Shown here in pieces: positions 1-49,040 of a stretch of 49,040 nucleotides of DNA. Both the position numbers and the translations under genes were made by a program. The notes under the pieces were generated by a model. That model saw nothing but the letters and a program-made list of their open reading frames with translations. It was not told where the DNA came from and did no database searches. Position 1 is the stretch's first letter. The number at the start of each line of letters is the position of its first letter. The stretch comes from an uncultured Candidatus Saccharibacteria bacterium (GTDB lineage: Bacteria; Patescibacteriota; Saccharimonadia; Saccharimonadales; Saccharimonadaceae), in contig CAMVAM010000008.1 in the NCBI GenBank assembly GCA_947165465.1, positions 1 through 49,040 on the forward strand, written 5' to 3'.

Positions 1-55
1 GAGCGTCTGATTGTGGTCCAGAAGGTCGTCGGTTCGATCCCGATATCCCACCCCA
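1..55 (+). tRNA. tRNA-His(GTG), 5' truncated by window edge
   Basis: Only the 3' two thirds are present. The anticodon loop at 11-17 carries GTG. The T-arm (28-44) folds, the acceptor 3' strand is at 45-51, and CCA is encoded at 53-55. Position 73 is C, the hallmark of tRNA-His, where it pairs with G-1. The closing pair of the anticodon stem appears to be a mismatch (A-C). The 5' part lies outside the window. Confidence 0.85.
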
Positions 56-62
56 TTAACAA

Positions 63-137
63 GCGGGTATAGTACAGTGGTTAGTATGCAAGTTTTCCAA
101 ACTTGAGATGAGAGTTCGATTCTCTCTACCCGCACCA
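63..137 (+). tRNA. tRNA-Gly(TCC)
   Basis: A full cloverleaf can be drawn. Acceptor strands are GCGGGTA (63-69) and TACCCGC (127-133), the discriminator is A134, and CCA is encoded at 135-137. The anticodon stem CAAGT/ACTTG encloses a loop with anticodon TCC. The T-stem GAGAG/CTCTC is perfect. It sits 7 nt behind tRNA-His, so the two are probably co-transcribed. Its 3' end is echoed twice downstream. Confidence 0.93.
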
Positions 138-302
138 AAGAATGAAAAAATGAGAGCTTGCTCTTATTTTTTTATTCTTGGGAGTGGGGCCGAGAGAAAC
201 CCCTTCTCTCTACCCGCACCAAAGAAAAAAGAAAACAAGAGCTTGCTCTTGTTTTATTTTTTCTTGCCTGTACGGGAAAGCGCGCAGCGCTTACCCGCAC
301 CA
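138..302 (+). repeat. Tandem tRNA-Gly 3'-end copies separated by A/T hairpins
   Basis: The 23 bases at 120-142 (end of tRNA-Gly plus flank) recur exactly at 204-226, and an 11-base acceptor-CCA piece recurs at 292-302. The first copy keeps a T-arm-like stem GAGAG/CTCTC (192-210) with a changed loop. Between the copies lie two long palindromes (about 138-180 and 221-266), both built round AGAGCTTGCTCTT (153-165 and 238-250), with T-rich 3' arms like rho-independent terminators. The layout is tRNA, hairpin, tail, hairpin, tail. It could be stacked attachment sites from repeated integration, or slippage duplication. No coding gene is supported here. Confidence 0.75.
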
Positions 303-305
303 TTT

Positions 306-334
306 TTGTCTTTTTTCCCCTCATGTAGTAAAAT
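306..334 (+). promoter_or_regulatory. Sigma-70-type promoter of the 359 glycosyltransferase
   Basis: A -35 TTGTCT (306-311) is followed after 17 bp by a -10 TAAAAT (329-334). The predicted start leaves a leader of roughly 18 nt with no clear Shine-Dalgarno sequence. Confidence 0.5.
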
Positions 335-358
335 ATATCTAATAAATAGAGTAAAACC

Positions 359-1321
359 ATGGCGAAAAAACTAATCACAATTATCATCCCAGCTTACAAC
401 GAAGAAGAGGCTCTCCCAAAGTGCCTTAGCCGCATTACCAAGCTTATCGATAGTGAAGAAAGCTATGATTTTGAAGTACTCTTAATCGACGACGGTTCAA
501 AGGATAAAACCGTCGAAATCATCAAGAAAAAGCGCACCGAAGACAAGCGCTTTAACTACGTCACTTTCTCTCGCAATTTCGGTAAAGAAATCGCCATCAT
601 GGCTGGCCTCGACTATGCCAAAGGCGATGCTGTGATTTTTATTGACGCCGACCTCCAAGACCCACCGGAAGTTATTCCGAAACTCATCAAGTATTGGGAA
701 GAAGGTTACGACGATGTCTACGCCAAGCGCCGCTCGCGTAAAGGCGAAACCTGGCTGAAGAAGTGGACCTCCAAGATGTACTACCGCGTCCTTCAAAAGA
801 TGTCGAGTGTCGAAATTCAAAAAGACACCGGCGACTTCCGCCTTCTCGACCGTAGATGCGTCAACGCTCTTAAGAAAATGCGCGAGACTTCCCGTAACTC
901 CAAGAGTATGTTTAGCTGGATTGGCTACAAGAAAAAAGAAGTTTTGTACGACCGTGACCCACGTGTCGCAGGGAAGACCAAATGGAAATACGGTCGCCTC
1001 ATCGACCTCGCCATTGATGGCATTACTTCCTTCACCACTTCACCACTTAAAATCGCTACCTACATTGCCATCCCGACCTTCATTATCTTCATCGCCTATT
1101 TTATCTATGCCATTATCAAGGCCATCGTGACTCAAATCCCAGTTCAGGCCTACCAAGCTATCATCCTTCTGATTCTATTCTTCGCCGCCGTTAACATCAT
1201 GCTCTTTGGCATTATCGGCGAATACTTGGGACGTATCTTCAAAGAATCAAAATCTCGCCCTCTTTACTTCGTAGATGAATATAACGGCAAAAAAGAATTA
1301 AACGAGCCAAAAACTAAATAA
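359..1321 (+). CDS. Polyprenyl-phosphate glycosyltransferase, GT2 (DPM1/GtrB-like)
   Basis: Predicted membrane glycosyltransferase that moves a sugar from a nucleotide donor to an undecaprenyl-phosphate-type lipid carrier for envelope glycan assembly. The GT-A domain spans about residues 5-225. PAYNEEE is at 11-17, the DDGS loop at 44-47, and the metal-binding DAD at 96-98 followed by LQDPPEV, as in GtrB/DPM1 relatives. Two membrane helices follow at about 232-258 and 267-290, then a short basic tail. The length of 320 aa is typical for the family. The exact sugar cannot be told from sequence. It has its own promoter and ends 44 bp before argS. Confidence 0.88.
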   Translation: MAKKLITIIIPAYNEEEALPKCLSRITKLIDSEESYDFEVLLIDDGSKDKTVEIIKKKRTEDKRFNYVTFSRNFGKEIAIMAGLDYAKGDAVIFIDADLQDPPEVIPKLIKYWEEGYDDVYAKRRSRKGETWLKKWTSKMYYRVLQKMSSVEIQKDTGDFRLLDRRCVNALKKMRETSRNSKSMFSWIGYKKKEVLYDRDPRVAGKTKWKYGRLIDLAIDGITSFTTSPLKIATYIAIPTFIIFIAYFIYAIIKAIVTQIPVQAYQAIILLILFFAAVNIMLFGIIGEYLGRIFKESKSRPLYFVDEYNGKKELNEPKTK

Positions 1322-1349
1322 GCTTAAGATAGCTAGCTCCGGTGGTTTA

Positions 1350-1358
1350 TGGTATAAT
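1350..1358 (+). promoter_or_regulatory. Extended -10 promoter of argS, leaderless
   Basis: TGG followed by TATAAT (1353-1358) lies exactly 6 nt before the argS ATG at 1365. This predicts transcription starting at the A of the start codon. No Shine-Dalgarno sequence is present. Confidence 0.65.
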
Positions 1359-1364
1359 TTACCC

Positions 1365-3005
1365 ATGAACTATTATAGGGAGCAATTAGAGAAGACTATC
1401 AAAGATTTATATGGCCTTGATTTTGAAGCCGAATTAACGCCCGCCCCAGCCAATATCGACGCGGATTATTCCACGAATGTGGCTCTGAAGCTTGCGAAAG
1501 ACCTTCATAAATCCCCAATGGCCATCGCCGAAGAATTAAAATCCCGTCTGGAAAACGTAGAAATCTCCGCTCCTGGTTTTCTGAATTTTACCATCCCAGA
1601 TGAATCCCTAGTGAAAGAATTAAACAAGTTAGACCAAGATTTCAGCGCTCACGTTTCCTCCGGTGAATTTGCCGGAAAAACCGTCATCTGCGAGTTTTCC
1701 GATCCAAACCCATTTAAGGTTTTACATGTCGGCCACCTCTATACTTCTATCGTTGGTGACTCAATTTCAAGACTATTCGAAAATGCCGGCGCCAAGGTCA
1801 TCCGCGCCAACTTCGGTGGTGATGTCGGGCTTCATGTTGCCAAAACTATGTATGTTTTAAGGCAAAAATCGTTGGACGAGCTCACCATTGACGACATCGC
1901 AAGATGCTATGTCGAAGGTACTGCCCTCTACGACGAAGACGAATCCGCCCACGCTACTATCACCGAACTAAACAAAGAAATCTACAAGATTAATGCCGAA
2001 GACCTTCACGATTCCGACACCGCCAAACTCTACTGGCGTGGCCGTGAACTTTCCTACGATTATTTCAACGATTTCTACGCCAAAATCGGCGTCAAATTTG
2101 ATAAGTATTATCCAGAGTCCACCGTCGCCGCGCTTGGCCTAAAAACTGTAAAAGAGCAACTAGAAAAAGGCGTCTACGAATTAAGTGACGGCGCCACCAT
2201 CTTTAATGGCGAAAAATTCGGCCTTCACACTCGCGTTTTCATCAATAAAGAAGGCGTCCCAACCTACGAAGCCAAAGACGTCGGCCTTATTCTTACTAAA
2301 TGGCAAGATTACCACTTCGATAAGTCCGTCGTCATCACTGGCAGCGAGCAACTTGATTATATGAAAGTTGTCCTTAAATCCATCGAACAATTCGAGCCAG
2401 ACCTTGTAAAAAAGACCAGCCACCTCATTCACGGTCTCGTCAAACTCCCAGGCAACGTCAAAATGTCCTCGAGAAAAGGGAACTTCCTTAAAGCCGTCGA
2501 CGTCCTCGACATGATTAAAGACGAACTAAAAACCGAATATAATTCCGAAGACGAAAAAGTCATCATGGCTGCCACTAAGTATGCCTTTTTGAAGTACAAA
2601 ATGGGCGGCGACATCATCTTTGATCCGAAAGAATCCGTCAAAATGACCGGCAATTCCGGCCCATACCTCCTTTATTCTGCCGTCCGCGCCAAGAAGATTC
2701 TTCAAAAATCCACCAGCAGTGACAAAACTGAGACTCCAGCAACCCTCGAGCCAGCCGAGAAAAACCTTATCAAGAAAATATTGGAATACAAATCTATCCT
2801 CGAAGAAGCTACCGCTGAAATGGCCCCGCACAAAGTCGCGAACTACCTTTACGAACTTGCTCAAGACTTCTCTCGTTTCTATGAAAACTGCCAAGTAAAC
2901 GGCTGCGAAAGAGAAAAAGAGCGTCTGAAAGTCGTCCGAGTTTATCTCGCCACCATGACGCACGGTCTAAACATTCTTGGCATTAACATCCCGGAGGAAA
3001 TGTAA
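1365..3005 (+). CDS. argS: Arginyl-tRNA synthetase
   Basis: Class I aminoacyl-tRNA synthetase that charges tRNA-Arg in the cytoplasm. The N-terminal tRNA-recognition domain covers about 1-100. The HIGH motif appears as HVGHL near residue 121, the KMSKS-like loop as KMSSRKGN near 365, and the C-terminal helical anticodon-binding domain (DALR type) fills 430-546. The length of 546 aa is normal. The first ATG is placed by a -10 box 6 nt upstream. The stop codon overlaps the start of orn by one base, so the two genes form an operon. The coding region also shows long open frames on the other strand, which are shadows. Confidence 0.96.
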   Translation: MNYYREQLEKTIKDLYGLDFEAELTPAPANIDADYSTNVALKLAKDLHKSPMAIAEELKSRLENVEISAPGFLNFTIPDESLVKELNKLDQDFSAHVSSGEFAGKTVICEFSDPNPFKVLHVGHLYTSIVGDSISRLFENAGAKVIRANFGGDVGLHVAKTMYVLRQKSLDELTIDDIARCYVEGTALYDEDESAHATITELNKEIYKINAEDLHDSDTAKLYWRGRELSYDYFNDFYAKIGVKFDKYYPESTVAALGLKTVKEQLEKGVYELSDGATIFNGEKFGLHTRVFINKEGVPTYEAKDVGLILTKWQDYHFDKSVVITGSEQLDYMKVVLKSIEQFEPDLVKKTSHLIHGLVKLPGNVKMSSRKGNFLKAVDVLDMIKDELKTEYNSEDEKVIMAATKYAFLKYKMGGDIIFDPKESVKMTGNSGPYLLYSAVRAKKILQKSTSSDKTETPATLEPAEKNLIKKILEYKSILEEATAEMAPHKVANYLYELAQDFSRFYENCQVNGCEREKERLKVVRVYLATMTHGLNILGINIPEEM

Positions 3006-3532
3006 TGAAAAAAGCTAAACTACTTTGGATTGATCTCGAAATGACCGGTCTCGACCCGGAAAAAGACCGCATACTAGAAGTCGCCGCTATCGCGACCGAC
3101 ATGGAATTAAACGAAATCGGAAACATGGAAGCTGTCGTTAGAGTCGACGAAGACCTCATGAAATCCCGCATGGTCGGTGAATTCTGGGAAAAGAACAAAA
3201 AGAGCTACGACGCCCTTTTTGCTCAAAACGCCTCTGGCGAAGATGTGGGAGCAGTTGAAAAGAAAATTCTCGAATTCCTCGATAAAAACTTCGGCGCAGA
3301 AATTTATCTCGCCGGCAATTCCATTCACCAAGACCGCAAATTCATCGAAAGGGAAATGCCAGAACTAAATAAGCGTCTGCACTATCGTATGCTCGACGTT
3401 TCCGCCTGGAAGATTTACTTTGAAAACGCACTGAATAAGAAATTTATTAAGCCGGACAATCACCGCGCCCTCGAAGATATCAAGGGCTCAATCGAAGAAT
3501 TTAAATGGTATTTATCATTCATTAAGAAGTAG
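3005..3532 (+). CDS. orn: Oligoribonuclease
   Basis: DEDDh 3'-5' exoribonuclease that degrades 2-5 nt RNA pieces, including pGpG from cyclic-di-GMP turnover. The Exo I motif carries D10 and E12 (in IDLEMTGLD), and the later D and H/D motifs sit in the middle and near HRALEDI at the C-terminal end. At 175 aa it matches the usual 180 aa length. Its ATG overlaps the argS stop by one base, indicating translational coupling. The next gene starts 5 bp after its stop. Confidence 0.94.
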   Translation: MKKAKLLWIDLEMTGLDPEKDRILEVAAIATDMELNEIGNMEAVVRVDEDLMKSRMVGEFWEKNKKSYDALFAQNASGEDVGAVEKKILEFLDKNFGAEIYLAGNSIHQDRKFIEREMPELNKRLHYRMLDVSAWKIYFENALNKKFIKPDNHRALEDIKGSIEEFKWYLSFIKK

Positions 3533-3537
3533 GGAAT

Positions 3538-3816
3538 ATGGATATTAAAAACGTCACCGGCATCGGCCCATACGAATTAAAAACCGAAGAAAACCGTGAA
3601 CTATATTTTAAAGACGAAAAAGTCTTTCTTGTTAAAAACAAGAACACCATCGAAGTCCGCACGGACCATGAACTTAGCAAACTCCTGAAAGAAAAATACG
3701 AATCCGTCATGGAATCGCGTTATTTTGGTCGTGGTGGCATTGAAATCGTTCTCGCCGGCCAACTCTCAACCAGCGAACTAGAAGATCTCGTCCGCTTAAG
3801 TTACAATCTTAGCTAA
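3538..3816 (+). CDS. YjbR/MmcQ-like small protein
   Basis: A 92 aa protein. The C-terminal half (a charged helix, then a segment ending in EDLVRLSYNLS) resembles the end of the MmcQ/YjbR family, whose members close with a similar Ser-Tyr motif. The N-terminal part matches the lysine-rich strands of that fold but is short; typical members are about 110-120 aa. MmcQ/YjbR proteins have a CyaY-like fold and are often called DNA-binding, without a firm role. It is the third gene of the argS-orn operon and converges on the acyltransferase gene, overlapping its end by 4 bp. Confidence 0.6.
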   Translation: MDIKNVTGIGPYELKTEENRELYFKDEKVFLVKNKNTIEVRTDHELSKLLKEKYESVMESRYFGRGGIEIVLAGQLSTSELEDLVRLSYNLS

Positions 3817-4874
3817 ACTAGATAATCTTTAACTAACGGAATCTTGTTCAGCACTGCTGAAATTGTTAATGATATCGCGAAAATAATAATCGCAATTAGT
3901 GGCACTGATAAAACTGGGTTTAACGATAATGAATTGAAGTTTAGGAAATGATCAAGCATATATAGTATTAAAAGATGAATTAGATATGCTCCAAAACTAC
4001 AATTTGATAAGAACAATAACATCTTCTCTTTCTTTTTGTTTTTAAATGGTTTGTTTAAATGTAATTTAGCGAAAACAAACACAGCGACACTCATTAATAA
4101 CACATTCACGGTTAAATTATCATAATAATCCGAAACCGGTTTGCCTTGCCTGAGTGAGACGAATAGCGAGAATAGTATTGTAAATAGTGCGCCGGCTATC
4201 CCAAGCACGTAAAGCCAGACTTCTTTTCTTTTCTCGATTCTCGTCGTGTTTAATAAATATCCGAGCACAAAGTATCCGGAATAACCAATCACAAAATTCA
4301 TCTTTAATGCCGTCGACACGCTTTCAATTAAACTTGCCGGCATTTCTGCTTTAAGACCAATGATATTAACTAACTCTGGCACCAAGAATGAAAACACAAA
4401 AGCAAGCGCTACAAAATACCACGCTAGCTTTCTATTCTCGACAATCTTCTTAAGAAGTGGACTAATCATATAAAGCCCGATAATCATATATATAAACCAT
4501 AAATGTGCGTGCCCATTCACTACCGCAATTAAAAAGTCTTCGCTAGATGTAATCTCATTCGTCACGAATCTTTGCCACAAAGCATAAATAATAGACCAAA
4601 AGAACAGAGCAACGACAAGTCTCAAGATATTTTTCTTAAAAATCTTTTTAATCTGATGCTCTTTTCCAAGAAAAAGTGCTCCACTTATCATTACAAATAC
4701 CGGCACACCCCATCTCATCAAACTATCAAATACATTAAATGTTTGCCATTCAAATGTATTTGCAGGTGTGAAATACCAGTTTTGCGCTGCCACGTGGAAC
4801 ACCATCACCGCAAACATCGCGAACAATCTAAGATAATCAAAATAGACAATTCTGGTTTGCGCCGAGTCTTTCAC
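3813..4874 (-). CDS. Integral membrane acyltransferase (acyltransferase family 3)
   Basis: Predicted multi-pass enzyme transferring acyl groups (often acetyl) to cell-surface glycans, like OatA or exopolysaccharide O-acetyltransferases. The N-terminal segment has FDYLRLFAMFAVMVFH, with the conserved Arg and His of the family near residues 15-25. About ten hydrophobic helices follow through residue 350. There is no C-terminal SGNH domain. The start codon is GTG, 3 nt after the mscL stop, so translation is probably coupled to mscL. The acceptor is unknown. Confidence 0.85.
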   Translation of the reverse strand: MKDSAQTRIVYFDYLRLFAMFAVMVFHVAAQNWYFTPANTFEWQTFNVFDSLMRWGVPVFVMISGALFLGKEHQIKKIFKKNILRLVVALFFWSIIYALWQRFVTNEITSSEDFLIAVVNGHAHLWFIYMIIGLYMISPLLKKIVENRKLAWYFVALAFVFSFLVPELVNIIGLKAEMPASLIESVSTALKMNFVIGYSGYFVLGYLLNTTRIEKRKEVWLYVLGIAGALFTILFSLFVSLRQGKPVSDYYDNLTVNVLLMSVAVFVFAKLHLNKPFKNKKKEKMLLFLSNCSFGAYLIHLLILYMLDHFLNFNSLSLNPVLSVPLIAIIIFAISLTISAVLNKIPLVKDYLV

Positions 4875-4877
4875 GAA

Positions 4878-5288
4878 TTACTTCTCTTCTTTTTTAGCTT
4901 CTTTCTCTTCACGATGGCGGTTAAGTCTATTCATCGCCTTCACAATGAGGAAGATCACCCATGCAATGATGAGGAATTGAATCACGTTCTGGATAAAGCT
5001 ACCATAACGAATCACTGCTTCATCGCCCGTGCCAAAGAAATTTGGAATCGTAATGACGAGACCAGTAAAATCAACACCACCGGCAATCAAACCAACAATT
5101 GGCATCACGATGTCATTTACCAGGGAATTAACAATTGCTGTAAAAGCACCACCTACGGCGACACCTACAGCGAGTTCTACCACCGAACCGCGATTAATAA
5201 ATTCGATAAATTCTTTCTTAAACCCGGAACTCTTCTCATGTGCTGCGCGCAATTTTTCTTTTGCCTTCTCAGATTTCTTTTCTGCCAT
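4878..5288 (-). CDS. mscL: Large-conductance mechanosensitive channel MscL
   Basis: Homopentameric stretch-activated channel that vents solutes during hypo-osmotic shock. The N-terminal [20 protein letters not shown] segment (about 23-42) is the S1/TM1 signature. TM1 runs to about residue 65 and TM2 is at about 92-115. The charged C-terminal bundle is Lys/Glu-rich. Length 136 aa is typical. An unusual feature is the very charged extra N-terminus (about 20 residues) before S1. A GAAAGGAG ribosome site lies just upstream. It is cotranscribed with the acyltransferase. Confidence 0.95.
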
Positions 5289-5299
5289 TTGGCTCCTTT

Positions 5300-5914
5300 C
5301 TACTTTGTTTCTGAGTAATTATTAAATAGTTCGTATAGATTTCCTAAGCTTTCGTATGGTGTGCCAAGAATCTCTTTTAGCGACTGATCTGAAGTCGCCC
5401 TATTGATGGCCTCCATTTCGGCTTGAAGTAAGGAAATCTCATACACCATTTTATGCGCAAAAATCCGATCTAGCATTCCATTGATTTTTGCTTCAAATAA
5501 TTCATCATGCAAAGTCTGTTGTGCAGTTTCGGCTTTTGATTTTGCCTTTTTCGATTCCGAGCCACTCTTGTAAGAGTATTTAGTCTTCATGTAATCAACT
5601 AGGCTACTATCAAAATTTGTGAGCACTGTATTAAAAGATGCAGCGTTCGCTCTTAAAGATGTGTCCTTAATATACTTTTGAAAATTCTTAACCTCAGCGC
5701 TCGTACCGTCAGCATGCAGTTTTAGCGTAATCGCTAAATCTTTCACGCTTTTTTTATTGCCGGAAACAATCGAGCCAAAGATAATAATACCAATTACTGC
5801 GACCACGCCAATCAGCACGAACTTCATAATCGGGGAAGCGAAAATGCTCGGTTTTGGTGCTTTTGGTGGCCTAACATTATTAGAGATTTGCGAGAGATAC
5901 TCTTGTTGGTTCAT
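5300..5914 (-). CDS. Hypothetical single-pass membrane protein
   Basis: A 204 aa protein of unknown function. Residues 1-25 are Pro/Lys-rich and cytoplasmic, a membrane helix lies at about 28-50 ([19 protein letters not shown]), and the remaining 150 residues are a helical, charged domain rich in Lys, Ser and Leu with no recognised motif. The ATG is fixed by a -10 box 6 nt upstream inside a perfect palindrome shared with the dnaG promoter. It is followed by mscL after 11 bp and may head that operon. Conserved CPR membrane protein is the best label. Confidence 0.7.
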
Positions 5915-5932
5915 GCTATAATTATAGCATGA
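5911..5932. promoter_or_regulatory. Perfect 22-bp palindrome holding two divergent leaderless promoters
   Basis: The 22 bases are identical to their reverse complement. They contain TGC-TATAAT on the plus strand (-10 at 5917-5922) and the same on the minus strand (5926-5921); the two -10 boxes overlap by 2 bp. Each lies exactly 6 nt before an ATG: dnaG at 5929 and the membrane protein at 5914. Both ATGs are part of the palindrome. Confidence 0.75.
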
Positions 5933-7563
5933 ACGATGCGAAGGAGGAAATTAAATCTCGGCTTAGCATTGAAGATGTGGTTGGGCGTTATGTGGAGCTG
6001 AAACGAGCCGGCCGAAACTTAAAAGGCCGTTCGCCTTGGGGAGTAGACAAAACTCCGAGTTTTATGGTTTCACCGGAAAAAGGAATCTGGCATGATTTTT
6101 CCGCCAACAAAGGCGGTGATATTTTCACCTTCATCATGGAAATCGAAGGCATCGGGTTTAAAGACGCTATGGAAAAACTTGCCACCGAAGCCGGTGTAGA
6201 TTTATCCAAATATCGTGGTGGCGACGCAAACGTTACCAAACGCAAAGTCCGCGCTAAAGAAGCTCTCGACCTCGCTACGCGTTTTTACCAAGCCTGTCTC
6301 GCTCGTGACAAAAAAGTTTGCGAATACGTTTTTTACAAACGAAACCTCAACCGTAATACTGTTAAAGAATTCAAAATCGGTTATTCACCGGCTAGTGGCA
6401 AAGCCCTCTATGATGCGCTGAAAAAACGTGGCTTTTCTGACCAAGAATTAAAGGATGCCGGACTTCTTAACCAATACGGCAAAGACATGTTTAGAGACCG
6501 CATGATGATTCCGTTCATCGATACTACCGGCAACATCATCGGTTTTACCGCCCGCATTGTCGGCCAAGGTGAACCAAAATATTTGAACACCCAGGACACT
6601 ATTCTCTTCAACAAGTCTCGTTTCATCTTCGGGCTTCATAATGCCAAAGAGGCCATCAGGAGAAGTGGCTATGTTGTAATTGTCGAAGGCAACATGGATG
6701 TGATTTCGTCTCATCAGGCTGGCGTCAAAGAAGCCGTCGCGACTTCCGGCACCGCCATGACCGAACAACAATTAAAAGCACTCGCAAATCTCACTTCGGA
6801 TATTCGCCTCGCTTATGATGGCGATGCAGCCGGCATTAAGGCTACCGAGCGCGCCATTATGATTGCCGGAGACCTCGGTATCGACCTCACCGTTATTTCC
6901 GACTATCATGGCGCCAAAGATCCGGACGAGCTCATCCAAAAAGATCCAGCCCTTTGGCAACAAGCCGTCGAAGAACGCGTTCCGGCTGTCGACTGGCTCC
7001 TGAATAAATATGAAGAAAACTTGAACCTCCGTCTCGCTCCAGACAAGAAAAAGTATTCCGATGTTGCTCTAAAACTTCTTGGCTACATTAAAGACGAAGT
7101 CGAGCGCGCCACCTACGAAGAAAAGGTCGCAAAAAAGCTCGGCATTGAAGTTGAAATTCTCCGTGAAAAAGGGAAACGCCTAGACGATAAACTAAAAGAA
7201 GCCAACGAACATAAATTCTTAAAGAAGCCAAAGACTACTGTCATCCCAAACCACATTCAGAAACTAGAAGACAGCCTACTTGCCTTAAAGCTCTTTGGTG
7301 GCGTCACAAAAACGAAAATCCCTCTAGAAGTTCCGGAAGATGAAACCAGAATCAGCGAACTAGAGCTCATCTTTACCGCAAATCACGAGAATGTTAAAGA
7401 ACCAAACTACGAAAGGGAAGCTGCCGACCTCATGGCTCGCTACAATGCCGAAGTAAGAACCGCTCGCATCAAAGAATTGAACGAAAAACTAGCCAGTCTA
7501 GACGATTCATCCGATGAATATTTGCGGGTCCTGCAAGAGATTACTGACTTGCAAAAATCTTAA
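5929..7563 (+). CDS. dnaG: DNA primase DnaG with degenerate zinc domain
   Basis: Makes RNA primers for replication. The N-terminal domain keeps the fold context (GRSPWGVDKTPSF, then HDFSANKGGD) but the four Zn ligands of the usual CPFH...CxxC are replaced by S35, G38, D56 and A59. The TOPRIM catalytic core is intact, with EGNMD near 252 and YDGDAAG near 297. The C-terminal DnaB-interaction region runs to 544, somewhat short of the usual about 600 aa. It is expressed from a leaderless divergent promoter, and rpoD follows after 21 bp. Loss of the zinc site is read directly; its effect on template recognition is inference. Confidence 0.94.
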   Translation: MNDAKEEIKSRLSIEDVVGRYVELKRAGRNLKGRSPWGVDKTPSFMVSPEKGIWHDFSANKGGDIFTFIMEIEGIGFKDAMEKLATEAGVDLSKYRGGDANVTKRKVRAKEALDLATRFYQACLARDKKVCEYVFYKRNLNRNTVKEFKIGYSPASGKALYDALKKRGFSDQELKDAGLLNQYGKDMFRDRMMIPFIDTTGNIIGFTARIVGQGEPKYLNTQDTILFNKSRFIFGLHNAKEAIRRSGYVVIVEGNMDVISSHQAGVKEAVATSGTAMTEQQLKALANLTSDIRLAYDGDAAGIKATERAIMIAGDLGIDLTVISDYHGAKDPDELIQKDPALWQQAVEERVPAVDWLLNKYEENLNLRLAPDKKKYSDVALKLLGYIKDEVERATYEEKVAKKLGIEVEILREKGKRLDDKLKEANEHKFLKKPKTTVIPNHIQKLEDSLLALKLFGGVTKTKIPLEVPEDETRISELELIFTANHENVKEPNYEREAADLMARYNAEVRTARIKELNEKLASLDDSSDEYLRVLQEITDLQKS

Positions 7564-7571
7564 AACTAGTC

Positions 7572-7577
7572 TATACT
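7572..7577 (+). promoter_or_regulatory. -10 box of rpoD (TATACT), leaderless
   Basis: TATACT ends 7 nt before the rpoD ATG (7585) in the 21-bp gap after dnaG. No Shine-Dalgarno sequence is visible, so rpoD may have a leaderless transcript in addition to dnaG read-through. Confidence 0.45.
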
Positions 7578-7584
7578 TTATTCA

Positions 7585-8559
7585 ATGAATTCTAATAGTG
7601 ATGATATTTTGAATCCGAGTGATTTATCACTCGACTTTGACGAGCCTGAATCTTCTGATCTTGAAGATGAAGAAGAGTTCTCTGATGAGGACCTCGCCAT
7701 TACTGCCGAAAATGTGGATGCATTTGCGGACGACTCCGTTCGTCTCTACCTCCGCGAAATCGGTAAAATCCCGCTACTGACTCCAGAAGAAGAAGCCGAC
7801 CTTGCTCAGCGCATCGTTAAAGGTGATAAAAAAGCCAAGGACAAAATGGTCGAATCCAACATGCGTCTCGTCGTTTCCATCGCCAAGCGTTATGGTGGCC
7901 GTGGCCTCGATTTTCTCGATTTAATCCAAGAAGGTAATACCGGCCTCCTCCGTGCCGTTGAAAAATTCGACCCAGAAAAAGGGTTTAAATTCTCGACCTA
8001 CGCCACTTGGTGGGTCCGTCAAGCTATTACCCGTGCCATCGCCGATCAAGCTCGTACTATTCGTATTCCTGTTCACATGGTTGAAACCATCAACAAAGTC
8101 CTTCGTACTACCCGTAAACTCACTTCCGAATTAAACCGTGAGCCGACCAATGAAGAAATCGCGAAAGAGCTCGATATGGAGCCAGAAAAAGTCGATTATG
8201 TCATGCGCATTAAGCAGGACATTGCATCTCTCGATGCTTCCGTCGGACGTGAAGGTGACGACGAAGATTCCGTACTTGGTGATTTTGTCGAAGACGAAGA
8301 ACGCGACTCTCCAGAAGACTCCGCTGCCAACCAGATTTTGAAGGAACAATTATCCGAAATCATCGCCACCCTCACTGATAGGGAACAAAAAATCATTCGC
8401 CTCCGCTTTGGTATTGGCGGTGGTCGTCCACACACTTTGGAAGAAGTTGGTAACGAATTTGATGTCACTCGCGAACGCATTCGCCAGATTGAGGCCAAAG
8501 CCCTCTCGAAACTTCGCAAGAATAAAGACACCAAAAAACTACACGAGTATTTAAAATAG
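7585..8559 (+). CDS. rpoD: Primary RNA polymerase sigma factor (sigma-70/RpoD)
   Basis: Housekeeping sigma factor. An acidic N-terminus (1-45, Asp/Glu-rich) replaces a full region 1.1. Region 1.2 begins near [14 protein letters not shown] (about 52). Region 2 spans about 90-175, with [12 protein letters not shown], the [14 protein letters not shown] -10-reading helix and RTIRIPVH. Region 3 follows, and region 4 has the helix-turn-helix [18 protein letters not shown] near 290-310. Length 324 aa is short, as in other compact primary sigmas. The dnaG-rpoD order is the classical macromolecular synthesis arrangement, but rpsU is elsewhere (20554). Confidence 0.95.
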
Positions 8560-8566
8560 GAGGTAT

Positions 8567-9037
8567 ATGTTAAAGAAAATCGCACTAGCACTCACCGCAC
8601 TCGTACTGGGAGTTGCAACTTTTGCCACACCGGCCCCAGCCATGGCTTCTGATGGTCCTAGTCAACATAGCAATTCCAGCCATTCTAGCACCCCGAAAGA
8701 AAATACTACGAAAACTGCAATTTTAAAAACCTGCGCCAATGACAATGGCCAAGGAGACGGTATTAAGTGTCTTTTGAGACAAGGCCTCGAAATATTGTCT
8801 TACGTAGTCGGTGCTCTTGGTTTTGCGGCACTCGTCTTCGTTGGTTTCCAATATCTCACTGCCGGTGACAATGAAGAGCAAGTTAAAAAGTCCAAACGCC
8901 GCATTGTCGAAATTGTCGTCGGTGTCGCTCTGTTCCTCCTGGCAAATGTTATTGTTCAATGGCTTACTGGTGACGACCCAACCTCGTATTACAACAACGG
9001 AGGATCATCCCAGCAAGGTGATGGTGCTACTAGATAA
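8567..9037 (+). CDS. TrbC/VirB2-like pilin (CPR T4SS-pilin type)
   Basis: A 156 aa secreted or membrane protein. A signal peptide covers about residues 1-27 with an APAMAS end. A Ser/Asn-rich linker with two Cys follows (about 57 and 66). Two hydrophobic helices at about 75-98 and 112-132 flank a short charged loop (GDNEEQVKKSKRR), the hairpin layout of VirB2/TrbC pilins and of the CPR family called T4SS pilin. The C-terminal tail is Gly/Ser/Asn-rich. A strong AGGAGG precedes the ATG. No VirB4 or VirD4 lies nearby, so any secretion partner is elsewhere. Confidence 0.75.
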   Translation: MLKKIALALTALVLGVATFATPAPAMASDGPSQHSNSSHSSTPKENTTKTAILKTCANDNGQGDGIKCLLRQGLEILSYVVGALGFAALVFVGFQYLTAGDNEEQVKKSKRRIVEIVVGVALFLLANVIVQWLTGDDPTSYYNNGGSSQQGDGATR

Positions 9038-9948
9038 TGCGTCGTCTTCTTGTCGTCTATAATCCATATTCCTCGAATTATGTTCGAGTTAAAAAGGAAG
9101 TCCTAGACAAGCTTCCGAATTTAAGTGGCTTTATGATTGGTAAATTCGTCATCGAAAAAGCCCCGTTTGAAGATAACGTCAAACGCCTCATGAAAGTCTT
9201 AGAGGATGGCGACGTTGTTCTAGCTGCCGGCGGTGATGCTACTGCTGCTGTTTCTGCTAATGCTATTTTAAACACCGATAAAGATGTCACACTTTCCGTT
9301 CTCCCATACGGTAACTTTAACGATCTCGCCCGCACACTCGGAACCTTCAAATTTGAAGACGTTATTAATTCCGGCTTCAAATCCACCAATCTCTACCCAC
9401 TAGACATCATTGTTGATGGCAAACACTGGCGCTATGCTACTTGCTACGTCACTATTGGCATGACCGCCGAATCCGTTGCGCTCTTCGATGATAAAAAGAT
9501 TCGCAAAAAACTCCAAAAAGGCCACAAGAGTTCCTGGCGCTCCTATATTTACCTCATGAAGTGGTATTTTAAAAATCGCCGCAAAAAAACTTTCATTCCG
9601 GAATTCAAGATAAACGGTGAACTTCAACACAAGAAAACTTCCGATTATGCCGCCGTTAGTGGTAGCTCTATGTGTCGCGTCATGAAAGGCGGAAAAGATT
9701 TCTTAAAACCAGACGTTTTTCGTAGCTACGCTGATCGTCTCGCCACGAACTTTTGGCGTCTCACTAAACTGATGACGAAGAGCATTATTTCTCGTGTTCC
9801 AGGTAAAGAAACTAAAGGCGACGTCCTTGAATTTATTGAACCATCTACCGTCTCGCTCCAAGCCGAGGGTGAATACAAAACCTTCGAGAATATTAAAATT
9901 ATTGAAGTTAGGAAACCGAAAAAATGTCTGAAAGTCGTTCTAAACTAG
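9037..9948 (+). CDS. Diacylglycerol kinase-like lipid kinase (DAGK catalytic fold)
   Basis: Resembles the DgkB/YegS/sphingosine-kinase fold, which phosphorylates lipid alcohols. The N-terminal strand LLVVYNPYSSN has the Asn-Pro of the family. The nucleotide loop reads AAGGDATAAVSAN (about 68-80) instead of the standard GGDGT, so the second Gly is Ala. LPYGNFNDLARTLG (about 90-103) matches the LPxGTxND motif with Thr replaced by Phe. The C-terminal beta domain extends to 303 aa, a normal length. The start overlaps the pilin stop by one base. Substrate unknown; activity is uncertain given the two motif changes. Confidence 0.75.
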   Translation: MRRLLVVYNPYSSNYVRVKKEVLDKLPNLSGFMIGKFVIEKAPFEDNVKRLMKVLEDGDVVLAAGGDATAAVSANAILNTDKDVTLSVLPYGNFNDLARTLGTFKFEDVINSGFKSTNLYPLDIIVDGKHWRYATCYVTIGMTAESVALFDDKKIRKKLQKGHKSSWRSYIYLMKWYFKNRRKKTFIPEFKINGELQHKKTSDYAAVSGSSMCRVMKGGKDFLKPDVFRSYADRLATNFWRLTKLMTKSIISRVPGKETKGDVLEFIEPSTVSLQAEGEYKTFENIKIIEVRKPKKCLKVVLN

Positions 9949-10724
9949 AACAAATCATTGCCTACATGAAGTCCCACTGGCCAAGCCAAGTGAAACCTGA
10001 ATGGCAAGTTGAAATTAGCGATTACCCGGCTATTCTCCCGCAGGTTTTAAAAGACTTCACCGCTGATAAGACTAAAGGCAGAAATCTCATTCGTATCGCC
10101 GGCCTTTCTGGTTCCGGTAAAACCACGCAACTTCTCCCAGCCACCGAAGCTTTCTTTAAAAATAGGGAATTAAAACCGGTCCTCGTCGCGGCTCGCGAAT
10201 TTGTCAAATACCACCCGCATTACAACGAAATCAAAGAATTCTATGGCGAAGAAAACCTCCGCAAAATGACCGACGAATTCTCGACCATCATGCTATTTCT
10301 CGCCATCACCGAGCTTATCAAAAATGGCTATGACATCATTCTCGATGTGACCTTGCTTGACCCGGCCATGGAACACATCCTTCAAGAAATGTTGGAAACC
10401 GCAAAATATCAACAAATCATTCTAATGATTGCTATTTCTCCGGTCGTCACCGAGCATTTCCTAAGCGGTCGCGCTTGGCGTCATACAAAAGAAACCGAAG
10501 CTGAATTCATCCGTGCTACCAAAAAATCTATGACCTACTACGCCGAGAACCATCCTAAAACCCACATTATCCTTTGGAGTGTCTACGATAGACCGCCAAT
10601 CTTTGACGGCGCCATCAAAGACTGTCTTGAAGTTTTCGAAGACTATTCGGCTCGTACCAAGCTCCCGAAAAAAGACGACGACGAGCGCCGCGAAGCTAAA
10701 ATCAATTATTTAAAGTCTCTATAA
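9924..10724 (+). CDS. Zeta-toxin-like P-loop kinase
   Basis: A 266 aa protein. The Walker A motif GLSGSGKTTQ lies near residue 55. A middle DVTLLD segment near 139-144 and a basic stretch GRAWRHTKETEAEFIRATKKS (about 177-196) recall the zeta/PezT toxin and related chloramphenicol-phosphotransferase-like kinases. Zeta toxins phosphorylate UDP-N-acetylglucosamine precursors, but family members also act on other small molecules. No epsilon-type antitoxin gene is adjacent. The ATG lies 25 nt inside the previous gene, so the two are coupled. It converges with the APH-like gene with a 6-bp overlap. Confidence 0.6.
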   Translation: MSESRSKLEQIIAYMKSHWPSQVKPEWQVEISDYPAILPQVLKDFTADKTKGRNLIRIAGLSGSGKTTQLLPATEAFFKNRELKPVLVAAREFVKYHPHYNEIKEFYGEENLRKMTDEFSTIMLFLAITELIKNGYDIILDVTLLDPAMEHILQEMLETAKYQQIILMIAISPVVTEHFLSGRAWRHTKETEAEFIRATKKSMTYYAENHPKTHIILWSVYDRPPIFDGAIKDCLEVFEDYSARTKLPKKDDDERREAKINYLKSL

Positions 10725-11531
10725 TTTTGGTAAATCAATTTCTGGGAAATTCGTTCGGATGTGGTCCGCATATCCGGCATCGATGTTTTTCCAAGCCTTT
10801 TTCATTCTATCGATATCAGATGTGTCTGTAAATTGTGCGAGGAATGCCGATTCAAATTCCTTCGGTACCGGACGCGACAGAATTCTTGCTTCATCCATCT
10901 GTGGATTGCCGGTTCCGGCAAAACAGAAATCAATCACGCCAACCACTTTGTCATTCTCATCAAGTAAGATGTTTCCAAGGTTTAAATCACCATGCACTAG
11001 TTTATCTTGCTCGGTCTGTTTAATAAAATCATGGTCTGCATCAATGTGATTCTTATAATGTTCATAATCGAGTTCTTTCAAGAACTCCGAAAGTGGATAT
11101 TTTACTTCTTCCGGTGCACCTCTAAGATCAATCCCAGAAAGCTCCTTAATAAACTTTGCCACGTCATAAGCTGCACCCGTCAGCGCCGTGTGTGATAGAT
11201 GATAGATCCTATCACCGAGCGTATAGCCCTCAATCTTCTCATGTACAGAATAAGGGCGATGCTTCTTGTCGTAATAGAGCTTCATCTGTGGCGTATAAAA
11301 ACTGGTTTTTCCGTCCACAAAATTACAGACTGCGGCATCTTTCACAATCATCTTGGACCAGAACGGGTTTCTTGGGAATCTAAAAAAATACGACCCTTGA
11401 TCCGTCGTGACCTCAATTACTATATTTGTCCATCCCGTTAGAATATGTTCAGTTTGCACGATTTTTTTATCTGGAAAAGTCTCTGAAATAATCTTATCAA
11501 GTGGATCTTTGGTAGTAAAAAAACTCACCAT
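10719..11531 (-). CDS. APH-family phosphotransferase
   Basis: Eukaryotic-kinase-like small-molecule phosphotransferase of the aminoglycoside/choline/homoserine kinase superfamily. The Brenner motif appears as VHGDLNLGNILLD (about 179-191), with catalytic Asp and Asn. The metal-binding IDFCFAG (about 200-206) replaces the usual IDWE/IDFG. The N-terminal lobe runs over about 1-90. Its 270 aa is normal. The substrate cannot be inferred, and resistance is not implied. The ATG is 6 nt after a TGA-TATAAT box, so the mRNA should be leaderless. Confidence 0.8.
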   Translation of the reverse strand: MVSFFTTKDPLDKIISETFPDKKIVQTEHILTGWTNIVIEVTTDQGSYFFRFPRNPFWSKMIVKDAAVCNFVDGKTSFYTPQMKLYYDKKHRPYSVHEKIEGYTLGDRIYHLSHTALTGAAYDVAKFIKELSGIDLRGAPEEVKYPLSEFLKELDYEHYKNHIDADHDFIKQTEQDKLVHGDLNLGNILLDENDKVVGVIDFCFAGTGNPQMDEARILSRPVPKEFESAFLAQFTDTSDIDRMKKAWKNIDAGYADHIRTNFPEIDLPKL

Positions 11532-11537
11532 ATATAT

Positions 11538-11555
11538 ATTATATCATGTTATACT
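11538..11555. promoter_or_regulatory. Back-to-back extended -10 boxes, divergent leaderless promoters
   Basis: On the minus strand TGA-TATAAT (-10 at 11543-11538) lies 6 nt before the APH-like ATG at 11531. On the plus strand TGT-TATACT (-10 at 11550-11555) lies 6 nt before the ATG at 11562. The two TGN extensions abut between the boxes. This repeats the architecture seen at 5911-5932, though it is not a perfect palindrome. Confidence 0.65.
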
Positions 11556-11561
11556 TAAGAT

Positions 11562-12128
11562 ATGGAAAATGTAAAAATTCTTGCTATCGTGGGCATGAGT
11601 GGCAGTGGGAAGTCCGTCGCCGTTGATTATCTTACCGAAAAAGGCTATCCGAAAGTCTACTTTGGTGGCATGATCTATAAAGAAATGGAAAAACGCGGTA
11701 TCGAACGCACTGAAGATGGTGAATCTGAGAAAAATTTCCGCGAAATGATTCGTGAAACCGAAGGCAAAGACTGGGTCGTTCGCCAAGTGATTGCCGAGAC
11801 TAAAGACTTAATCGCCGCCGGCCAAAAGCGTATCGTCCTTGATGGCGTCTACTCTTGGACCGAATATAAGACTCTGAAGCATGAATTCCCGCAATGCCTA
11901 ACCTTTATCGCTATCGTAGTTGATAAAAAAATCCGCTACAAGCGCGTCGCCGCTCGTCCGGACCGTTCCTTCGATACCGCCGCTATCCGTGAGCGCGATC
12001 GTTCTGAAATCGAGAATCTCGAAAAAGGTGGTCCAATCGCCGCCGCCGATTATTACATTCTAAATAACGGTACCGTAGAGGACGTCGAAAAACGCATAGA
12101 CGAAATTTTGAAGGAGATTGAGTTTTGA
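11562..12128 (+). CDS. UPF0200/dephospho-CoA-kinase-like nucleotide kinase
   Basis: A 188 aa P-loop kinase. Walker A is GMSGSGKSVA (about 10-19). The pattern FGGMIYKEMEKRGIERT (about 34-50), the middle VLDGVYSWTEY segment and the end ADYYILNNGT with a following helix match UPF0200, a mainly archaeal family related to CoaE and AK6. The NNGT ending is also seen in dephospho-CoA kinase. The substrate is not known; dephospho-CoA or a nucleotide is possible. Leaderless promoter. Its stop overlaps the TTG start of the next gene. Confidence 0.65.
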   Translation: MENVKILAIVGMSGSGKSVAVDYLTEKGYPKVYFGGMIYKEMEKRGIERTEDGESEKNFREMIRETEGKDWVVRQVIAETKDLIAAGQKRIVLDGVYSWTEYKTLKHEFPQCLTFIAIVVDKKIRYKRVAARPDRSFDTAAIRERDRSEIENLEKGGPIAAADYYILNNGTVEDVEKRIDEILKEIEF

Positions 12129-12568
12129 GCAATCTAGATAACTTATCAAACGTTGCTTACAAAAAAGGGAACTGGCTTCGCTATTCATTCTGGGGCATTG
12201 CCGCAGCTTGTGTTGCCATCCTCTTTTACTTTTTCTTTAATACGATGATGAACGGTGACATCTCCGCCGTCGTTCCGGAGGGTTATCGCTTTGCCGTCAC
12301 AGATAATTACGCCGAAGGCAGTAGCATCCGCACTACCTACTATGTCTATCAAGACCACATCATCGTTGAAGACGAAAGTCACAATAACGGCGAGGTTAAC
12401 CGTTCGCTTCTAATCTATGATAATATCTCAACTTCCACTCTGAAGTTTGACGAAGACGATACGACTGAAATCTGCGAACTCGGCGCCTGTTATCAGCGTC
12501 CAAAAGTTCTCGCCGTGATAAAAAGATTAATTTCGCGTAGGGTAGGCCGCGAGTATATAGGATTATAA
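12125..12568 (+). CDS. Hypothetical single-pass membrane protein (TTG start)
   Basis: A 147 aa protein of unknown function. The N-terminus is polar, a helix at about 20-42 (YSFWGIAAACVAILFYFFF) crosses the membrane, and a mixed alpha/beta outer domain follows with two Cys (ICELGAC, about 119-124) that could form a disulfide. The only start that uses the whole frame is TTG at 12125, which overlaps the preceding TGA as TTGA, a coupling arrangement. polA starts 2 bp after its stop. A conserved role with its neighbours is not evident. Confidence 0.65.
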   Translation: MSNLDNLSNVAYKKGNWLRYSFWGIAAACVAILFYFFFNTMMNGDISAVVPEGYRFAVTDNYAEGSSIRTTYYVYQDHIIVEDESHNNGEVNRSLLIYDNISTSTLKFDEDDTTEICELGACYQRPKVLAVIKRLISRRVGREYIGL

Positions 12569-12570
12569 CT

Positions 12571-14946
12571 ATGAAAAGACTGGTTCTAATCGATGGAAAA
12601 TCGGTTTTCTATCGAGGTTATTATGCTATGGGCGCACTTAGTTTGCCGGATGGCACTCCTACCGGTGGTATCTATGGTTTTGCTGCTATTGCCATGGAAA
12701 TCGTCAAAAAGTTAAACCCAACCAAAATCGTAGTTGCTTGGGATTCCAAAACCTCCGTTTCGAAGCGTCGCGCCATTTATCCGGACTATAAAGCCGGTCG
12801 CGTTAAACCAGGCGAAGACTTTTACGCCCAAATCCCATATCTAAAAGAACTGATTTTAAATCTCGGCTGGAATTTCGTCGAAATCGACGATTACGAAGCT
12901 GACGACATCATCGGCACCCTCAGCCTCCACGCTGATAACGCCGGTGACTATGAAACTTACATCATTTCTTCCGACCTTGACATGCTTCAAATTGTCGACG
13001 AAAACACTCACATGTGGCGCATTCTAAAGGGCTTCACCAACATTGAACAAATCGATGTCAAAGAGATTGAATCAAAATATGGCATCAAGAAATCCCAGTA
13101 TCTAGATCTTAAATCCTTGAAGGGCGATTCTTCCGATAATATTCCTGGCGTCCCAGGCATTGGCGAAAAAACCGCCGCGAAGCTTTTAAATGACTACGAG
13201 TCGCTCGATGGTGTGTACGAGAACCTAGACAAGATTTCTGGCTCACTTAAAGATAAACTTGTGGCCGGCAAAGACTCTGCCTATATGTCAAAACAGCTCG
13301 CGAAAATAATGTTTGATGCACCAATTACCCTGGACGACATCAATGATTTTATCTTCAAAAAGGATCAAGTTGTCGCCGGTTTGAAGAAACTTCAGTTTAA
13401 TTCATTAATTCGAAAGATTGAAAAAGAAAACCCGTCTCCAAAGCTTGTTGAGCCGGAGCCAGTAGTAGCGCAGGTAAAAGAACCAGCCGAATTTGAAGCC
13501 ACTCCAGTCGAAGTTCCAAAAGACCTCCCATTTCTAAGCTACGACATTAAAGGCGAGATGCATAAATCCGCTGATACTGCCAAGAAGATTCTTGCTGGTG
13601 AGAAGTTCTGGGACTTGTCTCAAGCGGCCTTCCTCATTAACCCACTCGCTCGCGATACCGAAGACGATTTAAGGGGAGACTTAGCCAGTGAATACCAAAC
13701 TCAATTTAATTATTTCGAAAAAAATCCGAAACTCTACCGCGTCCTGACTGAATTTGACCTTCCACTTATTCCAATTCTTTACAAGATGGAAGAGAAGGGC
13801 ATGTTAATCGACCGCACCTACTTTAATAGTCTCAGCGAAGAATATAAAGAAGAGGTTAAAAACCTTGAACAAGAAGTATATACGCTTGCCGGCAAGGAAT
13901 TTAATGTTAATTCGCCGATTCAATTGTCCGAAGTACTCTTTACCGACCTTGGCTTACCAACTAAAGGTATCAAAAAGACTTCACGTGGTTTTTCGACCGG
14001 TGCCAAAGAGTTAGAGAAATTGAAAGATTTACATCCGGTCATCGAAAAAATCACCGAATACCGTGAAGCAGCCAAGCTCCTTTCTACTTACATTACTCCA
14101 ATTCCAGAGCTCGCCGATAAAGAAGGTCGTATCCATACTACATTTACTCAAAACGTTACCGCAACCGGCCGTTTATCCAGTCTTAATCCGAATCTTCAGA
14201 ACATTCCAGTTCGCACTGATGAGGGGAAGCGCATCCGTACCGGGTTTGTCGCCCCAACCGGGAAAGTTCTCGTCTCTGCCGACTACTCTCAGTTTGAACT
14301 TCGCCTCGCTGCTATTCTCTCCGGTGACGAAAAGCTCATCGATGATTTTAATTCCGGTATCGACATCCACACTAAAACCGCTTCCGAGGCCTTCCATGTG
14401 CCGTTTACCGAGGTTACCAAGAACCAACGCCGTGCTGCTAAAGTCATCAACTTTGGCATCATTTACGGTATGAGCGTTAAAGGCCTCTCCGATGCCACCG
14501 GCATGCCGATTCAGGAAGCTAAACAATTTATCGATGATTATTTTAAACTTCGCGCACCGATTAAGCGCAAACTTGAGTCCATCCTTACCCAGGCTAGGGA
14601 ACAAGGTTATGTCGAGACCTTCTATGGTCGCCGTCGCCCAACTCCGGATGTCAAATCATCGAACTTCCTCATCCGCCAAGCCGCTGAACGCGCCGCTGCC
14701 AACATGCCAATCCAAGGTACCGAAGCTGATCTCATGAAACGTGCCATGATTCATGTCGACAAAGCTTTGCCGAGTGGCGCTGAACTCGTCATGCAAGTCC
14801 ACGACTCATTAATTGTCGAATGCGACGAAAACCAAGCCGAAGAAGTGGCCAAAATCTTGAAGCATGAAATGGAATCTGTAGCACCAGAACTCGCCATCAA
14901 ACTCGCCGTTGAAGTCACCATAGGGAAGAATTGGGGCGAGCTTTAA
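12571..14946 (+). CDS. polA: DNA polymerase I, no functional proofreading domain
   Basis: Repair and Okazaki-fragment polymerase. The 5'-3' exonuclease/flap domain covers about 1-290 (DGKSVFYRGYYAM, SSDLDMLQ, helix-hairpin-helix GVPGIGEKTAAKLL). The 3'-5' exonuclease region (about 315-395) is shrunken and lacks the DxE and other metal residues. The polymerase domain has motif A DYSQFELRLAA, motif B RRAAKVINFGIIYG and motif C VHDSLIVE. Length 791 aa is below E. coli (928) and Taq (832). It begins 2 bp after the upstream membrane-protein gene. Confidence 0.96.
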   Translation: MKRLVLIDGKSVFYRGYYAMGALSLPDGTPTGGIYGFAAIAMEIVKKLNPTKIVVAWDSKTSVSKRRAIYPDYKAGRVKPGEDFYAQIPYLKELILNLGWNFVEIDDYEADDIIGTLSLHADNAGDYETYIISSDLDMLQIVDENTHMWRILKGFTNIEQIDVKEIESKYGIKKSQYLDLKSLKGDSSDNIPGVPGIGEKTAAKLLNDYESLDGVYENLDKISGSLKDKLVAGKDSAYMSKQLAKIMFDAPITLDDINDFIFKKDQVVAGLKKLQFNSLIRKIEKENPSPKLVEPEPVVAQVKEPAEFEATPVEVPKDLPFLSYDIKGEMHKSADTAKKILAGEKFWDLSQAAFLINPLARDTEDDLRGDLASEYQTQFNYFEKNPKLYRVLTEFDLPLIPILYKMEEKGMLIDRTYFNSLSEEYKEEVKNLEQEVYTLAGKEFNVNSPIQLSEVLFTDLGLPTKGIKKTSRGFSTGAKELEKLKDLHPVIEKITEYREAAKLLSTYITPIPELADKEGRIHTTFTQNVTATGRLSSLNPNLQNIPVRTDEGKRIRTGFVAPTGKVLVSADYSQFELRLAAILSGDEKLIDDFNSGIDIHTKTASEAFHVPFTEVTKNQRRAAKVINFGIIYGMSVKGLSDATGMPIQEAKQFIDDYFKLRAPIKRKLESILTQAREQGYVETFYGRRRPTPDVKSSNFLIRQAAERAAANMPIQGTEADLMKRAMIHVDKALPSGAELVMQVHDSLIVECDENQAEEVAKILKHEMESVAPELAIKLAVEVTIGKNWGEL

Positions 14947-14956
14947 TTGTGGAAAA

Positions 14957-15004
14957 ACTCCACATTTAGTGTTAAAAAGTCCTTGACACCACTATATATA
15001 GTGT
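14957..15004 (+). promoter_or_regulatory. Paired NrdR boxes over the promoter of the 15066 gene
   Basis: Box 2 at 14989-15004 reads CCACTATATATAGTGT and matches the NrdR consensus ACACWATATATWGTGT at 15 of 16 positions; its inner 14 bases (14990-15003) are a perfect palindrome. Box 1 at 14957-14972 (ACTCCACATTTAGTGT) matches at 12 of 16. Their starts are 32 bp apart, about three helix turns, the usual geometry of NrdR tandem sites. Box 2 lies inside the promoter spacer, so binding should block RNA polymerase. Confidence 0.8.
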
Positions 15005-15011
15005 ATATAAT
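14983..15011 (+). promoter_or_regulatory. Consensus promoter of the 15066 gene
   Basis: TTGACA (14983-14988), a 17-bp spacer and TATAAT (15006-15011) make a full sigma-70 consensus, the strongest promoter seen in this window. The leader is about 48 nt with a weak AGAAAGAAAG ribosome site. Confidence 0.8.
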
Positions 15012-15065
15012 GATTTTCAGGTAATGCTTATAAAAACATAAAGTCCGCTGGACAGAAAGAAAGCC

Positions 15066-15503
15066 ATGAAGAAAATCATTTACAAGAATCCGAACGACGC
15101 TTGCACCTTCGACATTAAGCGCTTCGTAAAATCGCTCGAAAGGTATGCCAAAGTTAGCGAAAAGGAAGTTGAGTCTGCACTTGAGAATTTCGAACAGTAC
15201 GAAACTATGCACGTCTCCTGCCTCGTTGAAGTTGGCATGAAGCTCATCGCCGAGAAAAAAGGCGAAGCAGCCGCTAAAGAATACTTCAACGAATATGCCG
15301 AATACTTCGATGAAGGCAAATTCGAACGCCTTCGCCGCATCACCGGTTATCTCGTCGGTACTCTCGATCGTTGGAACGATGCCAAAAAAGCCGAAGAGCA
15401 CGCCCGCGTCAAGCACTCTGTAAACTCCGCCATTGATGACGCCGAGCGCCTTGCCGCCCTCGAAACTCAGGCAATGGAACAGAACATCGCCTATGCTCAC
15501 TGA
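15066..15503 (+). CDS. Small NrdD-tail-like protein (possible stand-alone glycyl-radical domain)
   Basis: A 145 aa protein. Residues about 95-120 read RRITGYLVGT...WNDAKKAEEHARVKH, which resembles the C-terminal glycyl-radical loop of class III anaerobic ribonucleotide reductase, where the radical Gly sits in R(V/I)xGY and is followed by a WN-GK-E-R pattern. The remaining NrdD body and the CxxC zinc pairs are absent. The N-terminal about 90 residues are helical with Cys at 13 and about 59. A paired NrdR box and strong promoter support a role in deoxynucleotide supply. By analogy with YfiD/GrcA for pyruvate formate-lyase it might be a spare radical domain; that is inference. Confidence 0.55.
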   Translation: MKKIIYKNPNDACTFDIKRFVKSLERYAKVSEKEVESALENFEQYETMHVSCLVEVGMKLIAEKKGEAAAKEYFNEYAEYFDEGKFERLRRITGYLVGTLDRWNDAKKAEEHARVKHSVNSAIDDAERLAALETQAMEQNIAYAH

Positions 15504-15507
15504 GGTG

Positions 15508-15516
15508 TGATATAAT
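15508..15516 (+). promoter_or_regulatory. Extended -10 promoter of mutM, leaderless
   Basis: TGA-TATAAT (-10 at 15511-15516) ends 6 nt before the ATG at 15523, in the 19-bp gap after the previous gene. Confidence 0.65.
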
Positions 15517-15522
15517 ACGGGT

Positions 15523-16371
15523 ATGCCAGAGCTACCCGAGGTTGAGACAATTAAACGTGGTCTAAGTAAGTTTATATTGAAAAAGAAGCTTACAAAGACC
15601 ACGATTTTGTGTGCTAAATCTTTTATCGGCACCCCTGTTACTGGTACCGTTAAAGCCATCCGCCGTTACGGTAAAGCCCTGATTATTGATCTTGATAACG
15701 GCAAGTCTCTGATGATTCATCTTCGCATGACCGGCCAACTCATCTATGATGGCAAAGAACGCTATGCCGCCGGCCACCCGAGCGACAATTTTACCGATAA
15801 ACTCCCAAACAAACAGACTCGCGTCATTCTGGAATTTGGTTCCGACCCACTCTATTTTAATGACCAACGCAAATTTGGTTTTATCAAAGTAATCGATACC
15901 GATAAAGTCGAATCCGACGAATTTATTAAAAAGCTCGCTAAGGAACCATGGCAAATGACTGCAGATGAGCTCTACGAAAAGCTTCAAAAACACAAGAATT
16001 CTCCTATCAAAGCTACTATTCTAGACCAAACTATCATCTGCGGACTCGGCAATATTTATGCTGATGAAGCCCTTTTTGCCTCGAAAATTCATCCAGAAAC
16101 CAAATCCGGGCTAATCACTAAAAAAGAGGCCGAACTTCTCTTAAAGTCCGCTCGCGATGTCATGGAAAAGTCCATTGAGTCTGGTGGCTCAACCATGGCG
16201 ACCTACGTAAGAGCCGATGGTACCAAAGGCGACTATCTCGAAAAATTCGCGAAAATCTTCCGCCACGAAGGGAAGCCTTGCGTTAACTGTGGTGAAAAAG
16301 TCGTAAAAATCCGCGTTGCCGGCCGTGGCACCCACATCTGCCCGAACTGCCAGAGGAGGAAAGATGATTAG
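15523..16371 (+). CDS. mutM: Formamidopyrimidine-DNA glycosylase
   Basis: Removes 8-oxoguanine and formamidopyrimidines and nicks the abasic site. It starts MPELPEVET, giving the catalytic Pro2 and Glu3 after Met removal. The central helix-two-turn-helix region includes DQTIICGLGNIYADEALF (about 168-185). The C-terminal zinc finger CVNCG...CPNC (about 254-277) is complete, in contrast to DnaG and NrdR in this window. Length 282 aa is typical. Its end overlaps holA by 8 bp. Confidence 0.96.
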   Translation: MPELPEVETIKRGLSKFILKKKLTKTTILCAKSFIGTPVTGTVKAIRRYGKALIIDLDNGKSLMIHLRMTGQLIYDGKERYAAGHPSDNFTDKLPNKQTRVILEFGSDPLYFNDQRKFGFIKVIDTDKVESDEFIKKLAKEPWQMTADELYEKLQKHKNSPIKATILDQTIICGLGNIYADEALFASKIHPETKSGLITKKEAELLLKSARDVMEKSIESGGSTMATYVRADGTKGDYLEKFAKIFRHEGKPCVNCGEKVVKIRVAGRGTHICPNCQRRKDD

Positions 16372-16969
16372 AATCTTCTATGGCGACGACCGCGTCAAAG
16401 CCAACGCTAAAATCAAAGAGCTACTCGGGGAAAACTATGAGATTATCGATGGCGAACCACTCATTTTAAACGACCTTCCGAACATTTTTCTCGGTGCCTC
16501 GCTCCTCTCCACCACTAGGAACATCCTTATCCGTGATTTTACTGCCAACAAACTCGTCTACGAGGAATTAAAGAACTATCTGAATACTCCTCACAACATC
16601 ATTCTTTTAGAATCCAAATTAGATACCAGGACCACTACTTTTAAAGATATCAAAGACAAAGTCGAAGTAGTAAAATTCGCCCTCCCAGAAGACCCAAATT
16701 TTCGTCTCGTCTATGATATTTATGCCACCGCGAAAAGAGACGGCAAAAAAGCGGTCGCGATGTTAAATAAAACCAAGCAAAACGAAGCGCCAAACATGTT
16801 TTTTGGTCTTATCGCGTCGCAGGCCATCAAAGATTTTAAGCTAAACCAGGGAACAAAGGAAAAGAGAGTTTTGAAGGAACTCTCTAAACTTGATCTAGAT
16901 ATGAAATCAGCCAAGGTTGAACCTTGGCTGCTTATCGAATCTTTTTTGCTGAGACTGTCGTCTATTTAG
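16364..16969 (+). CDS. holA: DNA polymerase III delta subunit-like protein (HolA)
   Basis: Clamp-loader delta-like protein of 201 aa, well below the usual about 330-340 aa. It begins MIRIFYGDD, like the N-terminal strand of HolA, and carries a shrunken RecA-like fold with no Walker motif, as expected for delta. The C-terminal helical collar ends in WLLIESFLLRLSS. The ATG at 16364 is chosen because AGAGGAGGA (16351-16360) precedes it; the longer open frame from 16316 has no such site. Overlaps mutM by 8 bp and the rpsT end by 8 bp. The assignment is moderate because of the short length. Confidence 0.65.
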   Translation: MIRIFYGDDRVKANAKIKELLGENYEIIDGEPLILNDLPNIFLGASLLSTTRNILIRDFTANKLVYEELKNYLNTPHNIILLESKLDTRTTTFKDIKDKVEVVKFALPEDPNFRLVYDIYATAKRDGKKAVAMLNKTKQNEAPNMFFGLIASQAIKDFKLNQGTKEKRVLKELSKLDLDMKSAKVEPWLLIESFLLRLSSI

Positions 16970-17219
16970 CTAATTTCACACCAGCTTTTTTTGCGAACTC
17001 GTGGAGGTTAGCTTTGCGGCGAGAAGCAGTATTCTTCTTTAGAAGGTCTTTCTTCACAGCTTTGTCGTACTCAGATTGTGCGGCAGCTAGAGTCTTGGCA
17101 TTAGGATCAGCCTTAAAAGCCTTCACAGCGGCTTTGATATCCTTCTTGATTTCTACATTATGCTTCGTGCGCTTATCAGCTTGACGAGCAGCCTTCTTGG
17201 CAGATTTAATAATCGGCAT
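16962..17219 (-). CDS. rpsT: 30S ribosomal protein S20
   Basis: Primary 16S rRNA-binding protein. It is 85 aa, nearly all helix, with the typical basic start MPIIKSAKKAARQADKRT and Ala/Lys-rich repeats ending HEFAKKAGVKLAK. An AGGA ribosome site lies before the ATG. It stands alone on the minus strand, converging with holA. Confidence 0.93.
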   Translation of the reverse strand: MPIIKSAKKAARQADKRTKHNVEIKKDIKAAVKAFKADPNAKTLAAAQSEYDKAVKKDLLKKNTASRRKANLHEFAKKAGVKLAK

Positions 17220-17319
17220 TTTTTTCCTATATAGATTAAAAATTAATTACTTCTATACATTATAACTCTTTTCTCCCTAAAAGTAAAGGGCAGAAAAAGA
17301 TATAGAAATATTAAAACGC

Positions 17320-17348
17320 TTGCACTTACTTTCAGCTTATGGTAATAT
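17320..17348 (+). promoter_or_regulatory. Promoter of the 17368 gene
   Basis: TTGCAC (17320-17325), 17 bp, TAATAT (17343-17348). The ATG at 17368 follows an AGAAAGG ribosome site (17356-17362), which decides that start over the upstream in-frame ATGs, one of which would precede the promoter's own start point. Confidence 0.55.
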
Positions 17349-17367
17349 GATGATTAGAAAGGTAAAA

Positions 17368-19107
17368 ATGCCTGATCAGGATAACACAAAAACACAGCCA
17401 GTTGACTCGCCAACTCCTGTAGACAACTCAGGAGCAGATAATCCAACTCCAATCATCCCAAGCGATGCTATTTCTGAACCAGCCGATGCACCGAAGGATG
17501 ATGCTGTAAAAGATGCGGATGGCGATGCTAAAAAAGAGGCCCCAGATAACTCTGAGACCGTGGCTGCTGTTGCATCTAAAATCGGCGAATCACACAATAT
17601 CCTGGTTGCATTATCCTCAGATCCTTCCATCGATGAGCTATCGGCCGCGATTGGCTTATCTCTTTATCTTGATCGTATTGGCAAACGTGTTACCGCCATC
17701 TATTCTGGTAGCACCCCAAATGTTTTGAAATTCTTAAAGCCAGAAGAGACCTTTGAATCTTCCGCTGATATTCTGCAAGACTTCGTCATTGCTCTCAACA
17801 AGGAAAAAGCCGACCATCTCCGTTACAAACTCGATGGTGACTACGTCAAAATCTTTATTACTCCGTATCGCTCCCGCATCACTAGTGACGACCTTGAATT
17901 TTCCTACGGTGATTTCAACGTTGATCTTGTCCTTGCCCTCGACGTCGCTAACGGCGTTGACCTCGATGATGCACTCCGCGAACATGGTCGTATTATGCAT
18001 GATGCCGTTGTTGTTAACGTTACCACTGGCAAGCCAGGGAAGCTTGGCGAAATCGAGTGGAGCGACAAATCCGCTAGCTCGGTTTCCGAAATGCTCGCTG
18101 AACTCCTTTATGGTCTTGGTAAAGAAGGTCTCCAAAAGGAAGAAGCAACTGCCTTCCTCGCTGGTATCGTGGCCTCTACTAACCGTTTTGCCACCGCTAG
18201 CACCACCTCCCGCACAATGAAGCTTTCCGCTCGTCTCATTGATTCCGGTGCCAATCAGCAACTAGTTTCTAAGAATATCACCTCTGATATTGATAACGAG
18301 CTCTTCGCCTTCGGTGGCGGTGGATTCGAAAAGACCGATCGCGACCCAACCAAGCTCGACATCGAGCACGGCAACGAACAAGGCGTCGACGAATCAATTG
18401 AAATCGATGCTTCAGTGAACGAAAAAGAATCTACACTACTAAATGATCTTAAAGCCGCCGAAGCCAGCCTTTCTGGTGCCGGTGCCGAGGTTACCCCAGA
18501 TGAGAGTAATAAGCCAGTCAACCTAGACAAAGCTGAAGAAAAACCAACCGAAGCTAAAGCCGAAGAAGTTCCGGCCGCTCCGGAAGCCCCAGAAATCAAA
18601 GCCGAAGAACCGGTTGCTACTGGCACTGAATATGCTGCCAGGACTTCCGATGTCCCAGAACACGAACAAAGCGCTGATGAGCAAGCTGCCGTCAATAATT
18701 TCGAAGCCGCCGTTAAACCAGAAAAAGTAATTGGCGTTCCGTCTGATTTTACTCCGGAAACTCTGGGAGAGGGAACTAATAAATACGGTCGTATGCTCGA
18801 AGATGCCCTCGCTGAAGCTCAAGCTGAACTTTCCGCCCCAGGCGCCATCCTTAGCACCCCAGATTTGCCAAATCCGGCTGTAAATGCTGCCCCATTTGCT
18901 GCTAGCGCCCCAGAAATCAATGGTGTGCCAGATATTAATTATATGCCACTTCCAGGTGACGAAGTTTTGCCACCACCACCGACTCCACCGATTGATATGA
19001 ATGGTGCTCCTACCCCGGAGCCACTCGGCCCACAACCGGCCATGCAAGACCAAGTCTATGGCGCTCAGGCCTCCAATCCAGGCGCTTTCCAGATTCCAGG
19101 CATGTAA
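17368..19107 (+). CDS. Degenerate DHH-phosphoesterase-like protein with Ala/Pro-rich tail
   Basis: A 579 aa protein. The first 65 residues are acidic and disordered. About 70-315 resembles the NrnA/RecJ-type DHH fold (IGLSLYLDRIGKRVTAIYSG; SSVSEMLAELLYGLG), but the metal motifs are gone: the HxxPDxDA site reads SSDPSIDELSA and the DHH site reads VVNVTT. It is therefore probably not a nuclease. Residues 320-579 are low-complexity Glu/Ala then Pro-rich, without a membrane helix. The DHH-like part has no recognised active site; a scaffold role is possible. Own promoter, tRNA-Asp follows. Confidence 0.6.
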   Translation: MPDQDNTKTQPVDSPTPVDNSGADNPTPIIPSDAISEPADAPKDDAVKDADGDAKKEAPDNSETVAAVASKIGESHNILVALSSDPSIDELSAAIGLSLYLDRIGKRVTAIYSGSTPNVLKFLKPEETFESSADILQDFVIALNKEKADHLRYKLDGDYVKIFITPYRSRITSDDLEFSYGDFNVDLVLALDVANGVDLDDALREHGRIMHDAVVVNVTTGKPGKLGEIEWSDKSASSVSEMLAELLYGLGKEGLQKEEATAFLAGIVASTNRFATASTTSRTMKLSARLIDSGANQQLVSKNITSDIDNELFAFGGGGFEKTDRDPTKLDIEHGNEQGVDESIEIDASVNEKESTLLNDLKAAEASLSGAGAEVTPDESNKPVNLDKAEEKPTEAKAEEVPAAPEAPEIKAEEPVATGTEYAARTSDVPEHEQSADEQAAVNNFEAAVKPEKVIGVPSDFTPETLGEGTNKYGRMLEDALAEAQAELSAPGAILSTPDLPNPAVNAAPFAASAPEINGVPDINYMPLPGDEVLPPPPTPPIDMNGAPTPEPLGPQPAMQDQVYGAQASNPGAFQIPGM

Positions 19108-19153
19108 ATCTTGCATTTTGATTAGAAGTACGCTATAATAATGAATACCAAGT

Positions 19154-19230
19154 GGAATCGTAGCTCAGTTGGTTAGAGCGCTGCCCTGTCACGGCAGAGG
19201 TCGCGAGTTCGAGTCTCGTCGGTTCCGCCA
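19154..19230 (+). tRNA. tRNA-Asp(GTC)
   Basis: Acceptor GGAATCG/CGGTTCC, anticodon stem CTGCC/GGCAG with anticodon GTC, a good T-arm, discriminator G and encoded CCA at 19228-19230. It is followed directly by a T7 run. Confidence 0.95.
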
Positions 19231-19243
19231 TTTTTTTGTGCTT

Positions 19244-19268
19244 TAAAAACTCCCCAAAAGGGGAGTTT
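19244..19268 (-). terminator. Terminator of the MYG1 gene
   Basis: A 9-bp stem AAACTCCCC/GGGGAGTTT (19247-19255 with 19260-19268) and a 4-nt loop, followed on the minus strand by T residues. It lies just past the minus-strand stop at 19274. Confidence 0.75.
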
Positions 19269-19273
19269 AGAGG

Positions 19274-20407
19274 TTATAGGACGAAAAACGGGTCTACGGC
19301 CTTTTCGGCCAGTATGATTGCACTAGTTCTCGTTCTGGCTGTTGCAAAGAAACCACCTGGGTGGCAACACAGCGCTCCGCGAACACCAGAGGCTCTTATA
19401 AAAGCCTCGTTAGAGAGTCCCCACCAGTGTTTAGGGAAAGGCTTGCGTTGCTCTGTAAGCCGATACTGTCCAGGCGGAACTGCCTGTACGCACCATACAC
19501 CCGTGCAATTCTTGCTTGGATAAACACAGAATTTAATCTTTCTGGCTTTTTCGATGTCTTCTAGAGCCTCATCGTCAAGAGGATAATCATGTCTCTCGGC
19601 GCTAAGCTCCAAAATAATATCTCGCCACGCGTCACAAGGCATCCCCAGGACAATATACTGTTTCTCATAGGTATCCCGGATTGCCTCCAGAATATCCTCT
19701 CTGGCAGACTCAATTGAAATTGCCTGCTTTACCGCTCGCTCTAGAATCAGCTCTGCTGTGTTACAGGCTAGCAGAAAGTCGTGGTCATCTTGCGTAGTTG
19801 CACCAGGCACTCTGTCGTATGGTACGGTTTCTTCGTCGTCACGGGCATTTATCAGCTGGATTAGCGTAGAAACGCTCATTTGCCCGTTGTCTTCCAATTC
19901 ACCGTTGTCAAAGGCGTCTATCCCTTCAATTAGGTTGTGGTCGACAGTTCTCGCGATGCTTTCCAGCTTCTTTTGGTCCAGTACTTCCGGCATCCCAACC
20001 CCAAAGGTATACGCAATGTCTACCCCGTATTCTTTCCAGATTAAGCCAGAAGTCGCATACTTTACTCCTTCTTTCTTATCTCCATGAGGATAGCGATCCA
20101 GGCGAAAATCTGCCATATGGTGGTCAAAAAGCCGGTTTCTCGGGTCGTAAACGCCACCAATATCACATACAGCTCGTTGTTCAGCGCGCTCATCGGCGGT
20201 AATCTTGCTATAAATCGCTTTTCCGGTTGCCTTGGCAATGATTTCTGGGTCTCTAGTGCGATAAACATTAATACTAAAGCCGTCTTCAACGTTTCCAAAC
20301 ACCCTCGCGAGCATTACAGTGGCAAAAACTTCATCAGCGTGATGAGGCGCGGGATGTGTAATAACATCGGCATCAAGCCAATTGCCTACTATCGAAATTC
20401 GTGCCAT
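19274..20407 (-). CDS. MYG1/UPF0160 family metal-dependent hydrolase
   Basis: A 377 aa member of the MYG1 family, a DHH-related superfamily; the eukaryotic members are described as 3'-5' RNA exonucleases. The N-terminus has HPAPHHADEVFATVML (metal His and Asp, about 18-33), then RTRDPE, a CDIGGVYD segment, and FDHHM (about 93-97) equal to the DHH motif. SGLIWKEYG follows, DAFDNGE is near 165, and the C-terminal half has the FPKHWWGLS and CCHPGGFFA patterns. Unlike the protein at 17368 the metal sites are intact. An AAAGGAGG ribosome site precedes the ATG. Confidence 0.85.
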   Translation of the reverse strand: MARISIVGNWLDADVITHPAPHHADEVFATVMLARVFGNVEDGFSINVYRTRDPEIIAKATGKAIYSKITADERAEQRAVCDIGGVYDPRNRLFDHHMADFRLDRYPHGDKKEGVKYATSGLIWKEYGVDIAYTFGVGMPEVLDQKKLESIARTVDHNLIEGIDAFDNGELEDNGQMSVSTLIQLINARDDEETVPYDRVPGATTQDDHDFLLACNTAELILERAVKQAISIESAREDILEAIRDTYEKQYIVLGMPCDAWRDIILELSAERHDYPLDDEALEDIEKARKIKFCVYPSKNCTGVWCVQAVPPGQYRLTEQRKPFPKHWWGLSNEAFIRASGVRGALCCHPGGFFATARTRTSAIILAEKAVDPFFVL

Positions 20408-20537
20408 TTAAAAACCTCCTTTTAATATACTAGGGAAGCATGTCCTAAAACCCTCTATGGCACAGTTATATCATACGATATTTGAAAAACAAAATCGGCC
20501 AACTCCCTAATCTATTGCTAATCTATAAGTTCTGTGC

Positions 20538-20543
20538 TATAAT
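20538..20543 (+). promoter_or_regulatory. -10 box of rpsU, very short leader
   Basis: TGTGC precedes TATAAT (20538-20543). The ATG follows 10 nt later with no ribosome site, so the leader is 3-4 nt at most. Confidence 0.55.
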
Positions 20544-20553
20544 AGCTAGCGAT

Positions 20554-20772
20554 ATGGCTATTAAAGTTACTAGAAAAGATCAAGGTGAGGCGAACGAGAA
20601 TATCATTCGTCGTTTCAACCGCAAGGTTCTTCAGAGTGGAGTTATGCCTCTTAAGAAGTCGCAAATGCGTTTTAGCAAGCCAATTTCTAAGCGCGAGCGC
20701 CGCCTTAAGGCCATCATTCGCGAAGCTCGGAAGGCAGAAAAGACCGAACGTATTAAGTTAGGGCTTAAATAG
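20554..20772 (+). CDS. rpsU: 30S ribosomal protein S21
   Basis: A 72 aa basic protein. It has VTRKDQGEANENIIRRFNRKV and a C-terminal SKRERRLKAIIREARKA helix, the S21 pattern. S21 helps the 30S subunit bind mRNA. The ATG at 20554 is preferred to an upstream frame-opening ATG at 20482, which lies before the -10 box and gives an unrelated N-terminus. A terminator follows 4 bp after the stop. Confidence 0.85.
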   Translation: MAIKVTRKDQGEANENIIRRFNRKVLQSGVMPLKKSQMRFSKPISKRERRLKAIIREARKAEKTERIKLGLK

Positions 20773-20776
20773 AGAG

Positions 20777-20802
20777 TACCCCCCTGTAAAGGGGGTATTT
20801 TT
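20777..20802 (+). terminator. Terminator of rpsU
   Basis: Stem TACCCCC/GGGGGTA (20777-20783 with 20791-20797), a 7-nt loop and a T tail. The tail runs straight into the TGTGC-TATAAT promoter of adk. Confidence 0.85.
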
Positions 20803-20829
20803 GTGCTATAATATATATAAAGGAGAAAT

Positions 20830-21423
20830 ATGATCATTTTATTTGGTTTAGCAGGGTCAGGCAAAGGCACCCAAGGTAAAGCTCTTTCTGAGATTTTTGG
20901 ATGGCGTTCGCTTTCTGTCGGCCAGGCAATCCGTGACACCGGTGACTATGCGGAGGCCACCAACAAAGGGGAATTAATCCCAGACGAGGATGTTATCCGC
21001 CTCATGAATCGTCAAATCGAAAAAGCCGAAGCCGAGGGCTTCGACGTGATTTTAGATGGTTATCCACGCACCGCCGGCCAAGCCGAATACATTGTGAAAA
21101 ACATGGCCGAAAAAATCGATGGCGCCATTATTTTGGAAGTTCCAAAAGAAGAATTATTTAATCGTCTCGAACTTCGCGGCCGCGATGACGACAAAGAAAA
21201 ATCCAGCATTGAACGTCGTTTTGAAATCTTTGAACAAAATATTTGTTCAATTTTACCTCTGTTAGAAAGCGTTAATATTCCAGTTGAGCGCGTTGATGGC
21301 GTTGGTAAAATCGACGAAGTCACAAATCGTTTAGTCAAAGTGATTAAAAAATTTAACCCATCTGCCGTTGAACAAATTAATGATGTAAACGGCGAGGAGC
21401 TCGAAAAAAGCTATGGTGAATAA
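20830..21423 (+). CDS. adk: Adenylate kinase
   Basis: Catalyses AMP + ATP = 2 ADP. P-loop GLAGSGKGTQG (about 6-16), AMP-site GELIPDEDV, the DGYPRT motif (about 77-82), and arginines in LRGRDDD and ERRFEIFE. The LID is the short form without zinc cysteines. Length 197 aa. AAAGGAG precedes the ATG. It overlaps map by 11 bp; in many bacteria adk-map lie in the ribosomal spc operon, which is not present here. Confidence 0.95.
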   Translation: MIILFGLAGSGKGTQGKALSEIFGWRSLSVGQAIRDTGDYAEATNKGELIPDEDVIRLMNRQIEKAEAEGFDVILDGYPRTAGQAEYIVKNMAEKIDGAIILEVPKEELFNRLELRGRDDDKEKSSIERRFEIFEQNICSILPLLESVNIPVERVDGVGKIDEVTNRLVKVIKKFNPSAVEQINDVNGEELEKSYGE

Positions 21424-22195
21424 AGACAATTCCACGCCCGAAAAACTACAAGAAAAGATTACCGCCATGCGAGAAGGCGGCAAAATCCTTGGCAATCTCC
21501 TAAGAGATCTCAAGAATTACGTCAAGCCTGGCATGACCGGTAAAGAGGTCGATGCATGGGTCCGCAAAGAAATCGTCGCCCGTGGCGCCAAAGTCGCCTA
21601 CGACATGTTAGATGAAGACTTCCCGGGTGCCATCTGTATCTCTGTCAATGATGAACTTGTCCATGGTGCACCAAAAGACGAACCATTTGAGGTTGGCGAC
21701 AAAGTCTCTTTCGATCTAGACATCTATTACAAAGGTTATTTCACCGATTCTGCCTTTACTATGCTCATTGGTGGCGAAGGCTCTCCGGCCATCAAAAAGA
21801 TGATTTCCGTTACCGAATCCTCCATGTGGGAGGGAATTGCGCAGGTTAAACCGGGCGTCCACATCGGCACTATCGGTCACGCCGTTGAGCAAATTTTGAG
21901 AAAAGGTCACCTCGGTGTTATCGAAAACTATGTCGGACACGGTATCGATACTGAGATGCATTCCTCTCCAGAGGTCCCAAACTATGGCAAAAAAGGCCAC
22001 GGCTATGTGCTTGTCGAAGGCGATACTATCTGCATTGAACCAATGTCGTGCCTAGGCAAACCAGCTAACCATATCGAAGGCGACGATAACTGGACCGTCA
22101 AAATGAATGATGGTTCCATCGGCTGCCACTGTGAGCACACTGTCCTCGTGACCAAAGATGGCTACGAGGTTTTAACGCTTCCTGACCCCGAGTAA
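21413..22195 (+). CDS. map: Methionine aminopeptidase, type I
   Basis: Removes the initiator Met from nascent proteins. The metal ligands are visible: D in FDLDIYYKGYFTDSA (two Asp, about 103-114), H in GHGIDTEMHS, E in CIEPM and E in CHCEHTVLV. The length of 260 aa and no N-terminal SH3-like extension fit type Ia. The ATG lies inside the end of adk, in a different frame, so the genes are coupled. Confidence 0.95.
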   Translation: MVNKDNSTPEKLQEKITAMREGGKILGNLLRDLKNYVKPGMTGKEVDAWVRKEIVARGAKVAYDMLDEDFPGAICISVNDELVHGAPKDEPFEVGDKVSFDLDIYYKGYFTDSAFTMLIGGEGSPAIKKMISVTESSMWEGIAQVKPGVHIGTIGHAVEQILRKGHLGVIENYVGHGIDTEMHSSPEVPNYGKKGHGYVLVEGDTICIEPMSCLGKPANHIEGDDNWTVKMNDGSIGCHCEHTVLVTKDGYEVLTLPDPE

Positions 22196-22233
22196 AACAG
22201 ATTAAACTTCACTTTGCATTCCTAGTTTTTTTG

Positions 22234-22242
22234 TGTTACAAT
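22234..22242 (+). promoter_or_regulatory. Extended -10 promoter of ftsA, leaderless
   Basis: TGT-TACAAT (-10 at 22237-22242) ends 6 nt before the ATG at 22249. It follows a T-run, the TTTTTGTG pattern seen before several genes here. Confidence 0.6.
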
Positions 22243-22248
22243 AAGCTT

Positions 22249-23487
22249 ATGGATGAAACGAAACGCTTTGTTACAGGCCTAGACGTCGGCACAGAAAACG
22301 TCCGCGCTGTAATCGCCTCCATCAGTAGAGACGGCAAACTCGCCGTTGTTGGCTACAATGCAGGCAAAACCGCTGGTATGCGTAAAGGTGTCCCAGCCAA
22401 TCTTACTGGTCCAGCCGAGTCTATCGATCGAATGCTTGGTGAAGCCGAACGCATGGGCGGCTATGAAGTCCGCGATGCATATGTCTCCATTAATGGTTCG
22501 CAAATTCTCTCTACTAGAACCGAGGGAATGATTGCCATCGGTACTGCCGAACACGAAGTTAACGGTACCGATCTCGATCGTGTCGAAAGTGTCGCCGTTA
22601 CCGGACGCATTCCAAATAACCGCGATGTTTTAAACGTAGTTCCGCTTGAATACGCCCTCGATGGCCAAGCTGGCATCAAAGACCCAATCGGTATGGCCGG
22701 CGCCCGTCTCGAAATGCGTGCCAATGTCGTTTCAGCCCTTACTCCAAACTGTGAAAATTTGAAAAAAGCTACCTTAACCGCCGACGTTCGTGCCGAGCGC
22801 CTCATCCCGGCTGTCGTAGCTGCCGCTAAAGCTGTTTTATCTGAACGCCAAAAGGAAAATGGCGTCGCTGTTGTTGATTTAGGTGCCGCTACTACCTCTG
22901 TAGCCGTCTACGAAGAGGGTGACCTCCAGTATGTTGGCGTTGTCCCAGCCGGCTCCAACAATATCACCAACGACCTTGCCATCGTCCTTGCCATCGACCC
23001 GGAAATGGCCGAAGAAATCAAAACCCGTTTCGTCACTGGCAACTTTGGCTCCGAAAAGAGCGACCTCATCCGTATCGGCAAAGAAGGCAAAGGCGAACGT
23101 GTTTTTGAGCGTAAAGAAGTTGAAGAAGTTGTAAAAGCCCGTCTCGCCGAAATCTTTGGCGAAATCAGGAAAAAACTAAAGACTGCTAAGTACGACCAAC
23201 GCTTACCGGAGGGAATCATTTTAACCGGTGGTGGTGCCAGACTCCGTGACATTGATGTTTTTGCCAAAAAAGCTCTCGAAGCCTCCGTTAAAATCGGCAT
23301 TCCAACCGGTCTTGGCGGTGTCTCAGAAGCCATCGAAACACCGGAGTACGCAACCGCGGTCGGATTAGCTCTTATGGCCGCCGAAGATTACCAACACGAA
23401 ATGCCTGTCTCAAAGAAATCCGGAAAATCCTTCAAATTAGGAAGCAAAGGCCCAGGCCTATTTAAGAGAATTTTCTCTAAATTCTAA
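22249..23487 (+). CDS. ftsA: Cell division protein FtsA
   Basis: Actin-like ATPase that tethers FtsZ to the membrane. The N-terminal phosphate 1 motif is TGLDVGTENVRAVIA (about 8-22), the 1C subdomain covers about 85-165, the phosphate 2 region is VAVVDLGAATTSVAVY (about 205-220), and the adenosine motif is ILTGGGARLRDI (about 325-336). The C-terminal amphipathic helix GLFKRIFSKF is the membrane-targeting tail. 412 aa from ATG 22249; the upstream TTG at 22231 would precede the -10 box. Confidence 0.95.
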   Translation: MDETKRFVTGLDVGTENVRAVIASISRDGKLAVVGYNAGKTAGMRKGVPANLTGPAESIDRMLGEAERMGGYEVRDAYVSINGSQILSTRTEGMIAIGTAEHEVNGTDLDRVESVAVTGRIPNNRDVLNVVPLEYALDGQAGIKDPIGMAGARLEMRANVVSALTPNCENLKKATLTADVRAERLIPAVVAAAKAVLSERQKENGVAVVDLGAATTSVAVYEEGDLQYVGVVPAGSNNITNDLAIVLAIDPEMAEEIKTRFVTGNFGSEKSDLIRIGKEGKGERVFERKEVEEVVKARLAEIFGEIRKKLKTAKYDQRLPEGIILTGGGARLRDIDVFAKKALEASVKIGIPTGLGGVSEAIETPEYATAVGLALMAAEDYQHEMPVSKKSGKSFKLGSKGPGLFKRIFSKF

Positions 23488-23500
23488 TCTGATTTCACTC

Positions 23501-23529
23501 TTGATTTTAAGATTAGATTGGAGTATATT
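23501..23529 (+). promoter_or_regulatory. Promoter of ftsZ
   Basis: TTGATT (23501-23506), 17 bp, TATATT (23524-23529). The leader has GCGAGGAAATAAC before the ATG at 23556. ftsZ can thus be made apart from ftsA. Confidence 0.55.
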
Positions 23530-23555
23530 AAAGATATATAAAGCGAGGAAATAAC

Positions 23556-24740
23556 ATGCCAGAAATTAAACCGACAGAGGTGGAAAGCAAAGCAAGTATT
23601 AAAGTTGTAGGCGTCGGCGGTGCCGGTGGTTCCGCAGTCGAACGCATGAAAGAAGTAGGTCTTACCGGTGTTGAATTCGTTGCAATCAATACCGATGCTC
23701 AAGCTCTTCATCATTCTTCAGCCGATGTGAAAGTTCACATTGGTAAAGGTTTAGGAGCTGGTGGCGATCCAGAAAAAGGCCGCGAAGCCGCCGAAGAATC
23801 CCGTGAAGCCATCGACAAAGCTCTTGATGGTGCCGATATGGTCTTCATCACCCTCGGTGCTGGTGGTGGTACCGGTTCTGGTGCTGGCCCAATTGTCGCC
23901 GAAGAGTCCCGCAAGAAAGACATTTTGACCGTTGGTGTTGCTACGAAGCCATTCACCTTTGAAGGCGCTCGTCGCCGTGCTAACGCTGATATTGCTATCG
24001 ACAAACTTGCTCGCCAAGTAGATGCAATCATCACTATTCCAAACGATCGTCTCCTTCAGACTATCGATCCTCGCACTCCGCTTCTCGAAACCTTCAAGAT
24101 TGCCGATGATGTTCTTCGTCAAGGCGTCCAAGGTATTTCTGAGCTCATTACCGAGCACTCGCTCATCAACCTCGACTTTGCCGATGTTAAATCCATTATG
24201 AAGAACGCCGGCTCCGCCCTCATGGGTATCGGTCGTGCATCTGGTGAAAATCGTGCCGTTATCGCTGCTCAACAAGCTGTTGAATCACCACTTATCGAAG
24301 TCAAAATCGAAGGTGCTCGTGGCGTCCTCTTCTCAGTCGCTGGTGGCTATGATATGGCCATGTCCGAAGTTCAAGAAGCCGCCGAAGTTATCACCGGTTC
24401 CGTTTCTCCGGATGCCAACATCATCTTTGGTGCTTCCATCCGCCCAGAACTCGAAGACGAAATTGTCGTCACCGTAGTTGCTACCGGCTTCGATTCCGAA
24501 TATTTCAACGCCCAAGCTGCCGCTCCGGTTGTTGAACCAGAAGAAAAGCCAGCTGCTCCAGTCTTCACCCAAGAAGCTCCAGCTGCTGATACCAAAGAAT
24601 TTGCTACTGAGACTCGTTCTAACATGTGGGATTCCATCAAGAACGAGCCAACCGAACCAGAAGCAACAGCTACCGATGATGAAATGGACGTTCCACCATC
24701 CCTTCGTGAACGTCTAAGGAGCAAAAAGAATAAGAAATAG
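23556..24740 (+). CDS. ftsZ: Cell division protein FtsZ
   Basis: Tubulin-like GTPase that forms the division ring. The N-terminus has VGVGGAGGSAVERM, the tubulin signature is GAGGGTGSGAGP (about 105-116), and the T7 loop NLDFADVKSIM (about 206-216) carries the catalytic Asp. A variable acidic linker (about 315-380) follows. The C-terminal end VPPSLRERLRSKKNKK resembles the peptide that binds FtsA. 394 aa. Confidence 0.97.
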   Translation: MPEIKPTEVESKASIKVVGVGGAGGSAVERMKEVGLTGVEFVAINTDAQALHHSSADVKVHIGKGLGAGGDPEKGREAAEESREAIDKALDGADMVFITLGAGGGTGSGAGPIVAEESRKKDILTVGVATKPFTFEGARRRANADIAIDKLARQVDAIITIPNDRLLQTIDPRTPLLETFKIADDVLRQGVQGISELITEHSLINLDFADVKSIMKNAGSALMGIGRASGENRAVIAAQQAVESPLIEVKIEGARGVLFSVAGGYDMAMSEVQEAAEVITGSVSPDANIIFGASIRPELEDEIVVTVVATGFDSEYFNAQAAAPVVEPEEKPAAPVFTQEAPAADTKEFATETRSNMWDSIKNEPTEPEATATDDEMDVPPSLRERLRSKKNKK

Positions 24741-24748
24741 GAGCGTAC

Positions 24749-25198
24749 ATGGACCACAAATTCCGTATCGGAGATAGCAAAGTTCTAGAAAGCCGAGAAA
24801 CGGTAGATGGCACCATGATTCGTCGTCGTCGTGAAACGCCGGATGGTCGGCGTTTTACTACTTATGAACGTATTGAAATGCCACCGCTCACAGTTTTAAA
24901 GCGCAGTGGCAACAAAGAAATCTTTGATCGCGACAAACTTCTCCTCGCTGTCAAACGCAGTGTCGGCAAATTCTTTAACTCCGAGCTCGAAATCGAAGAA
25001 GTCATCACTCGCGTCACGGACATTCTTTACTCCTATGGCACCGAGCAAATCACATCAAAGCAAATTGGTGAGGCCGTCCTCGACGTACTCGCCGAAGTCA
25101 ACGAAGTCGCCTACGTCCGTTTCGCCAGCGTCTTCCGCGAGTTTAAAACACTAGAAGATTTTGAAAACATTTTGAAGGAACAAAAAGGGAAGAAATAA
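24749..25198 (+). CDS. nrdR: Transcriptional regulator NrdR without zinc ribbon cysteines
   Basis: Repressor of ribonucleotide reductase genes that senses dATP/ATP through its ATP-cone. The zinc-ribbon region aligns (DHKFRIGDSKVLESRETVDG, then RRRRETPDGRRFTTYER), but all four Cys are gone: the usual CPFC is HKFR and the usual CxxC is TPDG with one residue missing. The arginine patch IRRRRE needed for DNA contact is kept. The ATP-cone runs from VLKRSGNKEIFDRDKL (about 48) to about 140. 149 aa. Two NrdR-type boxes at 14957-15004 are a likely target. Confidence 0.93.
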   Translation: MDHKFRIGDSKVLESRETVDGTMIRRRRETPDGRRFTTYERIEMPPLTVLKRSGNKEIFDRDKLLLAVKRSVGKFFNSELEIEEVITRVTDILYSYGTEQITSKQIGEAVLDVLAEVNEVAYVRFASVFREFKTLEDFENILKEQKGKK

Positions 25199-25453
25199 AT
25201 GAGGGTGGTATGTGTTTATCGTGACAACGAGGATTATTCTCGTAGCGTCACCGAATGGATTGAGAATTTACGCCGTCAAACCGGCTACGAAATCGAAGAA
25301 ATGAGTCCGGACGAAGATCCTGGCTTCTGCGAAGCCTATGACATCGTCGAATATCCTACGATTATCGCTATTGATGACAACGGCGCCGTTCGTAACTCCT
25401 GGCGTGGCCGCACTCTACCACTTTTAAACGAAGTCCTTTATTATTTAATCTAA
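25199..25453 (+). CDS. Thioredoxin-fold small protein lacking CxxC
   Basis: An 84 aa protein starting directly after the nrdR stop. The pattern strand (VVCVYRD), helix, strand, then VEYPTIIAIDDNGAV with the cis-Pro YPT, matches the thioredoxin/glutaredoxin fold. The redox site is absent: where CxxC would stand the protein has NEDYS. Two other Cys are at residue 5 and in the FCEAYD segment, not a CxxC pair. Function unknown; likely cotranscribed with nrdR. Confidence 0.6.
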   Translation: MRVVCVYRDNEDYSRSVTEWIENLRRQTGYEIEEMSPDEDPGFCEAYDIVEYPTIIAIDDNGAVRNSWRGRTLPLLNEVLYYLI

Positions 25454-25460
25454 AACTATT

Positions 25461-26258
25461 ATGGAATCAATCGAAAAACTCTTTGAAAACATCTGGGTCC
25501 GTCGTATTACAATGACGCTAGTAGTCATTATCGTGAACGTGATAATTTATAGCATCGTCGCGCATTTTATCAATTCTAGAGAGAAGAAAAACTCGCGCGT
25601 CTTTTCGAACAAAAAGAATCGTACCTACCTCAAGATGTTTAAGAGCATCTTCCGTTATACGATGATTATCGTTACTACGCTTATCGTCATGCAAATCTTC
25701 GGCATCGACACTACTTCGATGCTTGCCGGTGTCGGCATTGTGGGCGTAGTCATCGGTTTTGCCATCCAGGATGCCTTAAAAGATATCATTAAGGGCTTCG
25801 ATATTATCTCAGACAGCTATTATAACGTTGGCGACATCATTAAGTATAACGGCCTCACTGGAAAGGTCCTTACTATCGGTCTAAAAACCACTAAAATCCA
25901 GGAGGTTATCTCCGGCAACATCATTTCCATCGCCAACCGCAATATCGAGCAAGTTGAAGTTGTTTCTGGCAATATTTTGCTTTCTATCCCACTCCCGTAC
26001 GAACTTAGCATCAAAAAAGCCGAGCCGATTCTAAAAGAAATTGCCAGCACCATTGAAAAAGACGAAGACGTTAAAGACGTTGAAGTGTTTGGCCTCACCG
26101 ACCTCGCTGACTCCGCCCTCATCTACAAGATTAAAATTGTCACTACGCCGGAGCAAAAAGGCCTCGTTCGTCGCCGCGCCCTTAAAACCATCGTCTCCAC
26201 CTTGGAAGAGAAGAAAATCTCCATCCCATACAACCAACTCGATGTCCACCAAAAATAA
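25461..26258 (+). CDS. Small-conductance mechanosensitive channel (MscS family)
   Basis: Heptameric tension-gated channel. Three helices at about 14-35, 60-82 and 85-110; the pore helix has AGVGIVGVVIGFAIQDALKD with the Gly/Ala packing of MscS TM3. The beta domain has NVGDIIKYNGLTGKV and the alpha/beta C-terminal vestibule reaches 265 aa. It is similar in length to E. coli MscS (286 aa). The window also has mscL. Confidence 0.92.
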   Translation: MESIEKLFENIWVRRITMTLVVIIVNVIIYSIVAHFINSREKKNSRVFSNKKNRTYLKMFKSIFRYTMIIVTTLIVMQIFGIDTTSMLAGVGIVGVVIGFAIQDALKDIIKGFDIISDSYYNVGDIIKYNGLTGKVLTIGLKTTKIQEVISGNIISIANRNIEQVEVVSGNILLSIPLPYELSIKKAEPILKEIASTIEKDEDVKDVEVFGLTDLADSALIYKIKIVTTPEQKGLVRRRALKTIVSTLEEKKISIPYNQLDVHQK

Positions 26259-26299
26259 CAATAGCATTTTCTTTTCTTATCAAAATGTGATAAACTATA

Positions 26300-26468
26300 T
26301 CTATTAAAGCGTTATTAGCAGCTATCAACTGCGAGCTGACGGAAGAAAGGGAGACCGATTAGAACCGTTCGTGAATCCGCGTAAGAGATCAATTAAGTGC
26401 CGGCAACGCCGGAAATTGGATGGTACCGCTCAAAAAGAGTTCCAATGCGAAAGCATTGGATTTTTTAA
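26300..26468 (+). promoter_or_regulatory. T-box riboswitch leader of ileS
   Basis: The conserved core TGGTACCGC (26421-26429) is the T-box bulge whose TGGT can pair with tRNA ACCA. The antiterminator can form by TTGGA (26416-26420) pairing TCCAA (26441-26445), while the same TCCAA is part of the terminator. An upstream hairpin GCAG/CTGC encloses CTATCAA, giving an ATC (Ile) specifier candidate; the full stem I could not be assigned by eye. Uncharged tRNA-Ile should relieve termination. Confidence 0.8.
26441..26466 (+). terminator. T-box-controlled intrinsic terminator
   Basis: Stem TCCAATGC/GCATTGGA (26441-26448 with 26453-26460), a GAAA tetraloop and a T6 tail. It overlaps the antiterminator half-site, so the two folds exclude each other. 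It lies 18 nt before the ileS ATG. Confidence 0.85.
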
Positions 26469-26483
26469 TAATAAGGAGTCAAT

Positions 26484-29426
26484 ATGAAATATAAAGCCGG
26501 TGAACGGAGAAAAGCTGCCGTTTACGAAAAAGCCATCGCGGAGTGGTGGAAGAAGAACAAAACCTTCGAGAAGTCGGTCGAAAACCGCCCGATTGATAAG
26601 TCCTACGTCTTTTATGACGGCCCTCCTTTTATTACTGGTAACCCACACCACGGTACGCTTCTTAGCTCTATCGTAAAAGATGCCGTTCCACGCTTCTGGA
26701 CCATGAATGGTCGCCGTGTTGAGCGTCAATGGGGTTGGGACTGCCACGGTCTCCCAGCTGAAAACTTCGTCGAAAAGCAACTCGGCATCACCGATCGCCG
26801 CGACATTGGTACCAAATGGTCGCTTGAAGATTACATCATCAAAGCCCGCGAATCCATGGTAGCCAATTCCGAAACCTGGCGCTCTACCATCGACCGTATC
26901 GGCCGTTGGGTTGATTTTGATAACGCTTACCGCACCATGAACAAAGACTTCATGGAATCGGTCTGGTGGGCCTTTAAACAGCTCTACGAGGCCGGTAAGA
27001 TCTATGAAGGGCGCAAAGTCCTTATGTATGACACCAAGTTCGCTACGCCGGTTTCTAAGGCCGAAGTAACCATGGATAATGACGCCTACCAAACCGTCAC
27101 CGACCCATCCGCCTACGTTAAATTTAAAGTTAAAGACTCCGACGAATACTTCCTCGCTTGGACCACGACTCCTTGGACCTTGCCAGGAAACCTCTATCTT
27201 GCTATCAACCCAAGCCTCGATTACGGTGTTTATGAAGTAAATGGCGATAAACTTATCGTCGCTTTAGAACGTGGCAAAATCCTCTTTGAAGGCCAGAAAC
27301 CACTTAAAGCCATGAAAGGCAAAGCTCTCATCGGTAAATCCTACGAGCCAATCATCCGCGTTGCTGATGGCCTCTTTGATCTTGGCCTTCGTGGCGACAA
27401 GGGAACTGTCGCCAGAAAAGATACCTACACTGTCCTTCCAGGCGATTTCGTCTCGGCCGAAGATGGTACCGGCATCGTTCACTGTGCTCCTGCCTATGGT
27501 GAGGACGACTTTGCTCTTGCTAACAAGCACGAAGTCGATTTTGTCGATTGTCTCGATGAAAACGGTTATTATCTCCCAGAAATGGCCGCTGAGCTTCATA
27601 AACTTGGCGTCCGCGACACCGATGAACACGGCATTCAGGCCTGGGCCGGCAACAAATTCATCGCGAAATGTCTCGAAGAAAAGGGCGTCATCTGGAAAAT
27701 CGAATACATTCAGCACGAATATCCGTTTAACCCACGTTCAAAAGAGCGCATCATGTATCGCGCTTTTCCGTCTTGGTTCTTCGATGTAGAAGGCCAAAAG
27801 ACCATGATGCTCGAAGAAAACGAGAACATCAACTGGTTCCCAGCTCATTTGAAGCACGGTCGTTTCGCTAAAAACATCGAGCAAGCTCCAGACTGGAACC
27901 TCTCGCGTGATCGCTTTTGGGCCACCGCTATGCCGGTCTGGAAGGGCGACAAGGGAAGCATCCGGGTTGTCGGCTCCTACAAAGAGCTCGAAGAACTCTC
28001 CGGCAAAACTCTCGAGGATTATCACCGCCCATGGGTCGACGAAATCACCTTTGATATCGACGGCGAGCACTTCACACGTATCGAAAAAGTTCTCGACTGT
28101 TGGTTTGAATCCGGCTCCATGCCGTTTGCTCAGATGCACTACCCGTTCGAAAACAAGGAAAAGTTCGAAGCCAACTACCCGGCCGACTTCATCGTTGAAT
28201 ACGTCGGTCAGGTTCGCGCTTGGTTCTATTATGTCCACACCGTAAATACCGCTCTCGCGGAGATTGGCGCCTTCGGCGACAAGGCTAAAAACGGTGCGAA
28301 AAACGCCTACAAGAACGTCATTACCACCGGTACGCTTGCCGGTAACGATGGCCGCAAGATGAGTAAGTCTCTTGGTAATTTCACCGATCCAAATGTCCTC
28401 ATGGACCAATTTTCAGCCGATTCACTCAGATTCTTGCTTCTATCCAGCCCGGTTCTCTCCGGCGAAGACTTCGCTCTGCTCGATAAAGACGTCTCCGACG
28501 TCAACCGCAAGCTTGCGATGCTCTGGAACGTCTATGACTTCTTCACTACCTACGCCGCCGTGGACGGCATCGATAGCGACGATTTGAAGCTCGATCCAAA
28601 GCACCCGCTCGACCTCTGGATTCTCTCGCGCATGTATCAACTCCGCGACGAAATCACCACTGGTATGGAAGAATACAACATTCCAAAGGCCCTCGAGAAC
28701 GTCCTTCCGTTCATCGACGACCTTTCGAACTGGTATGTCCGCCGTTCTCGCCGTCGTTTCTCTAAGAACGACGACACCGCCGACAAGATGCAGGCCTTCG
28801 CGACACTCCACTTTGTTCTTATCTACACCGCGAAGATTCTCGCTCCGTTCGTGCCGTTCTTAACCGAAGAGCTCTATCAAAAGATGACCGGGAAATTAGA
28901 ATCCGTCCACCTCTTAGACTGGCCGGAAGCCGGCGTCATTGATACCGCCATCCTCGATGAAATGGCTCGCACCCGCGCCATCATTACGGATGCTCTCGCC
29001 CTTCGTATGCAAAAGTCCGACACCGAGGAACAAATCAAAGTTCGCCAGCCACTCGCCTCGCTCACTTACACCGGCGACAAGCTCGACGACTTCTACGAAC
29101 AAATCATCATGGACGAAGTTAACGTTAAAAAGGTTGAATGTGGTAAAGAATTCTTCCTCGACAAGACTTTGACCGACGAACTAAAGAGGGAAGGGCTCGC
29201 TCGCGACATCATCCGCGCCGTCCAGTCCGCCCGTAAAAACGCCGGCCTCCAGGTCGATGACCGCATCAAACTCTCTATCTCGGTCAATCCACCAGAGGGC
29301 TTCGTGGACCTCATCCGTACTGAGGTCCTCGCCGACGACATTAAGAAGAACGAGGACTACGCCCACGACGAAATCGCAAAGATTGCTGGCGAAAACGTCA
29401 CCATCTCGCTCGAAAAAGTCGCCTAA
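26484..29426 (+). CDS. ileS: Isoleucyl-tRNA synthetase, eukaryote/archaea-like type
   Basis: Charges tRNA-Ile. The HIGH site is GNPHHGTLLSS (about 53-63), preceded by YDGPPFITG, the KMSKS site is DGRKMSKSLGN (about 625), and the editing (CP1) domain sits in between, with TTPWTLPGNL (about 228-237). The C-terminal anticodon domain runs to 980 aa. The N-terminal layout follows the eukaryotic-like IleS2 clade rather than the E. coli type. AAGGAG lies before the ATG, and control is by the upstream T-box. Confidence 0.96.
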   Translation: MKYKAGERRKAAVYEKAIAEWWKKNKTFEKSVENRPIDKSYVFYDGPPFITGNPHHGTLLSSIVKDAVPRFWTMNGRRVERQWGWDCHGLPAENFVEKQLGITDRRDIGTKWSLEDYIIKARESMVANSETWRSTIDRIGRWVDFDNAYRTMNKDFMESVWWAFKQLYEAGKIYEGRKVLMYDTKFATPVSKAEVTMDNDAYQTVTDPSAYVKFKVKDSDEYFLAWTTTPWTLPGNLYLAINPSLDYGVYEVNGDKLIVALERGKILFEGQKPLKAMKGKALIGKSYEPIIRVADGLFDLGLRGDKGTVARKDTYTVLPGDFVSAEDGTGIVHCAPAYGEDDFALANKHEVDFVDCLDENGYYLPEMAAELHKLGVRDTDEHGIQAWAGNKFIAKCLEEKGVIWKIEYIQHEYPFNPRSKERIMYRAFPSWFFDVEGQKTMMLEENENINWFPAHLKHGRFAKNIEQAPDWNLSRDRFWATAMPVWKGDKGSIRVVGSYKELEELSGKTLEDYHRPWVDEITFDIDGEHFTRIEKVLDCWFESGSMPFAQMHYPFENKEKFEANYPADFIVEYVGQVRAWFYYVHTVNTALAEIGAFGDKAKNGAKNAYKNVITTGTLAGNDGRKMSKSLGNFTDPNVLMDQFSADSLRFLLLSSPVLSGEDFALLDKDVSDVNRKLAMLWNVYDFFTTYAAVDGIDSDDLKLDPKHPLDLWILSRMYQLRDEITTGMEEYNIPKALENVLPFIDDLSNWYVRRSRRRFSKNDDTADKMQAFATLHFVLIYTAKILAPFVPFLTEELYQKMTGKLESVHLLDWPEAGVIDTAILDEMARTRAIITDALALRMQKSDTEEQIKVRQPLASLTYTGDKLDDFYEQIIMDEVNVKKVECGKEFFLDKTLTDELKREGLARDIIRAVQSARKNAGLQVDDRIKLSISVNPPEGFVDLIRTEVLADDIKKNEDYAHDEIAKIAGENVTISLEKVA

Positions 29427-29443
29427 AACCATAAGCGAAAACG

Positions 29444-29471
29444 AAAATAGCCCCACTCCGGGGCTATTTTT
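29444..29471 (+). terminator. Terminator of ileS
   Basis: An 11-bp stem AAAATAGCCCC/GGGGCTATTTT (29444-29454 with 29460-29470), 5-nt loop, T tail. Confidence 0.92.
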
Positions 29472-29539
29472 AAACCCAATTTTTCAAGAATTTACCCCTA
29501 TAAATTTGACAAACCCATGAAAAATAAGCATAAACACTA

Positions 29540-29568
29540 TTGACTTTTTTGGCAAAGTGTGCTACAAT
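29540..29568 (+). promoter_or_regulatory. Promoter of the 29641 gene
   Basis: TTGACT (29540-29545), 17 bp, TGC-TACAAT (-10 at 29563-29568). Strong-looking, followed by a CA/A-rich leader of about 65 nt with AAAGGA before the ATG. Confidence 0.65.
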
Positions 29569-29640
29569 GAAATTAAGTTAGAAAATAAAATAAATAATCT
29601 AACAAATAACAAACAAAAACAAACAAAAAAGGAAAAAATC

Positions 29641-29856
29641 ATGGCGGAAATAATAAAATTACCAAACACAGTCGTTGACTCAGACTGGAAAGATGATGTC
29701 GACGTAGACTACGCCATCTATGGCGGCACCGAAAAGAACGAACGTGAATACGTTCCACAAGCGGAAATCAAAAAGGAAACTATAGAAAGGATCAAGAGCC
29801 AGAAAGTAGGCAAGTTCGCCTTATTCACCGCGAAAACAGAACAAAAAGCTGCATAA
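29641..29856 (+). CDS. Hypothetical small protein, 71 aa
   Basis: No family recognised. Sequence is acidic early (DSDWKDDVDVDYAIYGG, about 13-29) and Lys-rich late (TIERIKSQKVGKFALFTAK). No signal peptide or membrane helix. The ATG at 29641 is chosen because the AAAGGA ribosome site precedes it; an earlier in-frame start at 29557 would fall before the predicted transcription start. It forms a single-gene unit with its own strong promoter and a terminator, suggesting high expression. Confidence 0.6.
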   Translation: MAEIIKLPNTVVDSDWKDDVDVDYAIYGGTEKNEREYVPQAEIKKETIERIKSQKVGKFALFTAKTEQKAA

Positions 29857-29907
29857 AATAAGAAGGAATCTTCCAATGTAATATTTAAAATCTAACCATA
29901 AATTACT

Positions 29908-29936
29908 AAAACCGAACACTGTGTTCGGTTTTTTCT
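29908..29936 (+). terminator. Terminator of the 29641 gene
   Basis: Stem AAACCGAACAC/GTGTTCGGTTT with a T tail, about 50 bp after the stop. Confidence 0.88.
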
Positions 29937-30042
29937 TGCCCTGAATTTCTAAAAATCTAAAAAAATCCTTAATTTTGTTTGCCAAAAATAAAAGCTTATG
30001 CTAAGATAAAGTCAGAAAGGTCATCATTAATCAAACAAACTT

Positions 30043-30369
30043 ATGCAACAATATTTTATTGAGCGCGATACTTTGGAAAAGTTCGTCAATCCATTGATCG
30101 CCCAGAAATACCCAGACGAATCCCCTGAAAAAGTCAATCAAATTCGGGACGAGGCTGTCGAAAAACTCGACGACGCCATCCTCGACGCACTATTTGGCAA
30201 ACTATCCAAATCCCAGGTTGCTGAAGTCAACATTATGTTTGACCAAGAAGAGAACGATCCGGATGCTTTCCGCGATTTCTTCAAAAATGCCGGCATCGAT
30301 GCCGAAGCCGTGATAACCGAAGCTATTAAAAAATTTAGCGAAGAATTTTTAGGAGGTGAAAATGCCTAG
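30043..30369 (+). CDS. Small helical protein (DUF5663-like)
   Basis: A 108 aa, acidic, all-helical protein with no membrane segment. The pattern of helices and a repeated IRDEAVEKLDDAILDALFGKLS segment resembles DUF5663, a family known from CPR bacteria; this match is from memory. It heads a likely operon with the two surface proteins downstream. The next gene starts inside its last codons behind AGGAGG, so they are coupled. Confidence 0.55.
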   Translation: MQQYFIERDTLEKFVNPLIAQKYPDESPEKVNQIRDEAVEKLDDAILDALFGKLSKSQVAEVNIMFDQEENDPDAFRDFFKNAGIDAEAVITEAIKKFSEEFLGGENA

Positions 30370-32257
30370 TCCAGAAAGCGCGCCGACCGGCGGGGAACCA
30401 ATCGACGAAAAAGCCCCAGTCACGGCCCCAGAAACCACCGAAACCGGAACCGACGATTCCGAGGTTGTAGGTGAAAAAGATCGCAAAACTTTCGAAGATC
30501 GTGGTGAAAAGACTTTTGAAGCTAAAGAAGTATCGGAAGCCAAAGAAAAGTCCACTCGCACCGAACTCGAAAAAGAGCGCGAAAAATTAAAAGAAGAGAT
30601 TCGCATGCTCGAAATGCGTCGCGAAATCCTCTTAAAGTACGGCGCTAAATCAACCGCCGAAACAATTGATGATGACAAAAAACCGGAAGGTGACTCTTCC
30701 GAATCTGAAACTAAATCCGCCCCAGCCGAAGGTGCCGTAGCCGGAGCCGCAGCTGGCGCAGCCGCCGGAGAAAAACCAGCCGAAACTGAATCAAAAGCTC
30801 CGGAAGAAGAACCGGCCAGCCCAGAAGCTATTGAAGAAACCAAGAAGCGTGCCAAGAAGAACGGTGGTAGCCGCAGGTTTGCCGGTGGCATCCTCGCTCT
30901 AGTTGCCGCAGCTGGAATCATCGGCGGTGCTATCGCTATGAATAATAATCGCGACAAAAATGACAGTGACCGTATTGGTGATGGTAGCCCTGCTATTATT
31001 ACAATGGCTGGTGAAAATGCCGAAAAACTTAGCGGTATCTATGATGGCTATGGTGAAAGAGGCGAATATTGTTCTGAGCATAAAACTAGTGCCGTGGCCT
31101 TTGCCGATGCTGGCGAAGTTGGCGTAGTTTGTGGTAACGACCAATGCGATATGTTAAACTACAACGCTAACAACCAAGTTGAATCAATGGCCGACTACAT
31201 CGTCTTTATGCCTGGTGCAGTTATGCCTGGTGGCTTCGAAGGTATGGATATTCTTTCCGCCGAAAGCAAACTCGAAGCAATCAACCAAGCCAACCCTGCC
31301 GACTTCGATCAAGTCAGAGCACAATTTAATGAAGCAATTAATAATGCCTTTACAGAGGATGTGACGGTTAGTGGCGATTTCGACAACGCCTACATGAGAA
31401 GAATCGACCCAAGCAAGCCATTTACGCATGATAATATGGAGCTCGTCCATTGTGTCACGCACGAAGAGAATCTAACCGTAACGAGATTCTACTGGCAAGA
31501 TGCTTCAGGACACGAAATCGGTTCGATGCTTGTTAAAATGACTCCTACCCGCGACGCGGAAGGAAACATCATTTCGTTTAAGGGCTGTATGCAAGTGATT
31601 ACGCCAAAGGGCGAATCGACTGCTTACGTCGGCATGCCGGAAATCCCGGATCCGGAGCCTCAACCTCAGCCAGAACCTGAACCGGAACCGGAGCCAGAAC
31701 CGGAGCCAGAGCCAGAACCGGAGCCAGAGCCGGAACTCACACCAAAGAATCCGGCTGAAGAAATCGCTCACGCTGGTCCGGATGTCACTCCACTTGAACT
31801 TAATGAAGACGTCACTCCAGCTACGACCTTAGAGCAAGATCAAGCTAACTTTGCCGCTATCGAACAGCAAAGACAGCAAGACGCAGCTCGCCAAGCCGAA
31901 GCTGAACGCGTCGCCGCCCAGCAAGCTGAAGCTGAACGTCAGGCTGCTCAGCAAGCCGAAGCTAGACGTCAAGCCGAAGCTGAAGCTGCCGCTCAGAGAA
32001 GCGCTCAAGAAGCTGCCGCTGAAGCTCAGCGCCAAGCTGAAGCTAACCGCGCCGCTGAAGCCGCCGCTGCTCAAGCCGCCCAAGAACAAGCTGCTCGTGC
32101 TCAAGCTGAACAACAAGCTGCCGAGGAAGCCGCCGCTCGTGAAGCTGCTCAACAGCAAGCGAACGCTGCCGCTGAGCAAGCTGCTCCGGAAGCTGCTTCT
32201 CACGCCGATGACAGCGCCGCTGAGCGTGCCAATCTATTTGCAAATGGTGAGTTTTAG
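30362..32257 (+). CDS. Membrane-anchored surface protein with Pro-Glu linker and Ala/Gln-rich helix
   Basis: A 631 aa protein. Residues 1-165 are acidic and coiled-coil-prone, inside the cell. A membrane helix lies at about 178-197 (FAGGILALVAAAGIIGGAIA). Residues about 200-420 form an outer domain with several Cys. A Pro-Glu repeat of about 28 residues (about 428-460) acts as a stiff spacer, and about 495-625 is an Ala/Gln/Glu-rich long helix. The ATG at 30362 follows AGGAGG; a GTG at 30356 overlaps that site and is not used. No enzyme motif seen; a stalk or host-contact role is possible. Confidence 0.6.
   Translation: MPSPESAPTGGEPIDEKAPVTAPETTETGTDDSEVVGEKDRKTFEDRGEKTFEAKEVSEAKEKSTRTELEKEREKLKEEIRMLEMRREILLKYGAKSTAETIDDDKKPEGDSSESETKSAPAEGAVAGAAAGAAAGEKPAETESKAPEEEPASPEAIEETKKRAKKNGGSRRFAGGILALVAAAGIIGGAIAMNNNRDKNDSDRIGDGSPAIITMAGENAEKLSGIYDGYGERGEYCSEHKTSAVAFADAGEVGVVCGNDQCDMLNYNANNQVESMADYIVFMPGAVMPGGFEGMDILSAESKLEAINQANPADFDQVRAQFNEAINNAFTEDVTVSGDFDNAYMRRIDPSKPFTHDNMELVHCVTHEENLTVTRFYWQDASGHEIGSMLVKMTPTRDAEGNIISFKGCMQVITPKGESTAYVGMPEIPDPEPQPQPEPEPEPEPEPEPEPEPEPEPELTPKNPAEEIAHAGPDVTPLELNEDVTPATTLEQDQANFAAIEQQRQQDAARQAEAERVAAQQAEAERQAAQQAEARRQAEAEAAAQRSAQEAAAEAQRQAEANRAAEAAAAQAAQEQAARAQAEQQAAEEAAAREAAQQQANAAAEQAAPEAASHADDSAAERANLFANGEF
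31650..31737 (+). repeat. Short tandem repeat coding for Pro-Glu
   Basis: A run of related GAACCG/GAGCCA hexamers coding for alternating Pro and Glu inside the 30362 gene. Such runs can change length by slippage and so vary the spacer between the outer domain and the C-terminal helix. Confidence 0.75.
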
Positions 32258-32278
32258 GAATAACTAGAAAGGAGAAAA

Positions 32279-33694
32279 ATGAGCCAGAAAAATATTAACA
32301 CTAAACGCGGCAAGCTGAAACTGTTCCTAGTTTCCATTTTAGCCGTATTCCTAGCCATCCTTGGCTTCGGTGGGGCAAGGGTCTCTGCGTGGGGACCATC
32401 TGGGCGTACAACCTACACCAACGAAAAGCCGGCCGCTTATGCGACTTTCAATTCCATCACCAATAACGCTGCTGTCGGTGACGAACGTAACTTCGTCCGC
32501 GTCCGCGAACTTGGCAACAACTCCAAGTATGCCGACGAAGTAGAAGTGACTCCTGGTAAAGAATATGAAGTCTATATTTACTATCATAACAACGCTGCGA
32601 CGAATACTAACGCCAGCGGTGTTGGCGTAGCCACTGCCGTTAAGGCTTCCTCCGCCTATCCAACCGTACTCCATACGGGCTCGCGGGGAATGATTAGCGG
32701 TATCATTAATTGGAGCTATGTCGAAAGTACTACCTCCGCCGCTAAAACCGGCCAGGTCTGGGATGAAGCATATCTTACTACTAAGACCGACGGCGTAGTT
32801 ATGCGCTACAAGACCGGTACCGCTACCATTCATAACGGTGGCCAAGCCAACGGTTCAGTTCTATCAGACGCGCTCTTTACTACGGATGGTACTTATCTCG
32901 GCTACAATAAGCTAACCGGTGTGCTTCCGGGCTGTGCCGAATACTCCGGCTACATCACTTACACACTGGTTGCCGAAAAAACTTCTGCTACCCTCGAAAA
33001 GAAAGTTTCTCTCGATGGTACGACTTGGGCTGACACAGTAAACGCCAAACCGGGCGATTATGTCACCTATAGAATTAAATTCGAAAACACCGGTAACACC
33101 AACCTCACGAACGTCATCTTCAAAGATGTTCATGACAACGGTCTCACTCTTCGCACCGGTAGCACCAAGATCTTTAATCTCGCTAACCAAAATGGTAAAG
33201 TTATCGATGATATCATCGATATCAGCGGTTACAACACCGGCGACCTCGCTGCAGGCGCTCTTGTCCAGGTCATTTACCAGGCTCAGGTATCCACCGACAA
33301 GACTTACTGCAAGAAGACTTTGAAAAACACTATTACTGCTAGTTATAATTCCAACCAGAACCAAAAGGACAGCGCTAATGTCTACGTAGTCTGTGACGCT
33401 GAACCAACTCCGCAACCAACCTGCGAAACTAATCCGGAACTCCCGGAGTGCAAGAAACCGGATTGTACCACCAACCCGGAAATGGAAGGATGCCAAGAAG
33501 AACCAACCTGTGCCACCAACCCAGAGATGGAAGGTTGCCAGGAGATCCCATCCACCGGTCCGGTCGAAATCGTGCTCGCATCTGTCGTAGCAGCCGGTAT
33601 CTTAGGCGGCGGTCTCTACCTTTACAAGACTCGTAAGACCTTAAAATCTGTTGAAAGCACCGTTAAGGGTGAAGGAAAGAGTAAAGAGAAATAG
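32279..33694 (+). CDS. Surface protein with DUF11-like domain and sortase-type tail
   Basis: A 471 aa secreted protein. A signal segment covers about 1-38 and mature sequence starts near AWGPSGRTTYTNEKP, the Trp-Gly-Pro opening common in Saccharibacteria surface proteins. A beta-rich domain spans about 40-240. A DUF11-like repeat is at about 247-375 (KPGDYVTYRIKFENTGNTNL). Three CxTNPEMEGC-type repeats lie at about 384-425. The end is IPSTGP, a hydrophobic helix and a Lys-rich tail, a sortase sorting signal with IPSTG instead of LPxTG. GGAG lies before the ATG. Confidence 0.75.
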   Translation: MSQKNINTKRGKLKLFLVSILAVFLAILGFGGARVSAWGPSGRTTYTNEKPAAYATFNSITNNAAVGDERNFVRVRELGNNSKYADEVEVTPGKEYEVYIYYHNNAATNTNASGVGVATAVKASSAYPTVLHTGSRGMISGIINWSYVESTTSAAKTGQVWDEAYLTTKTDGVVMRYKTGTATIHNGGQANGSVLSDALFTTDGTYLGYNKLTGVLPGCAEYSGYITYTLVAEKTSATLEKKVSLDGTTWADTVNAKPGDYVTYRIKFENTGNTNLTNVIFKDVHDNGLTLRTGSTKIFNLANQNGKVIDDIIDISGYNTGDLAAGALVQVIYQAQVSTDKTYCKKTLKNTITASYNSNQNQKDSANVYVVCDAEPTPQPTCETNPELPECKKPDCTTNPEMEGCQEEPTCATNPEMEGCQEIPSTGPVEIVLASVVAAGILGGGLYLYKTRKTLKSVESTVKGEGKSKEK

Positions 33695-33752
33695 CTCTTG
33701 TAAATTACCCCTAAACGTGATAAAATATACGGAGTAACTTAAAAGGATTAAT

Positions 33753-34061
33753 ATGAAGAAAGCAGTTATCCTCGTTGGCGGGAAGCAATATCTCGTTGAG
33801 GAAAAAGAGACCCTACGGGTGGACCTCCTCCCGGAAGGAACCAAAGAGCTCGAAACTGATGCTTTACTCGTAATTGATGGCGACAAGACAACTGTCGGCA
33901 CACCTACAGTAAAAGGCGTAAAGGTTTCAGCCAAGGTGAAAGCCGCAGAAGTTAAAGGTGACAAAGTCCGCGTCATTCGCTACCACAGCAAGAAGCGTGT
34001 TCACACCGAAACCGGCCATCGCCAAAAGTATTCCGAAATTGAAATCACCAAGATCGGTTAA
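33753..34061 (+). CDS. rplU: 50S ribosomal protein L21
   Basis: A 102 aa 23S-rRNA-binding protein. The N-terminal VILVGGKQYLVEEKETLRVDLL and the C-terminal KVRVIRYHSKKRVHTETGHRQKYSEIEI match L21. L27 (rpmA), its usual partner, is not next to it. A TAAAAT -10 box and AAAGGA ribosome site precede it, and a terminator follows. Confidence 0.95.
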   Translation: MKKAVILVGGKQYLVEEKETLRVDLLPEGTKELETDALLVIDGDKTTVGTPTVKGVKVSAKVKAAEVKGDKVRVIRYHSKKRVHTETGHRQKYSEIEITKIG

Positions 34062-34063
34062 TA

Positions 34064-34091
34064 AAATAAGCCCTACCAAGGGCTTATTTTT
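34064..34091 (+). terminator. Terminator of rplU
   Basis: An 11-bp stem AAATAAGCCCT/AGGGCTTATTT (34064-34074 with 34079-34089) followed by T residues that lead into the TGTGT-TATAAT promoter of parA (-10 at 34096-34101). Confidence 0.9.
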
Positions 34092-34111
34092 GTGTTATAA
34101 TAATAAGCAGT

Positions 34112-34885
34112 ATGAGCGTGAAGGTAATATGTGTTACAAACCAAAAAGGTGGCGTAGGGAAGACCACGACCGCTGTCAATCTTTGCTATTACCTCGCAAA
34201 AGACAAGTTTAGAACTCTGCTCGTCGACTTCGACCCTCAAGGTAACGCTACCTCTGGCCTCGGTATCGATAAAAATAACGATGCCCTTAAATCTACCATG
34301 ACCGAAGTTATCCTTGGTACTGCCAGCATGGCCGAAGCTATCATTAAGACTAACTACAAGAATTTCGATTTAGCCCCAGCTACCCCTGAACTTGCCAACG
34401 CTGAAGTTGAGATCACTGCGATGAACAAAAAATTTGTCCGCCTCCGTGACGCCATCCGTCAGGTCGCCGAAGATTATGATTATATCGTTATTGACCTTCC
34501 ACCATCCCTGTCACTTCTTACAGTTAACGGCATGATTGCCTCAGACTATCTCTTGCTCCCAGTCCAGACCGAATTCTATGCATTGGAAGGCGTTGCTCAG
34601 CTCCTAGAGTCCATGAAACTCGTCATGAAGCAAGCCAACCCGAAGCTCCGGCTCCTTGGCGTCGTCGCTACCATGTACGACAAACGTACCTCGCTTTCCG
34701 CCCAGGTTCTCGCCGAGATTAAGAAATACTTTAAAAAACTTACCTTTAAGACTACCATCCCACGCAACGTCCGCCTCGCTGAGGCTCCAAGCCATGGCGT
34801 TCCGGTCGGCGCATATGATAGATTTAGCAAAGGCGCCAAAGCCTATAAAGATTTTACAAAAGAAGTAGAGGAGAGAACTAAATGA
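34112..34885 (+). CDS. parA: Chromosome partitioning ATPase ParA/Soj
   Basis: Drives segregation of the replication origin with ParB. The deviant Walker A is QKGGVGKTTTAVN (about 10-22), with the signature Lys. Walker A' has LLVDFDPQGNATSGLG (about 36-51) and Walker B is YIVIDLPPSLSLL (about 124-136). 257 aa, chromosomal Soj size, no N-terminal HTH. The -10 box is 10 nt before the ATG. Overlaps parB by 4 bp. Confidence 0.95.
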   Translation: MSVKVICVTNQKGGVGKTTTAVNLCYYLAKDKFRTLLVDFDPQGNATSGLGIDKNNDALKSTMTEVILGTASMAEAIIKTNYKNFDLAPATPELANAEVEITAMNKKFVRLRDAIRQVAEDYDYIVIDLPPSLSLLTVNGMIASDYLLLPVQTEFYALEGVAQLLESMKLVMKQANPKLRLLGVVATMYDKRTSLSAQVLAEIKKYFKKLTFKTTIPRNVRLAEAPSHGVPVGAYDRFSKGAKAYKDFTKEVEERTK

Positions 34886-35727
34886 GTATGAAAGGCCTTG
34901 GCCGCGGATTTGAATCGTTAATCCCAACCGATTTGGTGGATGACGAATTTGATCCTACCGCCAGTGAAGACAAGAAATCTAGCGACTTAAAAGAATTAAA
35001 AATCGCTGATATCATCCGTGACGAAGAACAACCTCGTCGCGATTTTGACGAAGAAGCTATCAATGCACTCGCCGCCTCTATCAAAGAACACGGCGTGCTT
35101 CAACCGATTGTCGTTACAAAAGAAGATGGTAAATACAAGATTGTCGCTGGTGAACGCCGTTGGCGCGCTTCTAAAGTTGCCGGGCTTAAAACTATCCCAG
35201 CCATCGTCCGCACGCTCGATTCTCAGAATCGTCTTGAACTTTCCATTATCGAAAACGCCCAGCGTGAAGATTTGAACGCCATCGAGCTCGCTACTGCCTA
35301 TGCCAAGCTCAAGAACCAGTTCAATCTCTCCACCGAAGATATCGCCGCGAAAGTCGGGAAGAGCGAAACTTCCGTGATGGGCACTATGCGTCTCTTGAAT
35401 CTCCCGGATGACGTTAAGAAAACTATGGTTAAAGAGAAGCTCACCGAAGGTGTCATGCGCCCACTAGTTTCCGCCGACGAAAAAACCATCAAGAAAGTTC
35501 TACCAAAGATTATCGCCGAAGGTTGGACCGCCCGCAAAGTTGAACGCTTTATGGCTACAAACAAGAAAAAGTCGTCCGCTACGCTTACTAAAGCTCATCA
35601 ATATCACAAAGAAGAAGATGCTCTCGAGAAAAAATATGGCCAAGTCGCCAAAATCACCGGTCGTTCACTCACCTTTAAGTGTAAGAATGACGAAGAGTTG
35701 AAGAAACTTATCAAATCTCTGTTATAA
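34882..35727 (+). CDS. parB: Chromosome partitioning protein ParB/Spo0J
   Basis: CTP-dependent DNA clamp that loads at parS. The N-terminal MKGLGRGFESLIP motif contacts ParA. The CTPase motif GERRWRAS (about 91-98) and ENAQREDL box follow, then the HTH near ATAYAKLKNQFNLSTEDIAAKVGKSETSV (about 138-166), quoted in parts. The C-terminal dimer domain ends at 281. No perfect parS is visible in this window. Overlaps parA (ATGA-type coupling). Confidence 0.95.
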   Translation: MSMKGLGRGFESLIPTDLVDDEFDPTASEDKKSSDLKELKIADIIRDEEQPRRDFDEEAINALAASIKEHGVLQPIVVTKEDGKYKIVAGERRWRASKVAGLKTIPAIVRTLDSQNRLELSIIENAQREDLNAIELATAYAKLKNQFNLSTEDIAAKVGKSETSVMGTMRLLNLPDDVKKTMVKEKLTEGVMRPLVSADEKTIKKVLPKIIAEGWTARKVERFMATNKKKSSATLTKAHQYHKEEDALEKKYGQVAKITGRSLTFKCKNDEELKKLIKSLL

Positions 35728-35728
35728 T
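35720..35728 (+). promoter_or_regulatory. Extended -10 promoter of relA/spoT, leaderless
   Basis: TGT-TATAAT (-10 at 35723-35728) overlaps the parB stop codon and ends 6 nt before the ATG at 35735. Confidence 0.62.
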
Positions 35729-35734
35729 TAAGAT

Positions 35735-37210
35735 ATGAAAGATAAGGATTCCGCGAGAATTGAACGCGCGGTAGAAGTCGCTAGAGAGGCCCACGAAGGT
35801 CAATTTCGTAAAACCGGCGAACCATATATTATCCATCCTTTAGCTGTCAAAAAGATTCTCGAAGAATGGGGAATGGATGAAGATACCATTATTGCTGGCA
35901 TTCTTCATGACACCATCGAGGATACCCCATTAACTCTAGAAGACATCAGAAAAGAATTTGGCGAATCCGTCGCCTTCCTCGTAGATGGCGTTACTAAGCT
36001 TTCTACGGCCCGTAACGGCATGCGCGACATCGATACCTACCTCCCGGAGACCAAAGACAACTTCCTGCGCCTCATGATCGCTCTAGGCGATGATATTCGC
36101 GTTCTTATCATTAAACTTGCCGATCGCTTACACAATCTTCGCACACTTTCGGCTCTCCCACCAGAAAAGCAAAAGAAAATCGCCAAAGAGTCTCTCGAAG
36201 TGTTCGCGCCCCTCGCCGACCGTCTCAATATGGGACGCCTCCGTGTCGAGATGGCCGACCTCGCCTTTAAATATGTCGACCCGAAACGTTTCGAAGAACT
36301 AAATAATTTGATTGAGAAATATAATAAATCTGCCGAACGTTCACTAAAGCAAATCGAAAAAGAAGTCGGCGACGCTCTGAAAAAAGAGAAGATTAAATTC
36401 GAAATCTCCGGCCGTGTTAAATCCGTTTATTCATTACATAAGAAACTCGCGAAGCACAATCAAAACATCAACGAGATTTACGATCTCACCGCCCTTCGCA
36501 TCATTGTGGACGATGTCACCGACTGTTATCTAACTCTCGGTATCATTCATTCGCTCTATCGCCCGATGGCTGGTCGTATTAAAGACTACATTGCCACACC
36601 AAAGCAGAATGGTTATCAATCCATCCACACGACCGTTATCACCAAAGACAAGCATGTCGTCGAATTTCAGATTCGCACCAAAGAAATGCACGAATACGCC
36701 GAGCGTGGTCTTGCTGCTAGCTTCTACTACAACGAACAGAAACTCACCGAGAACTACAAAAAAGGGAAGATCGAACATCTCCCGACTAATCTGCTTTGGA
36801 TTACCGAACTTCAAATGACCGCCGCCCGTCTCCGCGAAGGTAAAAAAGTCGATTTGAAGAAACTAAAACTCAATCTCTTCGCCGACAAAATTTTCGTCTA
36901 CACGCCAAAAGGTGACATTATTGATTTACCAAAAGGCGCCCTCCCACTCGATTTTGCTTATCGCTTGCATTCCGAAATTGGTGATCACGTGGTGGGTGTG
37001 AAAATCAATGGCAAAATGAGTAATCTGAACAAAAAACTTGAGCAGGGTGATATCGTTGAGATTTTGACTTCCAAAAATCAGACGCCAAAAACCTCTTGGC
37101 TAGAGAAGATTTTCACTCCACATGCCCGTCACAAACTCCTCCATACATTAAACGATACCTCTAGAAATAACACCCCGGATCGCCCGATTCCGCCGGTCCG
37201 AAAAAAATAA
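35735..37210 (+). CDS. (p)ppGpp synthetase/hydrolase RelA/SpoT
   Basis: Stringent-response enzyme. The hydrolase HD domain (about 10-165) keeps YIIHP, ILHDTIEDT and KLADRLHNL. The synthetase domain (about 215-345) has IYDLTALRIIV, GRIKDYIATPKQNGYQSIHT and EFQIRT. A TGS domain (about 385-445) starts IFVYTPKGDI. The C-terminal ACT/RIS regulatory part is absent; at 491 aa it is much shorter than the usual about 730 aa. It has its own leaderless promoter after parB. A separate small HD protein is at 45786. Confidence 0.95.
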   Translation: MKDKDSARIERAVEVAREAHEGQFRKTGEPYIIHPLAVKKILEEWGMDEDTIIAGILHDTIEDTPLTLEDIRKEFGESVAFLVDGVTKLSTARNGMRDIDTYLPETKDNFLRLMIALGDDIRVLIIKLADRLHNLRTLSALPPEKQKKIAKESLEVFAPLADRLNMGRLRVEMADLAFKYVDPKRFEELNNLIEKYNKSAERSLKQIEKEVGDALKKEKIKFEISGRVKSVYSLHKKLAKHNQNINEIYDLTALRIIVDDVTDCYLTLGIIHSLYRPMAGRIKDYIATPKQNGYQSIHTTVITKDKHVVEFQIRTKEMHEYAERGLAASFYYNEQKLTENYKKGKIEHLPTNLLWITELQMTAARLREGKKVDLKKLKLNLFADKIFVYTPKGDIIDLPKGALPLDFAYRLHSEIGDHVVGVKINGKMSNLNKKLEQGDIVEILTSKNQTPKTSWLEKIFTPHARHKLLHTLNDTSRNNTPDRPIPPVRKK

Positions 37211-37238
37211 TTGTTCAACACAAAATATTTTTGTGTGC

Positions 37239-37244
37239 TATAAT
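37239..37244 (+). promoter_or_regulatory. -10 box of the 37267 microprotein
   Basis: TGC-TATAAT (-10 at 37239-37244), preceded by a near-palindrome (37219-37237, ACACAAAA...TTTTTGTGT). The leader is about 16 nt and carries AAGGAGG. Confidence 0.55.
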
Positions 37245-37266
37245 GACTTTAGCATAAGGAGGTTTT

Positions 37267-37356
37267 GTGGATTATATTCCTATTGTTACAACCGACGTTG
37301 TATTGCTATCAATCGCGTTGATCGGAATGACAATAAAGCACTTTACTCAAAAATAA
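37267..37356 (+). CDS. 29-aa single-pass membrane microprotein
   Basis: An ORF of 29 codons with GTG start. The product reads MDYIPIVTTDVVLLSIALIG then MTIKHFTQK, that is a short N-terminus, one hydrophobic helix (about 10-21) and a basic tail. A consensus AAGGAGG lies 4 nt before the GTG, a -10 box upstream and a terminator right after the stop. The complete unit of promoter, ribosome site, ORF and terminator makes a real gene plausible. Function unknown; small membrane peptides of this size include KdpF-like and toxin-like peptides. Confidence 0.6.
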   Translation: MDYIPIVTTDVVLLSIALIGMTIKHFTQK

Positions 37357-37359
37357 AAA

Positions 37360-37385
37360 AAGACCGGCATCCGCCGGCTTTTTTG
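37360..37385 (+). terminator. Terminator of the 37267 microprotein
   Basis: A G/C stem CCGGC/GCCGG (37364-37368 with 37373-37377), ATCC loop and T6 tail, 4 bp after the stop. Confidence 0.8.
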
Positions 37386-37405
37386 TTGCTATAAAACTAT
37401 AAAAA

Positions 37406-37481
37406 TGGAGCCGATGGCAGGGATCGAACCTGTGACCTGCTCGTTACGAATGAGCTGCTCTACCAACTGAGCTACATCGGC
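37406..37481 (-). tRNA. tRNA-Thr(CGT)
   Basis: Reverse strand. Acceptor GCCGATG/CATCGGC, discriminator T, CCA encoded. The anticodon loop gives CGT. D-arm and T-arm fold. The closing pair of the anticodon stem is an A-C mismatch. Confidence 0.92.
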
Positions 37482-37508
37482 ACTTGCCTAATTATATCAC
37501 AAATGTGC

Positions 37509-37514
37509 TATAAT
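37509..37514 (+). promoter_or_regulatory. -10 box of the 37537 operon
   Basis: TGC-TATAAT (-10 at 37509-37514), an extended -10, followed by an AAGGAG ribosome site and ATG at 37537. Confidence 0.55.
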
Positions 37515-37536
37515 AAATACAATTAAGGAGAGAAAC

Positions 37537-38190
37537 ATGTCTAAGGTGGATATTATTAAGCGTCCGGTCGAGCAGGTCGGAAGCGAAATCAAAAAAAATG
37601 CTTGGTCTGCTGCGATAGAATCTCTTGCCTTGCTTATTCTTGGCGTTCTCTTTATCATTTGGCCAGAAGAAGTAAATAAATTTATCGCCTATTTTGTTGG
37701 TGCCTTCTTAATTGTGAGAGGTGGAGTCCAAATCGTCACTTATTATATGGAAAAAGGGCAAAACGATTTCTTTAATAATGGACTTCTTAGCGGGGTTATT
37801 TCGGTCATCCTCGGTATTGCCGCCATTGTGATTGGTGAAGATATCCAACATGTCTTGAGAGTAGTAATCGGAATTATCATTATTTACGAATCGCTTGTTC
37901 GTATCAATGTCGCCGTAAAACTCTCATCTGCCGGAATCAAAGAATGGCGAGTAATCCTCATCATTGCTCTCATTATGCTTGTAATCGGTGGCTTTGTTAC
38001 CTTTAACGCCGGTGCCATCACTACGCTCATAGGCTGGATGATGATTGTGGCCGGTGTCATTGGCATTGTCGGCGATGTGATGTTTATCAGACATGTTAAT
38101 ACTGTTATCGAAAAGCTGACCGGCGCCATGAACACTAAGAAAACCGAAGAAAAATACGAAAACGCTGAAGAGGCGGAAGTTAAAGACTAA
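37537..38190 (+). CDS. DUF308/HdeD-family membrane protein
   Basis: A 217 aa protein with about six membrane helices arranged in pairs, with internal repeats of the type LLILGVLFIIWPEE and IISVILGIAAIV, matching DUF308 (HdeD-like). HdeD has been linked to acid resistance in E. coli; no such role is proved here. The C-terminal tail is Lys/Glu-rich. It starts a four-gene operon with 1 bp to the next gene. Confidence 0.78.
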   Translation: MSKVDIIKRPVEQVGSEIKKNAWSAAIESLALLILGVLFIIWPEEVNKFIAYFVGAFLIVRGGVQIVTYYMEKGQNDFFNNGLLSGVISVILGIAAIVIGEDIQHVLRVVIGIIIIYESLVRINVAVKLSSAGIKEWRVILIIALIMLVIGGFVTFNAGAITTLIGWMMIVAGVIGIVGDVMFIRHVNTVIEKLTGAMNTKKTEEKYENAEEAEVKD

Positions 38191-38191
38191 A

Positions 38192-38554
38192 ATGAAAACC
38201 ATCGCCGAAGACATCAAGAAGATTTATCTCCATGAACGATTTATGTTGGTCGTGATGATTATTAATTTCCTCGGCGGAATCGCACTTTTCATTTACACTA
38301 TTCTTCACCTAGATACTAATAGTGCCATCGTCAAAGTTGGCTACGGTGACATTGGCGGTTATCGCAGTGGCTCCTGGACTGATTTATTAACTTTTCTTAT
38401 ACTCGCCGTCATTCTTGGCGTATTCCATAACATCATCGCCGTCCGCATCTTCCATAAACGTGGTGCCGGCATGACCAAGTTCTTTTTATTAACTACAAGT
38501 GTATTAATTATCGGCGCTTTCATCGTCCTGGCTCGTTTAACGGGAGAAGGGTAA
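38192..38554 (+). CDS. Small membrane protein, three helices
   Basis: A 120 aa protein with hydrophobic helices at about 15-38, 62-85 and 95-115 and a basic N-terminus. No family recognised. Start and stop are packed against its neighbours (1 bp before, 0 after), so it probably acts with the glycosyltransferase that follows. Confidence 0.7.
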   Translation: MKTIAEDIKKIYLHERFMLVVMIINFLGGIALFIYTILHLDTNSAIVKVGYGDIGGYRSGSWTDLLTFLILAVILGVFHNIIAVRIFHKRGAGMTKFFLLTTSVLIIGAFIVLARLTGEG

Positions 38555-40177
38555 ATGCGTAGGAACCTCGAAATTCCACAGGGCAAACGTACACGCTCTT
38601 ATCGTTTTTTCGAGATACTGCCGGGCCTCATTTCTTATGGGGCTATTATTTTACTCTTCGTTTTGTCGTGGCTTGATCCGGTTATCGGTGCCATTTATCT
38701 GTTTACGCTCATCGCAACTACTTTAGTTAAAGCTATCAGCGTGGCTTATCGCGCTGTACAAGGTTACAACACTATCAAAACCGCCGAGAGTGTCGACTGG
38801 CGAAAACGCGTTGAAGACCTGTCTAATCCGCACGAAGCTTTTGAACGTCTAAGAAACAACAATTCGAAGAGCTATAACATCGACGAGCACATCGAAAACC
38901 TCAAACTCATGGCCGCCATGAGCAAAGAATACCCGAAACCAGAAAAGGTCTATCATGCCGTCATTGTTACTGCCTACAACGAAGGCTACGAAATCATCCA
39001 GCCATCTATCGTCGCCATTTCTAAAAACACTTTTCCAAACGAACGTATCATTGTAGTTCTCGCCTACGAAGAACGCGGTGGGGAAGAAATGGAAAAGACC
39101 GCAAAAAAGCTTCGCGCCGAATTTAAAGACACTTTTAGAGACTTCTTGCTCGTAAAACACCCGGACGGCTTATCCGGCGAAATCATTGGTAAAGGTCCGA
39201 ACCTCACCTACGCCGGCGAACGCCTCGCAGAATACGTAAAGAACAAACATCTTCCGGTCGAAAACGTCATCGTCACTTCACTCGATAGCGACAATCAAAT
39301 GGGCGAGAAATACCTTGATGCTGTTGCCTATGAATTCATCGTCCATCCAAATCGCCAACGTCTCAGTTACCAACCGGTTTCACTATTTATGAATAATATT
39401 TGGGACGCTCCGGCCCCAACCCGCGTGGTCGCAGTCTCAAACTCTTTCTTTAACGTCATTACTACCATGCGTCCACACGTTCTACGGAACTTCGCCTCAC
39501 ATTCACAGCCACTTCAGGCTCTTGAAGCTATGCATTTTTGGAGCAAACGTACCATCGTCGAAGACGGCCACCAATACTGGCGCAGTCTTTTCTTCTTCAG
39601 TGGTGATTACACGGTTCTGCCGATTCGTATCCCAATCTACCAAGACGCCGTCATCGACGAGACTCTTCTAAAGACTATCAAAGCTCAGTTCATCCAGGTT
39701 CGTCGTTGGTATTATGGCGCGTCAGACATTGCCTATGTTGGTACCAAACTCTTTGTGAGAAGGGAAAATCGCATCATGCCGTTCTGGCAATTATTGCCAA
39801 AATTCTGGCGTCTCCTTGACAGCCATGTCACACTCGCCATCCTTGCGCCAATCGTTGCTTTCGGCGGTTGGGTGCCGATGATCATGAACATTTCTTCTCA
39901 CGATATGGTCGCCTATAACCTTCCAAATATCGTGAGTATCGTCGAAACCTTCGCTTCTATCGGCCTCATCGTGACCGTCCTCATCTCTCTAAAAATGTTG
40001 CCAAAACGCCCGGCCAAATACAAAAAAGTTAAAGCTCTGTCGATGCTTCTTCAATGGATTTTAATGCCGGTCACTTCGATTATTTATCAGTCACTTGCCG
40101 CCTTTTATGCTCAGACGCGGCTAATGCTTGGCAAATACATGGAAAAGTTTGATGTCACTAAAAAAGTTAAAAAATAA
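38555..40177 (+). CDS. Membrane glycosyltransferase, GT2
   Basis: A 540 aa protein. Two helices at about 22-65, then a cytoplasmic GT-A domain (about 130-400) with VIVTAYNEGYEII (the family 2 opening), SLDSDNQMGEKYLDA (DxD-like) and a C-terminal RRWYYGASD segment like the QxxRW motif of processive synthases, though with RRWYYG. Two or three further helices occupy about 425-520. Probably makes or exports a cell-surface glycan. It belongs to the 37537-41067 operon. Confidence 0.78.
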   Translation: MRRNLEIPQGKRTRSYRFFEILPGLISYGAIILLFVLSWLDPVIGAIYLFTLIATTLVKAISVAYRAVQGYNTIKTAESVDWRKRVEDLSNPHEAFERLRNNNSKSYNIDEHIENLKLMAAMSKEYPKPEKVYHAVIVTAYNEGYEIIQPSIVAISKNTFPNERIIVVLAYEERGGEEMEKTAKKLRAEFKDTFRDFLLVKHPDGLSGEIIGKGPNLTYAGERLAEYVKNKHLPVENVIVTSLDSDNQMGEKYLDAVAYEFIVHPNRQRLSYQPVSLFMNNIWDAPAPTRVVAVSNSFFNVITTMRPHVLRNFASHSQPLQALEAMHFWSKRTIVEDGHQYWRSLFFFSGDYTVLPIRIPIYQDAVIDETLLKTIKAQFIQVRRWYYGASDIAYVGTKLFVRRENRIMPFWQLLPKFWRLLDSHVTLAILAPIVAFGGWVPMIMNISSHDMVAYNLPNIVSIVETFASIGLIVTVLISLKMLPKRPAKYKKVKALSMLLQWILMPVTSIIYQSLAAFYAQTRLMLGKYMEKFDVTKKVKK

Positions 40178-40185
40178 GGAGTCAT

Positions 40186-41067
40186 ATGTCAAAAGTTTAT
40201 TTTATTAAAGAAATTACCCCAGAAAACCTCATCAAGATTTATAAAGCCCTAGGCGTAGAACTCCCAGGTAAAGTCGGCGTCAAAGTCTCCACCGGTGAAG
40301 CCGGCGCTAAAGGCTATCTAAAAGCTGATCTCATCGCTCCATTCGTTAAAAGTCTAAACGGCACCATTGTTGAATGCAATACCGCCTACCCTGGCAAGCG
40401 TAATACCGCTAAGGACCATATTGAGGTGGCTAAGAATCACGGCTTTACTAGCTTTGCCGAGGTCGACATCATGGATGCCGATGGCGAAAAGAAAATCCCA
40501 GTTAGACATGGCAAGCATCTCGAGTACGATTTGATTGGCAATCATTTCGATAATTACGATTCATTTGTAAACCTCGCCCATGGTAAAGGTCACATGATGG
40601 GAGGTTTCGGTGCTAACCTCAAGAATCAATCTATCGGTTTCGCCTCTAGAAAAGGGAAGGCTTACATTCATTCCTGCGGCAAAACTACCAGTCCACGTCT
40701 TTGTTGGATTTCTAAACACGAACAAATTGATTTCATTCATTCCATGGCTGAAGCTGCTACTGCTGTAGCCGATTATTTAAAAGAACAGGGAAAACCAATC
40801 GTCTACATTACTGTTATGAATGCAATTTCATTAAGTTGTGACTGCGACTCCGAGCAAGATGATCCAGTTATGAGCGACCTTGGCATGGTAGCTTCTCTTG
40901 ATCCGGTTGCAAATGACCAAGCTTTCATTGATATGGTCTGGGCATCTAAAGAACCGGGTGCTGCCGACTTAAGGGAACGCATCGATTCTCGCCTTGGCCG
41001 TGAAATATTGCCATACGCCGAAGAACTCGGTCTTGGTTCTAGAGAATACGAACTTGTCGAGCTCTAA
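40186..41067 (+). CDS. DUF362 protein
   Basis: A 293 aa protein matching DUF362, often an iron-sulfur-linked family of unknown activity. It has KVGVKVSTGEAG near 29-40, NTAYPGKRNTAKDH and a GKGHMMGGFGANLKNQSIG stretch typical of the family. The usual C-terminal ferredoxin-like Cys pattern is missing; instead a CDCD motif lies near 225. AGGAG precedes the ATG. Last gene of the envelope operon. Confidence 0.75.
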   Translation: MSKVYFIKEITPENLIKIYKALGVELPGKVGVKVSTGEAGAKGYLKADLIAPFVKSLNGTIVECNTAYPGKRNTAKDHIEVAKNHGFTSFAEVDIMDADGEKKIPVRHGKHLEYDLIGNHFDNYDSFVNLAHGKGHMMGGFGANLKNQSIGFASRKGKAYIHSCGKTTSPRLCWISKHEQIDFIHSMAEAATAVADYLKEQGKPIVYITVMNAISLSCDCDSEQDDPVMSDLGMVASLDPVANDQAFIDMVWASKEPGAADLRERIDSRLGREILPYAEELGLGSREYELVEL

Positions 41068-41091
41068 TAGATATGATATAATACTCTGAGT

Positions 41092-41168
41092 GGGTGATTA
41101 GCTCAGTTGGCTAGAGCGTCTCGTTTACACCGAGAAGGTCGGGGGTTCGAGCCCCTCATCACCCACCA
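41092..41168 (+). tRNA. tRNA-Val(TAC)
   Basis: Acceptor GGGTGAT/ATCACCC, discriminator A, CCA encoded (41166-41168). Anticodon stem TCTCG/CGAGA with TAC. A good T-arm (GGGGG...CCCCT). It lies 24 bp after the DUF362 gene and next to an AT-rich island. Confidence 0.95.
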
Positions 41169-41207
41169 GATATTAAAGAAAGACCCAGAGGGTCTTTATT
41201 TAATATC
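41169..41207. terminator. Hairpin after tRNA-Val
   Basis: A long imperfect stem (GATATTAAAGAAAGACCC with GGGTCTTTATTTAATATC) with 3-nt loop starting at the base after CCA. AT-rich flanks suggest termination in either direction. Confidence 0.7.
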
Positions 41208-41290
41208 TGCTAGTGGTGGGCTTACCTAATGGGGTTCGAATGGAGCGCCGAAGGCGCGACATCCCTCTGCCCCTCATCACCACCTGCCAA
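41208..41290 (+). repeat. Damaged copy of tRNA-Val 3' end
   Basis: GGGGTTCGA at 41231-41239 matches the tRNA T-arm, and GCCCCTCATCACC at 41269-41281 is identical to 41151-41163 in the tRNA; one C is then lost before ACC. Between them lies a GCGCC/GGCGC hairpin (41245-41257). It mirrors the layout after tRNA-Gly (138-302) and marks the left edge of the island. Confidence 0.72.
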
Positions 41291-41307
41291 CTAAGACAAG
41301 CTGTATA

Positions 41308-41336
41308 TTGACTTTTTTAAGCATATATGCTATAAT
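41308..41336 (+). promoter_or_regulatory. Promoter of the island operon
   Basis: TTGACT (41308-41313), 17 bp, TGC-TATAAT (-10 at 41331-41336). The spacer contains the palindrome GCATATATGC. The ATG at 41365 has no clear ribosome site. Confidence 0.65.
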
Positions 41337-41364
41337 ATAAATAATCTATAATGAGTTTGTTAAA

Positions 41365-41817
41365 ATGGCTACATCATATAGAATAAGAGACGAACAGATT
41401 AAGAACCAACCGACAAAGGTTAGAGGTTCATGGTTTTCAAGACACAAAACACTTATGATTTTTCTCGTAATTGTATTTGCTTTTGTTGCCTGGTTCAACT
41501 CAGATTACTGGCCTTGGCCATTTGAATGGCAAAGAGATAACAGACTGGATAGAGTACTGGAAACTTGTACCAACAATGAAACAAGCTCAGAATGTAAGAG
41601 TATTCAAAAAAGATTAAACATAACCTTTAGATACTGTCACTCTATAGGTGATTGGGGTAAAAAGAAAACGATTTATATCAATGGTAAACCTTATGAATGG
41701 CCGGATTATCCGTGGTACGCAGTTGCTTGGGAAGGATCATCCTCTGAGCCACCGAAATCAGGGTCAGGCATAGGCTCATTCAGCCAGTATTATGGATGCC
41801 AAGAGAGCGCAAAATGA
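41365..41817 (+). CDS. Small membrane-anchored Cys-containing protein
   Basis: A 150 aa protein, unknown family. Basic N-terminus, one helix at about 29-47 (TLMIFLVIVFAFVAWF), then an outer domain with four Cys (about 68, 76, 91, 146) and a Trp/Pro-rich patch, likely disulfide-bonded. Codon use (AGA, ATA, TTA) is more AT-rich than the neighbouring chromosome, in line with transfer. First gene of the island operon; its stop overlaps the next start as ATGA. Confidence 0.65.
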   Translation: MATSYRIRDEQIKNQPTKVRGSWFSRHKTLMIFLVIVFAFVAWFNSDYWPWPFEWQRDNRLDRVLETCTNNETSSECKSIQKRLNITFRYCHSIGDWGKKKTIYINGKPYEWPDYPWYAVAWEGSSSEPPKSGSGIGSFSQYYGCQESAK

Positions 41818-42758
41818 AATACTTAGTTATCTATAATCTTGAAGGTGTAAAAACTGCTTTTAGCTTTGACACGCATAATGATGCCGTTGATTATATTAAC
41901 ACGTGCACTAACTATGCCGATAAAAAACTAATGGAAATACGATCAACGGGGGATGATTCTTATCGAATGGAACTCAAAAATGGCAAAACAATTCAAGTTT
42001 TGATTAAAGAGTATCCAAACGATAAAGTCAGATTTGATTTATCTTATGAAAAAAATGGCAGGCATATTGAAACAAGGCGTTTCACGAAGAGGCAACTAGC
42101 CGTAAACTACGCAAACAAACTACTGGACGAGAAATACGAATGCTATGCGGACGAAGGTGAAAATGAAATCGGGAAGTGGGAAGTCAACGATCAAGAAAAC
42201 GATGTTAAGGCAAACCTCTGGTTGAGTTTAGTTATACTTGCTGATGTTGATGCATCGGATTACGATATTCTCGGTATTAAACCAGAATCCTCTCATGAAG
42301 AAATAAAACAAGCGTTTAGGAGGATGGCTATTAAATATCATCCAGATAAGGGCGGCGACCCAAAAAAATTCCAATCAATTCACGATGCTTATGAAAGAAT
42401 TCTAAATGGGCGTGCTTCGAGGACTGCTAAACAAGAAATAAAAGAGTCGTTTGGATGTATGGACATGCGGTATATGTTTAAAACGGTTGATAAAGGAATA
42501 AAGAAAAATGACATTACAATTGACCAATCTGTTCTAGAAGAAATACGCGGTAAAGCCATTTGGTTAATTATTCGTGGATTATTAGAAGCTATTATCGGTG
42601 GCATTCTAACAATGGCATCCTATAGCTCAGCAACACAAAATAAAAACTCTTCTTTTACAATTTTTTATGGTTTAATGTTTGTAGGGGTATGGAACTTCTT
42701 TAAGGGTTTGTATTACTATGTTGCCCCAGAAGCATTACTAAAAAAATTAAAAAAATAA
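41814..42758 (+). CDS. J-domain membrane protein
   Basis: A 314 aa protein. Residues 1-130 form a domain that opens MKYLVIYNLEGVKTAFSFD, similar to the next gene. A J-domain (about 150-205) holds YDILGIKPESSHEEIKQAFR and the HPDK motif at about 176-179, so it should stimulate an Hsp70. Two membrane helices lie at about 250-272 and 280-303. Both ends face inside by the positive-inside rule. The start at 41814 is chosen over 41796 because it overlaps the preceding stop and matches the paralogous start. Confidence 0.72.
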   Translation: MKYLVIYNLEGVKTAFSFDTHNDAVDYINTCTNYADKKLMEIRSTGDDSYRMELKNGKTIQVLIKEYPNDKVRFDLSYEKNGRHIETRRFTKRQLAVNYANKLLDEKYECYADEGENEIGKWEVNDQENDVKANLWLSLVILADVDASDYDILGIKPESSHEEIKQAFRRMAIKYHPDKGGDPKKFQSIHDAYERILNGRASRTAKQEIKESFGCMDMRYMFKTVDKGIKKNDITIDQSVLEEIRGKAIWLIIRGLLEAIIGGILTMASYSSATQNKNSSFTIFYGLMFVGVWNFFKGLYYYVAPEALLKKLKK

Positions 42759-42766
42759 CAAACTAA

Positions 42767-44332
42767 ATGAAATATCTAGTCGTAATCCAAATCGACTCCG
42801 ACATAAAAAATGCAACAATTTTTGATTCGTTAACAGAAGCTAAGAGACACCTTGTTAGTATTTCGTTAGCATCAACAGATCCAGCATTAATAAAATGGGA
42901 AAACGATGAATGTTTAATGGTTAAAACAGAAAATGCAGAATGGGCTAAAATATTCATTATCAGGACTGAACGTGCCGAATACAGGCTAATCAGGCATATC
43001 CAAGGAGAAGCAGATGAAGAGCGCAGGTTTTCCTTTAAAGAAAATGCAATTGGTTTTGTTGCCCAAAGGATTGATACTCTTCCAATAGAAGACGCATATG
43101 GCGACTGGACGAATGATTTAACCAGGGGAAGCATCTATAAGCTTTATGCGGTTATTCTTGATTCAGAAGAGGGGAGTCTCACGGTAAAAAAACGTTTCAA
43201 TGCAGCCGAGAGTACTTGTCTATTATTTGGAATCATCAAAAAAGAAGAAACGAAAAATGAGAAAAAGTATAAAAGCACTGATGCTACAATAGATGAAATA
43301 GCCAAGACTCTAAACAAGCAACAAAAAACAATCCGGACTAAGAAAAAGAAAAAAATAATAGTCGCAATATTATCTTCATGTATAATCGCGGCCGGAATCT
43401 TCTGCCTAACCGCTGATTGGCAGATGATAAGTGACGAAATAAAAGCAAGTCATTTTTCTCCTACCGAAGAAGTCAAAGCTCTTGCTGATTCTATACACCT
43501 TACTAGGAAAGGGCGAGCAGCTTATTTTGCATCTCAACCAATACTACTTAGTAAGAAGGATTTTAATAATTTATGTGGCAGAGATGGGAGCGGCGTATTT
43601 ACTGCTGGTTGCTACTATAAAAATCCAGATAATGGCGATGAATATATTTGGGTATACGATGTTGGCACGTCTACTATTAACGAAAACGGTCTATCATATA
43701 GCTTTGCTGAATACCGAAAATCCGTTACTCTGCACGAAACATTACACGCGATATGGGAAAGACAAAACGACAACAAAAAGAATAGCATTTGTGGAGATCT
43801 AAAGACAATATCAAATCAAATTAGCAAGCTCAAAAAAGAGCTGAGTCTGTATAATAATAGCTCATTATGCACGGAATTATTTGCTCGGGTTGGCTCGGAA
43901 TATGCGCCGATACTTGCAAAAAACAGTTTGCCAATTAGTACTACTAGCGTACCAGCTAGTTATTCGTCGCTAGACAATAACGGCAAAATGGCAATTGAAA
44001 GATTATTAATAGTCTATAACGACTATTTTGATACAAAAGAGAATAGCTGGTTAATCAAATACTGGCAAAACGAAAAAAACTTTGAAACATTCGAAAGTAA
44101 AGTGGTAAATCTACTTAATGATCTTGCCACAAAAAAGAAAAGAGCAATCGCATTGATTAATCAATATAATTCTTGGCCGACTTGGGGTAGGCGCAACTCC
44201 GCCTATAATGCAATTAATGAGTTTAATAACGCACTCACAAACTGTAAAAAATATGTAGCAACTTATAACAAAGTATACTCTGTGCTTGACAGTGAGCATT
44301 CAGTGAGCACTGGTGACTATCTTAACTTATAA
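42767..44332 (+). CDS. Membrane-tethered HExxH metalloprotease-like protein
   Basis: A 521 aa protein. Residues 1-130 open MKYLVVIQIDSDIKNATIFD and share the layout of the previous protein. A linker leads to a membrane helix at about 196-214. The outer part (about 220-521) has H323-E-T-L-H327 in SVTLHETLHAIWERQ, the zincin motif, with E370 or E378 (in ELFARVGSE) as possible third ligand. Cys pairs near it may form disulfides. No known peptidase family is recognised. Last gene of the island, 8 bp after the J-domain gene. Confidence 0.68.
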   Translation: MKYLVVIQIDSDIKNATIFDSLTEAKRHLVSISLASTDPALIKWENDECLMVKTENAEWAKIFIIRTERAEYRLIRHIQGEADEERRFSFKENAIGFVAQRIDTLPIEDAYGDWTNDLTRGSIYKLYAVILDSEEGSLTVKKRFNAAESTCLLFGIIKKEETKNEKKYKSTDATIDEIAKTLNKQQKTIRTKKKKKIIVAILSSCIIAAGIFCLTADWQMISDEIKASHFSPTEEVKALADSIHLTRKGRAAYFASQPILLSKKDFNNLCGRDGSGVFTAGCYYKNPDNGDEYIWVYDVGTSTINENGLSYSFAEYRKSVTLHETLHAIWERQNDNKKNSICGDLKTISNQISKLKKELSLYNNSSLCTELFARVGSEYAPILAKNSLPISTTSVPASYSSLDNNGKMAIERLLIVYNDYFDTKENSWLIKYWQNEKNFETFESKVVNLLNDLATKKKRAIALINQYNSWPTWGRRNSAYNAINEFNNALTNCKKYVATYNKVYSVLDSEHSVSTGDYLNL

Positions 44333-44469
44333 ACGAACTACCACCAAAATGCTTTCTTTCACCTTTATTCTTTGTTTTACACTACATTTGTAGCAAAACT
44401 CGCGAAATCACCGGAAAAAGCCGAGAGGATCCGTGCTAAAATCGCCCGTACGGAGGAGAAAGGATTGTT

Positions 44470-45117
44470 ATGTTAAAAGTTGTGGTGTTTGACAGTGGGT
44501 ATGGTGGGGAATTATTTGCGGATTATTTGAGCGAGGAAATTCCAACGCTCGAAATTGTCCGTGTAATCGATTGGCGAAATGCCGAAGAGCTTCAAAGAAA
44601 CGCTCGCTTCGCCCGTAAGCTGGCCGAAAACGCCTTAAGACCATATCTCGGCCAGGTCGATCTTGTCATTTTTGCAAATTATTTACTTACGGCGACCAGC
44701 CTTAATTACTTCCGCCGGAAATATAAGAAGCAAAAATTCACCGGCCTCGCGCTTCCGGAGCTAGCTCTCCCGCATCGCCCGCGTCCAGTGGTTCTAGCTA
44801 CTGCCGTTCTCGGAAAGACTAGAGCTTTTCGTCATTACGTCAAGAAAAACCATCTAAAGCCTTTTATTCTAGACGACTGGCCAATCCTCATCGACGACGG
44901 GGAATTAGGCAACGCCAAGCTTCACCGCGATTTGCAACAAGTTAAAGCCTATAACCCATCTACCATTGTCTTAGCCTGCAGTCAATTCTCGGATCTTTTC
45001 CCGGAATTCCGGCGTTTTCTTGGTCACAACATCAAAATCATCGATGGTTTCGAGGATACTTTACGAGAAACCGAGCAAATGCTAGGCCTTCGCGGCATCC
45101 AGAAAAAGAAAGACTAA
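44470..45117 (+). CDS. Glutamate racemase-like protein, one catalytic Cys missing
   Basis: A 215 aa protein with the Asp/Glu racemase fold. It begins VVVFDSGYGGELFA, like MurI FDSGVGG. The first active-site loop, usually CNTASA, reads ANYLLTATS, so the catalytic Cys is Ala. The second, usually GCTHYP, reads ACSQFSDL and keeps Cys. The usual PYG motif is lost. Racemase activity is therefore doubtful. GGAGGAGAAAGG lies before the ATG. It could supply a hydrolase or binding role. Confidence 0.65.
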   Translation: MLKVVVFDSGYGGELFADYLSEEIPTLEIVRVIDWRNAEELQRNARFARKLAENALRPYLGQVDLVIFANYLLTATSLNYFRRKYKKQKFTGLALPELALPHRPRPVVLATAVLGKTRAFRHYVKKNHLKPFILDDWPILIDDGELGNAKLHRDLQQVKAYNPSTIVLACSQFSDLFPEFRRFLGHNIKIIDGFEDTLRETEQMLGLRGIQKKKD

Positions 45118-45711
45118 TTATTTATAAACCTTTTTCATGTAGAGCGTCTTTGGAATCATCTTCGTGGCTTCTACGGTTGTGCTGGAATCCATTTTTACCG
45201 TGCAAATTACGGCATACATCTCGTTGCCAAACTTCGCCACGTACGCGAGCCCGTCTTCGCTACTCGCTTCTAGCCAGCTGTATCCGTTTACGGAATAGCT
45301 TTGGTTCGTGATGGAAAGGCTATTAATCTTTTTCTTGAGATAATTCTGCGGGGTAGAATTTGATCTTTCAACATAAACCACCACTTCGGCCTGGCTTTCT
45401 GCATTGTCTAGAACGTAGCGGTACTCGCCACTCTTGGTACTCTCCGCTTTCGTAAAGCTATATGGCAAATAGAACTCCAAATTCTCGACTTCAATCAGAT
45501 TGCCATTCGCCGAAACTCTGATAAATGGGTTTTCTACGAGCTCTTTGCCATCAAATTCACTAGTCCCCGGATCGTCATCGCCCCAGAGCTTAATCACGCC
45601 GGTACCAATTAATACGGCCACACCAGCCACCAGAATCACGGTGAGAGAAACAATCACAATAAAGAACACATTGGTTGGTCTAATTCCGCTCCTAACTGTC
45701 TTTCTGAACAT
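45118..45711 (-). CDS. Hypothetical single-pass membrane protein
   Basis: A 197 aa protein. Basic N-terminus, a helix at about 14-38 (VFFIVIVSLTVILVAGVAVLIG), then an extracellular domain rich in beta strands with Tyr/Ser repeats and no clear motif. It converges with the racemase-like gene and touches its end. A TATAAT box and AAAGGAGAGG precede the ATG. Role unknown. Confidence 0.65.
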   Translation of the reverse strand: MFRKTVRSGIRPTNVFFIVIVSLTVILVAGVAVLIGTGVIKLWGDDDPGTSEFDGKELVENPFIRVSANGNLIEVENLEFYLPYSFTKAESTKSGEYRYVLDNAESQAEVVVYVERSNSTPQNYLKKKINSLSITNQSYSVNGYSWLEASSEDGLAYVAKFGNEMYAVICTVKMDSSTTVEATKMIPKTLYMKKVYK

Positions 45712-45749
45712 TTTTACCTCTCCTTTTTAAAAATTATACCAAAATTTCC

Positions 45750-45778
45750 CACAAAAAAATCCCCCAAATTTTGGGGGA
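45750..45778 (-). terminator. Terminator of the HD-domain gene
   Basis: On the minus strand, a CCCCC/GGGGG stem with A/T extension (45761-45777), followed by a T-rich tail, 8 bp after the stop. Confidence 0.8.
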
Positions 45779-45785
45779 ACGTGGG

Positions 45786-46415
45786 TTACTCTAACTTGAT
45801 GTTGTGATATTTCGCCATCAAATTGAGCGTCCGTTTAAGGGCGGTCCGAATCGTGTGAAGCATATCCGAAAGTTCCGGATAAGTATACTTCGCCTCTTTA
45901 AGAACCGGCATCAGGAGCTCGTGCGTTTCGCGAATGTTCTTCACAATCGCTTCTTCATCCAGGACGCCTTCCGCGTCGTTTAAGTTTGCGTAGCGGTCAA
46001 ATGCCTTACAAACGATCGCCTCCTTGCTGTCTAAAAGCTCGTTGAAATACCGACGTTTCGTCTCGGCTTTATCTTCGCCACCGAAGCTCCGGATCGTCAT
46101 GTATTTCACACCTTGACGCACCACGTCATTGACCGGTAGCGCCGACAAGGGAATATTGCAGTCCTCGCACACATCGTGGAGCAAGATTGTCGCAATAATC
46201 TCGTCCGTCGCGCCTTTGCAGGCAATCGCGTCGCACGCCATCGACAGGGGATGAATGATATAAGGCTTACCATTTTTACGCTTCGCATCCTTATGAGCAC
46301 GTCTGGCAAACGGCAAAGCACTTTGACTCTGCTCGAAACCCGGCCCATCCAGCCTACCGCGCAGATAGGTATACATGACCAGTTCGTCCAGTTCGTACGG
46401 ATTCATGAAACTCAC
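45786..46415 (-). CDS. Small (p)ppGpp-hydrolase-like HD protein
   Basis: A 209 aa protein with only the HD hydrolase domain of the RelA/SpoT family. YIIHP (about 51-55), LLHDVCED (about 77-84) and the Asp of KAFDRYANL (about 138) match the HD site of the long RelA/SpoT protein in this window. No synthetase domain. It resembles SAH/Mesh1-type proteins that break down ppGpp, NADPH or similar nucleotides. A strong AGGAGG ribosome site precedes the ATG. Confidence 0.75.
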   Translation of the reverse strand: MSFMNPYELDELVMYTYLRGRLDGPGFEQSQSALPFARRAHKDAKRKNGKPYIIHPLSMACDAIACKGATDEIIATILLHDVCEDCNIPLSALPVNDVVRQGVKYMTIRSFGGEDKAETKRRYFNELLDSKEAIVCKAFDRYANLNDAEGVLDEEAIVKNIRETHELLMPVLKEAKYTYPELSDMLHTIRTALKRTLNLMAKYHNIKLE

Positions 46416-46518
46416 CTCCTAGAATTAAAGAGCACCCACTATCTATTAATTATAGCACACTTTAGCTTAATTGTCAAGTTAATAAGAGCAAACTAGCCTG
46501 TTAAAATCGCGGAAAGTA

Positions 46519-46527
46519 TGTTAAAAT
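46519..46527 (+). promoter_or_regulatory. Extended -10 promoter of the AEC transporter, leaderless
   Basis: TGT-TAAAAT (-10 at 46522-46527) ends 6 nt before the ATG at 46534. Confidence 0.55.
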
Positions 46528-46533
46528 AAGCAT

Positions 46534-47460
46534 ATGCAGATTGAACTCAGCGTATTTTATGCACGGCTCGGTGCGATTGCGTTGATTTTGATTCTTGGCT
46601 TCATCCTCGGAAAATTCAAACTCATTTCCGAAAAAGCCAACAGGGAACTTACTAACCTATTACTCACCGTTTTTATGCCGGCCTCGCTCTTCATGGCCTT
46701 CCCGGAATCCTACGACGAGTCTGCTGCCAACCTCTTTTACTCCGGTTTCATGGCCGGCGTTATCATCATGCTGGTTCTGATCCTTCTTGCCCGTCTCATC
46801 TTCAACAAAAAATGGATGAAAAAGGGCCTTTCGCTCGAATCGCAGTTTGCTCTGATTTTCAATAACGCCACTTTTCTTGGTTACCCAATCGTCGCGAACA
46901 CTTTTGGCGGCACTGGTATTTTGGCCTACTGCGGCTTCATTATCGCCTTCAATATCGCGCTCTTTTCGTACGGCATTTGGCTCTTTGAACAAAAAATTTC
47001 ACTTCGTCTGTTCCATAACATTATCTTTAATCCAAACATTATCGCCGTCGTACTCGGCATGGTTTTCTTCCTCATCGGTATTAAAATCCCTGGATTTGTC
47101 TCCGATGCTGTCGGCTATGTCGGCGGTGCCACCACGCCGCTTTCAATTATTTGCATCGGCGTCATGCTTTCGCAAGCCAAGATAAAAAAAGTGTTCAAAA
47201 AATGGAAGCTCATGCTGACTGCTATCATTCAACTCACCGTCGGCCCACTCGTTACGTGGGGGCTCCTCACGGTTCTTCAATTTCCAGTCGAAGTCATCCA
47301 AGTTTGTACTTTGATCCAGACCCTTCCAACCGCCACATCGCTTGGTCTATTTGCCGTGAAGTATGGCGGTAACGCCGAGGAATCATCCGAGCTTGTCACT
47401 ATTTCGACGCTGTTTTCTGTTGTCACGATGCCTCTAATGGTAATGCTATTAATCGTGTAA
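46534..47460 (+). CDS. AEC-family transporter
   Basis: A 308 aa protein with about ten membrane helices and the auxin efflux carrier family layout. It includes NLLLTVFMPASLFMAFP (about 41-57) and an internal repeat with NATFLGYPIV (about 111-120). Substrates of bacterial members are often organic acids or amino acids; this one cannot be named. Leaderless promoter. Confidence 0.85.
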   Translation: MQIELSVFYARLGAIALILILGFILGKFKLISEKANRELTNLLLTVFMPASLFMAFPESYDESAANLFYSGFMAGVIIMLVLILLARLIFNKKWMKKGLSLESQFALIFNNATFLGYPIVANTFGGTGILAYCGFIIAFNIALFSYGIWLFEQKISLRLFHNIIFNPNIIAVVLGMVFFLIGIKIPGFVSDAVGYVGGATTPLSIICIGVMLSQAKIKKVFKKWKLMLTAIIQLTVGPLVTWGLLTVLQFPVEVIQVCTLIQTLPTATSLGLFAVKYGGNAEESSELVTISTLFSVVTMPLMVMLLIV

Positions 47461-47506
47461 AATCAAATCGCTTATGGTAAAATATAAGTAATAATAAAGG
47501 AACAAA

Positions 47507-49040
47507 ATGGAACCAAAGACAAATCCTACGCCAACACCAACACCTGTGCCAAGTCCGGCACCTGTTCCTGCACCTACCCCAGCTCCGGCTACACCAGCAC
47601 CAGCACCAGCTCCGGCCGCTCCAGCCACGCCAAAGATTCAGCCGGCCCCAGTCAAAATGACTACTCCAACTAGCCAAAGTGTTGTAACTCACCAGGGTGC
47701 TACGATTGCTCCTTCTATGCGCCCGGCTGCTCCGACGCTTTCTTCTGCTCCACGTCCAGTGGTAAAACCGACTACTCCAATGCCGGTAGCTGCCACCCCG
47801 ACTATTACTCCTACCCCAGCTCCGGCTACCCCTGCACCAGCACCGGCAGCACCAGCACCGGCAGCACCAGCTCCGGCTACCCCAGCCCCAGCTCCGGCAG
47901 CCCCAGCTCCGACGCCAGCACCAACACCTGTTACTCCTGCCCCAGCTCCAGCTCCGGAAACCCCGGCCGAAGAGCCATCTTTGTCAAACGCTGAAGCCCT
48001 CGAAAAAGCTTTGAATGAAACCGAAACCGCTGTCAAGCCATTTGAAGCCCCAACTGAGCCAATCGCTCCGAAGCGTCACAAAGCTCCAATCGCGCTTTAT
48101 ATCGGAATTATTATTCTATTAATCGCCGGCACCGTCGGTGGCCTCTATGCCGCTGGCATCATTAGCTTTGGTGGCCCGGCTCCAGAACCACAGCATGTCG
48201 ACACCGGCCCAACCGCCGCCATTTTCCAAGACGTCTGTTCAAACCGCAATATGAAATACGAAGAGCCAGAAGAAGGAAGTGGTATTTATACCTCTTATAA
48301 AGCCATTTTTGGTGATGACACCACCGGTGTTTATCGCTGTGTTACTTCAGAAGAGACTATCGGTGAGGAACCGAACGAGGAAAATACCGAAGAAATCATC
48401 ACTGTTACCTTTAATGGCAACTTTAGCGAATTCTCAGAGGAAAAAAGAAACAATATCATTGGTAGCTACCAAGATTCTTACACCAAAGGGAACGGTAACG
48501 TCACGATTCTGGAAGATGGCACTGATATGTTTAAGGTCATCACCGTCACCGGCCCGACCTACGAATATCTTGTTCTCTATAAAGGTACCCTCACTCACCT
48601 CAAAATCAACCAAATCGACACTGCTGAGAGTATTTTGAAAGACCTTCATTATCCAAATCGCAACAATGCTTCTATTGAGCGTATCGAAAAGACTGCTCTG
48701 AATGCTGAGCAGGATGCCGCTACCAGAAACGCCCTTATCAACATCAAGAATAACTTCGACAATTTTATTTCCGTCAACCAAAAACTCCCGAACATCTCTG
48801 GTGAGATTCAACAAAACATCGATGGGACCGGCACCACCGACCTCGATCGTTTTTACCAAGATTATCTCTTTAATATTAAGACTCAAGCCGGCGACCATTA
48901 CTCGCTCCAAGCTTCCAGCTCTGCCAGCGACTCGCTCGCTTTAAATCCGATCGTTACCATCCACTACAATTCAAGGTGTAATCCGGAAACCGAGAAGCTA
49001 GAAGACTTTAACGGGACCACAAATTACGCTTTGACTTACG
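47507..49040 (+). CDS. Pro/Ala-rich membrane protein, 3' truncated by window edge
   Basis: Open from ATG 47507 to the window end (511 codons, no stop). Residues 1-165 are low-complexity Pro-Ala-Thr (APAPA-type repeats). A helix at about 201-225 (LYIGIIILLIAGTVGGLYAAG) crosses the membrane. The rest is an outer alpha/beta domain with several Cys and a VTVTGPTYEYLVLYKG stretch. AAAGGA precedes the ATG. The sequence beyond 49040 is not seen, so the C-terminus is unknown. Confidence 0.7.
   Translation, partial: MEPKTNPTPTPTPVPSPAPVPAPTPAPATPAPAPAPAAPATPKIQPAPVKMTTPTSQSVVTHQGATIAPSMRPAAPTLSSAPRPVVKPTTPMPVAATPTITPTPAPATPAPAPAAPAPAAPAPATPAPAPAAPAPTPAPTPVTPAPAPAPETPAEEPSLSNAEALEKALNETETAVKPFEAPTEPIAPKRHKAPIALYIGIIILLIAGTVGGLYAAGIISFGGPAPEPQHVDTGPTAAIFQDVCSNRNMKYEEPEEGSGIYTSYKAIFGDDTTGVYRCVTSEETIGEEPNEENTEEIITVTFNGNFSEFSEEKRNNIIGSYQDSYTKGNGNVTILEDGTDMFKVITVTGPTYEYLVLYKGTLTHLKINQIDTAESILKDLHYPNRNNASIERIEKTALNAEQDAATRNALINIKNNFDNFISVNQKLPNISGEIQQNIDGTGTTDLDRFYQDYLFNIKTQAGDHYSLQASSSASDSLALNPIVTIHYNSRCNPETEKLEDFNGTTNYALTY
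47515..47965 (+). repeat. Low-complexity Pro-Ala-Thr coding repeat
   Basis: Irregular repeats of GCTCCGGCT/CCAGCACCA-type hexamers and nonamers code for a disordered Pro/Ala/Thr-rich cytoplasmic region. Such tracts are prone to length change. Confidence 0.75.

Follow-up and report, generated by a model that had tools for sequence, protein, structure and literature searches.

A 26-bp palindrome between dnaG and a divergent membrane-protein gene in Candidatus Saccharibacteria very probably holds two interlocked leaderless promoters

In the DNA of a gut Candidatus Saccharibacteria bacterium analysed here (the window, a stretch of 49,040 nucleotides), dnaG and a divergently oriented membrane-protein gene are separated by only 14 nt, which are the entire intergenic DNA between the two start codons and lie within a perfect palindrome. 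How two transcription units can be started from so little DNA, and why this DNA is symmetric, are the questions raised by the locus. The palindrome, GTTCATGCTATAATTATAGCATGAAC as read directly from the sequence, consists of the halves GTTCATGCTATAA (from 5909) and TTATAGCATGAAC (to 5934), with the dyad between 5921 and 5922 (Table 1). The first-pass annotation had described a perfect palindrome of 22 bp at 5911–5932; the perfect symmetry is real but extends two bases further on each side, to 26 bp at 5909–5934. Its other observation, that both –10 boxes, both TGN extensions and both start codons stand in two-fold symmetry, can be read directly in the sequence: on the forward strand TGC TATAAT (5914–5922) is followed, after 6 nt, by the dnaG ATG at 5929, and on the minus strand the mirror TGC TATAAT (5929–5921) is followed, after 6 nt, by the ATG of the divergent ORF at 5914.

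Table 1. Features of the dnaG locus (positions in the window; promoter elements and start points are predicted).
Feature	Position	Strand	Basis and remarks
Acyltransferase 3 family gene, third in the leftward unit	3813–4874	–	Pfam Acyl_transf_3; 3-nt gap after mscL
mscL, large-conductance mechanosensitive channel	4878–5288	–	Pfam MscL, E 7.8e-37
204-aa membrane protein, first gene of the leftward unit	5300–5914	–	Conserved in relatives
Perfect 26-bp palindrome	5909–5934		Sequence; longest perfect palindrome in 420 kb
20-bp interlocked core CATGCTATAATTATAGCATG	5912–5931		Genus-wide form CATNNTATAATTATANNATG, 102 sites in 59/174 genomes, 0 in reversed control
Start codon and predicted +1, divergent membrane-protein gene	5912–5914	–	Conserved start and N-terminal M..xYL in 58 loci
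TGn extension (TGC) of the forward –10	5914–5916	+	Genome-wide T(–15) 0.94, G(–14) 0.85 at leaderless starts
Putative –10 element TATAAT for dnaG	5917–5922	+	6 nt before ATG; genome-wide peak at 6–7 nt; invariant in interlocked relatives
Putative –10 element TATAAT for the divergent gene	5921–5926	–	2 bp common with the forward –10; same tests as forward –10
TGn extension (TGC) of the reverse –10	5927–5929	–	T pairs with the A of the dnaG ATG; sequence and promoter profile
dnaG start codon and predicted +1	5929–5931	+	ATG start conserved in relatives
dnaG, DNA primase, 544 aa	5929–7563	+	Pfam DNAG_N, Zn_ribbon_DnaG, Toprim
rpoD/sigA, primary sigma factor, downstream of dnaG	7585–8559	+	Pfam sigma-70 r1.2, r2, r3, r4; best PDB match SigA

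Both flanking ORFs are judged from their sequences to be real genes, dnaG by its Pfam matches and its partner by the start and N-terminus conserved in relatives, a Pfam scan of the 204-aa protein having matched no family. A wrongly assigned start codon was rejected, the dnaG start and N-terminus being conserved throughout the genus. The sigma factor encoded beside dnaG contains a conserved region-3 stretch of 13 residues that is common to SigA, and in E. coli it is region 3 of sigma that reads the TGn motif. No functional link of dnaG–rpoD with mscL is obvious. Among other features of this neighbourhood, the zinc-ribbon domain of DnaG (residues about 29–75) is without its cysteine ligands (RSPWGVDKTPSF...IWHDFSANKGGD), a loss seen also in the more distant relatives L130, L132, L135 and L136, with the Pfam CHC2 zinc finger still matching. 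A Shine-Dalgarno-like AAGGAGGAA lies just inside the coding sequence (5941–5949, dnaG codons 5–7) and is common in relatives; it encodes a conserved KEE, so that the likeness may be a coincidence. Directly after rpoD, on the same strand, a small T4SS-pilin/TrbC-like membrane protein is encoded (8567–9037).

Genome-wide counts of the start signal were made in 420 kb (420,764 bases, in stretches) of a genome of ~785 kb, with 380 ORFs given by a simple ORF caller. An exact TATAAT precedes the ATG at a distance of 6 nt in 46 cases and of 7 nt in 20, with 0 to 9 cases at any other distance up to 39 nt, and the start codon that follows TATAAT and six further nucleotides is ATG in 46 of 47. The profile of 68 such leaderless-type starts consists of T at –15 (94%), G at –14 (85%), TATAAT, and A or G at the fourth base, and no –35 signal was seen in it. 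TATAAT at 6–7 nt before ATG is the general start signal in this genome. At sigma-70 promoters a leaderless transcript requires a –10 element whose last base lies 7 nt before the A of the ATG, and leaderless transcription is the natural reading of a TATAAT found genome-wide at this distance.

At the dnaG locus this signal occurs twice, with the 6-nt distance typical of leaderless genes on both sides. The two –10 elements, on opposite strands, overlap by 2 bp (TATAATTATA), the kind of overlap by which bidirectional promoters are defined, and TGC precedes both of them, so that by sequence each qualifies as an extended –10, as in the genome profile with its TG and no –35. The predicted start points, 5914 and 5929, are 15 bp apart. 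In each TGn, the T is paired with the A of the opposite ATG and the G with the base preceding that ATG. Two consensus promoters stacked 15 bp apart are a near-perfect palindrome by construction. This design leaves free only the base at –13/–2, which is the n of TGn, and the second codons outside the ATGs; in this genome both happen to match, so that the palindrome reaches 26 bp.

The palindrome is the longest perfect one in the 420,764 bases, where the next longest measures 22 bp, and first-order Markov simulations (3 × 420 kb) gave none above 20 bp. Its core, searched as CATNNTATAATTATANNATG, occurs 102 times (summed forward matches) in 59 of the 174 genomes of the genus, many of these sites being orthologous and so not independent. 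The reversed core pattern gave 0 matches in the same 174 genomes, as did a control pattern in which the core is flanked by CTA and TAG instead; a chance palindrome in AT-rich DNA was rejected on these counts (0 in both controls against 102). Across the order, among 393 sampled genomes, the core was confined to this genus and a single further genus of its family. A looser pattern of two –10s with two mismatches allowed is not discriminating, with 166 matches against 140 in its control. Start-codon gaps of 14, 20 and 22 nt were counted genus-wide, and two other consensus-compatible overlaps are rare, with 10 sites for a gap of 20 and 6 for a gap of 22. An assembly artefact was likewise rejected: the same palindrome is found in an independent assembly (L080, DnaG 90% identical), in which the 24 bases TTCATGCTATAATTATAGCATGAA recur together with the G and C that flank them, and variants of it are found in dozens of others.

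An ORF of at least 40 codons opens on both sides of the core at 76 of the 84 sites read out, which represent 15 distinct gene pairs. Of these, murC/tsaE leads with 29 sites, followed by ung/tdk with 14 and an aminoacyl-tRNA-synthetase-like/ABC-transporter-like pair with 10, and galE-like/sugar-transferase-like and tpiA-like/HAD-like are among the others; some of these names come from Pfam scans and the remainder from a reading of N-terminal sequences. In this genome the core has three copies, at dnaG, ung/tdk and murC/tsaE. The ung/tdk copy, flanked by functionally related genes for uracil-DNA glycosylase and thymidine kinase, is the identical 20-mer (G000:C4:23685-23704; L075 1501-1520).

The bases next to the start codons bear on whether both promoters are in use. 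At ordinary starts the base at –1 is T in 66%, C in 28% and A in 4%, and the base at –14 is G in 85%, T in 10% and A in 4%; at interlocked sites, –1 is C in 82%, A in 18% and T in less than 1%. The –1 base of one gene thus mirrors what the opposite promoter needs at –14, which points to both promoters being constrained at the same base pairs. A separate observation concerns the A preceding ATG at interlocked sites genus-wide: it is one-sided at 31 and never present on both sides, where about 3 two-sided cases would be expected, as though TGn could be lost from one promoter but not from both.

These constraints weigh against a reading with a single genuine promoter, in which the reverse –10 would arise as a side effect of the symmetric TATAAT and transcription of the other gene would begin at a different site. 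In E. coli, –10 symmetry alone does give divergent transcription at many promoters (PMC12825309). Here, however, the –1 base at interlocked sites follows the –14 requirement of the opposite promoter, and in relatives with a wider gap between the two genes a separate TGn-TATAAT stands at the ATG of each, so that a single promoter with a fortuitous mirror image is considered highly improbable.

A second question is whether the symmetry itself is selected, as it would be if a dimeric regulator of both units used the palindrome as its operator and the promoters were secondary. Perfect dyad symmetry over 26 bp is typical of operators, and the identical 20-mer is present twice in this genome. An operator would be expected to show symmetry also at positions that the promoters do not need, and such symmetry was not found: judged by the two bases before the ATGs, 18 of 87 sites are fully symmetric against 16.8 ± 3.6 expected with the sides shuffled, and among 30 core-bearing dnaG loci a complementary free pair is seen 7 times where 11.7 would be expected, the –10 and TG positions at these same loci being invariant or nearly so. 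Moreover, the core stands between at least 15 different gene pairs, and TGn-TATAAT together with ATG explains nearly every invariant position. The free base is symmetric no more often than by chance, so exact symmetry is not selected, which argues against a regulator site. That suggestion of the first-pass annotation is not upheld, and we consider an operator very unlikely. The symmetry that it expected in close relatives holds for the –10s and the two ATGs but not for the free base, since L080 keeps the palindrome and L079 and L134 have C for G on one side.

Template switching is a mutational process that can correct near-palindromes, and it might have perfected the symmetry here with no selection on the promoters. 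The second codons do match in this genome (AAC/AAC), and at dnaG the symmetric pairs 10–12 lie slightly above expectation (17–19 against 12–13). This excess, however, tracks start-codon offsets common to related genomes, the free base nearest the core has no excess symmetry, and the process would leave unexplained why the symmetric sequence is always two promoters plus two ATGs; we therefore give it hardly any weight. Judged from these sequences, the symmetry is a consequence of stacked promoters and not a target of selection. An RNA hairpin or terminator was also rejected, since with starts at the ATGs only half of the palindrome would be transcribed in either direction and no hairpin would form.

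Nearly all relatives retrieved with DnaG belong to Candidatus Saccharibacteria, and ruminant guts are their main source. The divergent partner is retained at 58 loci, counting the present one; 27 of them are interlocked and the other 31 separated, by 37–190 bp, nearly all of the separated ones having a TGn-extended –10 at 6–9 nt from the ATG on both sides. At the interlocked loci the crossed –10s are fixed and the start-codon gaps are 14, 16, 17 or 18 nt; 21 of the 27 have one start codon or both at 8–9 nt from the –10, so that some transcripts may have leaders of 2–3 nt. In the DnaG tree all interlocked loci fall, alongside separated ones, in one clade of 39 rows (support 99/91), and the two states require 10 changes. 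One gain followed by several separations would be the simplest reading of this tree, and several independent gains at dnaG could also have occurred. Two genomes (L092 and L096) have lost the membrane-protein gene, with its ATG altered, yet they retain TATAATTATA, and mscL is next in line; we read this as a natural promoter-capture event, in which the reverse promoter would have been kept in use for mscL.

Taken together, sequence, geometry, the genome-wide start signal, conservation and recurrence indicate that the palindrome very probably holds two interlocked divergent promoters, each starting RNA on its gene's own start codon, and we hold with considerable confidence that the element is a 20-bp interlocked bidirectional leaderless promoter. 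Overlapping divergent leaderless promoters, as first proposed for this site, find strong support in the genome-wide statistics, the relatives and the other gene pairs, all of it from sequence comparison. RNA polymerase with the primary sigma factor would recognise TGn-TATAAT without a –35 element and begin transcription at the A of the ATG, 7 nt downstream of the –10. Here two of these promoters would point in opposite directions, their start points spaced by 15 bp. At this spacing the –10s cross with a common central AT and each makes up most of the 6-nt spacer of the other; the –1 C of either gene is also the –14 G of the opposite promoter, and its +1 A is the –15 T of that promoter. Since each open complex would cover the –10 of the other promoter, the polymerases are predicted to exclude each other at the open-complex stage, so that each binding event would give either a dnaG–rpoD transcript or a membrane-protein–mscL transcript. 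The 5′ ends, leaderless translation and mutual exclusion are what we infer from this arrangement.

Bidirectional promoters and leaderless genes are each already known. In E. coli and Salmonella, bidirectional promoters (Warman, Middlemiss, Grainger; PMC12825309, PMC10268837) likewise have overlapping –10s with dyad symmetry, are enriched between divergent genes and load polymerases that exclude each other, an exclusion predicted here from geometry; their start points are 7–25 bp apart, a range that includes the 15 bp predicted here. Those promoters, however, are pseudo-symmetric and have been studied with –35 elements, while the present element has two full-consensus –10s with TGn and no visible –35, and contains both start codons, at the predicted start points. 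The optimal start-point spacings in E. coli are 18, 10 and 23 bp (PMC12825309), so that 15 bp, with crossed –10s that have 2 bp in common, is not one of the optima. At five E. coli bidirectional promoters basal transcription was too low for competition, which appeared only on activation, and promoter occupancy tracks activity except at perfect-consensus promoters, which bind polymerase unusually tightly (PMC12825309). With perfect extended –10s and no –35 here, neither competition nor its absence can be assumed, and the exclusion predicted from geometry is not taken to mean that dnaG and the mscL operon compete.

In the leaderless genes of Actinobacteria and Deinococcus-Thermus (PMC3160421, PMC3898074, PMC12340547), as here, a TATAAT-like signal lies ~6–7 nt before the ATG, with no Shine-Dalgarno signal and no leader (predicted in our case); here, unlike there, two starts use one common –10 region. 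The Deinococcus-Thermus paper on leaderless genes does not mention divergent or bidirectional sharing. In the openly licensed literature no report was found of leaderless promoters in Saccharibacteria, nor of a 20-bp fusion of bidirectional and leaderless promoters recurring across a genus, and for the latter an unseen report is possible. What appears to be new is this 20-bp fusion, with both start codons inside and the 15-bp spacing.

The locus is a very compact divergent control region, in which 14 intergenic bp serve two units, one of them with DNA primase and the primary sigma factor, and it shows the form that two consensus leaderless promoters take when fully stacked. It is conceivable, though rather doubtful, that this genus has repeatedly evolved the crossed leaderless promoter with its 15-bp spacing as a specific regulatory device, in which occupancy of one direction would silence the other and hold the gene pair in a fixed ratio without a regulator, with the sigma factor from dnaG–rpoD feeding back on both sides. 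Interlocked and separated relatives are natural pairs for measuring polymerase competition at bidirectional promoters. The arrangement also gives a clean sequence rule, by which –14 of one promoter sets –1 of the other gene, and it aids the placement of gene starts in a group of mostly uncultured bacteria.

Follow-up and report, generated by a model that had tools for sequence, protein, structure and literature searches.

The window, that is, the whole analysed stretch of 49,040 nucleotides (49 kb) from the genome of a member of Candidatus Saccharibacteria, a group of very small bacteria, contains an nrdR gene that starts 8 bp after the stop codon of ftsZ. The features of this locus are as follows:

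23556–24740, forward strand: ftsZ, immediately 5' of nrdR
24740–24744: AGGAG ribosome site of nrdR
24749–25198, forward strand: nrdR orthologue without zinc-ribbon cysteines (149 aa, ATG start)
24749–24877, forward strand: zinc-less ribbon domain, residues 1–43 (from AlphaFold, contacts and dN/dS)
24890–25150, forward strand: ATP-cone, residues 48–134 (PF03477 profile)

The 149-aa protein starts with MDHKFRIGDSKVLESRETVDGTMIRRRRETPDGRRFTTYERIE and contains no cysteine and a single histidine (H3). NrdR regulates the production of DNA building blocks. A zinc atom is thought to hold the DNA-binding part of NrdR together, and the four-cysteine site for it is absent here. The initial annotation had described an NrdR deprived of all four ribbon cysteines with the arginine patch and the ATP-cone retained, and this description is correct: the RRRR patch lies at R25–R28, and the ATP-cone profile PF03477 matches with 58 bits (cut-off 25.8). 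The ribbon profile PF22811 (Zn_ribbon_NrdR) also matches (37.1 bits, cut-off 27.2), the match covering profile positions 10–42 only, and the NCBIfam equivalog TIGR00244 scores 117.3 bits, just below its cut-off of 124.65. Since the zinc site is absent and the NCBIfam cut-off is not reached, we call the protein a zinc-less NrdR variant by descent and not a standard member. A phmmer search against the PDB revealed NrdR chains only, up to an E-value of 1 (best match 7p37, E 1.1e-24). The genome to which the window belongs (785 kb, 13 contigs, 98% complete) encodes a single NrdR-type protein.

Two further observations concern the surroundings of the gene. An 84-aa ORF (25199–25453) lies directly 3' of nrdR, before an mscS-type channel gene; a Pfam search with it gave no match, and a weak thioredoxin-like match was found (ResA model, E 0.078). 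The leader of ileS (26484) contains at 26300–26480 a TGGTACCGC stretch, which is T-box-like by eye; this region has no Rfam match at the gathering score.

None of the four ribbon cysteines is present in any of the 80 relatives from public genomes (80/80; L032–L111; 80–99% identity), nearly all of which are titled Candidatus Saccharibacteria, including Candidatus Nanosyncoccus alces. As the loss is common to all of them, chance and sequencing error are excluded, and with them the assembly error that the initial annotation had named as a possible refutation. In the family sample of 61 genomes, 59 had a TIGR00244 match and 57 primary NrdR loci were read; in G018 and G056, the sole match is the ATP-cone of a reductase. 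Among the 56 readable family ribbons, 40 contain no cysteine at these positions, 16 contain all four, and no mixed state was found. A contig end interrupts one further locus (L167), whose ribbon lies on L175 and was counted as Cys-bearing. The alignment with other Saccharibacteria thus shows a lineage-wide loss (80/80 relatives and 40/56 family NrdRs). Relatives keeping all four cysteines, which had been proposed as a counter-argument, do not occur among the close relatives but do exist as the 16 more distant family members.

The Cys-less NrdR was sought within this phylum, the sequences read being those of 30 phylum genomes and of the family and class sets. All four cysteines were found in each of the 30 class-level NrdRs outside the family, in each of the 30 NrdRs from elsewhere in the phylum, and in all 13 NrdR2 paralogues read. 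NrdR2 (L168–L181 except L175) is a Cys-bearing NrdR-like paralogue with the pattern MxCxxC...NSR...WRRR, in which the DNA contacts have changed; many genomes of the class have such a second, weaker TIGR00244 match. A scan of the phylum gave a ribbon match in 159 of 240 genomes and, among the matches listed, all begin at profile positions 1–3. Where the best ribbon match was weak, with E of about 1e-9 to 1e-11, the genome came from the window's family (eight genomes). The cysteine reading left out three genomes, G133, G231 and G244, whose best E-values range from 1.4e-14 to 4.2e-14.

A maximum likelihood tree was constructed from the ATP-cone only (86 NrdRs, 113 columns, ribbon excluded); L006 was dropped due to an internal stop, and L167 was entered with its cone only. 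The 40 Cys-less sequences form one clade with support of 97/96, nested among the Cys-bearing family members, with one change of state. The ftsZ gene, identified by a simple GTPase-motif test, lies upstream of nrdR in 40/40 Cys-less loci, 11/16 Cys-bearing family loci and 26/30 class loci. Both descent and gene position are therefore shared with NrdR, which indicates the same gene, changed, and not a different one: the Cys-less protein is an orthologue of NrdR. Given that all 40 fall in one clade, the loss of the cysteines is best explained by a single event.

The residues that replaced the cysteines in the 40 Cys-less NrdRs differ in their degree of constraint. The Cys3 position is occupied by S (14), M (6), T (4) and others; the Cys6 position by Y (17), F (7), L (6), I (5), H (2), V (2) and one other residue; the Cys31 position by T (21), S (15) and A (4); and the Cys34 position by G (39), with one gap. 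The first CxxC would have given way to a short variable tail, a residue that is hydrophobic in most cases, and an IGDS turn, and the second to T/S/A-x-D-G, probably a tight turn; the hydrophobic residue may plug the former zinc site. No column of the ribbon contains Cys or His in more than 8/40 Cys-less NrdRs, so no replacement metal site is seen. For dN/dS (81 sequences), 400 pairs were drawn at random for each region, and 166, 250 and 142 of them were usable. The ribbon has a ratio of 0.033 and the cone one of 0.037, against 0.57 in the five-residue N-terminal tail, the former place of the CxxC; dS is saturated, so only the contrast between the regions counts. Purifying selection on the ribbon is strong (dN/dS of about 0.03). 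Zinc saving and protection from oxidation were considered as causes of the loss and could not be established: Fpg encoded in the window retains CVNC...CPNC and NrdD of the same genome retains CPHC, thus no genome-wide loss of zinc-finger cysteines is evident.

In the Streptomyces coelicolor NrdR–DNA complex, as described in the main text of PMC9110341, R12, R26–29 and R37 hold phosphates, D15 and R17 read bases, and the R17A substitution abolishes binding. The counterparts of R12, D15, R17, R26–29 and R37 in the window protein are K11, E14, R16, R25–R28 and R35, so that each contact residue described there is either kept or conservatively changed. In S. coelicolor numbering, R17, R26–29, R37 and E42 are present in 40/40 Cys-less NrdRs, and position 12 is R or K in 40/40. 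Position 15 is E in 40/40 and also in 45/46 Cys-bearing family and class relatives; therefore, this substitution is not coupled to the loss of the cysteines.

The AlphaFold model of the whole protein, built with 68 close relatives, has a mean pLDDT of 82.1 and contains a three-stranded sheet (residues 11–17, 23–29 and 35–41). When the ribbon was modelled alone, the five models had pLDDT values of 64–86, and the best of them (mean 86.2) contained the same three strands; as the program was fed with near-identical sequences, it may be recalling the family fold. In a Foldseek search, the first 12 matches of the ribbon were all NrdR chains (E 0.003–0.02), and the top matches of the whole model were all NrdR. 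The VIA Z of the ribbon alone against NrdR is weak (4.3–4.7, versus 3.5–4.1 for unrelated small sheets), which can be expected of a 50-residue model. The initial annotation had suggested that the protein must fold its DNA-binding part without zinc or read DNA in another way. The former is supported by the predicted sheet in the N-terminal ribbon, the lack of alternative ligands, the conservation of the ribbon and the retained contacts, all of which point to metal-free folding.

The putative targets of this repressor include a pair of NrdR boxes in front of another gene of the window:

14957–14972: NrdR box, upstream member, ACTCCACATTTAGTGT
14983–15011, forward strand: sigma-70 consensus promoter TTGACA-17-TATAAT (12/12 matches)
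14989–15004: NrdR box, downstream member, CCACTATATATAGTGT, separated from the upstream member by a 16-bp spacer
15066–15503, forward strand: stand-alone glycyl-radical protein (145 aa), NrdD C-terminal loop only

The downstream box fills the gap between the −35 and −10 elements of the promoter. It differs from the NrdR consensus in one position and is the near-perfect target site noticed in the initial annotation. Taken singly, such a site is not significant (for up to three mismatches in the 49-kb window, 0.41 sites are expected and a site is present in 34 of 100 shuffles), yet it has a partner 32 bp upstream, and the two form the only pair in the window scoring at least 22/32. A second pair was found upstream of nrdDG on a different contig (G000:C4, 102842–102857 and 102875–102890, 17-bp spacer), where one box sits between promoter-like hexamers. 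Paired NrdR boxes are thus present on both promoters. In the whole genome, 17 palindromic places with up to three mismatches were counted against 14 in the reversed control; single boxes therefore prove nothing, and only pairs were used. Two sites with two mismatches (G000:C2:93743 and C7:44804) were dropped for want of a strong partner (best pair 20/32 and none). Spacers of 15–17 bp are optimal in vitro for four NrdRs according to the main text of PMC12051234.

In the relatives, pairs at 31–33 bp were found upstream of 38/40 nrdD loci (shuffle mean 0.52) and of 28/30 loci of the stand-alone gene (shuffle mean 0.16; one of 31 loci, with 67 bases upstream, was excluded), the upstream regions being related to one another and these counts thus not independent. 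The window's genus shares its box consensus with four other Cys-less genera and with five Cys-bearing genomes. As boxes, spacing and contact residues agree with those of the Cys-bearing relatives, there is no need to assume a different way of reading DNA, and this suggestion is not supported. Two genomes whose sole TIGR00244 match is a reductase cone served for comparison. G056 (98% complete, without NrdR) has no box pair at either of its nrdD-like genes (L262 and L240), a control of n = 1. In G018 (85% complete, no NrdR match), a pair is present, which speaks against the link between NrdR and the boxes unless nrdR is merely missing from this assembly. A second NrdR was found in none of the nine genus genomes examined (9/9 without), which leaves the Cys-less protein as the sole candidate of NrdR type to use these boxes.

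The genes behind the two promoters would encode parts of one enzyme. The other putative part is located elsewhere in the genome:

L227, 1058–3253, reverse strand: nrdD without glycyl-radical loop (731 aa)

The start codon of nrdG lies directly at the nrdD stop. The PF13597 match of this NrdD ends at position 529 of 562, before the loop, and the 145-aa protein matches PF13597 at 532–562 of 562 and TIGR02487 at 550–581 of 581. Its loop comprises residues 85–117, with Gly94 as the candidate radical residue; PF01228 (Gly_radical), the domain of GrcA/YfiD, gave no match up to E = 1. In a hand count over 60 genus genomes, NrdD lacks the loop in 33, all but one of which (32; the exception is G379) encode the stand-alone protein with at least 74% identity. 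NrdD is intact in 26 others, eight of which also have a stand-alone protein (54–61%) and 18 do not; one genome, G358, shows neither. The GYL motif was found in 0 of the 30 short NrdDs read (of 33), in 10/10 intact NrdDs read, and in 31/31 stand-alone proteins, where it lies within RRITGYLVGTLDRWND. No class I/II reductase (PF02867) was detected in 60 genus genomes, with matches in 11/14 control genomes, and nrdDG is the only ribonucleotide reductase detected in the window's genome. With no loop in the NrdD of its own genome, the 145-aa protein would be indispensable as a subunit and not serve as a spare. It is likely that the zinc-free NrdR controls a class III reductase cut in two, to which the 145-aa protein supplies the loop in trans; NrdG would presumably activate it in trans. 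An intact NrdD with a stand-alone protein occurs also in G011 of the family sample (L249 and L263). Together with the eight genus genomes, it likely represents a spare-part stage that preceded the split; in all of these, the stand-alone protein is more diverged. The simplest reading, by analogy with GrcA/YfiD, would be that the duplicated loop first served as a spare part and then became the sole copy.

Several other explanations of the Cys-less protein were weighed. It is unlikely that the domain no longer binds NrdR boxes and makes other DNA or protein contacts, the boxes being used by another factor. The zinc site has indeed gone, though each of the 30 NrdRs read elsewhere in the phylum retains it, and D15 is replaced by E in the window protein; however, all arginine contacts and the base-reading R17 are kept (40/40), E15 is common in Cys-bearing class members, the boxes are unchanged relative to Cys-bearing genomes, and the genus genomes examined (9/9) encode no other NrdR to take them over. 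Retention of zinc by other ligands, within or between subunits, is very improbable: the second cysteine position is His in 2/40, but no ribbon column exceeds 8/40 for Cys or His, and the window protein has one non-conserved His and no Cys.

Even less can be said for a Cys-bearing NrdR2 lending its ribbon in mixed oligomers. An NrdR2-like match is also present in 19/40 Cys-less family genomes (counted by hand), but 21/40 lack it, the window's genome included, and its contacts are altered (D15 and R26 are replaced by N and W, respectively, in 13/13 read; R37 kept in 1/13). The idea of a degenerate or erroneous gene, that is, a pseudogene, an assembly error or a wrong start, has a negligible probability and is already refuted. 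The loss of the defining motif and the score below the NCBIfam cut-off might suggest it, whereas the agreement of 80/80 public relatives, dN/dS of 0.03, ftsZ upstream in 40/40 Cys-less loci, and the ribosome site with a start 8 bp after the ftsZ stop all contradict it.

Very probably, then, the locus encodes a zinc-free NrdR that works by the ordinary mechanism and whose entire metal site disappeared in one event. In this scheme, a large subclade of Saccharibacteria would descend from an ancestor whose zinc-ribbon NrdR had lost the site, and the three-stranded sheet would hold the DNA-binding face (K11, E14, R16, R25–R28 and R35) metal-free. The ATP-cone would still sense ATP/dATP, as expected from homology. 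At high dATP, tetramers would bind the paired boxes at the promoters of nrdDG and the glycyl-radical gene, so that RNA polymerase is blocked. The sequences themselves show the loss of the cysteines, the single clade, the selection, the retained contacts and the box pairs on both promoters; a fold without metal, binding to DNA, control by nucleotides and repression are what we infer.

The zinc ribbon is regarded as a defining feature of NrdR, a protein that has been put forward as a target for antibacterials. If our reading is true, this is a natural, selected zinc-free NrdR in which the metal is dispensable for the DNA-reading face, and a minimal metal-free scaffold for a direct test. In addition, its regulon pointed to an apparent spare-part-type glycyl-radical protein for ribonucleotide reductase, and an obligate one. 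A search of the main open texts did not find NrdR together with Saccharibacteria or Patescibacteria; among the matches listed for the loss of cysteines from zinc ribbons, none concerned NrdR. Viral contigs scanned with the window NrdR yielded 13 stretches that match a pattern, none of them a relative.

Compared with known NrdRs (TIGR00244; S. coelicolor 7P3F and E. coli 9FVR), the window protein has the same domain order, ATP-cone, RRRR patch and base-reading arginine, and paired 16-bp boxes about three turns apart likewise lie on reductase promoters. It differs in the absence of Cys3/6/31/34, in a shortened N-terminus and in the replacement of the last cysteine by Gly in a DG turn. A similar loss is said to have been described by Makarova, Ponomarev and Koonin in 2001 for the C+/C− ribosomal proteins, Zn-ribbon orthologues that reportedly lose cysteines and keep their function; these proteins reportedly bind rRNA, and their loss is tied to zinc starvation. 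In contrast, NrdR is a DNA-reading repressor, and Fpg and NrdD of the same genome keep their cysteines.

As for the reductase, no separate glycyl-radical chain for a class III enzyme was found in the papers searched, including PMC9669993, PMC8683613, PMC11528403 and PMC12288474. The split class II reductase NrdJa/NrdJb also consists of two chains but, unlike the reductase described here, is class II and is not split at a glycyl-radical domain (main text of PMC9669993). GrcA/YfiD, the spare part of pyruvate formate-lyase, is a small stand-alone glycyl-radical loop like the 145-aa protein; according to the main text of PMC8683613, spare-part proteins may exist beyond pyruvate formate-lyase, the only two validated both serving this enzyme. 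The 145-aa protein differs from GrcA/YfiD in matching NrdD (PF13597 and TIGR02487) and not PF01228, and it would be an obligate subunit, as its partner NrdD has no loop of its own.
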